Assembly: GCA_903919185.1 (NCBI GenBank)
Contig: CAIXHF010000007.1
Span: forward strand, 62,001 to 126,000
Length of the DNA: 64,000 nt
Source: an uncultured Opitutia bacterium
GTDB lineage: Bacteria > Verrucomicrobiota > Verrucomicrobiia > Opitutales > UBA953
Direction of reading: 5' to 3'
Shown here piece after piece: positions 1 through 64,000 of this stretch. A model generated the notes under the pieces. The model saw only the letters and a program-made list of their open reading frames with translations, searched no databases and was not told where the DNA came from. The stretch's first letter is position 1; each line of letters starts with the position of its first letter. A program made the translations under genes and the position numbers.

Positions 1-97
1 CTTCTGGGTCTACATCGGCGGCGCGTTGCTGATGTTGCCTGCGATCTGGGTCGTCCGCGGCCTACCTGAACCAGAATCCGAGCGACTAAAGGCTTAA
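1..97 (+). CDS. C-terminal fragment of a membrane protein (possibly MFS-type transporter), truncated by window start
   Basis: Frame 2 reads FWVYIGGALLMLPAIWVVRGLPEPESERLKA* with a hydrophobic final helix; the family cannot be fixed from 31 residues. Confidence 0.5.
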   Translation, partial: FWVYIGGALLMLPAIWVVRGLPEPESERLKA

Positions 98-1437
98 CCT
101 TTAGCCAAGGATCGTCCGAGGGCGTCGCCGGCGCGGATGACGTGCATCAAGGCGATACCGCCGCGGAAGGCGCCGTGGAAATGGAGTCCGGGATTTTCTG
201 CTTCGGCCCGGGACAAGGCCGCTTCGCGGCGTGATTGGTCGACGCCGTACTGAGGAATCGCCCGGTCCCAGCGTTGAATCCATTCCTTCTCGGGTGGGCC
301 GCTGACGCCAAGGGTTTCCGAGAGTTCGCGGTCGACGGCGGCGCGGAGCTGTTCGTCTGTCTGGCGGGCGAGGGCGGGATAGCGAGCGCCGCCAATGAAG
401 CAGCAAAGCAGGACTTTGCCGTCGGGCGTGCGGCCCGGGAGTACCGTGGAAGGGAAGAGGCACCCGAGGATTTGCCGCTTTTCCTTACCAGGGATGAGAT
501 AGCCGAAACCATCGAGCGGATGGGCGACGGCCGAGCGGTCGTAGCCGCGAGCGACGACGGTCACGGGCGGCGCTTCGGCCCGCTCCCATTCCCGGAAAGT
601 CTTTTTCAGTTCTTCATCGAAGGGCAGGGAAGCCCACTGCCAATGTGGCGCGGTCACAATCAGGTGTTTTGCGAAGGCACCTTCGTCTTGTCCCTGGGCG
701 TTACGCCAAGCTACGTTCCAGCCGCGCGCGTCTTTTCGGATGAGCGTCGCCATCGAGCCTAACTGCAGCGCCTCGGTCTGGAGCGGGGCGGCCATAGCGT
801 CGGCGAGTTGCTGCATGCCGGCCGGGAAGCCAATAATCTGTCGGCCCTTGGGCGGTTGGCGCATGAGCCCGAGGATGACGGAGCGGTGGCTGGCCTCGAG
901 GGCTGGAATGGACGGGAAACTATTCGCCATGCACAGACGGCTCGGGTCGCCGGCGTGCACACCTGAAACCACGGGGTCCATGAGGAGGTCCGCGGCTTCG
1001 GCTCCAAAGCGCCGCGTCATGAACGCTTGCACCGTTTCTTCGGCGGTGCCGCCGCAGGGCCGGAAGATTTCCGAGATAAAGCGGAGCTTACCGCGCCAGC
1101 TAAGCAGGTCGCCTTTGAATAGGGACGTCGGCTTATTGGTCAGCGCATGTAGCTTCCCTTTCGATAAGATGAAACGCTGGGCCGAGGCATGGTCCGCCAC
1201 TTGTACAGCCTTCCCCAGGCCGTAGCCGTCAAGGAGGGCTTGGTCCGCTTCTCCTTCGATTTGGAGCGTGTTGGGGCCCGTCTCGACGAGCCAGCCCGCC
1301 TCACGGACGGTCCGAATCGATCCGCCCGGACGGTTCGATGGTTCGATGACCTTCACTTGGGCCCCTTTTCTCACCATGGCATTGGCCACCGCCAAGCCGG
1401 CGGGACCAGCGCCCAAGATGATGGCATCCAGTTGCAT
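94..1437 (-). CDS. hemG: Protoporphyrinogen oxidase (HemG/HemY-type FAD amine oxidase)
   Basis: N-terminal FAD motif MQLDAIILGAGPAGLAVANAM, then GGSIRTVREAGWLVETGPNTL and C-terminal GLHFHGAFRGGIALMHVIRAG; the ORF-track start at 1839 adds 134 residues of non-coding-like sequence. Confidence 0.85.
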   Translation of the reverse strand: MQLDAIILGAGPAGLAVANAMVRKGAQVKVIEPSNRPGGSIRTVREAGWLVETGPNTLQIEGEADQALLDGYGLGKAVQVADHASAQRFILSKGKLHALTNKPTSLFKGDLLSWRGKLRFISEIFRPCGGTAEETVQAFMTRRFGAEAADLLMDPVVSGVHAGDPSRLCMANSFPSIPALEASHRSVILGLMRQPPKGRQIIGFPAGMQQLADAMAAPLQTEALQLGSMATLIRKDARGWNVAWRNAQGQDEGAFAKHLIVTAPHWQWASLPFDEELKKTFREWERAEAPPVTVVARGYDRSAVAHPLDGFGYLIPGKEKRQILGCLFPSTVLPGRTPDGKVLLCCFIGGARYPALARQTDEQLRAAVDRELSETLGVSGPPEKEWIQRWDRAIPQYGVDQSRREAALSRAEAENPGLHFHGAFRGGIALMHVIRAGDALGRSLAKG

Positions 1438-1504
1438 GCTTCTAGGACAACGGCCCACACGAAGGTTGGCAACCCTGCGTCCATTGGTATGTCTGGATTC
1501 CTTG

Positions 1505-2512
1505 ATGAAGCACTTCTGGCTACTCTTTGCCCCCCTCTGGGTATTTGCCGATACGGTGACTTTGTCGGATGGCACTTTCTTACGCGGTAAAATTGAGCGC
1601 GCTGCCGATGGGTATCTGGAGGTCAGCGTGCCCGCGCTCGGTGGCTTACCGCAACGGATTCCCCTGACGAAAGTCGAGTCATTCCGGACTGAGTCCGCGG
1701 TCGCCGTCAGTGTGGGCGGAGTGGTGCAGCGAGGCATTGCCTCGGCGGTCGCGGGTCGAGTGGCCTCTTCCGGGGGCGTTGAAACTTGCGACCTTAACGG
1801 GAAGTTCGAGCTGTGGCGTGAGCCGGAGCTCCGGCCCATGGAGCTGCGCGGACAGCGTCAGTGGACCATCCAGGCGGACTTCGACCTTTCGGGTCGCTCG
1901 GGTGCGACACAAGGCAGTGGCTTCAGCGCGGGCTTTCAAGCGAAGGGCGTCCGCGAGGTTGATACGCTCCTGGCGAGCATCCGGGTTGTACGCACGAGCG
2001 CCGGCACGCAGACCTCCGCCGATGACCTGCATGTCAATCTCGCTTACGAGACCAACCCGACGAACATCATCTTCTGGTATGCGCGCACCGATAGTGGCTA
2101 CGACAACGCGCGGGCCGTCGACTTCTTCTCGATCAATGCCGTTGGTCTCGGCTTGCGGCTCTTCACGGATGGATCCGGCAAACTCGACGCTCGCGTGGGT
2201 CTGGCTCATCGCACGGAGCGCTATGCGACCGTCGGACAGGCTAATCTCTCCGCCCCCTCGGCGGACTTGGGCTTGGTGTTGACCCGGGAATTAGGTTGGG
2301 CCGCCTTGGACTCGGCCATTTCCATAGTCCCTTCTTTCCAGAAGTCTGGGGATTTCTACCTTCGGCATGAGTCTTCCATCAACTTAATGCGGGGGCCGGG
2401 GCCGCTTTCCCTACGCTTAGGTATTTCTAACGATTTTCGCTCTCACCCTCAGGCAGGCCAGGTGAAGTTAGACACGGCCTACTTCGTTCGCTTAACCTAT
2501 GTCTGGAAATAG
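1505..2512 (+). CDS. DUF481-like outer-membrane protein with signal peptide
   Basis: Signal peptide MKHFWLLFAPLWVFA, then VTLSDGTFLRGKIE and beta-barrel-like repeats (DLHVNLAYETNPTNIIFWYARTDSGYDN); start moved from 1268. Confidence 0.7.
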   Translation: MKHFWLLFAPLWVFADTVTLSDGTFLRGKIERAADGYLEVSVPALGGLPQRIPLTKVESFRTESAVAVSVGGVVQRGIASAVAGRVASSGGVETCDLNGKFELWREPELRPMELRGQRQWTIQADFDLSGRSGATQGSGFSAGFQAKGVREVDTLLASIRVVRTSAGTQTSADDLHVNLAYETNPTNIIFWYARTDSGYDNARAVDFFSINAVGLGLRLFTDGSGKLDARVGLAHRTERYATVGQANLSAPSADLGLVLTRELGWAALDSAISIVPSFQKSGDFYLRHESSINLMRGPGPLSLRLGISNDFRSHPQAGQVKLDTAYFVRLTYVWK

Positions 2513-2530
2513 GCAGAGCCGATTTGCTAT

Positions 2531-2560
2531 AAATTAAGCACTACTGATTAAAATTAAGCA
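2531..2560 (+). repeat. Two perfect 10-bp direct repeats AAATTAAGCA, 20 bp start to start, upstream of the sigma-54-like promoter
   Basis: aaattaagca at 2531-2540 and 2551-2560 in an AT-rich patch of a GC-rich intergenic region. Confidence 0.8.
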
Positions 2561-2592
2561 ATACCCCCTGTGAATGGTTGCCTATTGAAGCG

Positions 2593-2608
2593 TGGCACAA
2601 GGGGTGCT
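2593..2608 (+). promoter_or_regulatory. Candidate sigma-54 (-24/-12) promoter upstream of glutamine synthetase
   Basis: TGGCACAAGGGGTGCT matches TGGCAC-N5-TTGCW in 9 of 10 core positions with exact GG–GC spacing. Confidence 0.65.
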
Positions 2609-2649
2609 TTTCAGTACGTGCAGACCAACGCTTTCCAATCCCCTAATCC

Positions 2650-4809
2650 ATGAGCACCAACCCAGCCCGCCGCAACGCCATCGAGGCGATTGCTTCTCAG
2701 CCTCGCCTCCAGGGCAGCTTCGACTTCCGTAATGAGAAGATCGACCTGATCTACGGCCAGAATGTCTTCTCCCTCGATAAGATGGAAAAGCGCCTACCGA
2801 AGGACGTCTTCAAGTCCCTCAAGGCTAACATCGAGTCGGGTACGAAGTTGGACGCCGCCTCCGCTGATGTCGTTGCCGCTGCCATTAAGGATTGGGCGCT
2901 CGAACGTGGTGCGACGCACTATGCGCACGTCTTCTACCCGCTGACCGGTTTCACCGCTGAAAAGCATGACACCTTCTTCGAGCCTAACGGTAACGGCACG
3001 CTCGCCCAGTTCTCGGGCAAGGCGCTGATCCAGGCTGAGCCCGACGCCTCCTCCTTCCCGAATGGTGGCCTCCGCTCTACCTTCGAAGCGCGTGGTTACA
3101 CGGCTTGGGATGTTACTTCCCCGGCTTACATCTTCGATACTGAAAACGGCTCGACGCTCTGCATCCCGACGGCCTTCGTGTCGTGGAAGGGCGAGGCCCT
3201 CGACAAGAAGACCCCGTTGCTCCGCTCGATGGCTGCCGTCAACAAGTCCGCCACCCGTGTGCTTTCGCTTTTCGGCAAGAAGCACGGCTTCATCTCCGCT
3301 TCCTGCGGCCCGGAGCAGGAGTATTTCCTCATCGACGCTCGTCTTTTCCACCTCCGTCCCGACCTCTACACCTGCGGTCGCTCCCTCTTTGGATCGAAGC
3401 CGGCGAAGGGCCAGGAGTTCGAAGACCAGTACTTCGGCACCATCCCTGACCGCGTGCTCGCCTGCATGATGGAAACCGAGCGCGAGTGCTTCAAGCTCGG
3501 GATTCCGATTAAGACCCGCCACAACGAAGTGGCTCCGTCCCAGTACGAAGTGGCTCCGATTTACGAATCTGCCAACGTCGCGCACGATCACCAGATGCTC
3601 ACGATGACGCTGCTCCGCCGCGTCGCGACCCAGCATGGTTTCGTCTGCCTTCTCGCCGAAAAGCCCTTCGCAGGCGTTAACGGTTCCGGTAAGCACGTCA
3701 ACTGGTCCATCGGTGGTGCTGGCGTCGGTAACCTCCTCGAGCCCGGCCACAGCCCGCACGAGAACGCGCAGTTCCTGACTTTCTGCTCCGCCGTAGTCCG
3801 TGCCGTTGACCTCCACCAGGGCCTCCTCCGTGCCTCCGTCGCTTCCGCGGGTAATGACCACCGCCTCGGCGCCAACGAAGCTCCGCCTGCCATCATCTCG
3901 ATTTACCTGGGCGACATGCTCAACGAAGTCATTGAGCAGGTAAAGAAGAGTGGTTCCGCTTCGACCTCCCGTAAGGGCGGCCACATGACCCTCGGCGTCG
4001 ACACGCTCCCGATCCTCCCGAAGGACGCTGGCGACCGTAACCGCACCAGCCCGTTTGCCTTCACCGGTAATAAGTTCGAGTTCCGTGCGGTGGGTTCCGC
4101 CTTCTCGGTGGCTGGCCCGCTGACCGTCCTCAACACGATCATGGCTGACTCCCTCGATAAACTCGCCGACGACCTTACCGATGAGATCAAGTCCAAGAAG
4201 GGTGACTTCAACGCTGCCCTTCAGGTCGTTCTAAAGAACATCCTGACTAAGCATGGTCGCGTGATCTTCAATGGCAACGGCTACTCCGAAGAGTGGCATA
4301 AGGAAGCCGCTAAGCGTGGCCTCAAGAACCTCCGTACGACCCCGGACGCGCTTCCCGAAATTATCGCCAAGTCGACGATCGACGTGTTCGAGCGCCAGAG
4401 CGTCCTCTCCAAGGCCGAACTCGAGTCCCGCGAAGAGATCTACACGCACTCCTACGTGCTCACGGTCAACACGGAGTCGAAGCTCGTCTCCGACATTGCC
4501 CAGACCCTCCTGCTCCCGGCTGCCCTCAAGTACGCCGCTGACCTGACCCCGGTCGAGAAGACCAAGTCCGGCGGCAAGCTCCGCAAGCAAGTCATCGGCC
4601 TGGCCGACGAACTCGCCGCTGCGATCGACGCCCTCAATGCTGCCCGCGACGTCCTCAAGTCCGACACGCATGCCCAAGCTAAGCACTCCTGCGACAAGGT
4701 CCTCCCGGCCATGCTCAAGGTGCGTGCCGCCGCTGATGCGCTCGAAGAAATCGTTGCCGACGAATACTGGCCGTTGCCGTCCTACCAGGAACTCCTGTTC
4801 CTCCGCTAA
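2650..4809 (+). CDS. glnN: Glutamine synthetase type III
   Basis: 719 aa; motifs [63 protein letters not shown] characteristic of GSIII. Confidence 0.95.
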
Positions 4810-4830
4810 GCCGCCGCGCTTAGTGCGCAC

Positions 4831-4861
4831 AAGGGCCGAACCTCTGGGTTCGGCCCTTTTT
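4831..4861 (+). terminator. Rho-independent terminator of glnN
   Basis: aagggccgaacc-tctg-ggttcggccctttttg: perfect stem plus T-run just after the stop codon. Confidence 0.9.
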
Positions 4862-4895
4862 GTTGCCTGCTTACCCGGTGCCTAGCCCGCCAAGC

Positions 4896-4927
4896 AAAAA
4901 GGCCCGACGTCGAGACGTCGGGCCTTT
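4896..4927 (-). terminator. Rho-independent terminator of rpsU (minus strand)
   Basis: aaaaaggcccgacgtcgagacgtcgggccttt; minus strand gives a GC stem followed by TTTTT. Confidence 0.85.
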
Positions 4928-4950
4928 GGCGCGGGCGCTAAGGACGAGCC

Positions 4951-5151
4951 TTAGGCGTTATCCCACTTCTTGCGGAGGTAGCTGTTGAAGTTCTTAACCT
5001 TCGTCTTACGACGACGGCGCTCGCAGGGCTTTTCATAGCCGCGCTTCGCACGGGCGTCCTTGATGACGCCTTCGCGATCGATCTTCTTCTTGAGGCGGCG
5101 GAGAGCCTTGTCGATGGTCTCGCCCTTGCGGATCTTGATTTCTACAGACAT
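4951..5151 (-). CDS. rpsU: 30S ribosomal protein S21
   Basis: MSVEIKIRKGETIDKALRRLKKKIDREGVIKDARAKRGYEKPCERRRRK. Confidence 0.93.
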   Translation of the reverse strand: MSVEIKIRKGETIDKALRRLKKKIDREGVIKDARAKRGYEKPCERRRRKTKVKNFNSYLRKKWDNA

Positions 5152-5313
5152 GTTGGCAGTTGGAGGGTCGAGGCAACAGGCGGGCTGGGGGTTCGTCAAC
5201 CCATAAACTACCTTTTAAATCACCGCAGAAACCGTGAATAACTCGCTTCAAAACGGGGTAGTAGACGCTTGCGGGAGGGGGTGGGCGGGGCAATCGTTCG
5301 GGACAACCCCTCG

Positions 5314-8300
5314 ATGTACCTCAAGGAAATCGTCGCCAACGGATTCAAAAGCTTCGCCGACCGGACTCGTATCGAGCTCCGTCCTGGCGTCACAGCTGTC
5401 GTTGGCCCTAATGGCTGCGGTAAGTCCAACATCGTCGACGCGATCCGTTGGGTGCTCGGCGAGCAGAGCGCCAAGTCGCTCCGCGGCACGAGCATGCAGG
5501 ACGTCATCTTTTCGGGGACGGACCGTCGTAAACCCCTCCCGCAGTGCGAGGTCGAACTAATCTTTGCGGACTGTGAAAAGGAACTGGGCACGGCCTTTGC
5601 CGAGGTCTCGGTCATGCGCCGCATTTATCGCGAAGGCACCAGCGACTATTTCCTGAACGGGAAGCCTGCCCGCCTGAAGGACATCCAGCGGCTCTTCATG
5701 GACACCGGCATTGGTCGCATGTCCTATTCGTTCATGGTGCAGGGTCAGATTGACCAGATCCTCTCCGCGAACCCCGCCGAGCGCCGTTATCTTTTTGAAG
5801 AAGCTGCCGGCATCACCCGCTATAAGTCCCAACGCAAGGAAGCGCTGAATAAGTTGGCCGGCGTCGACACTAACCTGGCCCGGGTGACAGATGTCATCGG
5901 CGAAGTCGGCCGCCAAATCGCGACGTTGCGTCGCCAAGCCGCGAAGGCCTTGCGCTATCGTCGCCTCCGCCACCGTTTTACGCACCTCGACCTCGCTTGG
6001 CAATCTAAGCAGTTCTTGGACCGGAAGACGCAGATTGAGCGCTTAGATCTCGATGCGACCGCCTGCCGCACCGAAGTCGCTACTTTATCTAATGACTTGC
6101 GGACCCGCGAGGCGGCCTTGGCAGCCACGCGTGCCCTGCGGCTAGAACTGGCCGAACGCGTGCAACAGTCGCAGCAGGCTCTCTTCGACTTGCGCACGAC
6201 GCGCGAAAATGCGGAAGCCTCGGCGCGGACGGCGGACTTACGTTCGGATGACCTCTCGACCCGTCTCCTCGAAATCCGTCGCGAAGCCGCTGAAGCCGAA
6301 CAGGCGATAATTGAATTCAACACGCGTTTACAGGGCACGTCCGACGTCAAGTCGGCCGCGGCTGGCGACGTCACCGCTGCCGATGCCACCTTCCGTGAGA
6401 AGACCGCTGAGGTCGACCAGTCTTTGCGCCAGCTACTGGATGCGGAGAATCGCCTACGCCGCGCCCGCCAGGACATTCTCATCGCTGAAGGCGAGATGAC
6501 CCGCGCCCGCGCCGACGTGACCAATCTGGAAGTCGATCTCCGTGGCTACCAGCAGCGTCATGTCGATCTTTCGGCCTCGTTGACTCAGGCTAAGGCCGAG
6601 CGCGAAGGTCTCGAACGACGGGCGCAGGACAGCGCCGCCGTCGTCACCACGCGGCATGCAGAATTGCAGACTGCCCGGGTTAATGAACAAGCAGGGACCG
6701 ATAAGGCCAAGGCCCTCCTCGGTGATTTCCGCGCGTTGCAACAGACGATTTCCGAACAGGATCGCCAAGTCGCTAAGCTTTCCGCGCAACTGGGTCTCCT
6801 CGAGCAGATGCAGGCGCGCCTCGAAGGTTTCTCCGATGCCGCCAAGGCCGTCCTGCGGGGCGAGTTCGCTGAGAGCATGCCCGCGGGTAAAGCCGCCGCC
6901 TTGGCGGACCTTGTCACGGTGACCGACGCCTCCATTGCTGGCCCCTTGGAGAGCATCTTGGGTGCAGCCTCTGAGGCCGTTGCTCTCGAGAGCGCAGAAT
7001 TTCTACCGGGTATCGTTGCTAAGCTCGGCGAACGCCAGCTCGGCCGCGCGGTGTTCCAAGTGGAAGCCCCACCGGCTTCCCGTTCCGGCGCCGCCGCTCC
7101 GGCCTGGTTGCGCGCTGCGAGTTCCGCGGTCGCCCCGAAGGCTCCTGCGCATGCCCGCTTAGTCGCCAATCTTTTCGATGGTTGTTATGTCTGTGATAGT
7201 CTCGGCGATTTCTTGGGCTGGTGGCGTGCGAATCCGGGCTTCGAATTTTTCCTCGTGGCGACGACGGAGGGCGACCTCGTTGATCGTCGTGGGTTGGTCT
7301 TCGCTGGCCGCCCCCGCAAGGCCGCTTCCGGCGCTGGCTCCAGCGTCTTTTCGCGCGAGAGCGAAATCCGCACCGTTCGTGCCAAATTAGAGAGCGAGAA
7401 CGACAAGCTTACCACGCTGAACGAGCAGGCCTTGGGGCTGCAGTCTGCGATCGACGCCAATGAAGTCGAGGTGACCAACCTGCGCGCCGCGACCCAGCTC
7501 GCCGCGCAAGAACTTTCCGTCTCGCAGGCCGATGAACGTTCGGCCCGGTCGACCTTGGTCACTGCGGATGAGCGTATCAGCCGTGAGCAGCGCCAACTAA
7601 ACGAAATCGAGGCTTCCAAAACCGAGGCCTTATTGCGTCGCGACCGCGCGCAGGAAACCCTGACGACCAAGGACACGCAGGTAGCGACCCTCCGGCAGGC
7701 CATCACTGAAGGCGAAAAAGACGTGGAAGTCCGCCGGGCCGAAGCCGACTTGCGCCGTAATTCCCTTGGCGATGTTCGCCTCTCGTTGGCTGAGCAGCGT
7801 CAGCGCCTTGAACTGGTTGGCCGCGAAGTCTCCGACCTGGAGTCCCGCCGATCTGAAGCCGCGCATCGCTTGGCCGCTCGCCGTCAGGAAGCCCAAAGCA
7901 ACGAAAGTTTAATCGCTGACTTGAAGGGACAAAGCGTCACCGCCCGCGAGACCTCGGTCCGTTTGGCCGCAGAAATCGAGGTGGCCGCGGACGCTTTGGC
8001 GGCCTTGCGCGACGAGCTGGCCCAGAAGGACGGACTCTTAGAAAGTGAAGATAAAGTCCTGACCGTCGACCGCGATCGCTTACGCGAGATGGATGCCCGC
8101 CTTAAGTCGCTGGAAGTGACCCTCGCAGAGCAGACCTCGCAGTGCAGCTTCATCGTCGAAAAGGTGCAAGCTGATCATCAATTAGACGTCGTCACCGTGG
8201 ATTGGCGCACGCAACTTTGGCTATCCGAGGGCGAGCCAGACGGTGCCGCGGGCTTTGGTGATCTCGAAGAGTCCGAAGAGGAGGGCAGTCGCCCTTCGCG

Positions 8301-9066
8301 CGCTGCCATTATTCGGCGCGGTGAACCCACCGAAGAAGACCTCGCTGCCTTGACGACGATGGACTGGCCGCCGCTGGTCCGCGAAATTGCTGAGCTCCGT
8401 GAACGCATGGCTGGGATGGGCTCCATCAACCTCGTCGCCGTCGAGGAATATTCCTCCCTGCGCGATCGCCATGACTTCTTGACCAAGCAGAGCGATGACC
8501 TTTGGAAGGCCAAGGAAGAGCTCACCAAGGCTATCGACGAACTCAATCAGACCTCACTCAAACTTTTCACCGATACCTTTGAGCAGGTCCGGAAGAACTT
8601 TAAGTTCACCTTCGAACGGTTGTTCGTGGGTGGGTCGGCTGACTTGACCATGGTCCAGGCTGAAGACCCCTTGGAAAGCGGGATTGAGATTATCGCCCAG
8701 CCACCCGGCACCAAGCTTCGGGGTATTTCCCTCCTTTCTGGTGGTCAGCGTACCATGACCGCCGTGGCCTTGCTTTTCGCTATCTATATGGTGAAACCCT
8801 CGCCCTTGTGCGTGCTCGACGAACTCGACGCCCCCCTGGACGATGCCAACGTCGGCCGCTTCACGGAAATCATCCGCGAGTTCACCCGTTTCTCTCAGTT
8901 TGTCGTCATCACCCACAATAAGCGCACTGTTTCGGCGGCTGACGACATCTTCGGGGCGACGATGCAGGAAAAGGGCGTTACCCGCCTCTTCTCCATGCGA
9001 TTCAATAAGGAACGCGATGAGGCGGAGCCCACCTCCCCGGGGTCTGGCTTCACGATGGCCCGCTGA
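5314..9066 (+). CDS. smc: Chromosome segregation protein SMC
   Basis: MYLKEIVANGFKSFADRT, Walker A GPNGCGKSNIVDAIRWVLGEQSAKSLRG, long coiled coils, signature LLSGGQRTMTAVALL, Walker B CVLDELDAPLDDANV; start moved from 5269. Confidence 0.95.
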   Translation: MYLKEIVANGFKSFADRTRIELRPGVTAVVGPNGCGKSNIVDAIRWVLGEQSAKSLRGTSMQDVIFSGTDRRKPLPQCEVELIFADCEKELGTAFAEVSVMRRIYREGTSDYFLNGKPARLKDIQRLFMDTGIGRMSYSFMVQGQIDQILSANPAERRYLFEEAAGITRYKSQRKEALNKLAGVDTNLARVTDVIGEVGRQIATLRRQAAKALRYRRLRHRFTHLDLAWQSKQFLDRKTQIERLDLDATACRTEVATLSNDLRTREAALAATRALRLELAERVQQSQQALFDLRTTRENAEASARTADLRSDDLSTRLLEIRREAAEAEQAIIEFNTRLQGTSDVKSAAAGDVTAADATFREKTAEVDQSLRQLLDAENRLRRARQDILIAEGEMTRARADVTNLEVDLRGYQQRHVDLSASLTQAKAEREGLERRAQDSAAVVTTRHAELQTARVNEQAGTDKAKALLGDFRALQQTISEQDRQVAKLSAQLGLLEQMQARLEGFSDAAKAVLRGEFAESMPAGKAAALADLVTVTDASIAGPLESILGAASEAVALESAEFLPGIVAKLGERQLGRAVFQVEAPPASRSGAAAPAWLRAASSAVAPKAPAHARLVANLFDGCYVCDSLGDFLGWWRANPGFEFFLVATTEGDLVDRRGLVFAGRPRKAASGAGSSVFSRESEIRTVRAKLESENDKLTTLNEQALGLQSAIDANEVEVTNLRAATQLAAQELSVSQADERSARSTLVTADERISREQRQLNEIEASKTEALLRRDRAQETLTTKDTQVATLRQAITEGEKDVEVRRAEADLRRNSLGDVRLSLAEQRQRLELVGREVSDLESRRSEAAHRLAARRQEAQSNESLIADLKGQSVTARETSVRLAAEIEVAADALAALRDELAQKDGLLESEDKVLTVDRDRLREMDARLKSLEVTLAEQTSQCSFIVEKVQADHQLDVVTVDWRTQLWLSEGEPDGAAGFGDLEESEEEGSRPSRAAIIRRGEPTEEDLAALTTMDWPPLVREIAELRERMAGMGSINLVAVEEYSSLRDRHDFLTKQSDDLWKAKEELTKAIDELNQTSLKLFTDTFEQVRKNFKFTFERLFVGGSADLTMVQAEDPLESGIEIIAQPPGTKLRGISLLSGGQRTMTAVALLFAIYMVKPSPLCVLDELDAPLDDANVGRFTEIIREFTRFSQFVVITHNKRTVSAADDIFGATMQEKGVTRLFSMRFNKERDEAEPTSPGSGFTMAR

Positions 9067-9108
9067 GGTCGCTTGCCTTGGCTCGGTCGCCTCCTAAACT
9101 CTGGAGGT

Positions 9109-10224
9109 ATGCGTCGTTTTCTTGCCGTGCTTTGCCTGGCGCCGGCCCTGCTGCTGGCCGCCGTTTCCTTCCAGGTTGACGGTAGGGATATTAACCGGGC
9201 GCAACCGGGCGCTGGCACCGCTGACATGTTGGCCCGGGTGATGCCCGCCGTCGTCAGCATCCGGACCGCCGCCACCATCCCGCCGGATTACTTACGTCGC
9301 CTCAAGACCCGCGTCACCCCGGATGATTTGAAGTCGAACACCAAGACCGACCCTAAGACGGGCGAAGTCCAGATGTTCGTCGGCCTTGGTTCGGGCACGA
9401 TTATCAATTCCGACGGCTACATCATCTCCAATCGCCACGTGGTCATGATGCCCGACAACACGATTGCGAAGTTGGCCTACGTGACCCTTTCGGATCGCCG
9501 CGAATTCAAGGCCCGCGTCCTTGCGGTGGACGACAAGACGGATATCGCCATCCTCAAGGTCGAGGAGCGCAACCTCCCCTTTGCTCGTTTCGCCGATAGC
9601 GATAAGGCTCGCGTGGGTGACCCGGTGTACGCCATCGGCAATCCGTTGGGGGTCGGCATGTCCGTCTCCTCTGGAATCGTTTCGGCCTTGGGACGCTCCG
9701 GTTTAGGCCTGAACTATGAGGATTTCATCCAGACCGACGCCGCCATCAACCACGGTAACTCCGGCGGCCCGTTGGTGGACTTTGAAGGCCGTATCCTCGG
9801 CATGAACACCATGATTCGCACCGATGGGCGCAGTGAAGGCAACATTGGCATCGGCTTCTCCATCCCTTCTAATCTTATGTTGAGCATCGCCTCGGACCTG
9901 GCGAACTCGGGTAAAGTTGTCCGCGGCTACGTCGGCCTCTTCGGCGAAGACCTCCCCGTGGAAGAATCGGCGAAGCTCACGCAGTCTCGCAATGGTGCCG
10001 TGCGGATCACGGATGTGACTGCAGATTCCCCAGCGGCCCGCGGCGGGTTGCGCAAGGATGACGTCATCGTGGCGGTTAATAATAAGGCTTTCGAAAACTG
10101 GAACGAACTTCGCCTCACCATCGCCAAGCGACGGCCGGGCGACGTCATCTTGATGTCGATTATCCGGAAAGGGCAGGGTTCGCTGGTGCGTATCTCCGTC
10201 GCTGAGCGACCCGCTGGAAGCTAA
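9109..10224 (+). CDS. HtrA/DegP-like trypsin-type serine protease with PDZ domain
   Basis: Signal peptide; His in NRHVV, Asp in KTDIAILKV, Ser in NHGNSGGPLV; C-terminal PDZ-like SPAARGGLRKDDVIVAVN. Confidence 0.9.
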   Translation: MRRFLAVLCLAPALLLAAVSFQVDGRDINRAQPGAGTADMLARVMPAVVSIRTAATIPPDYLRRLKTRVTPDDLKSNTKTDPKTGEVQMFVGLGSGTIINSDGYIISNRHVVMMPDNTIAKLAYVTLSDRREFKARVLAVDDKTDIAILKVEERNLPFARFADSDKARVGDPVYAIGNPLGVGMSVSSGIVSALGRSGLGLNYEDFIQTDAAINHGNSGGPLVDFEGRILGMNTMIRTDGRSEGNIGIGFSIPSNLMLSIASDLANSGKVVRGYVGLFGEDLPVEESAKLTQSRNGAVRITDVTADSPAARGGLRKDDVIVAVNNKAFENWNELRLTIAKRRPGDVILMSIIRKGQGSLVRISVAERPAGS

Positions 10225-10227
10225 ACT

Positions 10228-10995
10228 ATGGGATTACTAAGCACTGTCCGTAATGTCGCGGGTGGCCGACTTCCCCCGGCCACGCGTTTTGCCGTACTTT
10301 GTGGCTTCGGGGTCTTCGTTGTCGGACTTTTGGTCTTTAAGCCGGTCTCCGGTGGTGCGCCGGCCGCCAAGCCCTTGACCTCCGGTACGGTCTTGCTTCC
10401 TCCGGGGAATGCCTTGGCCGAGACCCAGGCCCTGCTGGATCCCTCAGCGGCCTATTTGCCTGCCGGGTCCGCTAAGTCCCCCTTGGCCGTGGTGGACGAC
10501 GTCCAGGTCGAAGATTCACCCTTGCCTGGCTTTGAGCCTATCTTGCGCTTCACTCCTGGTAGGCCGGTCGATTTGACTCTCGAGTCCGAAAAGCCCGTGG
10601 CCGTTGTGCCTTATGCGGCCATTCCCCTGAATCAGTGGGAACCCTTTCGCACCCTGGGTAGTGCCAATTTGACTCAAGGCTCTATCCCTCCCCGCAGCCT
10701 CTACTATAGCGTTTCTGATATCGGTGGAGCAAGAAAGCCTATTTTGAATGGGAAAATAGGAAATATTATCATTAAAACAGATAAGAATGGGGCTAAAAAT
10801 GATAAAGACGCCCCATTATTATCAACTTTAGAGCTTATTATCGGCATTGATTCCATGGGTTTGCAGGCGCCGGCCCAGATTGTACGATCTTCGGGCAATC
10901 CCGGGGTAGATGCGGCCGTGGTATCTTGGTCGACCCAGCTCCCTTGGGCTAAGCGCCTCCCCCCGGGGTCCTATCGGCTAACCGTGGGCCCCTGA
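10228..10995 (+). CDS. Hypothetical membrane-anchored protein, directly downstream of the htrA-like gene
   Basis: 255-aa ORF with N-terminal hydrophobic segment FAVLCGFGVFVVGLLVF; 3-bp gap from upstream stop. Confidence 0.7.
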   Translation: MGLLSTVRNVAGGRLPPATRFAVLCGFGVFVVGLLVFKPVSGGAPAAKPLTSGTVLLPPGNALAETQALLDPSAAYLPAGSAKSPLAVVDDVQVEDSPLPGFEPILRFTPGRPVDLTLESEKPVAVVPYAAIPLNQWEPFRTLGSANLTQGSIPPRSLYYSVSDIGGARKPILNGKIGNIIIKTDKNGAKNDKDAPLLSTLELIIGIDSMGLQAPAQIVRSSGNPGVDAAVVSWSTQLPWAKRLPPGSYRLTVGP

Positions 10996-11103
10996 CGGGG
11001 GGGAAACCACCCTGTAAAAGGGTTGCAAAAATCCTCTTGACGATGGGATGGGCGGTGGTCATTCAAACCCTCCCTTCACGTTCCCAATCAACGTCGACGG
11101 TTC

Positions 11104-11179
<76 letters not shown>

Positions 11180-11230
11180 CCACTTCCACACCAGAACAAT
11201 AGCAAAACAACCTCCTCCCCACACAAAACC

Positions 11231-12418
11231 ATGGCCAAAGAGAAGTTCAATCGTACCAAGCCTCACGTGAATGTCGGCACCATCGGTCACATCGACCATG
11301 GCAAGTCCACCACGACTGCGGCCATCGTTGCCGTTCAGGCCCGCAAGGGTCTGGCTGAAAATAAGTCCTACGCCGAAATCACCAAGGGTGGTACCGTCCG
11401 TGACGCCACCAAGACCGTGACCATCGCTGCCTCGCACGTTGAGTACGAGTCCGCTAACCGTCACTACGCCCACGTTGACTGCCCGGGCCACGCCGACTTC
11501 GTTAAGAACATGATCACGGGTGCTGCCCAGATGGATGGCGCCATCCTCGTCGTCTCCGCTGCCGACGGCGTGATGCCCCAGACCAAGGAACACATCCTCC
11601 TCGCCCGCCAGGTGGGCGTGCCGAAGATCGTTGTCTGGCTCAATAAGGTCGACCTCTCCGAGCCCGACCTCATCGAGCTCGTCGAAATGGAAGTCCGCGA
11701 CCTCCTCAATAAGTACCAGTACGACGGCGACACCGCCAAGATCGTTCGTGGTTCCGCCACCGCCGCTCTCGACGCTACGCCCGAAGGCGAGCAGGCCATC
11801 CAGAACCTCCTAGACGCTCTCGACACCGAAATCGCTGAGCCTAAGCGCGAAACCGATAAGCCCTTCATGATGTCCATCGAAGACGTCTTCTCCATCACCG
11901 GTCGCGGCACCGTCGCTACTGGCCGTATCGAGCGTGGCGTCGTCAAGGTTGGCGAAGAAATTGAAATCGTTGGTGTGCGCGACACCATCAAGACCACCGT
12001 CACCGGTGTCGAAATGTTCCGTAAGGAGCTCGATCAGGGTCAGGCAGGCGACAACGTCGGCCTCCTCCTCCGTGGCGTCGAAAAGAGCCAGGTTGAGCGT
12101 GGCCAAGTGCTCGCCAAGACGGGCAGCATCAAGCCGCACACTCAAGGTAAGGCCCAAATCTACGTTCTCAAGCAGGACGAAGGTGGCCGCCACACCTCCT
12201 TTACGAACAACTATCGCCCGCAGTTCTTCTTCGGAACCTGCGACGTCACCGGCACCGTCATCCTCCCTGAGGGTGTCGAAATGGTGATGCCTGGTGATAA
12301 CGTCACTATCACGGTTGACCTCCAGAAGCCGGTTGCGATGGAAAAGGGCCAGCGCTTCGCCCTCCGCGAAGGTGGTAAGACCATCGGCGCCGGCCAGATT
12401 CTTGAAATCATCAAGTAA
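11231..12418 (+). CDS. tuf: Translation elongation factor EF-Tu
   Basis: [62 protein letters not shown]; 395 aa; start moved from 11135. Confidence 0.96.
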
Positions 12419-12499
12419 TCAACCGCCGGAAGGCCTGACTATGGTGCCGTGGTTCCCTAAAAAGGAGCCCGGCATTTGTCACTTTCTAACAACCAGCAC

Positions 12500-12575
12500 A
12501 GGACGGTAGCTCAATTGGCAGAGTAGCGGTCTCCAAAACCGTTGGTTGGGGGTTCAACTCCCCCCCGTCCTGCCA
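12500..12575 (+). tRNA. tRNA-Trp (anticodon CCA)
   Basis: AGGACGG acceptor paired with CCGTCCT, anticodon arm GCGGT-CTCCAAA-ACCGT, T arm, encoded CCA. Confidence 0.95.
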
Positions 12576-12606
12576 CCTTCCACTTTAAACTCCTTCAACC
12601 ACTACC

Positions 12607-12804
12607 ATGTTCGGCCGCCTCCGTACTTTCTGGAACGAGACTCTCACTGAGGTCTTCGTTAAGGCAACATGGCCGTCGTGGACGGAGCTGGCGGATTCCA
12701 CCCTCATCGTGATCGCGGCGGTCGCCCTTCTGGGTGCCATCGTTTTCCTCTGCGATTTTTCCCTCTCCAACTTAGTGCAGTTCGCGACCAACAAGGTCCG
12801 CTAA
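12607..12804 (+). CDS. secE: Preprotein translocase subunit SecE
   Basis: 65 aa, EVFVKATWPSWTELADST plus single TM; tRNA-Trp–secE–nusG context. Confidence 0.9.
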   Translation: MFGRLRTFWNETLTEVFVKATWPSWTELADSTLIVIAAVALLGAIVFLCDFSLSNLVQFATNKVR

Positions 12805-12810
12805 ACCCCC

Positions 12811-13383
12811 ATGTCGAACCCCTCTTCTGATTTCCGCTGGTACACGCTCCAGACTCTCTCGAACAACGAGAGCAAGGTGAAGCGTACCCTCGACCGTACC
12901 ATCAAGGAAGAGGAGATGGGGGACTTCGTTGCCGAGATTTTGATGCCCGTCAAGACGGTCAAAGATTTCCGTAACGGCAAGAAGCGCGAGAGTGAGATGA
13001 AGCTGTACCCATCGTACCTCTTCGTCCGTGCCCGTCTCTTCGATGACGAAGGCAGCCTGCTCGAAGGCCCCTGGAACTTCCTGAAGAAGACCGATGGGGT
13101 CATCGGTCTCATTGGCGGTATGAACCCTGTGCCCCTCCGCCAGGAAGAGATTAATACCATCATCCAGCAGATGGCGGATGCGGCCGACAAGGTCGTCCCG
13201 AAGATCAGTTTCCACGTCGGCGAGCGCGTCAAGATCACCGACGGCCCTTTCGCCAACCTTTCTGGCAACATCGACACCATCGACCCCGACCGCGGCCGGT
13301 TGCAGGTCTCGGTGGACATCTTCGGTCGCTTGGCGCCCGTCGAGCTCGAGTTCTGGCAGGTCGAACGCGATGACCGCGAATAA
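12811..13383 (+). CDS. nusG: Transcription termination/antitermination protein NusG
   Basis: WYTLQTLSNNESKVKRTL, YLFVRARL, KOW region GERVKITDGPFANLSG. Confidence 0.94.
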   Translation: MSNPSSDFRWYTLQTLSNNESKVKRTLDRTIKEEEMGDFVAEILMPVKTVKDFRNGKKRESEMKLYPSYLFVRARLFDDEGSLLEGPWNFLKKTDGVIGLIGGMNPVPLRQEEINTIIQQMADAADKVVPKISFHVGERVKITDGPFANLSGNIDTIDPDRGRLQVSVDIFGRLAPVELEFWQVERDDRE

Positions 13384-13420
13384 TTCCTTTTTCAACTAAA
13401 CCCACTCATTCTACACAACC

Positions 13421-13846
13421 ATGGCTAAGAAAGTCGTCGCTGAAATCAGGCTCCAGCTCCCCGCAGGTGCCGCTAACCCTGCTCCTCCTGTCGGCCCCGC
13501 ACTGGGTGCCAAGGGCGTCAATATTATGGCGTTCTGTAAGGAGTTCAACGCGAAGACCAAGGACCAAGCGGGCATGATCCTCCCGGTCATCATTTCCGTC
13601 TATCAGGACAAGTCCTTCACGTTCATCCTCAAGTCCCCGCCCGCATCTATCCTCCTCAAGAAGGCTGCGAAGATTGAGAGCGGCGCCGCTGTGCCGAACC
13701 GCGACAAGGTCGGCAAGGTCACCCAGAAGCAGCTCCTCGAAATCGTCGAGCTGAAGAAGAAGGACCTCAACGCCATCAACCCTGCGAACGCCGCCCGCAT
13801 GATTGCCGGCACCGCGCGCTCGATGGGCATCGAAGTCGTCGGTTAA
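13421..13846 (+). CDS. rplK: 50S ribosomal protein L11
   Basis: [36 protein letters not shown]. Confidence 0.97.
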
Positions 13847-13905
13847 TTTTCACCCAACCCTAAACCCAACTACCCACTGCATCCCGCAGGAGACCAAAAG
13901 TCGCT

Positions 13906-14613
13906 ATGAGCAAAAAACCCAGCAAGCGCTACCGCGCTGCCCAACAGGTCGCCGATCTGAAGGCCAAGTATGACGTCAACCAAGCCGCCGAAATCATCAA
14001 AAAGATGCCCGGCGCCAAGTTCGACGAAACCGTGGAGATCTCCGCCTTCTTGGGCGTTGATCCCAAGCAGTCGGACCAGATGGTCCGTGGTACCGTCTCC
14101 CTCCCGAATGGTTCGGGTAAGAAAATCAAGGTCCTCGCCTTTACCGAAAACGCTGCCGAAGCCCTCGCTGCTGGCGCTGACTACGCTGGCCTCGCTGACC
14201 TGATCGCTAAGGTCAACGGTGGCTTCCTTGACTTCGACGTCGCCATCTCGACCACCTCCGCCATGAAGGACGTCCGCCAGGTCGCCCGCGTCCTCGGTCC
14301 AAAGGGCCTCATGCCTAACCCCAAGTCCGGCACGGTTTCCGACGATATCCCAAAGACCATCAAGGAAGTCAAAGCCGGTCGCGTTGAGTTCAAGATGGAC
14401 AAGACGGCCAACATCGTGGTCGTCGTCGGTAAGAAGTCCTTCACGGTTCAGCAACTCTCCGAGAACGCCGCCGTGGCGCTCGCCGCCCTCGTCAAGGCCC
14501 AGCCTGCTGGCTTCGCCGGCGGCCGTTTCATCAAGTCCCTCACCCTCAGCGCGTCGATGAGCCCCGGCGTGAACATCGACCTCAAGCCTTACACGGCTGC
14601 GGTCGTCGCCTAA
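13906..14613 (+). CDS. rplA: 50S ribosomal protein L1
   Basis: LGPKGLMPNPKSGTV and C-terminal GRFIKSLTLSASMSPGVNID. Confidence 0.97.
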   Translation: MSKKPSKRYRAAQQVADLKAKYDVNQAAEIIKKMPGAKFDETVEISAFLGVDPKQSDQMVRGTVSLPNGSGKKIKVLAFTENAAEALAAGADYAGLADLIAKVNGGFLDFDVAISTTSAMKDVRQVARVLGPKGLMPNPKSGTVSDDIPKTIKEVKAGRVEFKMDKTANIVVVVGKKSFTVQQLSENAAVALAALVKAQPAGFAGGRFIKSLTLSASMSPGVNIDLKPYTAAVVA

Positions 14614-14643
14614 TCACCCCCTCCTCACCGAAAGCACACGAAC

Positions 14644-15132
14644 ATGCGCGCTGAAAAACAATTCCTCGTCGACGAAGTGGCCGCCCAGTTAGCCACCTCG
14701 AACTACCTCCTCATTGCCAACTTCACCGGCGTCACCGTTGAAGACGCGACCAAGGTGCGTACCCAGCTCCGTGAACACGGCGCCGAGTACCACGTCGTTA
14801 AGAACAGCATCCTGAGCATCGCCGCCAAGCAGGCGAATCTCCCTGACTTCTCGCAGCAGCTCGTGGGCCATACGGCCCTCGTGACTGGCGGCAAGAACCC
14901 GACGGGCGTCGCCAAGATCCTCGTCACCTTCTTCAAGGACTTCTCCAAGCTCGAAGTGAAGGCCGGCGTCCTCGACTCCAAGATCCTCACCAAGGCGGAA
15001 GTCGAAATGCTCTCCAAACTGCCTTCCCTCGACGGCATCCGTGCCCAGCTCCTCTCGCTCCTCTCCACCCCGGCTTCCTCGCTTGTCCGCCTCCTGGACG
15101 CGAAGCGCCAGAAGGACGAGACGGCCGCCTAA
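14644..15132 (+). CDS. rplJ: 50S ribosomal protein L10
   Basis: LLIANFTGVTVEDATKVRTQLREHGAEYHVVKNSIL; operon position. Confidence 0.94.
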   Translation: MRAEKQFLVDEVAAQLATSNYLLIANFTGVTVEDATKVRTQLREHGAEYHVVKNSILSIAAKQANLPDFSQQLVGHTALVTGGKNPTGVAKILVTFFKDFSKLEVKAGVLDSKILTKAEVEMLSKLPSLDGIRAQLLSLLSTPASSLVRLLDAKRQKDETAA

Positions 15133-15137
15133 GACCC

Positions 15138-15271
15138 TTTCCCCGCAAACGCTGGTCCATGTGGGTCAGTGCGCGCGGGGGGAAACCCAAAACCAAAAAC
15201 CAACACACATCCAAAGAATACCGGTTAGGGGCCTCGCGCTCTCAATTGTCCTCCTCGCAGGACGCTAACCG
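15138..15271 (+). promoter_or_regulatory. Structured rplJ–rplL intergenic RNA element (two hairpins)
   Basis: First hairpin tttccccgc(15138-15146)/gcggggggaaa(15175-15185); second CGGTTAG(15222-15228)/CTAACCG(15265-15271) enclosing gtcct-cctcgc-aggac. Confidence 0.45.
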
Positions 15272-15289
15272 TTCAAGGAACCCAGTACC

Positions 15290-15667
15290 ATGAGCAACAT
15301 CACCAAAGAACAAGTCATTGATTTTCTGAGCGCCCAGAGCGTCCTCGAAATCGCCGGCCTCGTTAAGGAACTCGAAACCAAGTGGGGCGTTTCCGCCGCC
15401 GCTCCTGTCGCCGTCGCCGTCGCCGGTGCCGCCGCCGCCGCCCCTGCCGAAGAAAAGACCACCTTCGATATCATCCTCAAGGCCAAGGGTGCTACCCCGA
15501 TCAACGTCATTAAGGAAGTCCGCGCCATCACTGGCCTGGGCCTCAAGGAAGCCAAGGACCTCGTCGACAGTGCTCCGAAGCCCGTCAAGGAAGGCGTCTC
15601 CAAGGACGAAGCCAAGGACATCGAGGCCAAGCTCAAGGCCGCCGGTGCCGAAGTCGAAGTCAAGTAA
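15290..15667 (+). CDS. rplL: 50S ribosomal protein L7/L12
   Basis: Ala-rich hinge and [48 protein letters not shown]. Confidence 0.97.
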
Positions 15668-15701
15668 CCTTAACTACGTGCGTTAGCGCGTTTTTCCAAG
15701 C

Positions 15702-15748
15702 GGGGAGGGGAGTGACCCTCCAAGGTCACCCCCTCTCCCTCTTGTTTT
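15702..15748 (+). terminator. Attenuator-like hairpin between rplL and rpoB
   Basis: ggggaggggAgtgacc-ctccaa-ggtcaccccctctcc, about 15 bp with one bulge, followed by ctcttgtttt. Confidence 0.65.
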
Positions 15749-15817
15749 CCCCCGGCCGCCTGAACCGTCCCCTTCAGGCAAACACTACACCAGCCACTCT
15801 CGAGAATCCTCCACGTC

Positions 15818-18800
15818 ATGTCGCAAGCTCGCAATAACTTCGGTAAACTCAGCGAAGTCATTCCTCCGCCGAACCTCATCGAGAACCAGATTTTCTCGTT
15901 CAATGACTTTCTGCAGTTAGACACGAACGCCCCCGCCCGCAATAACCTCGGTCTCGAGGCGGTCTTCCGCGAGGCCTTCCCAGTCGAGAGTAATAACGGC
16001 AACTTCCGTCTCGAGTACCTCGAGTACGCTTTAGTTCTCCCTAAGACCACCGAGCTCGAGTGCATCCGCGAAGGCACGACTTTCGCGATCTCCGTGATGC
16101 TCAAACTCCGCCTCCGTGAAAAGGGTGCCTTTAAGGACGAAGAAATCCTCATGGGCGAAGTCCCCATGATCACGGATCGTGGTTCCTTCATCGTCAACGG
16201 CGCCGAGCGCGTCGTGGTCTCCCAGCTGCACCGCAGCCCGGGCATCTGCTTCGAAGAGTCGGCCCACACGAGCGGCAAGACGCTCCATGCTTTCCGCATT
16301 ATCCCTGACCGTGGCACTTGGATTGAAGTCCAGTTCGACCAGAACGACCTCCTCTGGGTCTACCTCGACCGCCGTCGCCGTCGCCGTAAGTTCCTTGTCA
16401 CGACGTTGCTGCGTGCGTTCGGTTACAAGGACGACAAGGATATCCTTGGCCTCTTCTATAAGTCCCGTGACCTGACCGCTAAGGCGGCCCTCGATCTCGA
16501 GCCCGAAGAACTCGCCCACCTCGTTTACGCTGACCCGATTGTCGACGTTGAGACCGGCAAGGTCGTTGCCAAGCAGTACGACAAACTTTCCCGCGAAACG
16601 CTCAAGGAGATCCACAAGCAGCTGCCGAAGCAGAAGTTTGGCGTGTTTGACACGAGCTTCGACGAAGGAGCCGTCATCCTCTCCCTCCGTAAGGACATCG
16701 GTGCCGTCCGCAATGAAGAGGAAGCCCTGAAGGAAATCTTCCGTAAACTTCGCCCCGGCGAACCCGTCAACGTCAAGAGCGCCCGTGCGCACATGCAGCG
16801 TCTCTTCCAGGACGCCCTCCGTTACGACCTTGGTCGCGTCGGCCGTTATAAGTTGAACCAGAAGCTGGGCCTCGCGGTCTCCCTCGATACCCGCACGATT
16901 ACCCCTGAGGATATCGTGGAAGCCACCAAGCTCCTCTGCCGCCAGCGTTCGTCCGAAGCCAAGAGCGACGACATCGATCACCTCGGCAGCCGCCGCGTCC
17001 GTAATGTCGGCGAACTCCTTGCGAACCAGTGCCGTGCCGGCCTGAAGAACGTCATCAAGACCGTTAAGGCCCGCATTAACGAGTACGACCAGAGCGTCGA
17101 CTCCATCACCCCGCAGAAGCTGGTTAACCCGAAGCCCTTCGGTAACTCGATCCGCGAATTCTTTGCCCGGAGTCAGCTGTCCCAACTGATGGACCAAATC
17201 AATCCGCTCGCCGAGCTGACCCACAAGCGTCGTCTTTCCGCCCTCGGACCTGGTGGCCTCAACCGTGATCGCGCCGGCTTCGAAGTCCGCGACGTCCATC
17301 CTTCGCACTACGGGCGCATCTGCCCGATCGAGACCCCGGAAGGTCCGAACATCGGCCTAATCAACTCCCTCTCGACCTACTCCCGTATCAACGAGTTCGG
17401 CTTCATTGAAGCTCCGTACCGTAAGGTCGTGCGCGGTAAGGTTACCGACAAGGTCGAGTTCATGACGGCCGACCAAGAAGAAAAGTTCAAGGTCGCTCAG
17501 GCTAACTCCGAACTCGACGATTCTAGCCGCCTCAAGGGAAAGGTCACCGTCCGTTCGCGCGACGACATTCTCGAAGTCGACCCAGAAGACGTCGACTACA
17601 TGGACGTCTCCCCGCAGCAAGTCGTCTCGGTCGCTGCCGCCCTCATCCCCTTCCTGGAGCATGACGACGCGAATCGCGCACTCATGGGTTCTAACATGCA
17701 GCGCCAAGGCGTGCCGCTCGTTATCACCGAAGCTCCTTACGTCGGAACGGGGCTCGAACGCCGCGTGGCGATCGACTCCAAGACCGTCGTCGTCTCCGAA
17801 GGCCCCGGCATCGTGGCCGCCGCCGACGCCCGCCGCATCATCGTGACGAAGGATGGCGAAGTGCCTGCCAACTCCCTTGAGAACAAGAAGTTCAAGAGCG
17901 AGCCGGCCAAGGGCGTTTACGTCTACGACCTCCGCAAGTTCCTGAAGACCAATTCCTCGACCTGCTTCAATCAGCGTCCGCTGGTTCGTCGTGGTGACAA
18001 GGTGAAGGCGGGCGACATCATCGCTGATGGTGCCGCCACCGATAAGGGCGAACTCGCCCTCGGCCGCAATGTCCTCGTCGGCTTCATGCCTTGGAACGGT
18101 TACAACTTCGAAGACGCCATTCTCCTCTCCGAGCGTATGCTTAAGGATGACGTGTTCACCTCGATTCACATCGAAGAGTTCGAAGTCACCGCCCGCGACA
18201 CCAAGCTCGGGCCAGAACAGATCACGCGCGATATCCCGAACCTCGGTGAAGAAGCGCTCCGCAACCTGAACCGTGACGGCGTCATCCGCATCGGTGCCGA
18301 GGTCAAGCCGGACGATATCCTCGTCGGTAAGATTACCCCGAAGTCCGAAGGCGACCTCGCTCCCGAAGAAAAGCTCCTCCGCGCCATCTTCGGCGAAAAA
18401 GCCCGCGACGTGAAGGACACCTCCCTCCGCGTGCCTTCCGGCATCTCTGGCATCATCATGGACGTGAAGGTCTCTTCGCGCACCGATAAGGATGACGGCC
18501 GCCTCTCCCCGAACGACCAGCGTCGTGCCCTCAAGAAGGTTAACGAAGAGTATCGCACCGCCGATTCCCGCCTCCGCGAGGAAATGACGGAGTCCCTCTC
18601 GAACATCCTCCTCGGCGAAAAGATTCCGCTGGACGTCAAGAACTCCGAAACCGGTGAAGCCATCATCCCGGCCAACCGCAAAATCACCAAGACGCTGCTG
18701 CGTCGCCTGGCCTCCGTCTCTCGCACCATCGAGATGAACGACTCGCCGGTGAAGCAGAAGATCCGCCAGATTGTCGACGGCTACCATCGCCGTTTCGACG

Positions 18801-19612
18801 AACTCGAGCAGGAGCGCGCCCGTAAGGTCGAAGCCATCGAACAGGGCATCGACGAGGGCGGCGCCATCAAGAACGTTAAGGTCTACATCGCCACCAAGCG
18901 TAAGATTCAGGTCGGTGACAAGATGGCCGGTCGCCACGGTAATAAGGGCGTCGTCGCCCGCATTGTTCCGGTCGAAGACATGCCGTTCCTCGCGGACGGT
19001 ACGCCGGTCGATATCTGCCTTAATCCGCTCGGCGTTCCTTCGCGTATGAACGTCGGCCAGGTGCTTGAAACGCACCTCGGTTGGGCTTGTTCCAAGCTCG
19101 GCCTCAAGGTCGCGACTCCGATCTTCGACGGTATCCCTGAACAGAAGATCCGCGAATACCTCAAGCAGGCAGGCCTGCCCGAAACTGGTAAGGCCATGCT
19201 GACCAACGGTCACAATGGTGAAGCTTTCGACCAAGACGTCGTTGTCGGCTACATCTACATGATGAAGCTGAACCACTTGGTCGCTGACAAGATCCACGCC
19301 CGCGCCACCGGTCCGTACAGCCTCATCACCCAGCAGCCGCTCGGCGGTAAGGCCCAGTACGGTGGCCAGCGCTTCGGCGAAATGGAAGTTTGGGCACTCG
19401 AAGCTTACGGGGCTGCCTACACGCTCCAGGAACTCCTTACGGTCAAGTCCGACGACGTCGCCGGCCGCACCAAGATCTACGAACAGCTCGTCAAGGGCGA
19501 CAACACCCTCGTCAGCGGTACCCCGCAGTCCTTCAACGTTCTGATGAAGGAAATGCAGGCCCTCTGCTTGGATGTCCGCCTCGGCTCCACCACCTCGCCT
19601 GAACGCAGCTAA
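15818..19612 (+). CDS. rpoB: RNA polymerase subunit beta
   Basis: [65 protein letters not shown]. Confidence 0.98.
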
Positions 19613-19647
19613 TCCGCCCCGCGAACCACGACTAAATCCTTACAGAC

Positions 19648-22600
19648 ATGATTCATCCGGAGCACACCCCCGAGTTCACGCCCAACGAAGCCAAGGAACA
19701 GTCCTTCGACTTCGTGTCCATCTCGATTGCCTCACCCGAGGAAATCGTTGCTTGGACTGGCGAACAGTTCCTCGACGAAGTCGACGAACACGGCAATCGC
19801 AAGGTCAAGGGCCTCAAGGAAGTAAAGAGCCCTGAGACCATCAACTACCGTTCCTTCAAGCCCGAGCCCAACGGCCTCTTCTGTCAGCGCATCTTCGGTC
19901 CGGTGCGCGACTACGAGTGCTACTGTGGCAAGTACAAGAAGGTGAAATATAAGGACGTCGTTTGCGATAAGTGCGGCGTCGAAGTCACCGTTTCCCGCGT
20001 TCGTCGCGAACGCATGGGTTACATCCGGATGGCCATTCCGGTGTCCCACATCTGGTTCCTGAAGAGCATGCCCAGCCGTTTGTCGCTGATGCTCGACATG
20101 ACTACCCGCCAGCTCGAACAGGTCATCTACTACCAGAAGTATCTGGTCGTCGATCCGGGCCAGACGGGCATGCAGGAAAAGGAACTCCTCGACGAGGAAA
20201 ACTACCGCCGTGCCGTTGAACAGCATGGCCCGGACGCTTTCAAGGCACGCATGGGGGCGGAAGCCCTCCAGCAACTCCTGAAAAAGATGGATCTCGCCTC
20301 GACCGTCGAAGCGCTCCGCGATCAGCTCCGCTCCACTCGCTCTAAGCAGATCAAGAAGAAGGTCGCCCGCCGCATGAAGATTATCCAGGGCTTCCTGGCT
20401 TCCGGTAAGCGCCCCGAGCACATGATTCTGACGATTCTCCCGGTGATCCCACCGGACCTCCGTCCGCTCGTGCCCCTCGAAGGTGGTCGCTTTGCTACCT
20501 CCGACTTAAACGACCTCTACCGTCGCGTCATCAACCGTAACAACCGCCTCAAGCAACTCATCCAGATGAAGACGCCCGACGTCATCATCCATAATGAAAT
20601 GCGCATGCTTCAGGAAGCGGTTGACGCGCTCCTCGACAACGGTCGTCACGGCAAGCCGGTCAAGGATCGCGATCGTCAGCTCAAGTCCATCAGCGACATG
20701 CTGAAGGGTAAGCACGGTCGCTTCCGTCAGAACTTACTCGGTAAACGCGTCGACTACTCCGGTCGCTCGGTCATCGTCATTGGTCCGGAGCTCAAGCTCA
20801 ACCAGTGCGGTCTCCCGAAGAAGATGGCCCTCGTCCTCTTTGAGCCGTTCATCATCCGTCGTCTGAAAGACCTCGGCCTCGCCCACACCGTGCGCGGCGC
20901 CCGTAAGCACATCGAGCAGAAGAAGCCCGAAGTATGGGATATCTTAGAAGAAGTCACTAGCGGCCACCCGGTCTTCCTGAACCGCGCCCCGACGCTCCAC
21001 CGTCTCTCGATCCAGGCTTTCGAGCCGGTCCTCATCGAAGGGGACGCCATCCGCCTGCACCCGCTCGTGTGTACCGCTTATAACGCGGACTTCGACGGTG
21101 ACCAAATGGCCGTGCACGTCCCGCTGTCGTTGGAAGCCATCATGGAGTGCAAGCTCCTGATGATGTCGACGAACAACATCTTCTCGCCCTCGAGCGGTAA
21201 GCCGATTCTCACGCCCTCGCAGGACATCGTGCTCGGTGCGTACTACCTCACCCTTGAGCCCGCCAATAAGCCCGCCGCCGCGACCCACCTCCCGGTGATT
21301 GGTTCGGTGGACGAAGCTAATTACGCCGAAGCCGAAGGCGCGCTGCACTTCCATGACTGGGTGCGCTACGCCAACCCAGACTTCGGTCGCGACACCGTCC
21401 ATGGCGACAAGACCTCGCGCACAATTGTGACGACGGTCGGCCGCATCATCTTCAATACCATCTGGCCTATCGAACTCGGCTTCTTCAACGAGACGGTAAA
21501 GAAGGGCCAGCTGGGTGACCTCATCTTAAAGACGTACAAGTCGGTGGGCCGCGAGGCTTCCATCCCGGTCTTGGATGCCCTCAAGGACACGGGCTTCCGC
21601 ATTGCGACCCGCGCCGGTATCTCGATCGGCGTGAGCGACATGATTTACCCGAAGGAGAAGGACGATGTCGTCAAGCAGGCGACCGCGAAGGTTCGCGAGT
21701 TCCAGCGCCAGAACGAAGCCGGTACGATTACCAACGACGAACGTCGTAATAAGGTCGTCGATACCTGGTCTGGCGCGACGAACACCATCGCTCAGTCGGT
21801 CTACAACACCCTCTCCGAGTCTGCGAAGGTGGCAGGCGTCCGGAAGGGCGACCCGCGCAACGCCCACCGCATGATTATTAACCCAGTGTACGCCATGATG
21901 GATTCCGGCGCCCGTGGTAATAAGGCCCAGGTGAAGCAGCTCTGCGGCGCTCGCGGCCTCATGGCCAAGCCTTCCGGCGAAATCATCGAACGCCCGATCT
22001 TGTCTTCGTTCCGCGAAGGCCTCTCGGTGCTCGAATACTTCATCTCGACGCACGGTGCCCGTAAGGGTCTCTCCGACACGGCGCTGAAGACCGCTGACGC
22101 TGGTTACATGACCCGTAAGTTGTGTGACGTGGCCATGGATGTGATCGTCACCGACGACCACAACCTGAGCTCCGGCACCGAAGTCATCACCCTCGGTGAC
22201 GCCGCTATCGGCCGCCACGTCTCGCTTGATGTCTCTAATCCTTCCGGCGCAGCGAAGCCGCTCGCCAAGGCCGAAACGGCCCTCACCGAGGAGCTGGTTG
22301 CCAAGTTGCGTGACGCTGGCGTGGATCGCGTGGCCGTCCGCATGCCTAACGGCGTTTGGAAGAACACCATCTACGATGGCGACGAAATCCTTGTCCCGCT
22401 GGCTGACCGTATTGTGGGTCGTTGCCCGTCCGATGACGTCTTCAATCCGCTGAGTCCTTCCGAAATCATCGTCCGCTCGGGCGAACTGATTACCGAAGAC
22501 ATCGCTAAGCAGATTGAGAAGGCCGGCCTCGACCGCGTTAAGGTTCTCTCCCCGCTCACCCACATGAAGGTGAACGCCATCCCGCCGAAGTCCTACGGCC

Positions 22601-23985
22601 TCGATCCTTCCACGGGTCGCATCGTGGAACGCGGTACGGCGGTCGGCATCATCGCAGCCCAGTCGATTGGTGAGCCTGGCACGCAGCTGACCATGCGTAC
22701 GTTCCACATCGGTGGCGTCGCTCAGCTCAAGACCCCTGAAATCAAGGCCAAGAACGCCGGCCGCGTCCAGTTCATCGACCTCAATACCGTCGAGCTGAAG
22801 GATGCCTTCGTCGCCGTCAACGGCACGGGCTCCATTCGCGTCCTTAACGAAGCCAACCAGTCGCTCGAAGAATACCGTATCCTCGCCGGTACGGTTATCA
22901 ACGTGAAGGACGGTAAGAACGTGAAGAAGGACGAGCTCATCGCTGCGTGGGATCCGAACAACACTTCGATTCTCGCGAACAGCGCGGGCCGCATCCGCCT
23001 CTTGGACATGATCTCGGGCGTGACCTATAACGAAGAGCGCGACCCTTCCAACAACGCGTTCTACAAGTCTGTGATTGAGCACTCCGACGAACAGAATCCT
23101 CAGATTCAGATTGTCGACGCGCAGGGTGCGAACCTCGGTACGTTCTCCATCCCCGCCGGCGCCCGCGTCCTCGTGGACGAAGGTGACGTTGTCGCCCAGG
23201 GTAGCGAACTTGCTAAGATTCCTCGCCAGGCTGCCAAGACGCAGGACATTACCGCGGGCCTTCCGCGCATCTCCGAGCTCTTCGAAGCCCGTCCGCCGAA
23301 GGACGCTGCCGAAATCGCTAAGATTGACGGGGAAGTTGAATTCCAGCCTTCGATTCGCGGCAAGAAGCGCCTCGTCATTAAGGACTCCATCGGCCGCGAA
23401 GAGGAGCACCTCATCCCGCACGGCAAGCATATCATCGTCGCTGCCGGCGAAAAGGTGAAGCAGGGCCAGTGCCTGACCGAAGGCGCCGTCGACCCGCACG
23501 ATATTCTCGACATCTTGGGCCAGTCCCGCGTCCAAGACTACCTCATCACCGAAATTCAAAAGGTGTACCGCTCGCAGGGTGTTGTCATTAACGACAAGCA
23601 CATCGAAATCATCGTCTCGCGTATGCTCCGTAAGGTCCGTATCTCCGAGCCCGGTGACTCCGATTACCTCTGGGGCGAACAGGTAGACCGTACCACTCTG
23701 GCTGAAGTCAACCGCTCCATCCACGAGCGCGGTGGCCAAATCGCCGAGTACGAGCCGATCCTCTTGGGCATCACCAAGGCTTCCTTGGAGACTGAATCCT
23801 TCATCTCGGCCGCTTCCTTCCAAGAAACGACCCGCGTCCTCACCGATGCAGCTACGATGGCCAAGCGCGATATGCTGACGGGCTTTAAGGAGAACGTTAT
23901 CATGGGTCACCTCGTTCCAGCTGGTACGGGCCTGCCCCTGTATCGTCGCATTAAGGTCAGCCCCACGGCCGAGTCCGCTGGCTAA
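19648..23985 (+). CDS. rpoC: RNA polymerase subunit beta-prime
   Basis: ZBD1 [23 protein letters not shown], catalytic [38 protein letters not shown]. Confidence 0.98.
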
Positions 23986-24020
23986 TAATTAGGTATAAAT
24001 GCCTATAGGTTAAGTACTTA

Positions 24021-24060
24021 TACAACCCCATCTCCCTCGCGGGAGGTGGGGTTGTATTTT
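24021..24060 (+). terminator. Rho-independent terminator of the rpoBC operon
   Basis: acaaccccatctccc-tcgc-gggaggtggggttgt-atttt. Confidence 0.9.
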
Positions 24061-24113
24061 ACCCACTTGGAACATCGAGGGGTAGTTTGGGGGTTGATGG
24101 AACGCTCGGGTTG

Positions 24114-24129
24114 GGCTTAATTTTAAGCC
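24114..24129. repeat. Short inverted repeat upstream of the beta-barrel gene
   Basis: ggctta-attt-taagcc, 17 bp upstream of the ATG at 24147. Confidence 0.5.
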
Positions 24130-24146
24130 TACTCCCCGATCATCCT

Positions 24147-25490
24147 ATGTCTAAGGTCCGCTTCCTTGTTGCCGCTGCGCTTCTCTCCACGTCCGTTTCC
24201 GCTCACGCCGCTAATCTCTTCCCGACGTCTCCGTTGATTCAGATCGGCGATGACCTTGATATCCTCTTCGACTCCGCCGTCGCTTTGGAAGTCACCGATA
24301 ACCTTTACTCTTCGGCGACGAAGACTGCCTCGACTTCTTGGACCGTGACCCCGGGCCTGACGCTCGAGTACGGCAAGGACTCCCCGCTCGCGCTGACTCT
24401 CTCGGCCAAGCGTGGATACGTTTACTTTAATAAGTCCAGCTTAGCCTCCCTAGAAGACTCTCGCGATAACCTCAGTGGCAACCTGCGCTACGCTCCCGGC
24501 GGCCCCTTGACGGTTAACCTAGATTCGTCCTATCGCGTCACTGCTCGTAATGACGAGCTGGCTGCGCAGGGCGTCAACAGCGTCCTCCTCGGTGCCACCC
24601 TGGTCCGTCAGTCCAACTACAGCCATAACCTTGATGTCGGCTATCAGCTGACCGAACGCACGAAGGTTAACGTCGGCTTCATTAACACCTATAACCACTA
24701 CCTGAACCCAACGAAGCTGCGTTTCCCGTTCAGTGATGTGAACGACTTAAATTACGCTACCAAGAAGCTTAATCCGCTCTGGGACACCATCAATAACAAC
24801 ACGAATACCCTGACGGAGCTGAATACTAAGAGCATCCCGGTCAGTGTGGATTATCAGTCCCCCGGCGAAAAAATCACCTACGGCTTCAAGTACCAGCACG
24901 ATATCACGGATTACGCCGCCGCCCCTTACTTCTCGCAAGCGGGTAATGGAACGGCCACGCCAGCAGCGGGCACCACCGTTCGCCCAAGCTTGCCCGCGCA
25001 GCAGCTCGTGAAGGATTTCTACGGCCTCACCGCCAAGGGCCAGGCGACCGAGTCGGGTAAGCTCAACGTCACCGCCAAGGTTGGCTATGCCGTCTCCAAG
25101 ACCGACACTCAGCCCACCTCGAGCGACCCCTCCTACTCGGTGACCCTCTCGCACACGCTGACCGAAATGATCACGCAGACGCTAACCTTCTCGCGTGACA
25201 CCACCGCTTCCTCCGCTGGCGGCATCACCGCTTCCAAGAACTACACCTATGGTGCGAACTTCAACGCGGCCACCGACCTGACGCTTAATCTGTCGGTGAC
25301 CAAGAGCGATGTGCTCTCTGGCACGACCGGCGTCAATACGATGGTCTACACCTTCGGTGCGGACTATAAGTACAATTCCCACCTGAGCCTTCAAGCCGGG
25401 TACAACCTGACAGATTCGAAGATTCCGGCGTCCCCTTCGGCTAACTTCAAGGCCAATACCTTCACGCTCTCGGCTGCTTTCCGCTACTAA
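24147..25490 (+). CDS. Outer-membrane beta-barrel protein, probably linked to polysaccharide export
   Basis: Signal peptide MSKVRFLVAAALLSTSVSAHAA, alternating amphipathic strands, C-terminal ..FTLSAAFRY with aromatic end; precedes wza/wzc-like genes. Confidence 0.8.
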   Translation: MSKVRFLVAAALLSTSVSAHAANLFPTSPLIQIGDDLDILFDSAVALEVTDNLYSSATKTASTSWTVTPGLTLEYGKDSPLALTLSAKRGYVYFNKSSLASLEDSRDNLSGNLRYAPGGPLTVNLDSSYRVTARNDELAAQGVNSVLLGATLVRQSNYSHNLDVGYQLTERTKVNVGFINTYNHYLNPTKLRFPFSDVNDLNYATKKLNPLWDTINNNTNTLTELNTKSIPVSVDYQSPGEKITYGFKYQHDITDYAAAPYFSQAGNGTATPAAGTTVRPSLPAQQLVKDFYGLTAKGQATESGKLNVTAKVGYAVSKTDTQPTSSDPSYSVTLSHTLTEMITQTLTFSRDTTASSAGGITASKNYTYGANFNAATDLTLNLSVTKSDVLSGTTGVNTMVYTFGADYKYNSHLSLQAGYNLTDSKIPASPSANFKANTFTLSAAFRY

Positions 25491-25514
25491 GGCGAAAGCC
25501 TCATGGCCAGCATA

Positions 25515-25549
25515 AGGGCGGACGGTCTGATTGACCGACCGCCCTTTTT
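25515..25549 (+). terminator. Rho-independent terminator after the beta-barrel gene
   Basis: agggcggacggtc-tgatt-gaccgaccgccct-ttttc. Confidence 0.85.
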
Positions 25550-25565
25550 CATGCATCTTTCCCCC

Positions 25566-26228
25566 ATGTCCCACGGATTAACTTTCATCAGGCTCCTGGT
25601 CCTAATGGTCCTGGCTACCGTTCCGCTCTTCGCCGCGGAAAAGGAAGAGACCCTGCAGGTCGGGAAGCCGCGCGCCGAAGAGCCCGCTAAGCCTTCAGAA
25701 GTACCGAAGCCTGCCGAGGTTGCCACAAAATCTAGCTACTGCCTCCGTTCTCGCGATTTCATTCGCGTCGGTGTCATTAATGAAGCCGACACCCTCATCG
25801 AGCGTCGCATCAATCCCGATGGCACGATCGACATTCCTTTCCTTAAGACCTTGGTCCCGATTGCCGGCCTGACGATTACCGAGGCCCAAGCCGAAATTAC
25901 CAAGCGCTTTCGCCGTTACTTTAAGGAGCCGCAGGTCGTCATCACCATTGTCAATTACGCTGAACGACGCGTCTATGTCTCCGGGTACGTCGGCAAGCCG
26001 GGCCCCGTGAATATTCCGCCCGAAGAAAACCTAACCCTAGGCAAGGCCCTTTCCATGGCCGGCGGTATCCTCGCCCGCGGCCGACGTTCCGACGTCGCCA
26101 TTAAACGTATGCGCGACGGTAAGCTCGTGACGATCGTCAAAGACGTCCGAAAAATCGACTCCGGCGATGAGCCCGACTTCGTCCTCGAGGACGACGACGC
26201 CATCTACGTGGACGACAGCAAATTCTGA
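25566..26228 (+). CDS. Polysaccharide biosynthesis/export protein (Wza-like, SLBB)
   Basis: Signal peptide; LRSRDFIRVGVINEADTLIERRINPDGTIDIPFLKTLVPIAGLTITEAQAEITKRF; VYVSGYVGKPGPVNIPPEENLTLGKALSMAGG. Confidence 0.88.
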   Translation: MSHGLTFIRLLVLMVLATVPLFAAEKEETLQVGKPRAEEPAKPSEVPKPAEVATKSSYCLRSRDFIRVGVINEADTLIERRINPDGTIDIPFLKTLVPIAGLTITEAQAEITKRFRRYFKEPQVVITIVNYAERRVYVSGYVGKPGPVNIPPEENLTLGKALSMAGGILARGRRSDVAIKRMRDGKLVTIVKDVRKIDSGDEPDFVLEDDDAIYVDDSKF

Positions 26229-26233
26229 AACCT

Positions 26234-28504
26234 ATGGCCGAAAAACCCCAGAAGCCTGAGGAAGATCAGGACGATTCCGCTTCCCGCGGCCGTGGCTACG
26301 GAAACTACGGAAACTACGGAAACTATGGAGGGGCTTACGGTGGCGGCTACGGCGCTGGCTACGGGCAGGGCGGTTACGGTCGCTATGGCGTCAAGGAGGG
26401 TGGCAACCCGCTTTACGCGTATATTGCGATGCTGCGCGAGCGCTTTTGGTGGCTCATCTTGGCCGTGCTTCTGGGCGTCACCATCGCCTTAGTCCTCACC
26501 TATCAGACGATGCCAGAGTACCGTGCGATCGGTAAACTGCGCGTGTTCCGCATGGCGCCGGACGTGACGGTGAATAACACTGCGGCAAATAATAACTTCA
26601 ATATCACGACCAACGACGACTTCTATACCGCCGTCGAGTCCATGCGCAGCACAAGTATTATCGAAAGCGTGTCGCGCCAGCTCACGATTGACGAGAAGAA
26701 GCGCGTCATTGAGCCCTACCAGCAGGGCAATATCTTTAGCGGCCCGCTCTCCGAGCAGGAGGTTTTCGGCCGGCAACGGGTCGTCACCCCCTTGAAGTCG
26801 ACCTTCGTGGTCGCCGTCGAATTCACCCACCCGAACCGTGAACTGGCCCGGCAGGTGGCCAGTATCTTCTGTAAGGCTATCCAAAAGAATAGCGAAGACG
26901 AGCGCCTGACCATCACCAACCCGCTGGTCGAGAAGCTACGGAGCGAAATCGACCTGATCGAGGAACGCCTTCGTAAACTGTCTGATAAGCGAAGCGACCT
27001 CATCAAGAGCCAGAAACTCCTTTCGATTGCCAAGGACACGACGACGCTGAACACCGAACGTGGCGTGTTGGTCCGTAACCGCGAAGACGCCCGTAAGCAA
27101 ATTGATGAGTTGGAGATTATCTGGAAGCTGATCCTGGAGTATAAGAAGGCCAGCAAGGACCCCTATGATATCGCCCAAGTCCGCACGGATGAACGCGTCG
27201 CCGCCCTAGGTCCGAAGGTGACGGAACTGCGTGTGCTCGTGAGTACCATGGAGAAAAAATACACGGACGAGCACCCGACGCTCATCCAGACCCGGGCCCA
27301 GCTGGACCAGACCCAAAAGGAGCTGACGCAGGCGGTCGCTAACTCGGTCAATCGCATCCAAGCCTCCGTCCAGAACGCCCGTTCGAGCTACGACGCCATC
27401 GTCGCTAACCTCGAGCGCAAGGACGATGAAATCTATCGTCTGCAGGCCGCCAACAACGAGCTCGAGCGCGTCGACAAGGAAATCCGCGGGCAAGAGGAGT
27501 TTCTCGCCCGCCAGAAGCAAAACTACGAAGAACAGAAGCTCCGTTCTTCGACCTCCGGCACCAGCACTTCCATTAAGATCCAGGAGATGCCTTCCGTGGC
27601 CGATCGCCCGGTGAACAAGAATTACTACATGAACGCCTTGACCGGCATGGGACTCGGCCTCCTGGTCGGTTTCGGGCTCATCGTGCTGATGGGTTCCTTT
27701 GACGACCGTGTGAAGTCCGCCAAGGACGTGGAGATGGGCCTAGGTCTGCCTTTGCTTGGCACCGTGCCAAAGGTGACCGAAGCGGTGGGTCCGGATCGGG
27801 CGCTCTTGGCCCGCCAAGAGAAGGACAAGGTCGCGACCGAGGCCGTCCGGTCCATCTACTCCGCGATGAAGGTCAGCCCAGCGACGGCGAACAGCCGCGT
27901 CTTCTTGGTGACCTCCACGCGACCGGGCGAAGGCAAAACCTTCATCGCCACTAATCTGGCGCTCAGTTTTGCCCAACACGCGGAGCGCGTACTCGTCATC
28001 GATGCCGACTTGCGACTGCCCAATGTCGGTCCATCCCTTGGTTTCTCCGGCGACGGCGGCGTGAGCCGTTGGTTTAATGGCGAGATGACGTTGGACGAAG
28101 CCATCGTTCGCGACGTGGCTCCGGGCCTCGATGTCTTGCCCGTCGGCATGAGCTGCCGAAACCCGACGCAGGTTATTAATAACCCTAAATTCCTCGCCAT
28201 GTTGGACGAGGTGAAGACGCGTTATGACCGCGTCTTTATCGACTCCCCGCCGATTGGCGCCGTTTCGGACGCGTTGCACTTAGTCCCGAAGGTCGACGGG
28301 GTCATCTACGTGGTCCGCTTTAACCTCGTGCACATGCGTAATGCGGGCGCCTGCTTGGCCCGTTTGGCCGAGACGGGCGTGCCGATTTTGGGGGCAGTCC
28401 TGAACCGGATGTCTATCCGGATGGCCTCGGTCTATACGGATTCCTACGACCCGGCTAATAAGAAGTATTATATAGATACCCAAGATTCGGACTCGTCCGG
28501 CTGA
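26234..28504 (+). CDS. Polysaccharide co-polymerase / bacterial tyrosine autokinase (Wzc/CapB family)
   Basis: Wzz-type TM and coiled-coil region, Walker A TSTRPGEGKTFIATNLA, Walker A' VLVIDADLR, FIDSPP, C-terminal Tyr cluster YTDSYDPANKKYYID. Confidence 0.9.
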   Translation: MAEKPQKPEEDQDDSASRGRGYGNYGNYGNYGGAYGGGYGAGYGQGGYGRYGVKEGGNPLYAYIAMLRERFWWLILAVLLGVTIALVLTYQTMPEYRAIGKLRVFRMAPDVTVNNTAANNNFNITTNDDFYTAVESMRSTSIIESVSRQLTIDEKKRVIEPYQQGNIFSGPLSEQEVFGRQRVVTPLKSTFVVAVEFTHPNRELARQVASIFCKAIQKNSEDERLTITNPLVEKLRSEIDLIEERLRKLSDKRSDLIKSQKLLSIAKDTTTLNTERGVLVRNREDARKQIDELEIIWKLILEYKKASKDPYDIAQVRTDERVAALGPKVTELRVLVSTMEKKYTDEHPTLIQTRAQLDQTQKELTQAVANSVNRIQASVQNARSSYDAIVANLERKDDEIYRLQAANNELERVDKEIRGQEEFLARQKQNYEEQKLRSSTSGTSTSIKIQEMPSVADRPVNKNYYMNALTGMGLGLLVGFGLIVLMGSFDDRVKSAKDVEMGLGLPLLGTVPKVTEAVGPDRALLARQEKDKVATEAVRSIYSAMKVSPATANSRVFLVTSTRPGEGKTFIATNLALSFAQHAERVLVIDADLRLPNVGPSLGFSGDGGVSRWFNGEMTLDEAIVRDVAPGLDVLPVGMSCRNPTQVINNPKFLAMLDEVKTRYDRVFIDSPPIGAVSDALHLVPKVDGVIYVVRFNLVHMRNAGACLARLAETGVPILGAVLNRMSIRMASVYTDSYDPANKKYYIDTQDSDSSG
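26297..26323 (+). repeat. 9-bp tandem repeat (TACGGAAAC x3) encoding YGN repeats within a Gly/Tyr-rich tract
   Basis: tacggaaac x3 followed by tatgga; protein RGYGNYGNYGNYGGAYGGGYGAGYGQGGYGRYG. Confidence 0.9.
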
Positions 28505-28539
28505 GCCCTTGCGGTTTCAATGAGCGGGTCGTCCTCCCC

Positions 28540-29313
28540 ATGCGTTCCTTCCTTCTCTTGGCTTTGGGCTTTGCTTGTGTCGGCTGTGAAACCGTCCCGG
28601 GTACGGGCCGATCACAGCTCAACTTCGTCAGTAACTCCGAAGTCGCCAGTATGGCGGCCGGGGAATTCTCTAAGATGAAGAAGCTCCCGAACGATTCGCG
28701 ACTTACCCAGATTCGTCGGGTCGGCCTAAGCATCGTCGCCGTCGCTCGCAAGGAAGACAAAAATGGCGTTCTCCCACCCGCCAACCAGTGGCAGTTCGCC
28801 GTCATCGACGATAAGTCGCCGAACGCTTTTGCGATGCCTGGAGGCAAAATCGGCTTCAATGTTGGGATGTTCCCCTATGCCAGCACTGACGATGATATCG
28901 CGGTGATCCTCGGTCATGAAGTGTCTCACGTGCTCTGCCAGCATAGTAGCGAACGCATTTCCCAAGGTCTACTGGTCCAGTTAGGTGCCGTTACGGTGGA
29001 CGAGGCGACCAAGAATAAGTCGGCGCAGACCCGGCAGGCGTGGATGGCCGGTTTCGGCCTCGGTAGCCAGTTTGGTCTCCTCCTGCCGTTCAGCCGTTCG
29101 CATGAGTCGGAGGCCGATCACCTCGGCCTAACCTTTATGGCTCGTGCGGGCTATAATCCCGAAGCCGCCCCTGCTTTCTGGCAGCGCTTTGCTAAGGCCG
29201 GCGGGAATAAGCCACCAGAGTTTTTCTCGACGCACCCTGCGGACGACACGCGCGTGCGCCAGCTACAGGCCTGGATGCCTGAAGCGAAGGCACAAGCCCC
29301 GAAGAAGCCTTAA
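28540..29313 (+). CDS. M48-family metalloprotease lipoprotein
   Basis: Lipobox-like FACVGCE, zinc motif HEVSHVLCQHSSE, SHESEADHLGLTFMARAGYNPEAA. Confidence 0.88.
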   Translation: MRSFLLLALGFACVGCETVPGTGRSQLNFVSNSEVASMAAGEFSKMKKLPNDSRLTQIRRVGLSIVAVARKEDKNGVLPPANQWQFAVIDDKSPNAFAMPGGKIGFNVGMFPYASTDDDIAVILGHEVSHVLCQHSSERISQGLLVQLGAVTVDEATKNKSAQTRQAWMAGFGLGSQFGLLLPFSRSHESEADHLGLTFMARAGYNPEAAPAFWQRFAKAGGNKPPEFFSTHPADDTRVRQLQAWMPEAKAQAPKKP

Positions 29314-29319
29314 GCGGGC

Positions 29320-31128
29320 TTAGCGGCCGGCTCCGCGGACGGGGCAGGACAGGTAGACGCCGCGCGGATCGTTCAACGAGCGGATAGCCTTGAGGGTTTC
29401 CGCATGGCTCTTGAGGAAGAGCAGGGCAGGGTCCTTTGACTGGGCCCGTGCAAACAGTGGCATCTCGTTACCGTCTTCGGAAAGTAGCTTCTGGAGGATG
29501 TTTTCGCGCCCCGAGTGCAGGGCCGGCACCTGGATGATTTCGGCGTCCTTAATCTTCGCGAGCTCCTTGGCTTCGCGGATGGCGTCGCGGAGACCGCCGA
29601 ACTTATCGACGAGGTGGTTTTCGCGGGCGTTGAGGCCCAGCCAGACCCGCCCTTGGGCAATCTCATGGACATTGTCGCGTTCCATCTTGCGGCCTTCGCT
29701 GACGACTTTGAGGAAGTCTTCGTAGACGCTATCCACGGTGGCCTGCACGACGGCCATCTCTTCAGGCGTCGCGACGTGGTCCATGTCGAAGAGGTTAGCG
29801 TAGCGGTTGGTCTTCACGCCGTCGGTACCGAGGTTCACCTTCTTGGCGAGTTCCTGATAGTTGAAATGTAGGCCGAAGACGCCGATGGAGCCCGTGATCG
29901 TCGAGGGGTCGGCCATGATCACAGAGCCACGGGCGGCGATATAGTAGCCGCCGCTGGCCGCGAGGTCGCCCATGGAGACGACCACAGGGATACCCTTGTC
30001 GCGGAGCAGGCCGACTTCTCGCGCGATGATGTCGCTCGCGAAGGCCGAGCCGCCTGGGCTGTTCACGCGCAGCACCACGGCACGCAGGAGCGGGTCGGCG
30101 CGGAGCTCACGGAGGTCGCGGGCCAAGCGGTCGCCACCGATATCACCACTGCCGCCCCAGCCATCGACGATTTCGCCTTCGGCGTAGACGATGGCGATGC
30201 GTTCGCCGCGGTGCGGGAATTGGACCTTATGGGCGTATTTAGCCAAGGAAATCTGGCGGAAGGATGTCCCTGATTCGTCGGGGCCTGCGCCAACCTTACG
30301 GAGTTCGGTGATGAGTTGGTCGCGCTGGAGGATGCCATCCACCAGCTTGAGGGTTTTTGCCTTTTCGGCGTTATAGATGCCGGCTTCATCGGCCGCACGG
30401 CGGAGCGAGGCCGTCGTGACTTTACGGGAAAGCGCCACGTCGTTCAGTAGCTTGTTCCAGACGCCATTGAGGAGGAGTTCGGTTTGTTCGCGGGCTGGGT
30501 CGCTCATCTTACCGCCAATGTAGGGTTCGACGGCAGATTTGTATTTGCCGACCTTGGTGACTTGGACGCCGACACCGAGCAGCTTGAGCGTTTCGCCGTA
30601 ATACATGTGGTAAGACGCCAAGCCCTTGAGTTCGACTTCGCTCGCTGGGTGCATGTAAATCTTGTCTGCGGCGCTGGTGAGGTAGTATTCGCGTTGGGAG
30701 GTATTCTCAACCCAGCCGATGACGGGTTTCTTGCTTTCCTTGAACTTGACGATGGCTTGGCGTAGTTCGTTGAGCTGAACGATACCCGCTTCGATTTCTC
30801 CGGCAATAAGCAGACCCACGACGTTGTTATCCTTGGCGGCGAGGTCGATAGCTTCTAACGCACGGAGGAGGTCTACTTCGGGCAGCGGGCTGCCACCGAG
30901 TATAGAGCTGAGGCCGGGTGTCCCGTGAGCGGGGGTGTCGTTGATCGCCAGCCCATTGCCGATGACGAGCATCGTCTTGGGCTTCATGGCCACGGGGCTC
31001 GATTCGGGTTGGCTACCCGAGGAGCTGACGAGACCCACCATGAGCACGAACATCAGGAAGCAAAGTCCGAGTCCGGCGATGAAGGTGCCGACGGCAGAGG
31101 CGAGGACTGATTTGAAGAATTCTTTCAT
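29320..31128 (-). CDS. sppA: Signal peptide peptidase SppA (67K long form)
   Basis: 602 aa; VLRVNSPGGSAFASDIIARE, VVSMGDLAASGGYYIAA, ITGSIGVFG. Confidence 0.93.
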   Translation of the reverse strand: MKEFFKSVLASAVGTFIAGLGLCFLMFVLMVGLVSSSGSQPESSPVAMKPKTMLVIGNGLAINDTPAHGTPGLSSILGGSPLPEVDLLRALEAIDLAAKDNNVVGLLIAGEIEAGIVQLNELRQAIVKFKESKKPVIGWVENTSQREYYLTSAADKIYMHPASEVELKGLASYHMYYGETLKLLGVGVQVTKVGKYKSAVEPYIGGKMSDPAREQTELLLNGVWNKLLNDVALSRKVTTASLRRAADEAGIYNAEKAKTLKLVDGILQRDQLITELRKVGAGPDESGTSFRQISLAKYAHKVQFPHRGERIAIVYAEGEIVDGWGGSGDIGGDRLARDLRELRADPLLRAVVLRVNSPGGSAFASDIIAREVGLLRDKGIPVVVSMGDLAASGGYYIAARGSVIMADPSTITGSIGVFGLHFNYQELAKKVNLGTDGVKTNRYANLFDMDHVATPEEMAVVQATVDSVYEDFLKVVSEGRKMERDNVHEIAQGRVWLGLNARENHLVDKFGGLRDAIREAKELAKIKDAEIIQVPALHSGRENILQKLLSEDGNEMPLFARAQSKDPALLFLKSHAETLKAIRSLNDPRGVYLSCPVRGAGR

Positions 31129-31265
31129 GGGATAACAGAGAGCGGTGTGCGGGGAGGAATTTATCTACCACTGTGCCTGGCTACTCGTAGTTCGCCAATC
31201 CAAAGTCGCCATTTTGTCACCCCTTTCCGCTGGTTTCCGTCGCTAGAGGGGGTTACCATTCCGAT

Positions 31266-32714
31266 ATGTCCGAGAATACTCATGAACAGCCCGGCGCAGT
31301 GACCGCTCGAAAAGCGCTGGCCATCAACCTGGACCGTTCCGCCTACGGGGTCTTCGCGGAAATCGGTGCTGGTCAGGAAGTCGTCCGGCATTTCTTCAAG
31401 GCGGGCGGCGCCTCGGGGACGGTCGCCAAGAGTATGTCTGCTTACGACATGCGGATCAGCGATGCCATCTATGGTCACCCCCAGCGCTATGTCTCGCGCG
31501 AACGCCTCGAGCAGATGATGGGGCATGAGTATGGCTTGTTGGTTGATCGCCTCGCCACCGAGCGCGGCGCCCAGACCCGTTTTTTTGCTTTTGCTGACAC
31601 CGTGGCCACGACGCCGCACGATGGCAAAGGGCAGGGGCATTCCTGGATGGGCATGCGCTTTCAGTCGGAGCCGGGGGCGGCACCGAGCGACGTTATTCTG
31701 CACCTGCGCCTGTGGGATCGTGACGCTGGCCACCAGCAGGACGCACTCGGGATGGTCGGCGTGAACCTTATTCACGCGGCCTTACACCAGCGCTCTTCCA
31801 TCGATGAATTCGTGCAGGCCATCATCGAGGACGTCGGGGCTGGTCGGGTGGAGGTAGACTTTGCGCATTTCAGCGGGCCGGCCTTTCCTGGCTTCGATAA
31901 CCGTACGGCCTTGGTCCGGCTGGTGCGCCGCGGGCTCACCGATGCGGTGTTGTTCGATGAGCGCGGCCTCCCGGCCGTGGCGGGTGAGTTCTTTTACAAG
32001 AAGTCCGTCTTGGTCGCCCGTGGCACCTTCCGGCCCTTATCCTTGGTCAATGAAGACATGATCAGCTGCGCCCAGCGCGCGCAGCCACCGAGCGCTGACA
32101 CTATTACGCTCTACGAAATGTGCGTGGGCCAAGAAAGTGCTTCCGAAGAGGAAATCGTCGCGCGCATCGGCCTAGTGGCCGCGGTGGGCCGACCTTTACT
32201 GGTGACTCGTCATCGTGGCTGGTATCGCCTGCCCGCCTACTTTCGTCTGCACACGGCGGGGGAGGTGACATTAATCGCGGGCATGAACAACCTCGTGGAC
32301 CTCTTCAATCCTGCGCACTACACGCATCTCGAAGGCGGCGTGCTCGAGGCTTGCGGGCGTCTATTTAAGGATGGCGTTAAGGTCATGGTTTACCCGATGC
32401 GCGGGGACCAGCTGCGTCGGCTGATTTCGGATCCGGTCGCCTGCTTGGTTTGTTTTCCGGAAACCTATCAGGTCGCCCTCGATGCAGTCGTCACGGCGGC
32501 CGACGTGCAGGTCCGGCCCAAAGTCGCTGGCCTCTTTGAACACCTCCGTAATAATGGTTTCCTCATCCCCATCACGGGGGCCAGCCCCGCCGCCTTGGCT
32601 TGCCAGCCGCGCACCTTGGCGGAGCGCATCCGCCAGGGGTTTGTGGGCTGGGAGAAGGAAGTGCCGCCGGCAGTGGCGGTGGAAATTAAGCGTTCGAAAC
32701 TGTGGTTTTCCTGA
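31266..32714 (+). CDS. Conserved protein of uncertain function (resembles a family sometimes labelled nicotinate-nucleotide adenylyltransferase-like or TonB receptor)
   Basis: 482 aa; RKALAINLDRSAYGVFAEIGAGQEVVRHFFKAGGASGTVAKSMSAYDMRISDAIYG; family recollection from memory only. Confidence 0.7.
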   Translation: MSENTHEQPGAVTARKALAINLDRSAYGVFAEIGAGQEVVRHFFKAGGASGTVAKSMSAYDMRISDAIYGHPQRYVSRERLEQMMGHEYGLLVDRLATERGAQTRFFAFADTVATTPHDGKGQGHSWMGMRFQSEPGAAPSDVILHLRLWDRDAGHQQDALGMVGVNLIHAALHQRSSIDEFVQAIIEDVGAGRVEVDFAHFSGPAFPGFDNRTALVRLVRRGLTDAVLFDERGLPAVAGEFFYKKSVLVARGTFRPLSLVNEDMISCAQRAQPPSADTITLYEMCVGQESASEEEIVARIGLVAAVGRPLLVTRHRGWYRLPAYFRLHTAGEVTLIAGMNNLVDLFNPAHYTHLEGGVLEACGRLFKDGVKVMVYPMRGDQLRRLISDPVACLVCFPETYQVALDAVVTAADVQVRPKVAGLFEHLRNNGFLIPITGASPAALACQPRTLAERIRQGFVGWEKEVPPAVAVEIKRSKLWFS

Positions 32715-32772
32715 GTTAAACGACGGCCGGAGGTTGCAGGCGCACCGGAAGCCCTCACGGTGAAAGCCTCTT

Positions 32773-33378
32773 ATGGTGCCTTTGCCGTCTTCCTTACCCG
32801 CTGAATCTGACACGGAACTCTCGCTGTCAGTCGAGCGTGCCTATCGGGAAGTCGTGGTCGTCGATCGGCTGGGGGCCCTCTGGTCGCTGATTTTGGCGAA
32901 ATGCTTTTTGGCGCAGTGGGCGATTGATAAGTTCGTCATGCCGATCAGCGGACTCCGTTACATCTGGTCCCTGACGTTGGCGATGGCCGTCATCGCCACG
33001 GTGCTTTATCTCCGCGCCCACCGCGCCCAGTTTGCACTCTTCCCGCATCAGTTTCGGGTCAGCTCCGCGATCTTAGGCGGTTTGTTGGTCGCCCAAGGTT
33101 TTCTGCTCTACACGCATTTGGTCCTTGGGCATCTCTCCGCGGCGGCGACCGCTGGGTTGGCCGCGGCCCTCTTCGGCGCTTGGTCGCTTGCTCGGGCTGG
33201 CCTGAAGCGGGCACCGGAACCCTTGGTGGGTGCCTTGCTCTGGTGGGGCTTGGCGGCGACCGCCTTGACCGGCGTTAACGCCGATGCGCTCCTGTGGGTC
33301 GGCCTCGGTTTCTTCTTTGCGCAAGCCCTCCCGGGCTTCATGTTGGCCCGTCGCCTCGAACGCTCGGCCCGAATCTGA
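32773..33378 (+). CDS. Hypothetical multi-pass membrane protein
   Basis: 201 aa with several hydrophobic segments, no recognised motif. Confidence 0.6.
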   Translation: MVPLPSSLPAESDTELSLSVERAYREVVVVDRLGALWSLILAKCFLAQWAIDKFVMPISGLRYIWSLTLAMAVIATVLYLRAHRAQFALFPHQFRVSSAILGGLLVAQGFLLYTHLVLGHLSAAATAGLAAALFGAWSLARAGLKRAPEPLVGALLWWGLAATALTGVNADALLWVGLGFFFAQALPGFMLARRLERSARI

Positions 33379-33379
33379 C

Positions 33380-34285
33380 TTAGGCGACTTCGGCGCTTTT
33401 ACCGTTCAGTCCGTTGAGCATGAGTGCCATGAAGCGCTTCATGGCTGGGGTCAGGACGCGTCCTTTACGGTGTAGGATAGCCAAGGGGCGAGCCACGCGC
33501 CGGTCGCGGAGGCGTAACTTCACGAGCGTGCCTTGCTCGATCTCGGATCGAATAGTGCCTTCGGGGACGAGCGCCACGCCGGCATCGACTTCCACCGCGC
33601 GCTTGAGCGTCTCGATATTGTCGAACTCCATCGTCGGTTCGAGCTCGATACGCTGCTCGCGGAAGAATTGGTCGAGTGCCTTGCGGGTCGGGATATCCTG
33701 GTCGAAACCGATGAACTTACAGCCCTGCAGATCGGCGAGATCGATTTCCTTTTTCGAGGCGAGCTTGTGCTTGGGGGCGCAGATGGCGACGAGCTGGTCT
33801 TCCATGAAAGGAATGATTTCCACTTGGCGATATTTCTGTGGGAAGGCCACGAGGCCGAAATCGACGGCGCTCGAGACGACGTCTTCGTAGACAAGGTTCG
33901 AGCGACGGTATTCGATGCGCACATTGACGTGGGGGAACTCCTGCATGAAGCGCTTCACGTAGGGGGGCAGTTCATGGAGGCCGATCGAGACGATGGTAGA
34001 GACGTGAACGGTGCCGCTGACGACCTTACGCATTTCCTGCATCTCGCTGGCGACCTGTTCGTAGCGGTTCAGGATGTCCTTGGAGGCTTCGTACAGGCTC
34101 CGGCCTTCGCGGGTGAGGCGAAACTGCTTCTGGCTGCGGTCCACGATGAGGACGTTGAAATGCTTCTCCATTGACCGGAGTTGCTGGCTGACGGCCGACT
34201 GGGTGATGGCGTTCAGCTTGGCGGCCTTCGAAAAGCTTTCGTTGTCGACCAGGTCCCGGAAAATCTTGAGGTTCTCGATGTGCAT
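33380..34285 (-). CDS. LysR-family transcriptional regulator
   Basis: MHIENLKIFRDLVDNESFSKAAKLNAITQSAVSQQLRSMEKHFNVLIVDRSQKQFRLTREG; start moved from 34396. Confidence 0.9.
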   Translation of the reverse strand: MHIENLKIFRDLVDNESFSKAAKLNAITQSAVSQQLRSMEKHFNVLIVDRSQKQFRLTREGRSLYEASKDILNRYEQVASEMQEMRKVVSGTVHVSTIVSIGLHELPPYVKRFMQEFPHVNVRIEYRRSNLVYEDVVSSAVDFGLVAFPQKYRQVEIIPFMEDQLVAICAPKHKLASKKEIDLADLQGCKFIGFDQDIPTRKALDQFFREQRIELEPTMEFDNIETLKRAVEVDAGVALVPEGTIRSEIEQGTLVKLRLRDRRVARPLAILHRKGRVLTPAMKRFMALMLNGLNGKSAEVA

Positions 34286-34422
34286 GGTGAGCGTTCTTAG
34301 ATTACTAAATCTAATGGAAAGTGCCTTCAAGTGTAGAAGGGCTAATTCAGAGCTCAAAATCGACTGTTTTAAACGAATAGCAGGCGTTGACTCCAAGGAG
34401 TTAGGGTGTTCATACTGCTCAA

Positions 34423-35121
34423 ATGGTCACCTACGACCAGTTTACCACCCATTGCGAGGCTGTTTTGGGGCGAATGGCTCAGGCCTGCCAGGCTTGCGGG
34501 CGCTCACCGTCTTCGGTGCGGCTGTTGCCGGTAACCAAAACCCATCCCTTTGAAGCCGCCGAATATGCCCACCGCTTTGGTTTGGCGGCCGTGGGGGAGA
34601 ATCGGGTGCAAGAGGCCCAAGTAAAGCGTCCTCAGTCGCCCGCTGGGCTGCGTTGGGAGCTGATTGGGCACCTCCAGTCTAACAAAGCGAAACAGGCCCT
34701 CCAAGCCTTCGACGTGCTGCAATCCGTCGATTCTGCTGAATTGGCTGCTCGCTTGGGACGTATCGCCACCGACCTCGGCCTGACTCGCGAGGTTTATGTG
34801 CAGGTTAACTCTGGGGACGACCCCGCTAAGTTCGGGTGCGACCTAGCCGAGGCCCCCGCGGTGCTCGAGGCCTTGCTGCCCCACCGGTCCCTCAACGTCG
34901 TTGGGCTCATGGCCATCGCCCCGCTGTCAGATGATCCGGCGGTCGCCCGGCGGACCTTCGCCGAGCTGCGCCGTTGTCGGGACGACCTGGAGACGCGCTT
35001 CGGCGTGAAGTTGCCCGAGCTTTCGATGGGTATGAGCGGTGACCTTGAAATCGCCATCGCCGAGGGTTCGACGTGCGTCCGCGTCGGCTCCGCCCTCTAC
35101 GGCTCTCGCCCGGTGTTATGA
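34423..35121 (+). CDS. yggS: YggS-family pyridoxal phosphate homeostasis protein
   Basis: LLPVTKTHPFEAAEYAHRFGLAAVGENRVQEAQVK, WELIGHLQSNKAKQAL, ELSMGMSGDLEIAIAEGSTCVRVGSALYG. Confidence 0.93.
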   Translation: MVTYDQFTTHCEAVLGRMAQACQACGRSPSSVRLLPVTKTHPFEAAEYAHRFGLAAVGENRVQEAQVKRPQSPAGLRWELIGHLQSNKAKQALQAFDVLQSVDSAELAARLGRIATDLGLTREVYVQVNSGDDPAKFGCDLAEAPAVLEALLPHRSLNVVGLMAIAPLSDDPAVARRTFAELRRCRDDLETRFGVKLPELSMGMSGDLEIAIAEGSTCVRVGSALYGSRPVL

Positions 35122-36782
35122 TTCGACGCCTCAACATTCGTGACCTCGCCTTGATGGATCGGGCGGAGCTGGAGTTAGGCGCCGGCTTCACCGTGGTCAC
35201 GGGTGAGACGGGCGCTGGCAAATCCGTGCTACTCGGTGCCTTATCTTTACTCGCTGGCCATCGCGCAGCGAAGACGGTCGTGCGTAAGGGGGCCGAAGAA
35301 TGCGTCGTCGAGGCGGAGTTCGAAATCGGCGAGGACCCGCGCTTCGATGTTTTACTACAGGAACTCGATTTACCGGTTTGCGATGAGGGCTTGCTACTGC
35401 TGAAGCGCTCGGTCCATGCGAGCAAGGCCGGACGTATCTCCATCAACGGAGGGTCGGCCACGCTGGCGCAGCTGCAACAGCTCGGCGAACTCTGGATTGA
35501 TTTCCACGGGCCCGGCGAGCCGCAGAAGCTGATGCGCGCCGAGACGCAACTGGCAATGCTCGACCTGCATGCCGGCCTCGGCAAAGGCTTAGCCACCTAT
35601 CGTGCTGGCTGGCGCCAGCGCTTGGGCCTACTGCGCGAGGCCGACGAGGCCGCTGGTGCAGAAAAACTTTCCGAAGACGAGGAAGCGTTCCTGCGTTCAC
35701 AGTTGGAAAAGCTAAATTCACTGGATTTATCCGACGACGCGGTGGCCAAACTGGACCGCGACCATGCCCGGGCTTCGCGCGCTCAGGAACTGGGCGCCTT
35801 GCTGGGGCAACTCGATGCGGGCTTAGGCGCCGATGGCCTTGGGGAAGTGCTGCCCAAGTTACTCAAGGCCTCCGATGACGTCTCCCGGATCGACAATGAG
35901 TCCACGGCGCTCCGCGATCGCCTCAATGCGCTCGCCGCGGAGGCCGAAGATATCCGCGCCGATTACGTGCGCCTCGCCCGCGGTCTGTCCGAAGACGACG
36001 AGTCGGTCGGAGAGCTGGAGGCCAAGATGAACCTGTGGTTGGAATTCCGCCGTAAGTATGGCCCAGGGGCGGCCAACGTCAGAGCCAAACGGGAGGGCAT
36101 CGCCCAGCGACTTTTGTCCCAAGGAGATGTTGAGGCGCGCGTGGCCAAACTCCGCGCTGAGGCAGCCCAAGTGGAGAAGGAACTGCGCAAGCAGGCCGAC
36201 GCCTTGCACGCGGCGCGGGCGAAGGCCGCCGAGAAGCTGGCCGGTGCCGTCCGTAAGATGCTGGGTGCGCTGGGCTTCAAGAAGGCGGATCTGCGCATTG
36301 CGGTCGCCGCCGCGGAATTAGGTCCGCAGGGCGCGGATGCGGTGCGTTTCCTCTTTTGTCCGAATGCGGGGCAAGACTTACTGCCGCTCGATCAAATCGC
36401 CTCCAGTGGTGAAGCCGCCCGCGTAATGTTGGCGCTGAAGACGGTGCTCGCCGCGGTCGATCAGACGCCGGTGCTGGTCTTTGATGAGGTCGATGCCAAC
36501 GTCGGTGGGGAAATTGGCGCGCAAGTCGGCCGCGAGCTCGCCGCCCTCGGTGCCGCTCACCAAGTCTTCTGCGTCACCCACCTCCCGCAGGTCGCCGCCT
36601 TAGGGCATGCGCATTTGGTCGTCACGAAAACGCAGGACGAGCGCTCGACGACCGTAGCCATCGCCCCCGTCCATACTAAGCGAAAAGAACGGGAATCGGA
36701 ACTGGCCCGGATGTTAGGTGATCGTGCGAGTAAGGTGGCCTTATCGCACGCCCGCGAGCTACTGGCGTCTGCCGAGGGGTAA
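35118..36782 (+). CDS. recN: DNA repair protein RecN
   Basis: MIRRLNIRDLALMDRAELELGAGFTVVTGETGAGKSVLLGAL, VFDEVDANVGGEIGAQVGREL, CVTHLPQVAALGHAHLVV; ATGA overlap with yggS. Confidence 0.94.
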   Translation: MIRRLNIRDLALMDRAELELGAGFTVVTGETGAGKSVLLGALSLLAGHRAAKTVVRKGAEECVVEAEFEIGEDPRFDVLLQELDLPVCDEGLLLLKRSVHASKAGRISINGGSATLAQLQQLGELWIDFHGPGEPQKLMRAETQLAMLDLHAGLGKGLATYRAGWRQRLGLLREADEAAGAEKLSEDEEAFLRSQLEKLNSLDLSDDAVAKLDRDHARASRAQELGALLGQLDAGLGADGLGEVLPKLLKASDDVSRIDNESTALRDRLNALAAEAEDIRADYVRLARGLSEDDESVGELEAKMNLWLEFRRKYGPGAANVRAKREGIAQRLLSQGDVEARVAKLRAEAAQVEKELRKQADALHAARAKAAEKLAGAVRKMLGALGFKKADLRIAVAAAELGPQGADAVRFLFCPNAGQDLLPLDQIASSGEAARVMLALKTVLAAVDQTPVLVFDEVDANVGGEIGAQVGRELAALGAAHQVFCVTHLPQVAALGHAHLVVTKTQDERSTTVAIAPVHTKRKERESELARMLGDRASKVALSHARELLASAEG

Positions 36783-37598
36783 TCAGCGCTGCACAAACCG
36801 ATCGAGCCGGAGTCGCCGAATAACCCGGAGGCCAATGGCCGCGGCCCAAGGCTTGGGTAGGCGTGCGCTGAACATGCCCAGGAGGCGGTTCTTCCAGCCT
36901 GGGATAATCTGCGGACGCGACTTAGCCATCGCGTAGAGTGACTCAGCCACGCAGTCCTCCGCGGTCTGGCCACCGAGGCCAGTGGGGCCAGAGAAACCCG
37001 CTGCCTTGGAGAAGTTGGTCGAGACGGGCCCTGGGCAGATGGCGACGCAGCGCACGCCGTAGGGCTGCGCCTCCGCGTCGAGCGCGATGCTCCAGTGCAG
37101 CATGAAGGCTTTCGTCGCCGCATACGTCGTCATCAAGGGCGTCGGTTGATAGCCAGCGAGCGAGGCGACGGTCGCGACTTGGCCGCCGCGACGTTTGAGT
37201 TCAGCCCACAGCAGCCCGGTGAGCTGCACTGGTGCGCGCACGTTGACGTCGACCATCTTTAAGGTGTGGTCGAGCCCCGGCGCGGGGAACTCCCCATAGG
37301 CGCCGAAGCCGCTGTTATTAACGAGCAGTATTCTGCCTTCGCTGGGCATTAGTTTATGTAATTCACGGACAACGTCCTCCACTTGAGTGGGTTGAGAGAG
37401 GTCGCAAGTAAGGTGAGTCAACTTACAGGTATTTGGCACCCCCTCAGGTGGGGTGCGGGAAAGGTTGAACACGGCCGCACTGGTCCCAGAATTATAGATG
37501 CGCGAGAGAATCGCGCGACCGATGCCGGAGGATGCGCCCGTTATGATCACACAGGAAAAACTCTTGAGGAAATCATCGATGGTCTGGTTCTTTGACAT
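36783..37598 (-). CDS. Short-chain dehydrogenase/reductase
   Basis: CVIITGASSGIGRAIL, LLVNNSGFGAYG, YAATKAFMLHWS. Confidence 0.9.
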   Translation of the reverse strand: MSKNQTIDDFLKSFSCVIITGASSGIGRAILSRIYNSGTSAAVFNLSRTPPEGVPNTCKLTHLTCDLSQPTQVEDVVRELHKLMPSEGRILLVNNSGFGAYGEFPAPGLDHTLKMVDVNVRAPVQLTGLLWAELKRRGGQVATVASLAGYQPTPLMTTYAATKAFMLHWSIALDAEAQPYGVRCVAICPGPVSTNFSKAAGFSGPTGLGGQTAEDCVAESLYAMAKSRPQIIPGWKNRLLGMFSARLPKPWAAAIGLRVIRRLRLDRFVQR

Positions 37599-37638
37599 GG
37601 AAGCAGGTTCTCACGCCCAACCCCAAAACACAACACAC

Positions 37639-37998
37639 ATGAGCATTGCTCCGGTAGTCGTGACCGGGGTCCATATGGACCTCACCGACGCCCTGAAGGA
37701 TACGGTGTGCGCCAAAGTCGAAAGACTGATGCGCCACAACCCGCGGATTATCCGCGTGCACGTCGAGCTCGTTTACAACCGCAGCCGTGACCACAGCCGC
37801 GAGTTCGCTGCCCAAATCCGGTTGGAGTTAGCGGGCCCGGATATCGTGGTCCGCGAGGAATCCGAGGATTTGTACAAATCCATTGATATTTTGATCGATA
37901 AGGTCGATCGCCAACTTCGCCGCCGCCATCGCCTAGAGAAAGAGAAGCGGAATCACCCAAAGCCAACGGACCTCGGCGACCTGGGACGGGCGGCGTAA
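37639..37998 (+). CDS. hpf: Ribosome hibernation-promoting factor, short form
   Basis: VVVTGVHMDLTDALKDTVCAKVERLMRHNPRIIRVHVEL..DLYKSIDILIDKVDRQLRRRHRLEKE; start moved from 37498. Confidence 0.88.
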   Translation: MSIAPVVVTGVHMDLTDALKDTVCAKVERLMRHNPRIIRVHVELVYNRSRDHSREFAAQIRLELAGPDIVVREESEDLYKSIDILIDKVDRQLRRRHRLEKEKRNHPKPTDLGDLGRAA

Positions 37999-38020
37999 GG
38001 ACGGTGCCGGCTAGCGTAAA

Positions 38021-38115
38021 GGTCAGTCAGTGGCAGAGTCGGTTTAAGACGGTCCAATCAGTCGGATAGTCAGCATCAGCCGACAGTCAGACGGAACCGG
38101 CAGTCAGAAACAGGA
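38021..38115 (+). repeat. Cluster of degenerate CAGTC(A/G)G motifs in the hpf–mpl intergenic region
   Basis: ggtCAGTCAGtg, atCAGTCGg, agTCAGcatCAGccgaCAGTCAGacgg, ggCAGTCAGaaaCAGg within about 95 bp. Confidence 0.6.
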
Positions 38116-38168
38116 TAAGCCAGTGAACCTCGGCCGATAGCGCAGAAGGTGAAGTCTAAGAAGGTTAT

Positions 38169-38207
38169 GGACCCCGGTTGCCGCAAGGTGGCCGGGGTCC
38201 TCCTTTT
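38169..38207 (+). terminator. Rho-independent terminator between hpf and mpl
   Basis: ggaccccgg-ttgccgcaaggtgg-ccggggtcc-tccttttgg. Confidence 0.75.
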
Positions 38208-38264
38208 GGTGGGGCCGAGCGGTTCTCGGCTCGCCCTCGGGGACGGGCAGGCTTTTATGCCCGT

Positions 38265-39671
38265 ATGCGGATTTATTTCATGGGCATCTGCGGCACGGCG
38301 ATGGGCAACGCCGCTTTGTTGATGCGTTCGCTGGGTCACGAAGTGCGGGGTGCCGACACGGGCGTCTATCCGCCGATGTCCGATCACCTCCGTGCCGCCG
38401 GCATCGAGATCTTGGAAGGTTGGTCCGCAGAACGCTTGGCCCAGCTCAAGCCCGACCTCGTTGTGGTCGGCAACGTGGCGTCCCGCGGGCACCCTGAGGT
38501 CGAGTGGTTACTGGAAGCCCGCACGCAACCGTACGTCTCCTTGCCGGAGCTCCTGCGCACCCGCCTCCTGAACGATCGCCGTAACATTGTTGTCGCCGGT
38601 ACGCATGGGAAGACAACGTCCACCTGCATGGCGGCGGTCCTGTTGCAGGCCAACGGCGCAAGCCCTGGGTGGCTCGTTGGTGGGGTGCCCCGTGACCTCC
38701 CCGACAGTTCGCATCCCGGTAAGTCCGGCGGACCGTTTGTCATCGAGGGCGACGAATACGACACAGCCTTTTTCGATAAGCGCAGTAAGTTCATCCAGTA
38801 CCTGCCGCACGTCCTCGCTATTAATAACTGCGAGTTCGACCACGCCGACATCTTCCGCGACCTCGACGATGTCCTACGCACGTTCTCGCATGTCATCCGC
38901 ATTGTCCCGCGCGACGGCGCCATCGTTGCCAATGGCGATGACGCCAACGTCCTCGGCCTAGTAAAGAACGTGACGTGGGCCCCGGTGATTCGCGTTGGAA
39001 CCGGCGCCGGCAACGATGCGGTCATCGCCGATTTTCAAGAGACCTCCACGGGCTCGTCCTTCACGCTTCTTTGGAAGGGGCAGGAGTGGGGGCGCGTGCA
39101 GTGGGCCTTGCCTGGCTTGTTTAATGCCCGCAATGCCGCCATGGCCGCGGTTTCCGCCGGCCTTCTGCTCGATCGCCAAGACCCGACCAAACTTAAGCTC
39201 GACGCCTTGGCGAAGTTCCAAGGGGTCATGCGCCGTCAGCAGGTGCTCATTGACCGTGCCGATCGCGTGGTCATCGAGGATTTCGGTCATCACCCGACGG
39301 CCCTGAAACTCACGTTGGAATCGTTACGCGCCCGTTATCCGCACCATCGCCTCGTCGCTTGCTTCGAGCCGCGTAGCAACACCGCCGCCCGTAAGGTCAT
39401 GCAGGATGCCTTTCGCGATGCGCTCATGCTTGCGGACGATGTCTATCTCGCACCGGCCCATCGCGCCGACACGCTCGGCGGCGAAAGCTTTGACAGCACC
39501 GGCGTGGCTCAGGCCATCACCGCTTCGGGTCGACGCGGTTTCGCCCCGGCTTCGAACGACGCTTTGCTAGAAGCATTACGCCTGCACACCGCGGAAGGCC
39601 TGGGTCCACGTTGTATCGTTTTCTTCTCAAACGGGGCCTTTGGCGGTATTATCAAGAAGTTCGCCTCTTGA
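38265..39671 (+). CDS. mpl: UDP-N-acetylmuramate:L-alanyl-gamma-D-glutamyl-meso-diaminopimelate ligase
   Basis: MRIYFMGICGTAMGNAALLMRSLGHEVRGADTGVYPPMSDHL, VAGTHGKTTSTCMAAVLL, IEGDEYDTAFFDKRSKF. Confidence 0.93.
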   Translation: MRIYFMGICGTAMGNAALLMRSLGHEVRGADTGVYPPMSDHLRAAGIEILEGWSAERLAQLKPDLVVVGNVASRGHPEVEWLLEARTQPYVSLPELLRTRLLNDRRNIVVAGTHGKTTSTCMAAVLLQANGASPGWLVGGVPRDLPDSSHPGKSGGPFVIEGDEYDTAFFDKRSKFIQYLPHVLAINNCEFDHADIFRDLDDVLRTFSHVIRIVPRDGAIVANGDDANVLGLVKNVTWAPVIRVGTGAGNDAVIADFQETSTGSSFTLLWKGQEWGRVQWALPGLFNARNAAMAAVSAGLLLDRQDPTKLKLDALAKFQGVMRRQQVLIDRADRVVIEDFGHHPTALKLTLESLRARYPHHRLVACFEPRSNTAARKVMQDAFRDALMLADDVYLAPAHRADTLGGESFDSTGVAQAITASGRRGFAPASNDALLEALRLHTAEGLGPRCIVFFSNGAFGGIIKKFAS

Positions 39672-39682
39672 CGCGCAGTCGC

Positions 39683-40603
39683 TCAGCGTCCGCCGGCGAG
39701 TCCGTGAATGACCGAGGCGGCTTGAGCGTCGTGGGCGATTTGAGCCTGCAGCGCTGAGAGATTTGCGAACTTCTGTTCGTGCCGGAGGAAGTGTAACCAG
39801 CGGATGCGTACGGCAGCGCCCGTCGTCGGTATCGGGCCGGAGGCACGGAGGATATGCGTCTCAAGGAGCGGCTCCACCGGCCCGCTTTCGACCGTCGGCC
39901 GAAGCCCCCAATTAGCGACGGCAGGTTCGGCGAGGCCATCGGCATTCACGAGTTCGACCGCGTAGACGCCGAGGGCAGGGCGCAACTCTGGGTTCCACGG
40001 TAGGTTTAGGGTAGGGAAGCCAATGGTGCGACCGAGGCGTCGGCCATCGATGATCGTGCCCGTGGCTTCATAGGGCCGGAGTAGCATGCGGTTGGCCAAG
40101 GCGAGGTCGCCGTGACGCAAGGCGGTACGGATACGTGAACTGCTCACGGCCACGCCCTCGAGCGCGACGGGTTCGACGAGATGAACGGCGAGCCCGAGTT
40201 TGCCGGCATCACGTACGAGCGACTCGCCGTCCCCCGTACGGCCTTGCCCGTAACGGAAGTTTGTCCCGACGTGGACCGAGCGTAAGCCTTTGAAGTGATG
40301 CAAGAGCCAAGCAGGGAAGTCCACGGCTTCCATCGCTGCATGTTGCAAGGTGAACTCTTGGTGGTGGATGAATTCGGCCCCAGCCTCGGTCAGGCGCTCG
40401 TCTTTCTGCGTGCGATTAAGAATGAGCGGGACCGCCGATTCCGGCCGCAGGACTTTGCTCGGATGCGGCTCATAGGTCATGACCCCGACGCTGCCATGGG
40501 CTTGGCGGGCGGCGGCCCGCGTAGAGTGGAGGACGGCCCGATGGCCGAGGTGCACCCCGTCAAAGGCACCAAGCGCCAGGTGGATGCTCGGGGTGTGGCT
40601 CAT
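39683..40603 (-). CDS. ribF: Bifunctional riboflavin kinase/FAD synthetase
   Basis: [68 protein letters not shown]. Confidence 0.93.
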
Positions 40604-41328
40604 CCCAAGGCGATACTCGGCACAGCTTCGTGCACAGGAATCAAACACGCGACGAGCTGTTCGCGGGTCATCGCCCCCAGTTCCATCAGGGTCTTCGACC
40701 GGTCGACGTGCAGGTTGCCTGAGAGCGTGCGGCGGAGCATGGTGAGGTGCGCCCCTGGGCCGAGCTTACGTCCGAGGTCATAGGCGATGGTGCGCACATA
40801 CGTGCCCTTGGTGCAATGCACGCGGAAGTTGAGCCGGGGGCTCTCCCAGGCGAGCAGTTCGAAGGCGTCGATGCGGATAAAGCGTAGCTCGCGTTCGACT
40901 TCGATGCCCTTGCGCGCGAGCTCGTAGAGTTTCTTACCGCCAATCTTTTTAGCCGAGTGCATCGGCGGAAGCTGATGCTGGTCGCCCAGCATCGTGGCCA
41001 TCGCGGCCGCGACCTCGACCGGCGTTAATTCTGGTACTAGGTTAGTCTCGGTCGTTGCGCCGTCGGCGTCCTGAGAATCCGTGACCACGCCAAGCGTGGC
41101 TTCGCCGAAGTATTCCTTTTCCTGCGACATCAAATATTGCGAGGCCTTGGTGGCCTTGCCCACGAGGATGATGAGTAGGCCCGTCGCCATCGGATCGAGC
41201 GTGCCAGCGTGGCCGACCCGGCGGGTCTGGTAGAGCCAGCGGACCTTGTCGACGACGTCGTGCGAGGTGATGCCTTGTGGCTTGTCGACCAGCAGGACGC
41301 CTTCGGGTTCAGGGAGTCCGTCGCTCAT
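40600..41328 (-). CDS. truB: tRNA pseudouridine(55) synthase TruB
   Basis: [47 protein letters not shown]. Confidence 0.95.
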
Positions 41329-42326
41329 TGGGCGGAATGCTCGCGGTAATGTTCGGCCACGATGCCGATGATGCGGGCCCGGTCCTTGGCCAGGGTGCAG
41401 CCGAGCATATTGAAGCCAGCGGCTAGGACATGGCCACCGCCGTTCAGTTTGCCGGCAAGGAGGTCGAGGCGAAGGCGTGGGTCGCGGCCACGTAGGCTGC
41501 CGCGAACACCGTCATGGCCTTCTTCCATGAGCACGGCAATCTCGACGCCCTCGACCGAGCGGGGGAATTCCACGAGGCCTTCTTTATCTTCTTTCGTGGT
41601 GCCTGTCGCGGCGTAGTCAGCCTGGGTGAGTTCGCCGGAGCAGATCTTGCCGTCTTCGTGAAATTGAATTGAGTTGAGGAAGCGCTTGGTGAGTTCGAGT
41701 TTGCCGCGGCTTTCGTGTTCGAAGACGAGGAAGTTAGTCTCCGCCGGGTTCGCACCGCGTTCAATTAGTTCGGCGGCCAAGGCGAAAACTTCGGTGGTCG
41801 CACTGGCGTAACTGAATCGCCCGGTGTCGGTCACGATGCCGAGGTGCAAGGCCTTGGCCGTGGCGGCGTCGCAGCCCAGGTTATGGCGGAGCGCGCCGTA
41901 AGCGAGGACGTGGCAGGTGGCCGCCGCGGTTTTCACCACGATGTTGTGCTGGGCATAGCCTGGATTCGATGCGTGGTGATCAATGTTACCCCAAAGCTTG
42001 CCCCCGAACTTGTCCAAGAGGTCGGGCCCAATGCGAGACGCATCGGCACAGTCGACCGCGACAGCCACCCGGCCATCTGGGACATATTGCTCACCCGTTA
42101 AGAAGGTGACCCCTTGGGCGTAAGATACCATGTTCGGGGGGACTCGATCGCGGTTGACGCAGATGCTGTCGATCCCCGCCGCGAGCAGGATGCGGCAGAG
42201 GGCGACTTGGGAGCCGATGCAGTCGCCATCGGGCCGCATGTGCCCTAATACGGCCACTTTCTGGCCTTGGAGGCCTTGGACGAGCCCCCGGAGGGCAGGT
42301 CCGGCTGCTTGCATGCTGATTCCCAT
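41325..42326 (-). CDS. nrnA: DHH-family phosphoesterase (NrnA-like)
   Basis: [44 protein letters not shown]. Confidence 0.88.
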
Positions 42327-42406
42327 AGTGTTGTGAGGAAGAAACCAGCCCGCCCGACCGCTGGCAAAGGCAAAAGGCGAGGTTATTTACAATGTAGGGT
42401 CCCCGC

Positions 42407-42436
42407 TTGATGCCCCGAATGGCTTGGGCATAGTAT
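42407..42436 (+). promoter_or_regulatory. Candidate sigma-70-type promoter for clpC
   Basis: TTGATG – 18 nt – TAGTAT, 41 bp upstream of the clpC ATG. Confidence 0.4.
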
Positions 42437-42476
42437 CTGCTTAACAGGCTCTCAAGCCCACCCCACCACCCATCCC

Positions 42477-45032
42477 ATGGACAAGGACAAGAATAACAAC
42501 AATTTCACGCCCCGCGCCCGTAAGGTCGTGGAGCTCGCCCGGGCCGAAGCGCGCCGATTCAACCACAACTACGTCGGGACGGAGCACATCCTGCTCGGCC
42601 TGATCAAGTTGGGTGAAGGCGTGGCCGTCAATGTCCTCGGCCGGATGGGCCTCGACCTGAAGAGTGTCCGCTCTGCCGTCGAGAAGCAGGTGGGCCAAGG
42701 GCCGGAGGAAGCTAAGGCTCCCGACACCATTCCGCTCACGCCGCGTGTGCAGAAGGTCATGGCTCATGCCGTGACGGAAGCCCGCAGCCTCGGTCACGCC
42801 TACGTTGGCACCGAACACATCTTGCTGGGCCTCCTGAAGGAAGGGGAAGGCGTCGCTGCCCGTGTCCTCCAGCAGCTTGACGTCGACCTCGAGCGCTGCC
42901 GCAAAGAAATCCTCGCCGACATCGACCCCAACGCTTCCGTTGAGGGCGAAAGTAAGTCGGAAGACACTCCGCCGGAGGAGAAGTCCGATGGCGAAGATAC
43001 GCCGCCGCCGCGTCGCTCCGGCGAAGAAAGTGGGCGCCCCGGTCGGGGCGAGCGTCTCTCGTTGCTGAAGACTTTTGGCCGCGACCTCACCGAGATGGCC
43101 CGGGCCGGCGAACTCGACCCGGTCATCGGTCGAAAGGAAGAAATCCGCCGGGTGGTGCAGATCCTCTGCCGCCGGACGAAGAACAACCCTGTCCTCATCG
43201 GCGAAGCTGGCGTCGGTAAGACTGCCATCGTCGAAGGCTTGGCCCAAGAAATCGCCTCCGGCATTGTTCCGGAAATCCTGCTCGACCGCAAGGTCGTGAC
43301 GCTGGACCTCGCCCTCATGGTCGCAGGCACCAAGTACCGCGGCCAGTTCGAAGAGCGCATCAAGGGAATCATGGATGAGATCAAGCGCGCTAAGAACATC
43401 ATCTTGTTCATCGACGAAATGCACACCATCGTGGGTGCAGGTGCGGCCGAAGGCGCGATGGATGCCTCCAATATCCTCAAGCCGGCGTTGTCCCGCGGTG
43501 AAATCCAGTGCGTCGGTGCGACGACCTTGTCCGAATACCGTAAGCACATTGAGAAGGACGCCGCTCTGGAGCGTCGCTTCCAGTCCGTGAAGGTGGACGA
43601 TCCGTCGCCAGACGACGCGGTGCTCATCCTGCGTGGTATTCGTTCGAAGTACGAAGACCACCATAAGTGCGAATACACCGACGCCTCCATTGAGGCCGCG
43701 GTTCGCCTCTCGCACCGTTACATCACTGCCCGCCATCTCCCAGATAAGGCCATCGACGTGATGGATGAAGCCGGCGCCCGCGCCCGTATTCGTTCGCTGA
43801 ACCTACCGCCTGAGCTCGACAAGGCTCAGGCTGATATCGACGCAGTCGTGCTCCAGAAGGAGGACGCTTCCCGTCACCAGAAGTTCGAGGAAGCCGCCAA
43901 TCTGCGCGACCAGGAGAAGAAGCTCCGCGCCAAGCGCGAGAAGATGCTCGAAGAGTGGCGCAAGAAGCGCGACGAGAAGCGCATCATCGTCGACGAAGAT
44001 GAGATGCTCCACATCGTCGCCGATTGGACGGGCGTCCCGCTCAACCGCATGGAGAAGAAGGAGACCCAGAAGCTCCTCGACCTCGAGACAGACCTGCAGG
44101 GTAGCGTCATTGGTCAGGAACGAGCCTGTGAAGTCATCGCCCGCGCGTTGCGCCGCTCCCGCGCCGACCTGAAGGACCCGCGTCGTCCGATTGGTTCTTT
44201 CCTCTTCCTCGGCCCGACCGGCGTCGGTAAGACGCTCTTGGCCCGCACCCTCGCAGAGCGTATGTTCGGCGAGAAAGAAGCGATTATCCAAATCGACATG
44301 TCCGAGTACATGGAGAAGTTTACGGTCTCCCGTATGATCGGTTCGCCGCCTGGTTATGTCGGCCATGACGAAGGCGGCCAGCTGACTGAACAGGTCCGCC
44401 GGAAGCCATACTCCGTGGTGCTCTTCGACGAAATCGAAAAGGCCCACCCCGACGTCATCCAGCTGCTCTTGCAGGCCTTGGAAGACGGTCGCCTGACCGA
44501 TTCGCTCGGCCGCGTGGTCGATTTCCGTAACACGATTATCATCATGACGTCCAACGTTGGCGCTGATGTGCTGCAGCGTAATAACTCCGTGGGCTTTGAT
44601 GTCGGCGTGGATTCCACCCGTGACTACGAGAAGCTTAAGGAGCGCATCATGGAAGAGACCAAGCGCGCCTTTAAGCCAGAGTTCCTCAATCGCCTCACCG
44701 ATATTATCATCTTCCAGCAGCTCGCGAAGACGCACATGACCAAGATCGTCGACATCGAAGTCGCCAAGGTCGCCAAGCGCCTCCTCGACCTCGGCGTGAA
44801 GCTGGTTGTCAACGAAGCCGCCCGTGGATACCTCGTCGATAATGGTTGGGACGAGAAGTACGGTGCCCGCCCGCTCCGCCGCGCGGTCGAACGCCTCCTC
44901 GAAGATCCGTTGGCCGAATCCATCTTACGAGACGACTATAACAAGGAAGAGCCGGTCATCGTCTCGGTGGGCGAGAAGGGCCTAGTCTTCACGCAGAAGA
45001 AGTCGGGTGCTGATACCGAGCCCAAGGCTTAA
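42477..45032 (+). CDS. clpC: ATP-dependent Clp protease ATP-binding subunit ClpC
   Basis: Tandem ClpN repeats, Walker [18 protein letters not shown] and [19 protein letters not shown]-like middle region [18 protein letters not shown]. Confidence 0.95.
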
Positions 45033-45379
45033 TGTCGGGTCGCTTGGTCACTGCAGGGCTCCTGGGCGCGACCGCGGTCGCCCTCGGGGCCTTCGGTGCC
45101 CACGGACTGAAAGACCGCTTGGCCCTCATTCCCGAGGCCGCTGGCTGGTGGCAGACCGCGACGTTCTACTTGCTATCGCACGCGTTGGCCGTCGGGGCAA
45201 TCGCCTCGCCCTCGGCTTGGCCCGCTCGCCTCTGGTCGGCGGGAGCGTTAATCTTCGCCGCAACCTTATATGCGATGGCCTTGGGCGCACCGCGTTGGCT
45301 CGGTGCCATCACGCCGCTGGGTGGCACGCTGCTGATTGCCGGCTGGCTAAGCTTAGCTTGGGTCGCGCGCCGCCGCTAA
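45032..45379 (+). CDS. DUF423-family membrane protein
   Basis: LLGATAVALGAFGAHGLKDRL..WWQTATFYLLSHALAV; TAATG overlap with clpC. Confidence 0.85.
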   Translation: MSGRLVTAGLLGATAVALGAFGAHGLKDRLALIPEAAGWWQTATFYLLSHALAVGAIASPSAWPARLWSAGALIFAATLYAMALGAPRWLGAITPLGGTLLIAGWLSLAWVARRR

Positions 45380-45429
45380 GCCTTGCCACGAGGTTTTGAC
45401 TTCCCCGGTTCGACAGGTTGGGATGCTGT

Positions 45430-45885
45430 ATGCCCCATTACCACGTCAGCCGTGCAGGTGAGCAACTCGGTGTCTTTCCGCAGGAAGATGTGCTGGCGAA
45501 GCTTAGCCGTGGCGAGTTACTGCCCAGTGACCTTGCCTGGGCGGAAGGTATGTCTAGCTGGCAGCCGTTAGCCTCGCTCTTTCCTCCATCCCATGGTGTC
45601 CCGCCGCCCGTGCCCCCCGCGTCGGTGGATTACGCTCTTTCCATGGTCCTTCCGATTAACCGCTCGGGCTGGGCCATCGCTGCGGGGTACTTGGCGTTAT
45701 TCTCGGTCCTCTGCTTGCCGGCGCCGTTCGCACTCTTTTGTGGCATCATGGCCCTGCGTGACCTGAAGCGTCAGCCGCACCTCCAAGGCGCCGGCCGGGC
45801 CTGGTTCGGTATCGTCATGGGGGCCATCGGCACGCTGTTTTTCGTGCTGGCCTGTGCAAGCTTCGTACTCAAGGGGCTTAGATAA
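45430..45885 (+). CDS. GYF_2/DUF4190-like membrane protein
   Basis: HYHVSRAGEQLGVFPQEDVLAKLSRGELLPSDLAWAEGMSSWQPLASLF followed by two TM segments. Confidence 0.75.
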   Translation: MPHYHVSRAGEQLGVFPQEDVLAKLSRGELLPSDLAWAEGMSSWQPLASLFPPSHGVPPPVPPASVDYALSMVLPINRSGWAIAAGYLALFSVLCLPAPFALFCGIMALRDLKRQPHLQGAGRAWFGIVMGAIGTLFFVLACASFVLKGLR

Positions 45886-46178
45886 TGACGCCCGCTGAGT
45901 TAAAACAATCGGCCCTGAAGGATGCGCGACCTCCGGTTGGTTTAAACGATGCCGCAGTGTCTCTTTGGTATCTCAAGAAGGGCGATTGGGAGAAGTCTCA
46001 TAATATCGCGCAGGATATGGATGATGACCATGGCGCATGGATCCATGCGCTCCTACACCTCGTCGAAGGCGACCTCAGCAACGCCCGCTATTGGTTTGCG
46101 GAGGCGGGCCGTCCGGCGGTGAAGCCCGCCCAGTCCGATGCCCTCTGGGACGAAATCGCCACGGATGTCTTGGCCTAG
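45885..46178 (+). CDS. Conserved hypothetical protein, 97 aa
   Basis: TAATG overlap with the upstream gene; LWYLKKGDWEKSHNIAQDMDDDHGAWIHALLHLVEGDLSNARYWFAEAGRP. Confidence 0.7.
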   Translation: MTPAELKQSALKDARPPVGLNDAAVSLWYLKKGDWEKSHNIAQDMDDDHGAWIHALLHLVEGDLSNARYWFAEAGRPAVKPAQSDALWDEIATDVLA

Positions 46179-46225
46179 TCTTTCGCTCCGCTTGCATCTG
46201 GTCAGACTCCGCTTACGGTTTCGTC

Positions 46226-46765
46226 ATGCGCCTCTTCCTTGCCTTAGCTACCTTTCTAACCCTTTCCATGCACGCCGCCGAATCCCCCAATCTACTAACC
46301 ATTCCACTCAAGGACATCGACGGGAAGGAGATGACCCTCGCGGCTTACCAGGCCAAGGTCGTCTTGGTCGTCAACGTTGCTAGCGAATGTGGTTATACCG
46401 CCCAATACGAAGGCCTCGAGGCTCTCTACCGCAAGTACAAGGCCAAGGGCCTCGTCATCGTCGGCGTGCCTTGTAATGACTTTGGTGGCCAAGAGCCTGG
46501 CACCGAGGCGGAGATTAAGAAATTCTGTTCCAGCCGTTTCCAGGTCACTTTCCCTCTGACCAGTAAAGTCAGTGTGAAGGGCAAGGCCGCCCATCCCTTG
46601 TTCGTCGCGTTCACGGGTAAGGAAGCTGGCCACCCCGGTCCCGTGTCTTGGAACTTCAATAAGTTCCTCGTTGGAAAAGACGGCAAGCTGCTCGCCCGCT
46701 TTGATTCGTCCGTTGCGCCGGAGTCGGCCGAACTTCAAGCCGCGATTGAGAAGGCGCTTAAGTAA
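46226..46765 (+). CDS. Glutathione peroxidase-like protein
   Basis: VVLVVNVASECGYTAQYEGLEALYRKYKAKGLVIVGVPCNDFGGQEPGT; signal peptide; start moved from 46037. Confidence 0.9.
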   Translation: MRLFLALATFLTLSMHAAESPNLLTIPLKDIDGKEMTLAAYQAKVVLVVNVASECGYTAQYEGLEALYRKYKAKGLVIVGVPCNDFGGQEPGTEAEIKKFCSSRFQVTFPLTSKVSVKGKAAHPLFVAFTGKEAGHPGPVSWNFNKFLVGKDGKLLARFDSSVAPESAELQAAIEKALK

Positions 46766-46779
46766 GCCTGCCTGACGTC

Positions 46780-47532
46780 TTAAACTGGCCAGAGCAGCTT
46801 GGCGATTAACGCCAAGACAACCACGAGGAAAGCCCTGCGGATGAGCCCGGCGCCGTGCTTGAGTACAAGCCCAGTGCCGAGTCGCGCGCCGATGAGTTGG
46901 CCGCCGACCATCGCCAAAGCGACCCAAGGGGCGACGTGTCCGAGCCAAGCAAACACCACGAGTGAACCGAGGTTACTCGCGAGGTTCACGACCTTGGTGA
47001 AGGCGTTGGCGCGCGTGAGTTCCTGGCCCAGCAGGGTCACCAAGACCAGAATCCAGAAGGCTCCCGTGCCTGGTCCAAAGAACCCATCGTAGAAGCCGAG
47101 CGTCAGGCCGAAGATCCACGAGAAAAGAACGGCATCCATCCGCGCGCGGGTTGTCGTCGAGCCCAGCCGTGGGCTGGCGATCACATACACGACCACCGCG
47201 AGGAGCATCCAAGGAATCGCTTTCTTCAGGGCATCGTTGCCGACGAGCGTGAGGACGTAGGCCCCGCCCATAGAGCCGAGAAAAGAAAGCAGTGCGGCCA
47301 GCCGAACCTCTGCCCATTGGACGAGTCCGGCCTGCGCATAGCGGCTCACAGCGATAGCGGTACCAAAGGAACTCTGGGCCTTGTTCGTCCCGAGCGCCAA
47401 CTGTGGAGGCAGTCCCGCCCAAAGTAAGGCCGGTACGGTGATGAGCCCGCCGCCGCCGGCAATGGAGTCGATGAACCCGCCCAGGAGCCCCGCTCCGAAG
47501 AGCAGCACGTAGACGTGAGGGGCGAGGTCCAT
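46780..47532 (-). CDS. TSUP family (TauE/SafE) transporter
   Basis: GAGLLGGFIDSIAGGGGLITVPALLWAGLPPQLALGTNKAQSSFGT. Confidence 0.9.
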   Translation of the reverse strand: MDLAPHVYVLLFGAGLLGGFIDSIAGGGGLITVPALLWAGLPPQLALGTNKAQSSFGTAIAVSRYAQAGLVQWAEVRLAALLSFLGSMGGAYVLTLVGNDALKKAIPWMLLAVVVYVIASPRLGSTTTRARMDAVLFSWIFGLTLGFYDGFFGPGTGAFWILVLVTLLGQELTRANAFTKVVNLASNLGSLVVFAWLGHVAPWVALAMVGGQLIGARLGTGLVLKHGAGLIRRAFLVVVLALIAKLLWPV

Positions 47533-47616
47533 AGCTAGGGCATAGGTCGATGGCGGGTTTGGGTCAACGCGCTCATTTCGGCTTTATACAGGTAGCCCTA
47601 AGCATACGCTCTCCCC

Positions 47617-48159
47617 ATGACTCCCCAGCCCTCTCCGACGTCACGCGTCCGGCTCGGCTTATTGCTGGGATTAGTCTTCACCCTTGGTGTTGTGTTAGTC
47701 GGCCTACGCTTCCTTGGTCGACGCGCTGAGATTGCTACGCCGGTGGCGAAGCCGACGCAGGCATCTTCCGCACGACGTCAGGTGAGTGCCATCCCGCGCA
47801 GCTCTGCATCCCTTCAGTTAGACGAGACAAAGAACGTTTGGCCAGATGCCCCGGAGGTCACGCCGACGTCGTTGCGGCGCTTGGACGACCAAGTTTTCGA
47901 AAAGGTATTAGCCATGGCTACGGAAATGCAGCTCGCTGACACGACCAGATTTTTAGGCTTTTCCGCGCGCGCGGAAGTCGTACTGGACGCGATGTTGAAG
48001 GAGCCCCGTTTCATCGAAATGAGAGCCATCATGGAACAGCAGGAGGAGCGCTGGCCGTCGGCGGACACCGCGGAGCGGGCGCAGGTCATGGTGGCAAGGC
48101 GGGTCGGGTACGACGAACTGTTGGCCGAAGCACGTGTGCGTCTGGCGGCTTTACGCTAG
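47617..48159 (+). CDS. Hypothetical single-TM protein
   Basis: 180 aa; N-terminal TM LGLLLGLVFTLGVVLVGLRFL, no recognised domain. Confidence 0.6.
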   Translation: MTPQPSPTSRVRLGLLLGLVFTLGVVLVGLRFLGRRAEIATPVAKPTQASSARRQVSAIPRSSASLQLDETKNVWPDAPEVTPTSLRRLDDQVFEKVLAMATEMQLADTTRFLGFSARAEVVLDAMLKEPRFIEMRAIMEQQEERWPSADTAERAQVMVARRVGYDELLAEARVRLAALR

Positions 48160-48214
48160 CGAATAGAGGCGAATATTGACTCACCCAACCCTGCGCCTAG
48201 GGTGCCGTCACCCC

Positions 48215-49870
48215 ATGCTTTCCGTCGTTACTCGTGGCCGTCTTTTCTTCCGTCTTATCTACGGGCTGGGCCTATTTGCCTGGTCGGCTCAGTTGGCTGC
48301 CGTGGAACCTCCCGCGGCCTTCGACGTCTGTGTCTACGGTGGTAACGCGAGTGGGGTGATGGCCGCATGTGCCGCCGCGAAGGAAGGTGCGAAGGTCATT
48401 GTGGTCGAACCAAGCCGATGGTTGGGCGGCATGACGGGCGGTGGCCTGATGCATATCGATTGGGGCAGGGAAGAAGCCGTCAGCGGCTCGACCCGTCCGA
48501 TCTTAAAGAAGGATTACAAGGATGCCCAGTACCGCGCGGCCTTTGCCGAGATGCTTAAGTCCGCTGGCGTCACCGTGCTCTTTGAACACCGAGTCAGTGC
48601 GGCCCTGAAGGTCGATGGCGTGATTCGCTCGATCGACTTGGACCTCGCCCCTTTCGACGAATACGGCTGTCCCCCGGCGAAGCCGACGAAGGCCCTGGAT
48701 CGTACCATCAAGGCCAAGGTCTTCATCGATTGTTCCTATGAAGGCGACCTGATGGCGCGTGCTGGCGTCGCCTATGCCTTTGGACGTGAGGCCAAGTCGG
48801 CCTACGGCGAGAGCCTGGCGGGCGCCCAGCCGCCGATGTCGGTCTACGCAATCAGTCCTTATGTAAAGGTGGGCGATTCGCTGAGCGGCCTGCTCCCTGG
48901 CCTGCAGGCGACGCCGGTCGCGCCAGTCGGCGAGGCGGATAAACTAACGATGGGCTATGGCTTCCGGTGGCGCTTCGTCTTCAAAGGCGAGAGCCTCCCA
49001 ATCGAGCCGCCGGCGAACTACGACCCTAAGCAGTTCGAACTTTACCGCCGGGCCTTCCAGCATGGAGTCGATATTTTATCTGGGCGCGTGTTGCGCGGCC
49101 AGTTGGACGGCTGGGAAAAGAGCGGAGGCCGCGTCTATTCCGGCGGTGCCGGCAATCTCGCCCGCGCCTTGTTTGCCCCGACGAACTACGGCCATAACGC
49201 GAGTTACCCGGATGGCGATTATGCGACCCGTGCTCAGATTTGGAAGGAACAGCAGGATTTCGTCCGCGGCATGACGCATTTCTTGCGCACCGATCCCAGC
49301 GTCCCCGCTAAGCAGAAGGAAATCGCTCTCAGTGCCGGGCTCGAGAAAGGCGCGTTCGACGACACCAAGGGCTATCCGCATCAGCTCTACGTCCGGGAGG
49401 CACGTCGCATGGTCTCGGATTACGTCGTCACCCAAAAGGATATGGAAGGTAAGGCGGCGCCCGCGGATTCCGTTGGCCTTGCCTCCTATGGTGTCGATGA
49501 ATGGCCCTACGCCACCGTCGCGCTCGACGGAAAAGTCGCCCTCATGGGCGGTTACTATTCGATGCTTTATCTCGAGGAGAAGAACCGTGGCATTTACCAG
49601 ATTCCGTACCGTTCGATCGTCCCAAAGAAGGCCCAGTGCGAAAATCTCTTGGTGCCAGTCTGTGTTTCCGCTAGCCACATTGCGATGACCTCCATTCGCA
49701 TGGAGCCCGTGTGGATGATCCTCGGAGAGTCAGCTGGCGTCGCCGCGGCGATGGCCGTGAAGTCTGGGCAGGCGGTGCAGGACGTACCTTATGCCGACCT
49801 GCAACCTAAGTTGCGGGCCTTGTATCAGAAGCTAGATATCCCGAAGAAGAAGGAACCTACGCAGAAGTAG
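48215..49870 (+). CDS. FAD-dependent oxidoreductase (FAD_oxidored family, secreted)
   Basis: Signal peptide; [95 protein letters not shown]. Confidence 0.88.
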
Positions 49871-50216
49871 GCCCGGCAAACCGCAAGTCCGCCACGACAC
49901 GCCCGCCCACCAAGTGCTCTTGGATGATACGGTCAAGGTTCTCGGGTGTGCAGTCGCGGTACCACACGCCTTCTGGGTAGACCACGGCGATGGGCCCTTG
50001 CACGCAGACCCGAAGGCAATCTGCTTTGGTGCGCTGGATACCGCCGCGGCCATCGAGGCCGAGTTGCTTCAGCCGCGTCTTCAGGTGCTCCCAGGAGCGG
50101 ACGGCGAGTTCACCGCCGCAGCAGGTTTGCTCCGTTGACTTCACGCACAAGAAGAGGTGTCGCTTCGTGTGGTCGAGTCCGAGGGTCTGGGCCAGCTCTG
50201 TGGAAGTCGGGCCCAT
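49857..50216 (-). CDS. (2Fe-2S) ferredoxin domain-containing protein (thioredoxin-like fold)
   Basis: [60 protein letters not shown]. Confidence 0.82.
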
Positions 50217-50221
50217 ACGGG

Positions 50222-50905
50222 TTATTCGAAGCGCGGGATGATGCCGTCCTTCTCGAGCTTCAGGAACAGCTCGCGGCTGAACCAAGCATCGTTGGCGGCG
50301 TAGATAATCTGCTTACGGGCGAAATCGGCATCCTTCTTGTTCTTGCTGTTCACCGCGAACGGGAGTTCCCAGTGGGAGCACTGCACGCTCTTCGATTTCT
50401 TCATCTGTAGCCCGAGGTAGATGGCGGCGAGCGCCCGGAGACCCGTGTTGATGACGCCGGCACGCTTAGTGAAGTCAGAGACATCAATGAAGCCGGGGGC
50501 GTCGAAGGGCGCGCGTTCCTGGAGGTGACGCACGTCATCACGGACCGCGACCCCGACCTTGGCCTTACGCGGGTTGCAGAGTAGCGGGAATATCACCGGG
50601 ACCCCGCCGCACTCATCGAGGCGGAAGATGAAAATCTTTTCGGCACCAGCCAGCTGGAGGATGGAAGGTAAGTAAGTGATTCCGCGGGTATGGGAGGGCC
50701 GGGTCTCCGTGTCGAAGCCGAGGACGCGTTCCTTGGAAAGGTGCTTCACGGCCCGTTCGGCGTCCTGCTCGTTCTCAATTACCTCCGTATGGCCGTCCCA
50801 TTGGCCGACGGGGAGCGTGGCGATCAAATCGTCGGTAAAACGCAGCCCGCGGGCGGGCTGTTGGCCTGTTTGACCCTCTTCGGGGCTGTCTGCTGACTCG
50901 TCCAC
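50222..50905 (-). CDS. RNase D-like 3'-5' exonuclease
   Basis: DEDDy-like residues in [40 protein letters not shown]. Confidence 0.85.
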
Positions 50906-51015
50906 AGGGGGAAAGCAAAGGCATGCCCGCCCATTGGCAACCAGAGACTAGGACTGTTGGGAAAAAAGCGTTGACCGTGCCCTTTGAGCCACCTTTGTTA
51001 ACCATCCCATTTCAA

Positions 51016-51091
<76 letters not shown>

Positions 51092-51093
51092 TT

Positions 51094-51129
51094 AAAAAAC
51101 CGGCCGTCTTCTCACGAAGGCGGCCGGTT
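51094..51129 (-). terminator. Rho-independent terminator (minus-strand T-run; may act bidirectionally)
   Basis: aaaaaaccggccg..cggccggtt between tRNA-Ala and the convergent minus-strand gene. Confidence 0.75.
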
Positions 51130-51157
51130 CCTTTGGACGGAGTTTGGAGCCCGTGGG

Positions 51158-52189
51158 TTACTTAGCTAGGTGGCTCAGGATCGTCTGGCAGTCATTGCTG
51201 AGGCGCAACTCCATGACCAAAGTCTCCCGGTTGACCTTCTCGATGGAGTCAGCCGCGTTCTGCAGGTGCTTCTTCAGGGCAAGGTTGTCATTGCGGGACG
51301 CTTTCGCGTCGGGCTTTTCGGCCAACTCGCCAGCCATGACCTCATATTTGCGCAACATGGTGACCAAGGCCTTCCGGTCATCGGGGGCGCGGCGGAGCAT
51401 CGCCCAGGTGGTCTTGGCTTTGACGCCGCCTTCGGCGAGAAGGCGGAAGTAGCCGATAGCGGCAAAACTCTTCTTCTCGGCTTCGTAGTCTTTCTTAGCA
51501 TTTTCCTCGAAGGTCTTAAACTGTTCGGGGCGCTGAGTTGTTTTTGCCGGATTATTGGTGGTGCCGTTCTTGGACTTCTGCGAAGTGGCCTTCGCCTTGT
51601 CTGTTTTCTTGGCTTCAGGTTTCTCAGACTTGTCCGCCATCTCCTTGTCCGCTTTGTCAGACTTGTCCGCCATCTCGGCCTTTTCCTTGGCTTCGGGGGC
51701 AGGTTTGCTGGCGGCCTTCAGTTCGCTGAAAGTCTTCCAGAAGGTTGCCTCTTCGATTTCGCCTTCTTTGAGGATGAAGTCGACGTTGGTGATCTGAACG
51801 CCCTTGAGGCCATCGAGCATCGAGACGGAGAGGTTGCGAAGGAGCGACTTCGTGTCGGTCGGCGTGGCCTCCTTGGCGAAGGGGTCTTCTTCGGGCTCCG
51901 TTGCTTTCTTCTTCTTTTCCATCGCCTCTTCCTTAGCGGGTTTCAGGAGCAGCTCGCGTTCAGCCCAGACCTTCGGGGAATTCTTCTTCGTCCATTCTTG
52001 GTCAAGGTCGTCCCACTTATAGGTGAGCACGGAGTCTTTGCCGGGGACTTGTACGGTGATCGTGTCCTCATCTTGGGTGACGTATTCGAACGTCACGATG
52101 TTGCCGCCCTTGCGGAGCTGGACTGGTTCGGCGGTCAGCACGATGGCGGCCAGGAGTAGGAGGAGGGTTAGAGGCTTCACGGGTGTCAC
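51158..52189 (-). CDS. Hypothetical secreted protein with Lys/Glu/Asp-rich low-complexity centre
   Basis: Signal peptide MTPVKPLTLLLLLAAIVLTAEP, SHD1-like N-terminus, tract EKAEMADKSDKADKEMADKSEKPEAKKTDKAKATSQKSK. Confidence 0.7.
   Translation of the reverse strand: MTPVKPLTLLLLLAAIVLTAEPVQLRKGGNIVTFEYVTQDEDTITVQVPGKDSVLTYKWDDLDQEWTKKNSPKVWAERELLLKPAKEEAMEKKKKATEPEEDPFAKEATPTDTKSLLRNLSVSMLDGLKGVQITNVDFILKEGEIEEATFWKTFSELKAASKPAPEAKEKAEMADKSDKADKEMADKSEKPEAKKTDKAKATSQKSKNGTTNNPAKTTQRPEQFKTFEENAKKDYEAEKKSFAAIGYFRLLAEGGVKAKTTWAMLRRAPDDRKALVTMLRKYEVMAGELAEKPDAKASRNDNLALKKHLQNAADSIEKVNRETLVMELRLSNDCQTILSHLAK
51624..51676 (-). repeat. 33-bp tandem duplication inside the low-complexity gene
   Basis: tcagacttgtccgccatctc at 51624-51643 and 51657-51676, period 33 bp (11 aa). 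Confidence 0.8.
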
Positions 52190-52227
52190 TTAGCAATAAT
52201 ACTGTCGGGTGTCTGGACGGGGGCAAA

Positions 52228-52266
52228 TAAAGAAGGAGGCCACCCGGTTGGGTGGCCTCCTTCTTT
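52228..52266 (-). terminator. Rho-independent terminator downstream of acp
   Basis: aaagaaggaggccaccc-ggtt-gggtggcctccttcttt, long perfect stem. Confidence 0.85.
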
Positions 52267-52283
52267 AGCAGGGTGGGAGCGTC

Positions 52284-52544
52284 TTATTTGCTACCTTTGG
52301 CCTGAAACTTAGGGAAGAGGTACTCCGCGCAGGAGTCGAGGGAGGCCAGTTGGACGTAATCGGCCTCGGGCACTTCAATCCCGTACTTCTTGCGGAGCTC
52401 CATCACGATATCCAAGAAGTCCATAGAATCGAGGGACAACTGGTCGCGGAGGCGAACCTCCGGCTTAACGGCGGAAAGGTTCTCGTCCGGCGCGATGTCG
52501 GCGATGATGTCGAGTACGACCTGCTTGATGTCTTCCTTGGTCAT
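52284..52544 (-). CDS. Acyl carrier protein
   Basis: 86 aa; phosphopantetheine site RDQLSLDSMDFLDIVMELRKKYGIEVPEADY; start moved from 52709. Confidence 0.9.
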   Translation of the reverse strand: MTKEDIKQVVLDIIADIAPDENLSAVKPEVRLRDQLSLDSMDFLDIVMELRKKYGIEVPEADYVQLASLDSCAEYLFPKFQAKGSK

Positions 52545-52579
52545 TGTGCGTGGGTTCTGTTTCAACCGCCCTTGGCCGT

Positions 52580-53821
52580 TCAGGCAACCCCATATTTCTT
52601 TACAATGAGGGCTGAATTGATGCCCAGCATGCCGAAGGAGTTGTTCAAGATGGCCTCCAGGCGGGGGGCTTGGACGGCCTGATTGATGACTAGACCCGGC
52701 AGGGCACACTCGGGGTCGAGCTCGTCGATATTAATGGTCGGGTGGACCCAACCATCGTCAAAAGAGGGCAAATTACCCGCTAATTCGAGGGCGCCGGCGG
52801 CCCCCATGCAGTGGCCGATGAAACTCTTGGTATTGTTAATATAGGTCCCGGGGCAGTCCGTGAAGACCTCCCGTAGGGCGGTACACTCCTGGATGTCGCC
52901 GAGGGCCGTGGCCGTGGCGTGGGTGGACACGATATGGATGTCTTGGGGGCGCATCCCCGCCCGCTTAAGGGCGAGCCGGACGCACTCCGCCTGCCGCTCG
53001 GGATTGGGCAGGACGGCGTCCGTGGCGTCGGAATTGATGCACCAGCCGGCAATCTCGGCGATGATCCGGGCCCCGCGCTTCAGGGCGTCCTCGAGGCGCT
53101 CCAAGACATAGATGGCGCCTCCTTCAGAGATGACGATGCCATTACGGTTCTTGTCGAAAGGACGGGAAGCCTTGGTGGGGTCTTCGTGAGCGCCGAGGGC
53201 GCCTTGGTTCTTGAAGCCGGCGAAGATACCGAAGGTGTGAATCGACTCCGAGACGCCGCCGGCGAAGGCCAGGTCGACCTCGCCGAGTTGCAACATCTGT
53301 GCGGCTTGAATCAGGCCCGCGTTGCCGGCTGCACAGGCCGCTCCAATCGTGTAATGCGGGCCCGTGATCCCCATATTCATCGTCACTTCGCCCGCCGGAT
53401 TATTCGCTACCGTGCGCGGGTTGTGGTGGTGGGTCCAGTACTTCGTATCGAAGCCGAACTGGGAAATATTATGAATCTCGTTCTCGGTCTCAACGTTGCC
53501 GTGTTCGGTGATGCCGAGGTACACGCCGACGCGGGACTTGTCGACGGACTCCCAGACGAGCCCAGAATCGCCGAGGGCTTCACGGGCACAATAGATGGAA
53601 ATCGACCCCACCCGCGTGCCATTACGGAGTTCCTTCCGCTTCTGCCACTTGGTGGCGTCGAAATCGCAGACCCCGGCCGGGTGGCGGCCCATGTGGCGGA
53701 CGTCGATTTCGGCGATGCGCGCCTTGCCGGCCAGGAGGTTTCCGCGGAACTCTGGGAGGGAGTTCCCGTTGGGGGCGGTCAGGCCGATCCCAGTGATGAC
53801 AATGCGGGTCTTGGAGGACAT
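52580..53821 (-). CDS. Beta-ketoacyl-ACP synthase (FabF-like KAS II family)
   Basis: Active Cys in TIGAACAAGNAGLIQAAQ, His in VSTHATATALGD and NNTKSFIGHCMGAAGALE. Confidence 0.9.
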   Translation of the reverse strand: MSSKTRIVITGIGLTAPNGNSLPEFRGNLLAGKARIAEIDVRHMGRHPAGVCDFDATKWQKRKELRNGTRVGSISIYCAREALGDSGLVWESVDKSRVGVYLGITEHGNVETENEIHNISQFGFDTKYWTHHHNPRTVANNPAGEVTMNMGITGPHYTIGAACAAGNAGLIQAAQMLQLGEVDLAFAGGVSESIHTFGIFAGFKNQGALGAHEDPTKASRPFDKNRNGIVISEGGAIYVLERLEDALKRGARIIAEIAGWCINSDATDAVLPNPERQAECVRLALKRAGMRPQDIHIVSTHATATALGDIQECTALREVFTDCPGTYINNTKSFIGHCMGAAGALELAGNLPSFDDGWVHPTINIDELDPECALPGLVINQAVQAPRLEAILNNSFGMLGINSALIVKKYGVA

Positions 53822-53919
53822 CAGGCTACTTCCCCCATCAAGGACGGCCGAGCCGTGAAGTCAAACCCGCCCCCGCTTGCCCTTGCCAACGGGGGTTCCC
53901 TCGTTTTGCTGGTGTTTCG

Positions 53920-54402
53920 ATGTCCAACCCGCTCAAGTGCTCTGTCTGCGACGCCGTCGCGACCGTTCACCTGACCCAAATCGTTCAGGGTAAGGTGACG
54001 AAGGTCGATTTTTGCGAGGCTTGCGCGGCTAAGGGTGGGGCGGGGGATGCGGCGGTCTTCAAACTCGCGGACGCCGTGAATAAGGTGACGGCGGGCCCGG
54101 CGATTACTTGCCCGCAGTGCGGCTTCACGGATGTCGAGTTTCGCCGCCGCGGCCGTTTGGGTTGCCCTTCTTGCTGGCAGGTCTTCGGAGTCGCCCTCGG
54201 CGGCCTACTGACCAAGGTGCAGCATGAGATTCAGCATGTGGGTCGGGCTCCGGCTGGAACTATCCCCGTCGGGCAACTCCGCCACCGTCTGCTGGCGGCG
54301 CAGCAGGAACTAACCGCCGCCATCGCCGCCGAAGATTACGAGACCGCCGCAAAACTGCGCGATGAGGTCGCTCGCATCGCTACTCAACTCGATACCCTCT
54401 AA
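53920..54402 (+). CDS. mcsA: McsA-like protein (two CxxC zinc-binding motifs plus UVR motif)
   Basis: CSVCDA..FCEAC, CPQCGF..GCPSCW, UVR LTAAIAAEDYETAAKLRDEVARI; immediately upstream of mcsB. Confidence 0.88.
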   Translation: MSNPLKCSVCDAVATVHLTQIVQGKVTKVDFCEACAAKGGAGDAAVFKLADAVNKVTAGPAITCPQCGFTDVEFRRRGRLGCPSCWQVFGVALGGLLTKVQHEIQHVGRAPAGTIPVGQLRHRLLAAQQELTAAIAAEDYETAAKLRDEVARIATQLDTL

Positions 54403-54407
54403 ACCCT

Positions 54408-55481
54408 ATGTCCGTTCAGGAAATCCTTGCCGACGAGAATGAGCTCACGCACTTGCTGGGCGCCCAGCAGTCCGTAGTGCTCAGCACGCGCGTGCGTCTC
54501 GCCCGTAACCTCGAAGGGTTTCCCTTTCCGGGGTGGGCTAAGCCCGCGCACCGCAAGGAGATCGCGGAGCGTTGCATCGAGGCCCTGACTCAGCTGCCCC
54601 GCTTCCGGAAGTCGCATGTCTTCAAGATGGGCGACCTACCCGACCTCGACCGCGCCGTGTTAGTGGAGCGTCACTTGGTGTCCAAGGAGCTGGCCTCAGG
54701 CAAGAGTGGCGCGGCCGTCATTAGCCGTGACCAGACCTGCTCGGTCATGGTGAACGAAGAGGACCACCTGCGCATCCAAGTCGTCAAGGCAGGCTGGCAC
54801 TTGCGGGGGACCTGGAATATCGCGGAACAGCTCGACGACGCCATCGGCGCATCGCTCGGCATCGCTTTCTCGGATGAGCTGGGTTTCCTGACGGCTTGTC
54901 CGACGAACGTTGGTACGGGCCTGCGCGCCTCGGCCATGGTGCACCTGCCCGGGCTCTGTCTCGCCGGACATATCGAGAAGGTCACGCGCGCCCTCAGCCA
55001 AGATGGCTTGGCCGTCCGCGGCTGGCTGGGCGAAGGCACCGAAGCCGCCGGCAACATCTTCCAGATTTCCAATCAGCAAACCTTGGGCTTGTCGGAGGAT
55101 GCGATTCTTCGTCACCTTGGCGGCTGGGTGAAGACCTTAGTCGACCAAGAGTGGAATGCCCGTCGCAAGGTCGCCCAAGAAGAAGGGGAGCGCTTTGTCG
55201 ACCGCCTCGCTCGTTCACTGGGCCTCCTGCGCCATGCCCGCCTGCTGACCAGTGCCGAGTCGATGAATATGCTTTCGCACCTGCGCTTGGCCTGTGACAT
55301 GGGTTGTTTGCCAGAGGAACGCCGCCATGTCGTCGACCGTTTGATGATTGAAGGCCAGCCCGCTCACGTGCAGGCGCGTCAAGGCGCCGAATTAGACAGC
55401 GATGGCCGCGACAGCCGGCGTGCGACCGCGGTGCGCGAGGCACTTCGCGATTTTCCGGAAGTCGGGTCGCCGACGGCTTAA
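54408..55481 (+). CDS. mcsB: Protein arginine kinase McsB
   Basis: VVLSTRVRLARNLEGFPFPGWA, SVMVNEEDHLRIQVV, LTACPTNVGTGLRASAMVHLPGL. Confidence 0.93.
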   Translation: MSVQEILADENELTHLLGAQQSVVLSTRVRLARNLEGFPFPGWAKPAHRKEIAERCIEALTQLPRFRKSHVFKMGDLPDLDRAVLVERHLVSKELASGKSGAAVISRDQTCSVMVNEEDHLRIQVVKAGWHLRGTWNIAEQLDDAIGASLGIAFSDELGFLTACPTNVGTGLRASAMVHLPGLCLAGHIEKVTRALSQDGLAVRGWLGEGTEAAGNIFQISNQQTLGLSEDAILRHLGGWVKTLVDQEWNARRKVAQEEGERFVDRLARSLGLLRHARLLTSAESMNMLSHLRLACDMGCLPEERRHVVDRLMIEGQPAHVQARQGAELDSDGRDSRRATAVREALRDFPEVGSPTA

Positions 55482-55493
55482 GGCCGCAGCGGT

Positions 55494-55865
55494 TTACTCG
55501 TCGGAATCCGTGGGCGTCACCGGCTTGTCCTTGCGCGACATTTCGTCGAGCAGGGCCTGGACGCGCGCGACGCCACCGGTGACGTCGTCCTCCGCGAGGA
55601 TGAGCTCGGGGGCGTTCTTCATTTGCAAGATACCACTGACTGCCGCGCGGAGTTCGCGCCGGATACGTTTAAGGAAGGTGCGCGCAGCCTTCTTCTCGGG
55701 ATCTCCGCCCGAAACCGCATACCCAACGCGCACTTGGCGGAGGTCGGGCGAAACGGTGGCGCGGGTGATCGTGATCAACGCCGATTCGGTAATCCAATTG
55801 CGCCGGAGCGCGACGGAAACCTCGCGCTGGATCAATTCGGCTACCCGGAGCTGGCGCTGCGACAT
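55494..55865 (-). CDS. rbfA: Ribosome-binding factor A
   Basis: QLRVAELIQREVSVALRRN..ITITRATVSPDLRQVRVGYAVSG; downstream of infB. Confidence 0.9.
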   Translation of the reverse strand: MSQRQLRVAELIQREVSVALRRNWITESALITITRATVSPDLRQVRVGYAVSGGDPEKKAARTFLKRIRRELRAAVSGILQMKNAPELILAEDDVTGGVARVQALLDEMSRKDKPVTPTDSDE

Positions 55866-55868
55866 AGC

Positions 55869-58301
55869 TTAGAGGCTGGGGCGAACCTGGAGCATCTCGA
55901 CGACTTCGATGATGTCGCCGGGCTGGTACTCGTCGTAGCCACCCAGCTTAATGCCACACTCGAAGCCAGCCTTGACCTCGGAAGCATCGTCCTTGAAGCG
56001 TCGTAAAGTCTCGACCGGGCCTTGGTGGATAATCTGGCCCTTGCGGACGAGGCGAGCCTTGGCTTGGCGACGGACCAGGCCTTCGGTGACCATGCAACCA
56101 GCCACCTTGTGATCCTTGCCCAAGGGGAAGACCGCGCGGACCTCGGCACCGCCGAGCTTGTTCTCGCGGACTTCGGGGTCGAGCAGTTCGGACATGGCAT
56201 CCTTCACCAAGGTGATGAGCTCGTAGATGATATCATGCGTCACGAGGCGGACGCCCGTGCGCTTCAGGTGCGCTTGGACGCCATTCTCAATCTTGGTGTC
56301 GAAACCGACGATCATGGATCTGGCCGCTTCGGCCAACTGGACATCGCTCTGCGTGACCGGACCGACGGAGCCGCCGACGATGTCGAGACGGACCTTGGTG
56401 GACTTGATTTCGCGGAGGCAACCTTCGAGGGCTTCGAGCGTGCCGTTAACGTCGGCCTTGAGCAGGACGCGGAGAATCTTCTCCTTGTCCTGAGCGAGGG
56501 CGGCCATGAGGCGTTCGAGGTCCGTCATGCCAGGGCGAGCGCCGGTATTCGGTGCCTGCTGTTGGGCTTCGGCCGCCTTGCGGCCAGCGAGCGCGGCCTC
56601 TTCGGCTAGTTCGCGGGCTTCGCGGTCGTTCTTGAGCGTCTGGAACTTCGTGCCTGGCGCCGGGACGGCGTCCCAACCGAGGACGAGGGCAGGGGTGCCC
56701 GGCGAGGAGTTTTGGATACGGCCACCGCGTTCATCCATGAGCGCGCGCACCTTACACCACGTTTCGCCGCAGACGAAGGAGTCGCCAGGCTTGAGGGTAC
56801 CCTTTTGGACGATGACTGTCGCAGTCGGTCCGCGACCAGTCTCCATTTGGGATTCGATGACGACGCCTTGGGCGGCACACTTCGGGTTGGCCTTGAGGTC
56901 AAGGATTTCGGCCTGCAGGAGAATCGACTCGAGGAGCTCGTTCATGCCCGTGCCCTTGAGCGCAGAGACGGCGTTGGTGATGGTTTCGCCACCCCAATCT
57001 TCTGGGGTGATACCGCGCTGCTGCATCTGCTGCTTCACGCGGTCGATATTGGCACCTTTAGCGTCCACTTTATTCACGGCGCAGACAATCGCGCTGGCAT
57101 GCTTCTGGGCGAACTTGAGGGCTTCCTCGGTCTGCGGCATGAAGCCGTCGTCCGCAGCCACCACGAGGACGGCGATATCAGTGACCGAGGCGCCACGTTC
57201 GCGCATCTTGGCGAAGGCGGCGTGGCCAGGTGTGTCGAGGAAGGTGACGGTCCGTCCATTGTACTCTGGCTTCTCGCCCTGATACTTGACGGAGTAGGCA
57301 CCGATGTGCTGGGTGATGCCGCCGGCTTCGCCGGACACCACGTTAGTCTTACGGAAGTAGTCGAGGAGGGTGGTCTTGCCGTGGTCGACGTGGCCGAGTA
57401 CGCAAACGACGGGTGGGCGCTGGGCGAGCTGGGCGGGATCGTCGTCAGTGTTCTTTTCAACTTTCTTGACGGGCTGGGCGCCTTCCCCGCGGTGGCGGAT
57501 TTCGAGGACGTAGCCATGCTTCTCAGCGACCTTCCGGGCGTCGGCTTCTTCAATGACGGAGGTGATGCTGACTACCTTATTGAGCTCCATCAGGCTACCG
57601 ATGACTTGGAAGGGCTTGAGGTTGAGCGCGATCGCGAAGTCGCGGACCACGATGGGCGGGCGAATCGTGACTGCACCCTTGCTGCCTGGAGCGATTTGCC
57701 CGGCACCACCGACGGTACGCGTGACCACGGGCGCGGCTGGCGGACGGACGGTTGGAGGGAGCGGGCTGGGGCGGCTGGTCGGTGCGGGCGGCTGCGAAGG
57801 GGTGATGACAATCGGCGGCAGTTCGTTGCGCGGTGCGTTCGTCGGGACGACGACACGCGGGGGCACGGCGGACGAGGGGCCTGCGGCCGGGCGAGGCGGA
57901 GCCATCGGGGCCGGACGGGGAGGCAGGACGGCCGGAGGGACGTTAGCCCTGGTGGCGGTCGGAGCTACAGGGGCCACGGGCTTCGCGGCTTCGACCAAGG
58001 GCTTGGCCGGAACGGCCGGAGCGACCACCGGGATACTTACGGGTACCGCCTCTTCCTTTTTAGGCAACTTGTCCGCCGCAAACTCCATGAATTCCTTGCG
58101 GAAGAACTTGCTGAAATTACTGGAGGCAGCCGGCTTCTTTCCTTCAGCGTAGACAAGCTCCTTGAAGTCCGGATGGGCCTCCACGAACTGGTCCGCCAAG
58201 GTAAGCAATACCTTGACCTCGAGGCCGAGTTCCTTGGCCACGTCACTGTATCGCTGGGTGGTCGAGGCCTTCTTCGCTTCGGGTTTCTTCTTCTCGGTCA
58301 T
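55869..58301 (-). CDS. infB: Translation initiation factor IF-2
   Basis: RPPVVCVLGHVDHGKTTLLDYFRKTNVVSGEAGGITQHIGAYSV, FLDTPGHAAFAKMRERGASVTDIAVLVVAADDGFMPQT; Pro/Ala-rich N-terminus. Confidence 0.97.
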   Translation of the reverse strand: MTEKKKPEAKKASTTQRYSDVAKELGLEVKVLLTLADQFVEAHPDFKELVYAEGKKPAASSNFSKFFRKEFMEFAADKLPKKEEAVPVSIPVVAPAVPAKPLVEAAKPVAPVAPTATRANVPPAVLPPRPAPMAPPRPAAGPSSAVPPRVVVPTNAPRNELPPIVITPSQPPAPTSRPSPLPPTVRPPAAPVVTRTVGGAGQIAPGSKGAVTIRPPIVVRDFAIALNLKPFQVIGSLMELNKVVSITSVIEEADARKVAEKHGYVLEIRHRGEGAQPVKKVEKNTDDDPAQLAQRPPVVCVLGHVDHGKTTLLDYFRKTNVVSGEAGGITQHIGAYSVKYQGEKPEYNGRTVTFLDTPGHAAFAKMRERGASVTDIAVLVVAADDGFMPQTEEALKFAQKHASAIVCAVNKVDAKGANIDRVKQQMQQRGITPEDWGGETITNAVSALKGTGMNELLESILLQAEILDLKANPKCAAQGVVIESQMETGRGPTATVIVQKGTLKPGDSFVCGETWCKVRALMDERGGRIQNSSPGTPALVLGWDAVPAPGTKFQTLKNDREARELAEEAALAGRKAAEAQQQAPNTGARPGMTDLERLMAALAQDKEKILRVLLKADVNGTLEALEGCLREIKSTKVRLDIVGGSVGPVTQSDVQLAEAARSMIVGFDTKIENGVQAHLKRTGVRLVTHDIIYELITLVKDAMSELLDPEVRENKLGGAEVRAVFPLGKDHKVAGCMVTEGLVRRQAKARLVRKGQIIHQGPVETLRRFKDDASEVKAGFECGIKLGGYDEYQPGDIIEVVEMLQVRPSL

Positions 58302-58348
58302 GTGCAGGTGCTGGGTGGACGGTAGCGGGAGGGGTGTCGGCGACGGAC

Positions 58349-59605
58349 TTAAGCCTGGCCAGCGGTCTTGGCCTTGGCGACGGCCGCGAGGACGGTGTTG
58401 AATTCATCCTCGGTAATCGAGGTGCCAACCAAGTCTTCGGCGGTCACATCACTGAAGGCAGCGAGCTCGGAGATGCCGAGGCCCACGAACTTTGCAATGA
58501 GGTCAGGCGAAAGTTGGAGTAGGGCGGCGAGGCGCAGGGCCTTTTCGCCGAGCTGGGCGTCCACGCTCTCCGGTGCACGCGTCGACTTCGTGATGTCGAG
58601 GCGCCAGCCCATGAGTTTGGAAGTGAGGCGGGCATTGCGGCCCTTGGAACCGATGGCGATACGCATGTCATCCTCGTCGACTTCAAAATGGATGAGGCGG
58701 TTGCGCTCATCGATGTGCACGTTGCGGGGCTTGGCCGGACGAATGGCTTCTTCCAGCAGTTGGAGGGGCTCTGGGCGCCAGCGGATGATATCAATCTTCT
58801 CTCCGTTGAGTTCCTTAACGATGTTACGCACGCGGGCGCCACGGGCACCGACGCAGGCGCCGACGGGGTCGACCTTGGGGTCGGAGGAGTCGACGGCAAT
58901 TTTGGTGCGGTAGCCTGGGTCACGCGCCATGGCGGCGATTTTGACCGTTTTATCAGCGATTTCAGCAACTTCGAGCTCCAGGAGGCGGCGAACGAAATTC
59001 GGGTGGGCGCGAGAAAGGATGAATTCACGACCACGTTGGGTGTCGTCGCGAATTTCGAGGAGCAGGCAGCGGATGCGGTCGCCGGTGCGGAAGATTTCGC
59101 CCTGGCAGCTTTCGGCGCGGGTCAGGACGGCTTCGGCCGAGCCGAGTTCGACGACCACGTTGCCGCGGTCGTTGCGGCGGACGGTGCCGGTGACGATGTC
59201 ACCGATCTTGTCCTTATACTCCTTGAAGACTTGGTCCTTCTCAATCTTACGGAAACGCTGGTTGAGTAGTTGCTTCGTGCTCATGGCCGCGATGCGACCG
59301 AGGTCCGAGACGGCGATGGGGCGACGGACTTCCTCGCCAATCTTGGCGTCAGCCTTCAGGGCGGTGGCGGCAACCGGGTTGATTTCCTTGAGGGGGTCGG
59401 ACGGGGAGTCGCTGACGATGTAGACCGCGTAGGCGTCGAGCTTGCCCGTGGCGGGGTCGGCGATGACCTCGATATTCTGTCCGGCGAGGACGGACTTTTC
59501 GACCGAAGACTTGATGGCTTCGGCGATGAGCGCGCAGGCTTCATCCTTGGGGATATTCTTTTCCTTTTCGAGGTATTGCAGGTAGGGCTTAATGTCTACG
59601 CTCAT
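58349..59605 (-). CDS. nusA: Transcription termination/antitermination protein NusA
   Basis: N-terminal domain, S1, KH motifs VGACVGARGARVRNIVKELNGEKIDIIRW, IGSKGRNARLTSKLMGW. Confidence 0.95.
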   Translation of the reverse strand: MSVDIKPYLQYLEKEKNIPKDEACALIAEAIKSSVEKSVLAGQNIEVIADPATGKLDAYAVYIVSDSPSDPLKEINPVAATALKADAKIGEEVRRPIAVSDLGRIAAMSTKQLLNQRFRKIEKDQVFKEYKDKIGDIVTGTVRRNDRGNVVVELGSAEAVLTRAESCQGEIFRTGDRIRCLLLEIRDDTQRGREFILSRAHPNFVRRLLELEVAEIADKTVKIAAMARDPGYRTKIAVDSSDPKVDPVGACVGARGARVRNIVKELNGEKIDIIRWRPEPLQLLEEAIRPAKPRNVHIDERNRLIHFEVDEDDMRIAIGSKGRNARLTSKLMGWRLDITKSTRAPESVDAQLGEKALRLAALLQLSPDLIAKFVGLGISELAAFSDVTAEDLVGTSITEDEFNTVLAAVAKAKTAGQA

Positions 59606-59640
59606 GGGTATACGGGTGGTGTGGTGAGAAAATGGGCGAC

Positions 59641-59670
59641 AAAAAAGGCGGGTCCGGCTGGACCCACCTT
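59641..59670 (-). terminator. Strong intrinsic terminator in the nusA leader (candidate attenuator)
   Basis: Minus strand AAGGTGGGTCC-AGCC-GGACCCGCCTT-TTTT: 11-bp stem with one G-U pair and a T6 run ending about 35 bp upstream of nusA ATG. Confidence 0.85.
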
Positions 59671-59796
59671 ATGGAAAGGTGACTAGGACTTCGGGTATGC
59701 CCCCTCTAATAAGGCCTGTCAAGGCGGGACGCCTCGGCGGGGGGTGGGGGTGGGTTCCGCTTGCCCCCGGGGGGTCTTCGGTGAACCTCTAGCACC

Positions 59797-61473
59797 ATGG
59801 CTGACGAAAAGGTGATTTTTACCATGACGGGCGTAACCAAGCACTTCGAGAAGAAGCCAATCTTCCGCGATATCTCCCTGTCCTACTTCTTCGGCGCTAA
59901 AATCGGCGTCCTTGGCCTCAATGGTTCGGGCAAGTCGACCTTACTCAAAATTATGGCCGGTGAAGATAAGGAGTTCGATGGCGAGATCAGTGCGGTCCCG
60001 GGCTACACGTTGGGTTACCTCGCCCAAGAGCCACGGCTCGACGAAGCCAAAACGGTGGCCGAATGCGTTAAGGAAGCGGTCTCTGAGATGAAGGCGTTGC
60101 TCGAAGAGTATGATGACACTTTTGTGAAGGTCTCCGAGACCGATGACGTCAAGGAGCAGGAAAAGATCCTGGCTCGCCAAGGAGAAATTCAGTCCATCCT
60201 CGATGCCCGTGGTGGCTGGGACCTCGACGCCCGTATCGAGATGGCCCTCGACGCGCTCCGCTGCCCTGCGCCCGAAGCGGTGGTTTCGACGCTGTCCGGC
60301 GGTGAAAAACGGCGGGTGGCCTTGTGTCGCCTGCTCTTGATGGAGCCAGACATCCTCTTGCTCGACGAACCGACTAATCACCTCGACGCTGATACGGTGG
60401 CCTGGTTGGAGCGCCACCTGCAAAACTATAAGGGCACGGTCATCGCCATCACGCACGACCGCTACTTTCTGGACAATGTAGCGGGCTGGATCTTGGAACT
60501 CGATCGCGGCCGGGGAGTGCCGTGGAAGGGCAACTATTCTTCTTGGCTCGAGCAGAAGCAGAAGCGAATCGAGACCGAAGAAAAGCAGTCGGTGGCCCGC
60601 TCCCGCTCGATGGAGCGCGAACGTGCATGGGCTGGCTCCTCGCCGAAGGCCCGGGTGGCCAAGAATAAGGCCCGCTTGCGTTCCTATGAGCAGATGCTCA
60701 CGCAGGATCAGGCCCAGACGGAGAGTAAGGCGGAGATTTGGATTCCGCCCGGCCCCCGATTGGGTGGCGCCGTCATCGAAGCTAAGGGCATGATGAAGGC
60801 CTACGGCGACCGCGTGCTGATGGAGGACGTGAACTTCTCGCTCCCCGCGGGCGGCATCGTTGGAATCATTGGGCCGAATGGCGCCGGCAAGACGACGCTC
60901 TTCCGGATGATCACGGGCCAAGAAAAGCCCGATAAGGGGACCCTTACGTTGGGCGAGTCGGTCAAGATTGCCCACGTCGATCAGTCCCGCGATTCCTTGC
61001 CGGCCGATAAGGCCCTCTGGGAAGCGATCTCTGATGGCCAGGACATGGTGCACCTCGGTAAGGTCATGGTCCCCGCGCGTGCTTACGCCGCCCGCTTCGG
61101 CTTCACGGGTGACGTGCAGCAGCGTAAGGTCGGGCTGATGTCCGGGGGTGAACGTAATCGTATTCACCTCGCTCGTTTGATCAAGGCGGGCGCTAATGTG
61201 TTACTGCTCGACGAACCGACGAACGACCTCGACGTGAACACGATTCGTGCGCTCGAGGATGCCTTGGAGTCTTTTGCGGGTTGTGCCGTGGTGATTTCAC
61301 ACGACCGCTGGTTCCTCGATCGCGTCGCGACGCACATCTTAGCCTTCGAGGATGACGGCAAACTCGTCTGGCACGAGGGCAACTACGGTGACTACCTCGA
61401 AGCGCGTCGTCGTCGCTTGGGCGAAGACTCCGATACGCCGCGGCGACCAAAGTACCGCCGGCTTACGCGTTAA
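59797..61473 (+). CDS. ettA: Energy-dependent translational throttle protein EttA (ABC-F)
   Basis: KVIFTMTGVTKHFEKKPIFRDISLSYFFGAKIGVLGLNGSGKSTLLKIMAG, two ABC domains, LSGGEKRRVALC, MSGGERNRIHLARL. Confidence 0.93.
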   Translation: MADEKVIFTMTGVTKHFEKKPIFRDISLSYFFGAKIGVLGLNGSGKSTLLKIMAGEDKEFDGEISAVPGYTLGYLAQEPRLDEAKTVAECVKEAVSEMKALLEEYDDTFVKVSETDDVKEQEKILARQGEIQSILDARGGWDLDARIEMALDALRCPAPEAVVSTLSGGEKRRVALCRLLLMEPDILLLDEPTNHLDADTVAWLERHLQNYKGTVIAITHDRYFLDNVAGWILELDRGRGVPWKGNYSSWLEQKQKRIETEEKQSVARSRSMERERAWAGSSPKARVAKNKARLRSYEQMLTQDQAQTESKAEIWIPPGPRLGGAVIEAKGMMKAYGDRVLMEDVNFSLPAGGIVGIIGPNGAGKTTLFRMITGQEKPDKGTLTLGESVKIAHVDQSRDSLPADKALWEAISDGQDMVHLGKVMVPARAYAARFGFTGDVQQRKVGLMSGGERNRIHLARLIKAGANVLLLDEPTNDLDVNTIRALEDALESFAGCAVVISHDRWFLDRVATHILAFEDDGKLVWHEGNYGDYLEARRRRLGEDSDTPRRPKYRRLTR

Positions 61474-62938
61474 GGCGTTGGCTCTGCGCCAAGCGCGGAC
61501 GCCAGGTCGGCAAGATGCGGGTGAGTTCCGCAAATTCAGCGTCAGTCATACGCCACGTCCAGTTGCCCTGCGGGTGGCCGGGGGTGTTAAAGCGGGCCTC
61601 TGAACCGAGGCCGAGCAGGTCTTGCGCCGGCAGGATGGCGCAGACCGCTGGCGTCCGCAGCACCGCGGCAGTCAAAGCGGCGGCCACATCGTCCACCGCC
61701 CCAAGGAGTTCTTTCAAGTTAGCTTGTTCCTCCGGCGTGGTGGTCGCGAGCCAACCGCAGAGGGTGTCGTTGTCGTGCGTGCCCGTATAGACGACCCGGT
61801 CCGCCGTGACGTTGTCTGGGTGATGCGGGTTATCAGCCGACCCACCGAAGCCGAATTGCATGACAGCCATGCCGGGAAGCCCGGAGGCGTGGCGCAGGAT
61901 GTCCACGCCAGGGGAGAGTAAACCGAGGTCTTCCGCGACCAGTGGTAGGTCGCCCATCGCTTGGGTGAAGGCCAGGCCCGGACCGTCGTGCCAAGCGCCA
62001 CCACGGGCATTGGGCGCGCCTGCGGGGACGCTCCAGTAGTCGCAGAGGCCGCGGAAATGGTCGATGCGCACGGCATCAAAAAGTTGCAGGTCGTGTAAGA
62101 CGCGCGCCCGCCACCACGCGAAGCCATCGGCTGCATGTGCGGTCCAGTCGTAGAGCGGATTGCCCCATAGCTGCCCGTCCTCGGCAAAGTAGTCGGGCGG
62201 CACGCCCGCGACGGCCATGGGTTGGCCGTGGGCGTCGAGCTGGAAGAGCTGCGGGTGGGCTCGCACGTCGCAACCATCGGCGGAGACGTAGATGGGTTCG
62301 TCACCCATTAGGCGGATATCGTGCCGTTGGGCGTGGGCGCGAAGGGCCTGCCATTGCTCAGCGAAGAGAAATTGCAAGGCAGCGGCTTCAGCGCAGCGAG
62401 CCGGATCGGCCGCCCTTACCGTCCAAGTCGAAGGTACCGTGAAGTTGTTCTGCTCGCGGAGCGCGGAGAACTGACACCAAGCGGTCAGCCAAGCGGACTG
62501 GCCGGTTTGGAATTGGAGGAAAGTTACGTCGTTAGCCAGGGCCTGCGCGGCGCGGGCTCCAGCTAACTTGAGCAAGGGGCGTAGTTCATGCCAGAGCCGT
62601 CCGTAATCCGTGTGGTGGTCCCGTCTGCGCTGCATATTCGCAACTTCCGCCGACGTGAGGAAGCCACGGCGCTCTAGGTCGACGAGGTCAAGGAGGTAGG
62701 GATTTCCCGCAAAGATGGATAAAGCTTGGTAAGGGGAGTCGCCGTAGCCAGTCGGGCCGAGTGGGCAGACCTGCCACCAGGTGAAACCGCCGGCGGCTAA
62801 GGCTTCGATGAAGTGGTATGCTTCCGCTCCGAGTGTTCCAATCGGGCCAGGCCCCGGCAACGCGGTTGGGTGCAACAGTACGCCAGCAGACCGTTGCGGA
62901 AAAGCGCGGCAACGGAAGGCGGAAGGCTCTGCGGGCAT
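61463..62938 (-). CDS. malQ: 4-alpha-glucanotransferase (GH77)
   Basis: RSAGVLLHPTALPGPGPIGTLG, FDAVRIDHFRGLCDYWSVPAG, LVAEDLGLLSPGV, VVYTGTHDNDTLCGW; start moved from 63031. Confidence 0.93.
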   Translation of the reverse strand: MPAEPSAFRCRAFPQRSAGVLLHPTALPGPGPIGTLGAEAYHFIEALAAGGFTWWQVCPLGPTGYGDSPYQALSIFAGNPYLLDLVDLERRGFLTSAEVANMQRRRDHHTDYGRLWHELRPLLKLAGARAAQALANDVTFLQFQTGQSAWLTAWCQFSALREQNNFTVPSTWTVRAADPARCAEAAALQFLFAEQWQALRAHAQRHDIRLMGDEPIYVSADGCDVRAHPQLFQLDAHGQPMAVAGVPPDYFAEDGQLWGNPLYDWTAHAADGFAWWRARVLHDLQLFDAVRIDHFRGLCDYWSVPAGAPNARGGAWHDGPGLAFTQAMGDLPLVAEDLGLLSPGVDILRHASGLPGMAVMQFGFGGSADNPHHPDNVTADRVVYTGTHDNDTLCGWLATTTPEEQANLKELLGAVDDVAAALTAAVLRTPAVCAILPAQDLLGLGSEARFNTPGHPQGNWTWRMTDAEFAELTRILPTWRPRLAQSQRLNA

Positions 62939-62939
62939 C

Positions 62940-64000
62940 TCAGCGGTATTCCACGTAGTGCTTTGCCCGCAGCTCAGCAAACCACTTCTTAACCGCTTTA
63001 TCCATCTCCTGAGAGCGCACTCGTTCTTCAACCAGCGAGCGAATCTTAGGGTCGTCCATGGTGTCGGTACCGGCGGCCTTTAAGCCCTCGCGCTTCAGGA
63101 TGAACCAAATGGTCGGACTGCCTGGGATGTCGAACTGCTGGGCTTCCGAAACTTCGCCATCCTTCAGCTGGCGAAGCACCCCGCCGACGCGCTCATTAAG
63201 CTCTTCCAGCGGTTGCCAACCCGTATCGCCGCCTTGCTTGGCGTAGTCGTCGGTGCTGATTATTTCGGCGATTTCGGCAAAGCCGAGTTCGGGGGTCTTC
63301 TTTGTCAGGGATACCTTGAAGCGTGCCAAGGTCGCGGGGAGCTTGGCCGGGTCGCGGAGAGCGGCCGCCCAGGCCTCGGCCCGAGCCTTGCCTTCAGCGA
63401 CTGTCTCGCTGGCGCCTTGCCTCAGGGCGATTTGGCGAAGCTGGACGCTTTCCTTACGCGAGAAATCCGCTTGATGAGTATCGTAATAGGCTTGCAGCTT
63501 GCCTGGACCAACCTCGAGGGCCGAGCGGCGAATCTGGCTGATCATGTGTTCAAAGATGATGCGATCCTCAATCAGCTTACGGTAGGACATGGGTGTGAGC
63601 CCTTGTACGCGCAGGGAAGCGACAAAGCGGTTGCGGTCGCCGCCGTAATCGCGACGGATGGTATCTTCGATGTCGCTATCGATGTAGAAACTCACGATTT
63701 TTCCGCCGGCCTTGAACTCAGTGATAGCCAATTGGCGGTTGATGATTTCCTCGAGCGAACTTCTCCCATATTCCCCAAGCAACTTTTCGAATTCGGCATT
63801 GCTCTTGCCTTGCCCAATCTCCGCCAAGAATGGGTAAACCTGACTGCGCAAATCCGAAAGGGTAATCGGCTGTCCGTTGGCGCCTCCAGCGATTTGGTCG
63901 ATGTTGAGTTCTAAAATGCGCTCAGCGAGTATACGCTCGGGAGTCTTCGGCAGGGCCTGCGCCAGCATCAAGGAGGAGGTGCCGAGGAGGAGGCAGAAAA
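62940..64000 (-). CDS. SurA-like peptidylprolyl isomerase, N-terminus truncated by window end
   Basis: NIDQIAGGANGQPITLSDLRSQVYPFLAEIG, C-terminal PPIC-like domain; the open frame continues to the window edge as FCLLLGTSSLMLAQA, a signal-peptide-like sequence. Confidence 0.82.
   Translation of the reverse strand, partial: FCLLLGTSSLMLAQALPKTPERILAERILELNIDQIAGGANGQPITLSDLRSQVYPFLAEIGQGKSNAEFEKLLGEYGRSSLEEIINRQLAITEFKAGGKIVSFYIDSDIEDTIRRDYGGDRNRFVASLRVQGLTPMSYRKLIEDRIIFEHMISQIRRSALEVGPGKLQAYYDTHQADFSRKESVQLRQIALRQGASETVAEGKARAEAWAAALRDPAKLPATLARFKVSLTKKTPELGFAEIAEIISTDDYAKQGGDTGWQPLEELNERVGGVLRQLKDGEVSEAQQFDIPGSPTIWFILKREGLKAAGTDTMDDPKIRSLVEERVRSQEMDKAVKKWFAELRAKHYVEYR

Follow-up and report, generated by a model that had tools for sequence, protein, structure and literature searches.

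A probable transcription attenuator with competing hairpins in the nusA leader of Opitutales

Introduction

NusA is an essential factor of transcription elongation and termination, and control of its level is known experimentally in only few models. For the rimP-leader, which is reported to be more ubiquitous than any other attenuator, NusA has been proposed as the sensed protein, and most members show an 'absence of any visible antiterminator' (Naville and Gautheret 2010, PMC2965389). For Bacillus subtilis, NusA has been reported to autoregulate its operon via NusA-stimulated termination in its own leader (Mondal et al. 2016, as cited in PMC12288461). In Escherichia coli, nusA, infB and rbfA are induced by cold stress (PMC6511841), and the same article refers to antitermination by the CspA family (Bae et al. 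2000, as referenced there).

Here we analysed the nusA leader in a window of 64,000 nucleotides (GenBank assembly GCA_903919185.1, contig CAIXHF010000007.1, positions 62,001 to 126,000) from an uncultured Opitutia bacterium, the source genome assembly of which is incomplete (2.29 Mb). As in the systems above, an intrinsic terminator is present in the leader of the nusA/infB operon, both in the window and in leaders of its order and phylum. We consider it probable that the nusA-infB-rbfA mRNA carries a transcription attenuator at its very start, with feedback by NusA likely and with a covarying antiterminator added.

The nusA leader in the window

The genes nusA, infB and rbfA form one operon-like run, and nusA is separated from a divergent ettA-like gene by a gap of 191 bp that contains the element. 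The features are as follows.

55494-55865, minus strand: rbfA, the last gene of the operon (Pfam RBFA); the next long frame downstream is on the plus strand
55869-58301, minus strand: infB, encoding IF-2 (Pfam IF-2, GTP_EFTU, IF2_N)
58349-59605, minus strand: nusA, the first gene of the operon (Pfam NusA_N, KH_5)
59641-59646, minus strand: U tract (T6), invariant in the same-genus alignment
59645-59670, minus strand: intrinsic terminator hairpin, 11 bp with loop AGCC, identified by folding, a compensatory change and same-type hairpins across the phylum
59665-59670, minus strand: shared arm AAGGTG, both the 3' side of the antiterminator and the 5' base of the terminator
59676-59681, minus strand: 5' arm CACCTT of the putative antiterminator hairpin, pairing with 59665-59670 and covarying across Opitutales genera
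59684-59690, minus strand: predicted transcription start region, most likely at the A of AGTCACC (59684)
59694-59699, minus strand: CATACC, a weak putative -10-like hexamer, placed by its 17-bp spacing
59717-59722, minus strand: TTGACA, putative -35 element of the nusA promoter, invariant in the same-genus alignment
59797-61473, plus strand: ettA-like ABC-F gene, the divergent neighbour, outside the element (Pfam ABC_tran twice, ABC_tran_Xtn)

Between ettA and nusA, the minus strand reads TTGACA-N32-AGTCACCTTTCCATAAGGTGGGTCCAGCCGGACCCGCCTTTTTTGTCG. The terminator arms on this strand are AAGGTGGGTCC (59670-59660) and GGACCCGCCTT (59655-59645), joined by the loop AGCC (59659-59656), and of the T6 run (59646-59641) two T's lie inside the 11-bp stem and four after it, the next base being G. 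The minimum free energy of the 31-nt terminator hairpin is -20.2 kcal/mol (z = -4.8), and that of the upstream hairpin CACCTT(TCCAT)AAGGTG, at 59681-59665, is -5.9 kcal/mol (z = -4.8); for each of the two, 200 dinucleotide shuffles gave no fold as stable. The element sequence occurs once in the window, where a pattern scan also picks up the terminator; a consensus promoter scan called no promoter at the TTGACA/CATACC site. A single leader of about 80 nt precedes nusA, and the predicted terminated RNA is about 45 nt long.

An earlier note, made from the letters of this DNA, had quoted the minus-strand leader, described a strong terminator whose arm AAGGTG could pair instead with the upstream CACCTT (59665-59681), and pointed out that the divergent ettA leaves this terminator without an ordinary gene to end. 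The quotation is exact, the 11-bp stem, the T6 run and the alternative pairing are present with the energies and shuffle results given above, and, with ettA divergent, there is indeed no annotated upstream gene able to use a minus-strand terminator.

In front of ettA lies GGTTCCGCTTGC (window 59753-59764, plus strand), a 12-mer with only two exact copies in the genome. Across 48 same-genus intergenic regions its core, GTTCCGCTTGC (minus-strand GCAAGCGGAAC), hardly varies, and this core was not seen where the neighbour is a gene other than ettA; possibly, GGTTCCGCTTGC is part of the ettA promoter or leader.

Conservation within the genus

Of 55 same-genus genomes, 52 yielded a NusA, and ettA is divergent in all 48 same-genus intergenic regions that could be aligned. 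The element is present in every readable same-genus leader (49/49, comprising 21 distinct sequences), although the first hairpin is reduced to a weak 4-bp form in one of them (L009). In four leaders (L018-L021), the terminator carries a compensatory change from T-A to C-G. A covariance model gave one strong match per same-genus genome, always upstream of nusA and scoring 61-74 bits, with the next matches at 28-32 bits. One nusA (G006:C2:258427-259574) is in pieces with several in-frame stops, for which assembly errors are the most likely cause. Two records, titled 'Akkermansia muciniphila' HRS-HS9-bin-183 and 'Polynucleobacter meluiroseus' HRS-ES1-bin-412 (L085 and L091), carry a nusA about 75% identical to that of the window, and their titles are therefore probably wrong.

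In the same-genus alignment, TTGACA is invariant, the stretch after it is variable (the sequence of the -10-like hexamer CATACC is not conserved), and conserved sequence sets in again precisely at AGT(T)CACC. The distance from the start of TTGACA to AGT(T)CACC is 34-40 nt in the 49 leaders and 35 nt in 30 of them. Because conservation resumes there, at the distance at which a -35/-10 promoter would start transcription, we place +1 at AGT(T)CACC and infer that the nusA-infB-rbfA mRNA begins with the element. Among the papers searched, none mapped transcription starts (dRNA-seq) in Verrucomicrobiota.

Pairing across Opitutales

The order was sampled, not exhaustively (127 leaders, 58 genera); beside the leaders of the genus and family, 100 others from the order were read. 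Whereas ettA is divergent from nusA in the genus, in most other genera of the family it was not found beside nusA and the upstream gene is usually a different one; still, the element lies directly before nusA with changed letters, its arms pairing as GCTTTC/GAAAGC in L142 and L150 and as CTTTC/GAAAG in L143-L144. Most of the further leaders of the order follow the same plan, namely TTGAC, a short 5' end, a hairpin, a terminator of the form AAAGTGGG...CCCGCTTTTTTT, and nusA, and among them the 5' arm and the shared arm read CTCTT/AAGAG, CTATC/GATAG, TATCC/GGATA, ATCCT/AGGAT, TCTCC/GGAGA or CACTTT/AAAGTG. TTGA[CT] occurs 30-95 nt upstream of the terminator core in 127/127 Opitutales leaders, versus 7/123 in a control window further upstream, and its distance to the 5' arm has per-genus medians of mostly 36-48 nt; in the window, the 5' arm begins at about +4 from the predicted start.

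Pairing was quantified by a swap test, in which the best helix between the upstream region and the terminator base was compared with those obtained when upstream regions were exchanged between genera. When each of the 58 genera was represented by a single leader, matched pairs averaged -2.9 versus -1.5 kcal/mol for mismatched pairs (z -5 to -6), and in each of five draws none of 20,000 permutations reached the observed value; leaving out the window's own family gave z -5.1 and again 0/20,000. A helix of -2 kcal/mol or better was found in about 62% of genera versus 29% of mismatched pairs. Since genera within a family are related and not independent, the test was repeated with one leader per family (20 families, 20 draws), giving a mean z of -2.7, a median P of 0.005 and a maximum P of 0.27. 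Wilcoxon tests on pairing gave p = 1.7e-6 for genus means and p = 0.011 for family means.

The exact P values are to be read with the caveat that this final test, which ties the helix to the terminator base, had its criterion fixed once the outcomes of earlier versions had been seen. The earliest compared hairpin duplex energies with dinucleotide shuffles of 14-40 nt upstream and mostly returned P values that were not small; it was uninformative, as the arms were cut at the wrong place and short shuffles often retain an arm. An intermediate swap test with looser arms gave P = 0.011 at genus level and only P = 0.07 for the order, and in another the core was misplaced in many leaders.

These comparisons thus suggest that selection acts on the alternative helix in a large part of the order but not throughout it. 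About a third of the terminator-bearing genera lack a 5' hairpin by the criterion used (for example, several genera of family f11), and the terminator itself is absent in several genera, in parts of families f24, f26 and f27. Five leaders from f24 genera (L193, L238, L239, L241 and L242) have no GTGGG terminator before nusA, with a different GC-rich hairpin at the same place. Within the genus, the 5' hairpin has -6 to -7 kcal/mol against -16 to -22 kcal/mol for the terminator, and elsewhere it often has only -2 to -5 kcal/mol.

The earlier note had proposed a leader attenuator and had named the conservation and covariation of the hairpins in relatives among its checks. Both hairpins are kept in 49/49 same-genus leaders (L009 with its weak first hairpin) and in most of the order, and changes in the 5' arm are compensated in the shared arm across Opitutales, strongly by genus and moderately by family. 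Two mutually exclusive hairpins that share one strand are both maintained by compensatory change (0/20,000 at genus level, moderate at family level), and these patterns, together with TTGA[CT] upstream in 127/127 leaders, speak for the proposed attenuator.

Occurrence in other Verrucomicrobiota

A leader terminator upstream of nusA is found through most of the phylum sample. In other Verrucomicrobiota, and in records titled Kiritimatiellae and Lentisphaerae, a terminator precedes nusA, typically AAGAGTGGGC...CCCACTCTTTTG; of 40 genomes across non-Opitutales families, a strict pattern detects it in 27, and several more carry an altered form. In three leaders from two families of the same class (L278, L279 and L280), the stem reads GTGGAAAC...GTTTCCAC instead of GTGGG...CCCAC. 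A 5' hairpin was present in only 7 of the 27 non-Opitutales terminator leaders, for which the swap test was marginal (P 0.04), and the 21 nearest non-Opitutales loci gave no pairing signal in this test. With the terminator in most of the phylum sample and mostly unaccompanied by a 5' hairpin outside the order, we conclude that the terminator is old, and the 5' hairpin mainly an addition of Opitutales.

Searches for RimP (PF02576) were negative in all 55 same-genus genomes and in all 145 genomes sampled from Verrucomicrobiota, of which 139 have a completeness of 90% or more, the control being positive in 10 of 14 well-known genomes. Feedback by RimP is accordingly unlikely here.

Searches against known RNA families

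The Rfam model of the gammaproteobacterial rimP leader (RF01770) had no match in the window leader (E up to 10) or in 34 related loci (E up to 1), and it detected the E. coli leader used as a control at 102 bits. Across the leaders searched, no Rfam family above threshold covers the element. L20_leader (RF00558) was rejected, its score of 19.7 bits against a gathering score of 58.7 being carried mainly by the terminator, and a riboswitch or T-box was rejected because no Rfam match was obtained. A leader peptide was likewise rejected, as the first hairpin starts within about 15 nt of the predicted start, so early in the transcript that a peptide-coding frame would not fit ahead of it. We also considered whether the 5' hairpin might act in pausing, as in his leaders, but saw no clear pause consensus at the 10-13 nt that this would require.

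Mechanism and alternative explanations

In prefix folding, which is an equilibrium calculation and not kinetics, the 5' hairpin is predicted from nt 18 onward; at nt 33-37 it coexists with the upper stem of the terminator, and once nt 38 is reached the terminator is complete. Under the preferred reading of a NusA-responsive attenuator, transcription would start from the TTGACA promoter at or just before AGTCACC, a step that conservation strongly suggests. Once about 18-20 nt are free, CACCTT is calculated to pair with AAGGTG, and the upper part of the terminator (GGTCC/GGACC) would then form beside this hairpin while its lower part, next to the U tract, stays blocked, constituting an antiterminated state. 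From about nt 38, the full terminator is calculated to be more stable and could displace the 5' hairpin. Whether displacement finishes while RNA polymerase is on the U tract would decide between an aborted RNA of about 45 nt and read-through, and slower elongation would tilt this race toward termination. NusA, by slowing polymerase and aiding hairpins, would favour termination, such that high NusA would lower expression of its own operon and low NusA would raise it.

The sequence of the 5' hairpin varies freely between genera while its pairing is kept, which argues that it acts through base pairing alone, and, being much weaker than the terminator, it could act only kinetically. It may therefore tune read-through and sharpen its dependence on elongation speed or NusA. 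The element is probably a real switch for making NusA, although NusA as the sensed signal, a possibility already raised in the earlier note, is suggested by analogy, from work on the corresponding operon in other phyla (PMC2965389, PMC12288461). More tentatively, and with less than even confidence, we suggest that the whole order has added a pairing-conserved 5' antiterminator to an older terminator, thereby creating a kinetic sensor of polymerase speed, and through it of NusA activity or temperature, within a leader of about 45 nt and with no ligand, leader peptide or dedicated protein; such an element would be among the smallest regulated attenuators.

It is also conceivable, if rather unlikely, that the same attenuator senses temperature or elongation rate instead of NusA, in that cold would slow displacement, the 5' hairpin would survive and read-through would raise NusA, IF2 and RbfA. 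The cold induction of nusA, infB and rbfA in E. coli, together with the CspA-family antitermination referred to in the same source (PMC6511841), is in line with this, as are the freshwater habit of these bacteria and the retention of the 5' hairpin by pairing and not by sequence, which would be expected of a physical sensor. However, low temperature stabilises terminator pairing too, and a response to cold cannot be what the leader first served, since in the phylum the terminator occurs far more widely on its own than with a 5' hairpin. We give a smaller chance to a fixed, unregulated attenuator that merely sets the level of the operon, with the 5' hairpin serving to stabilise the start of the mRNA. 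Messengers are known to gain protection from hairpins at their 5' terminus, and neither a ligand-binding domain nor an Rfam match is visible here; nonetheless, a stabiliser has no need to pair with the terminator base, which is exactly the pairing that covaries, and protection of the 5' end would in any case come from the full terminator hairpin.

That the RNA of about 45 nt is itself the product, a small regulatory RNA with the terminator as its 3' end, is a weaker alternative that we regard as improbable: a conserved -35 element and a strong terminator do bracket such an RNA, but its 5' sequence is unconserved beyond the genus and nearest relatives while pairing is kept, unlike an antisense seed, and the element stays directly before nusA with no second strong copy in the genome. 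It is harder still to credit an ordinary terminator or insulator for upstream transcripts in which the CACCTT repeat is coincidental. In its favour, some related genera (such as L139-L141) seem to have a same-strand open frame that stops ahead of the terminator. Against it, the window's genus has a divergent gene on that side, the promoter motif is placed after any upstream gene and before the terminator in 127/127 leaders, and the 5' arm covaries.

Comparison with known leaders

A nusA leader terminator in most of a phylum sample without detected rimP separates feedback by NusA from feedback by RimP, two options left open by the authors of the 2010 study (PMC2965389), and the covarying antiterminator of Opitutales is small enough to be rebuilt in the test tube, making the kinetic idea directly testable. 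Like the rimP-leader, the element heads the same operon core, with a leader terminator built on a GGG...CCC stem and a U tract, tens of nucleotides before the first gene. Unlike it, nusA comes first with no rimP, and a covarying 5' hairpin competes with the terminator. The rimP-leader motif is GGGc(...)gCCC; the GGG/CCC core is kept in most of our leaders, and the adjoining pair is c-g in many (L018, L143 and non-Opitutales loci), whereas the window has T-A there (GGGTCC/GGACCC). As the first gene differs and the motif match is mixed, we do not file the element as a rimP-leader. The gammaproteobacterial rimP leader (RF01770) likewise heads the same operon and has a termination/antitermination region before the general motif, but with two tandem terminators in about 100 nt. 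Attenuators of the trp/his type similarly rely on mutually exclusive antiterminator and terminator hairpins, with a leader peptide that the window leader does not share.

Attenuation of nusA in B. subtilis reportedly works without an antiterminator structure. As in that system, a terminator lies between the putative promoter and the nusA operon (TTGA[CT] upstream in 127/127 leaders); the B. subtilis leader is long, at about 180 nt, and its NusA dependence has been shown, whereas the window element is known from sequence. The E. coli metY-rimP-nusA-infB operon also has leader terminators before nusA-infB, together with cold induction of these genes (PMC6511841), but differs in its multiple promoters, tRNA gene and RNase III sites from the single leader of about 80 nt seen in the window. 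Based on these comparisons, the element would work like a rimP-leader/NusA attenuator, in a variant form whose structure is well supported and whose sensed signal is presumably NusA.
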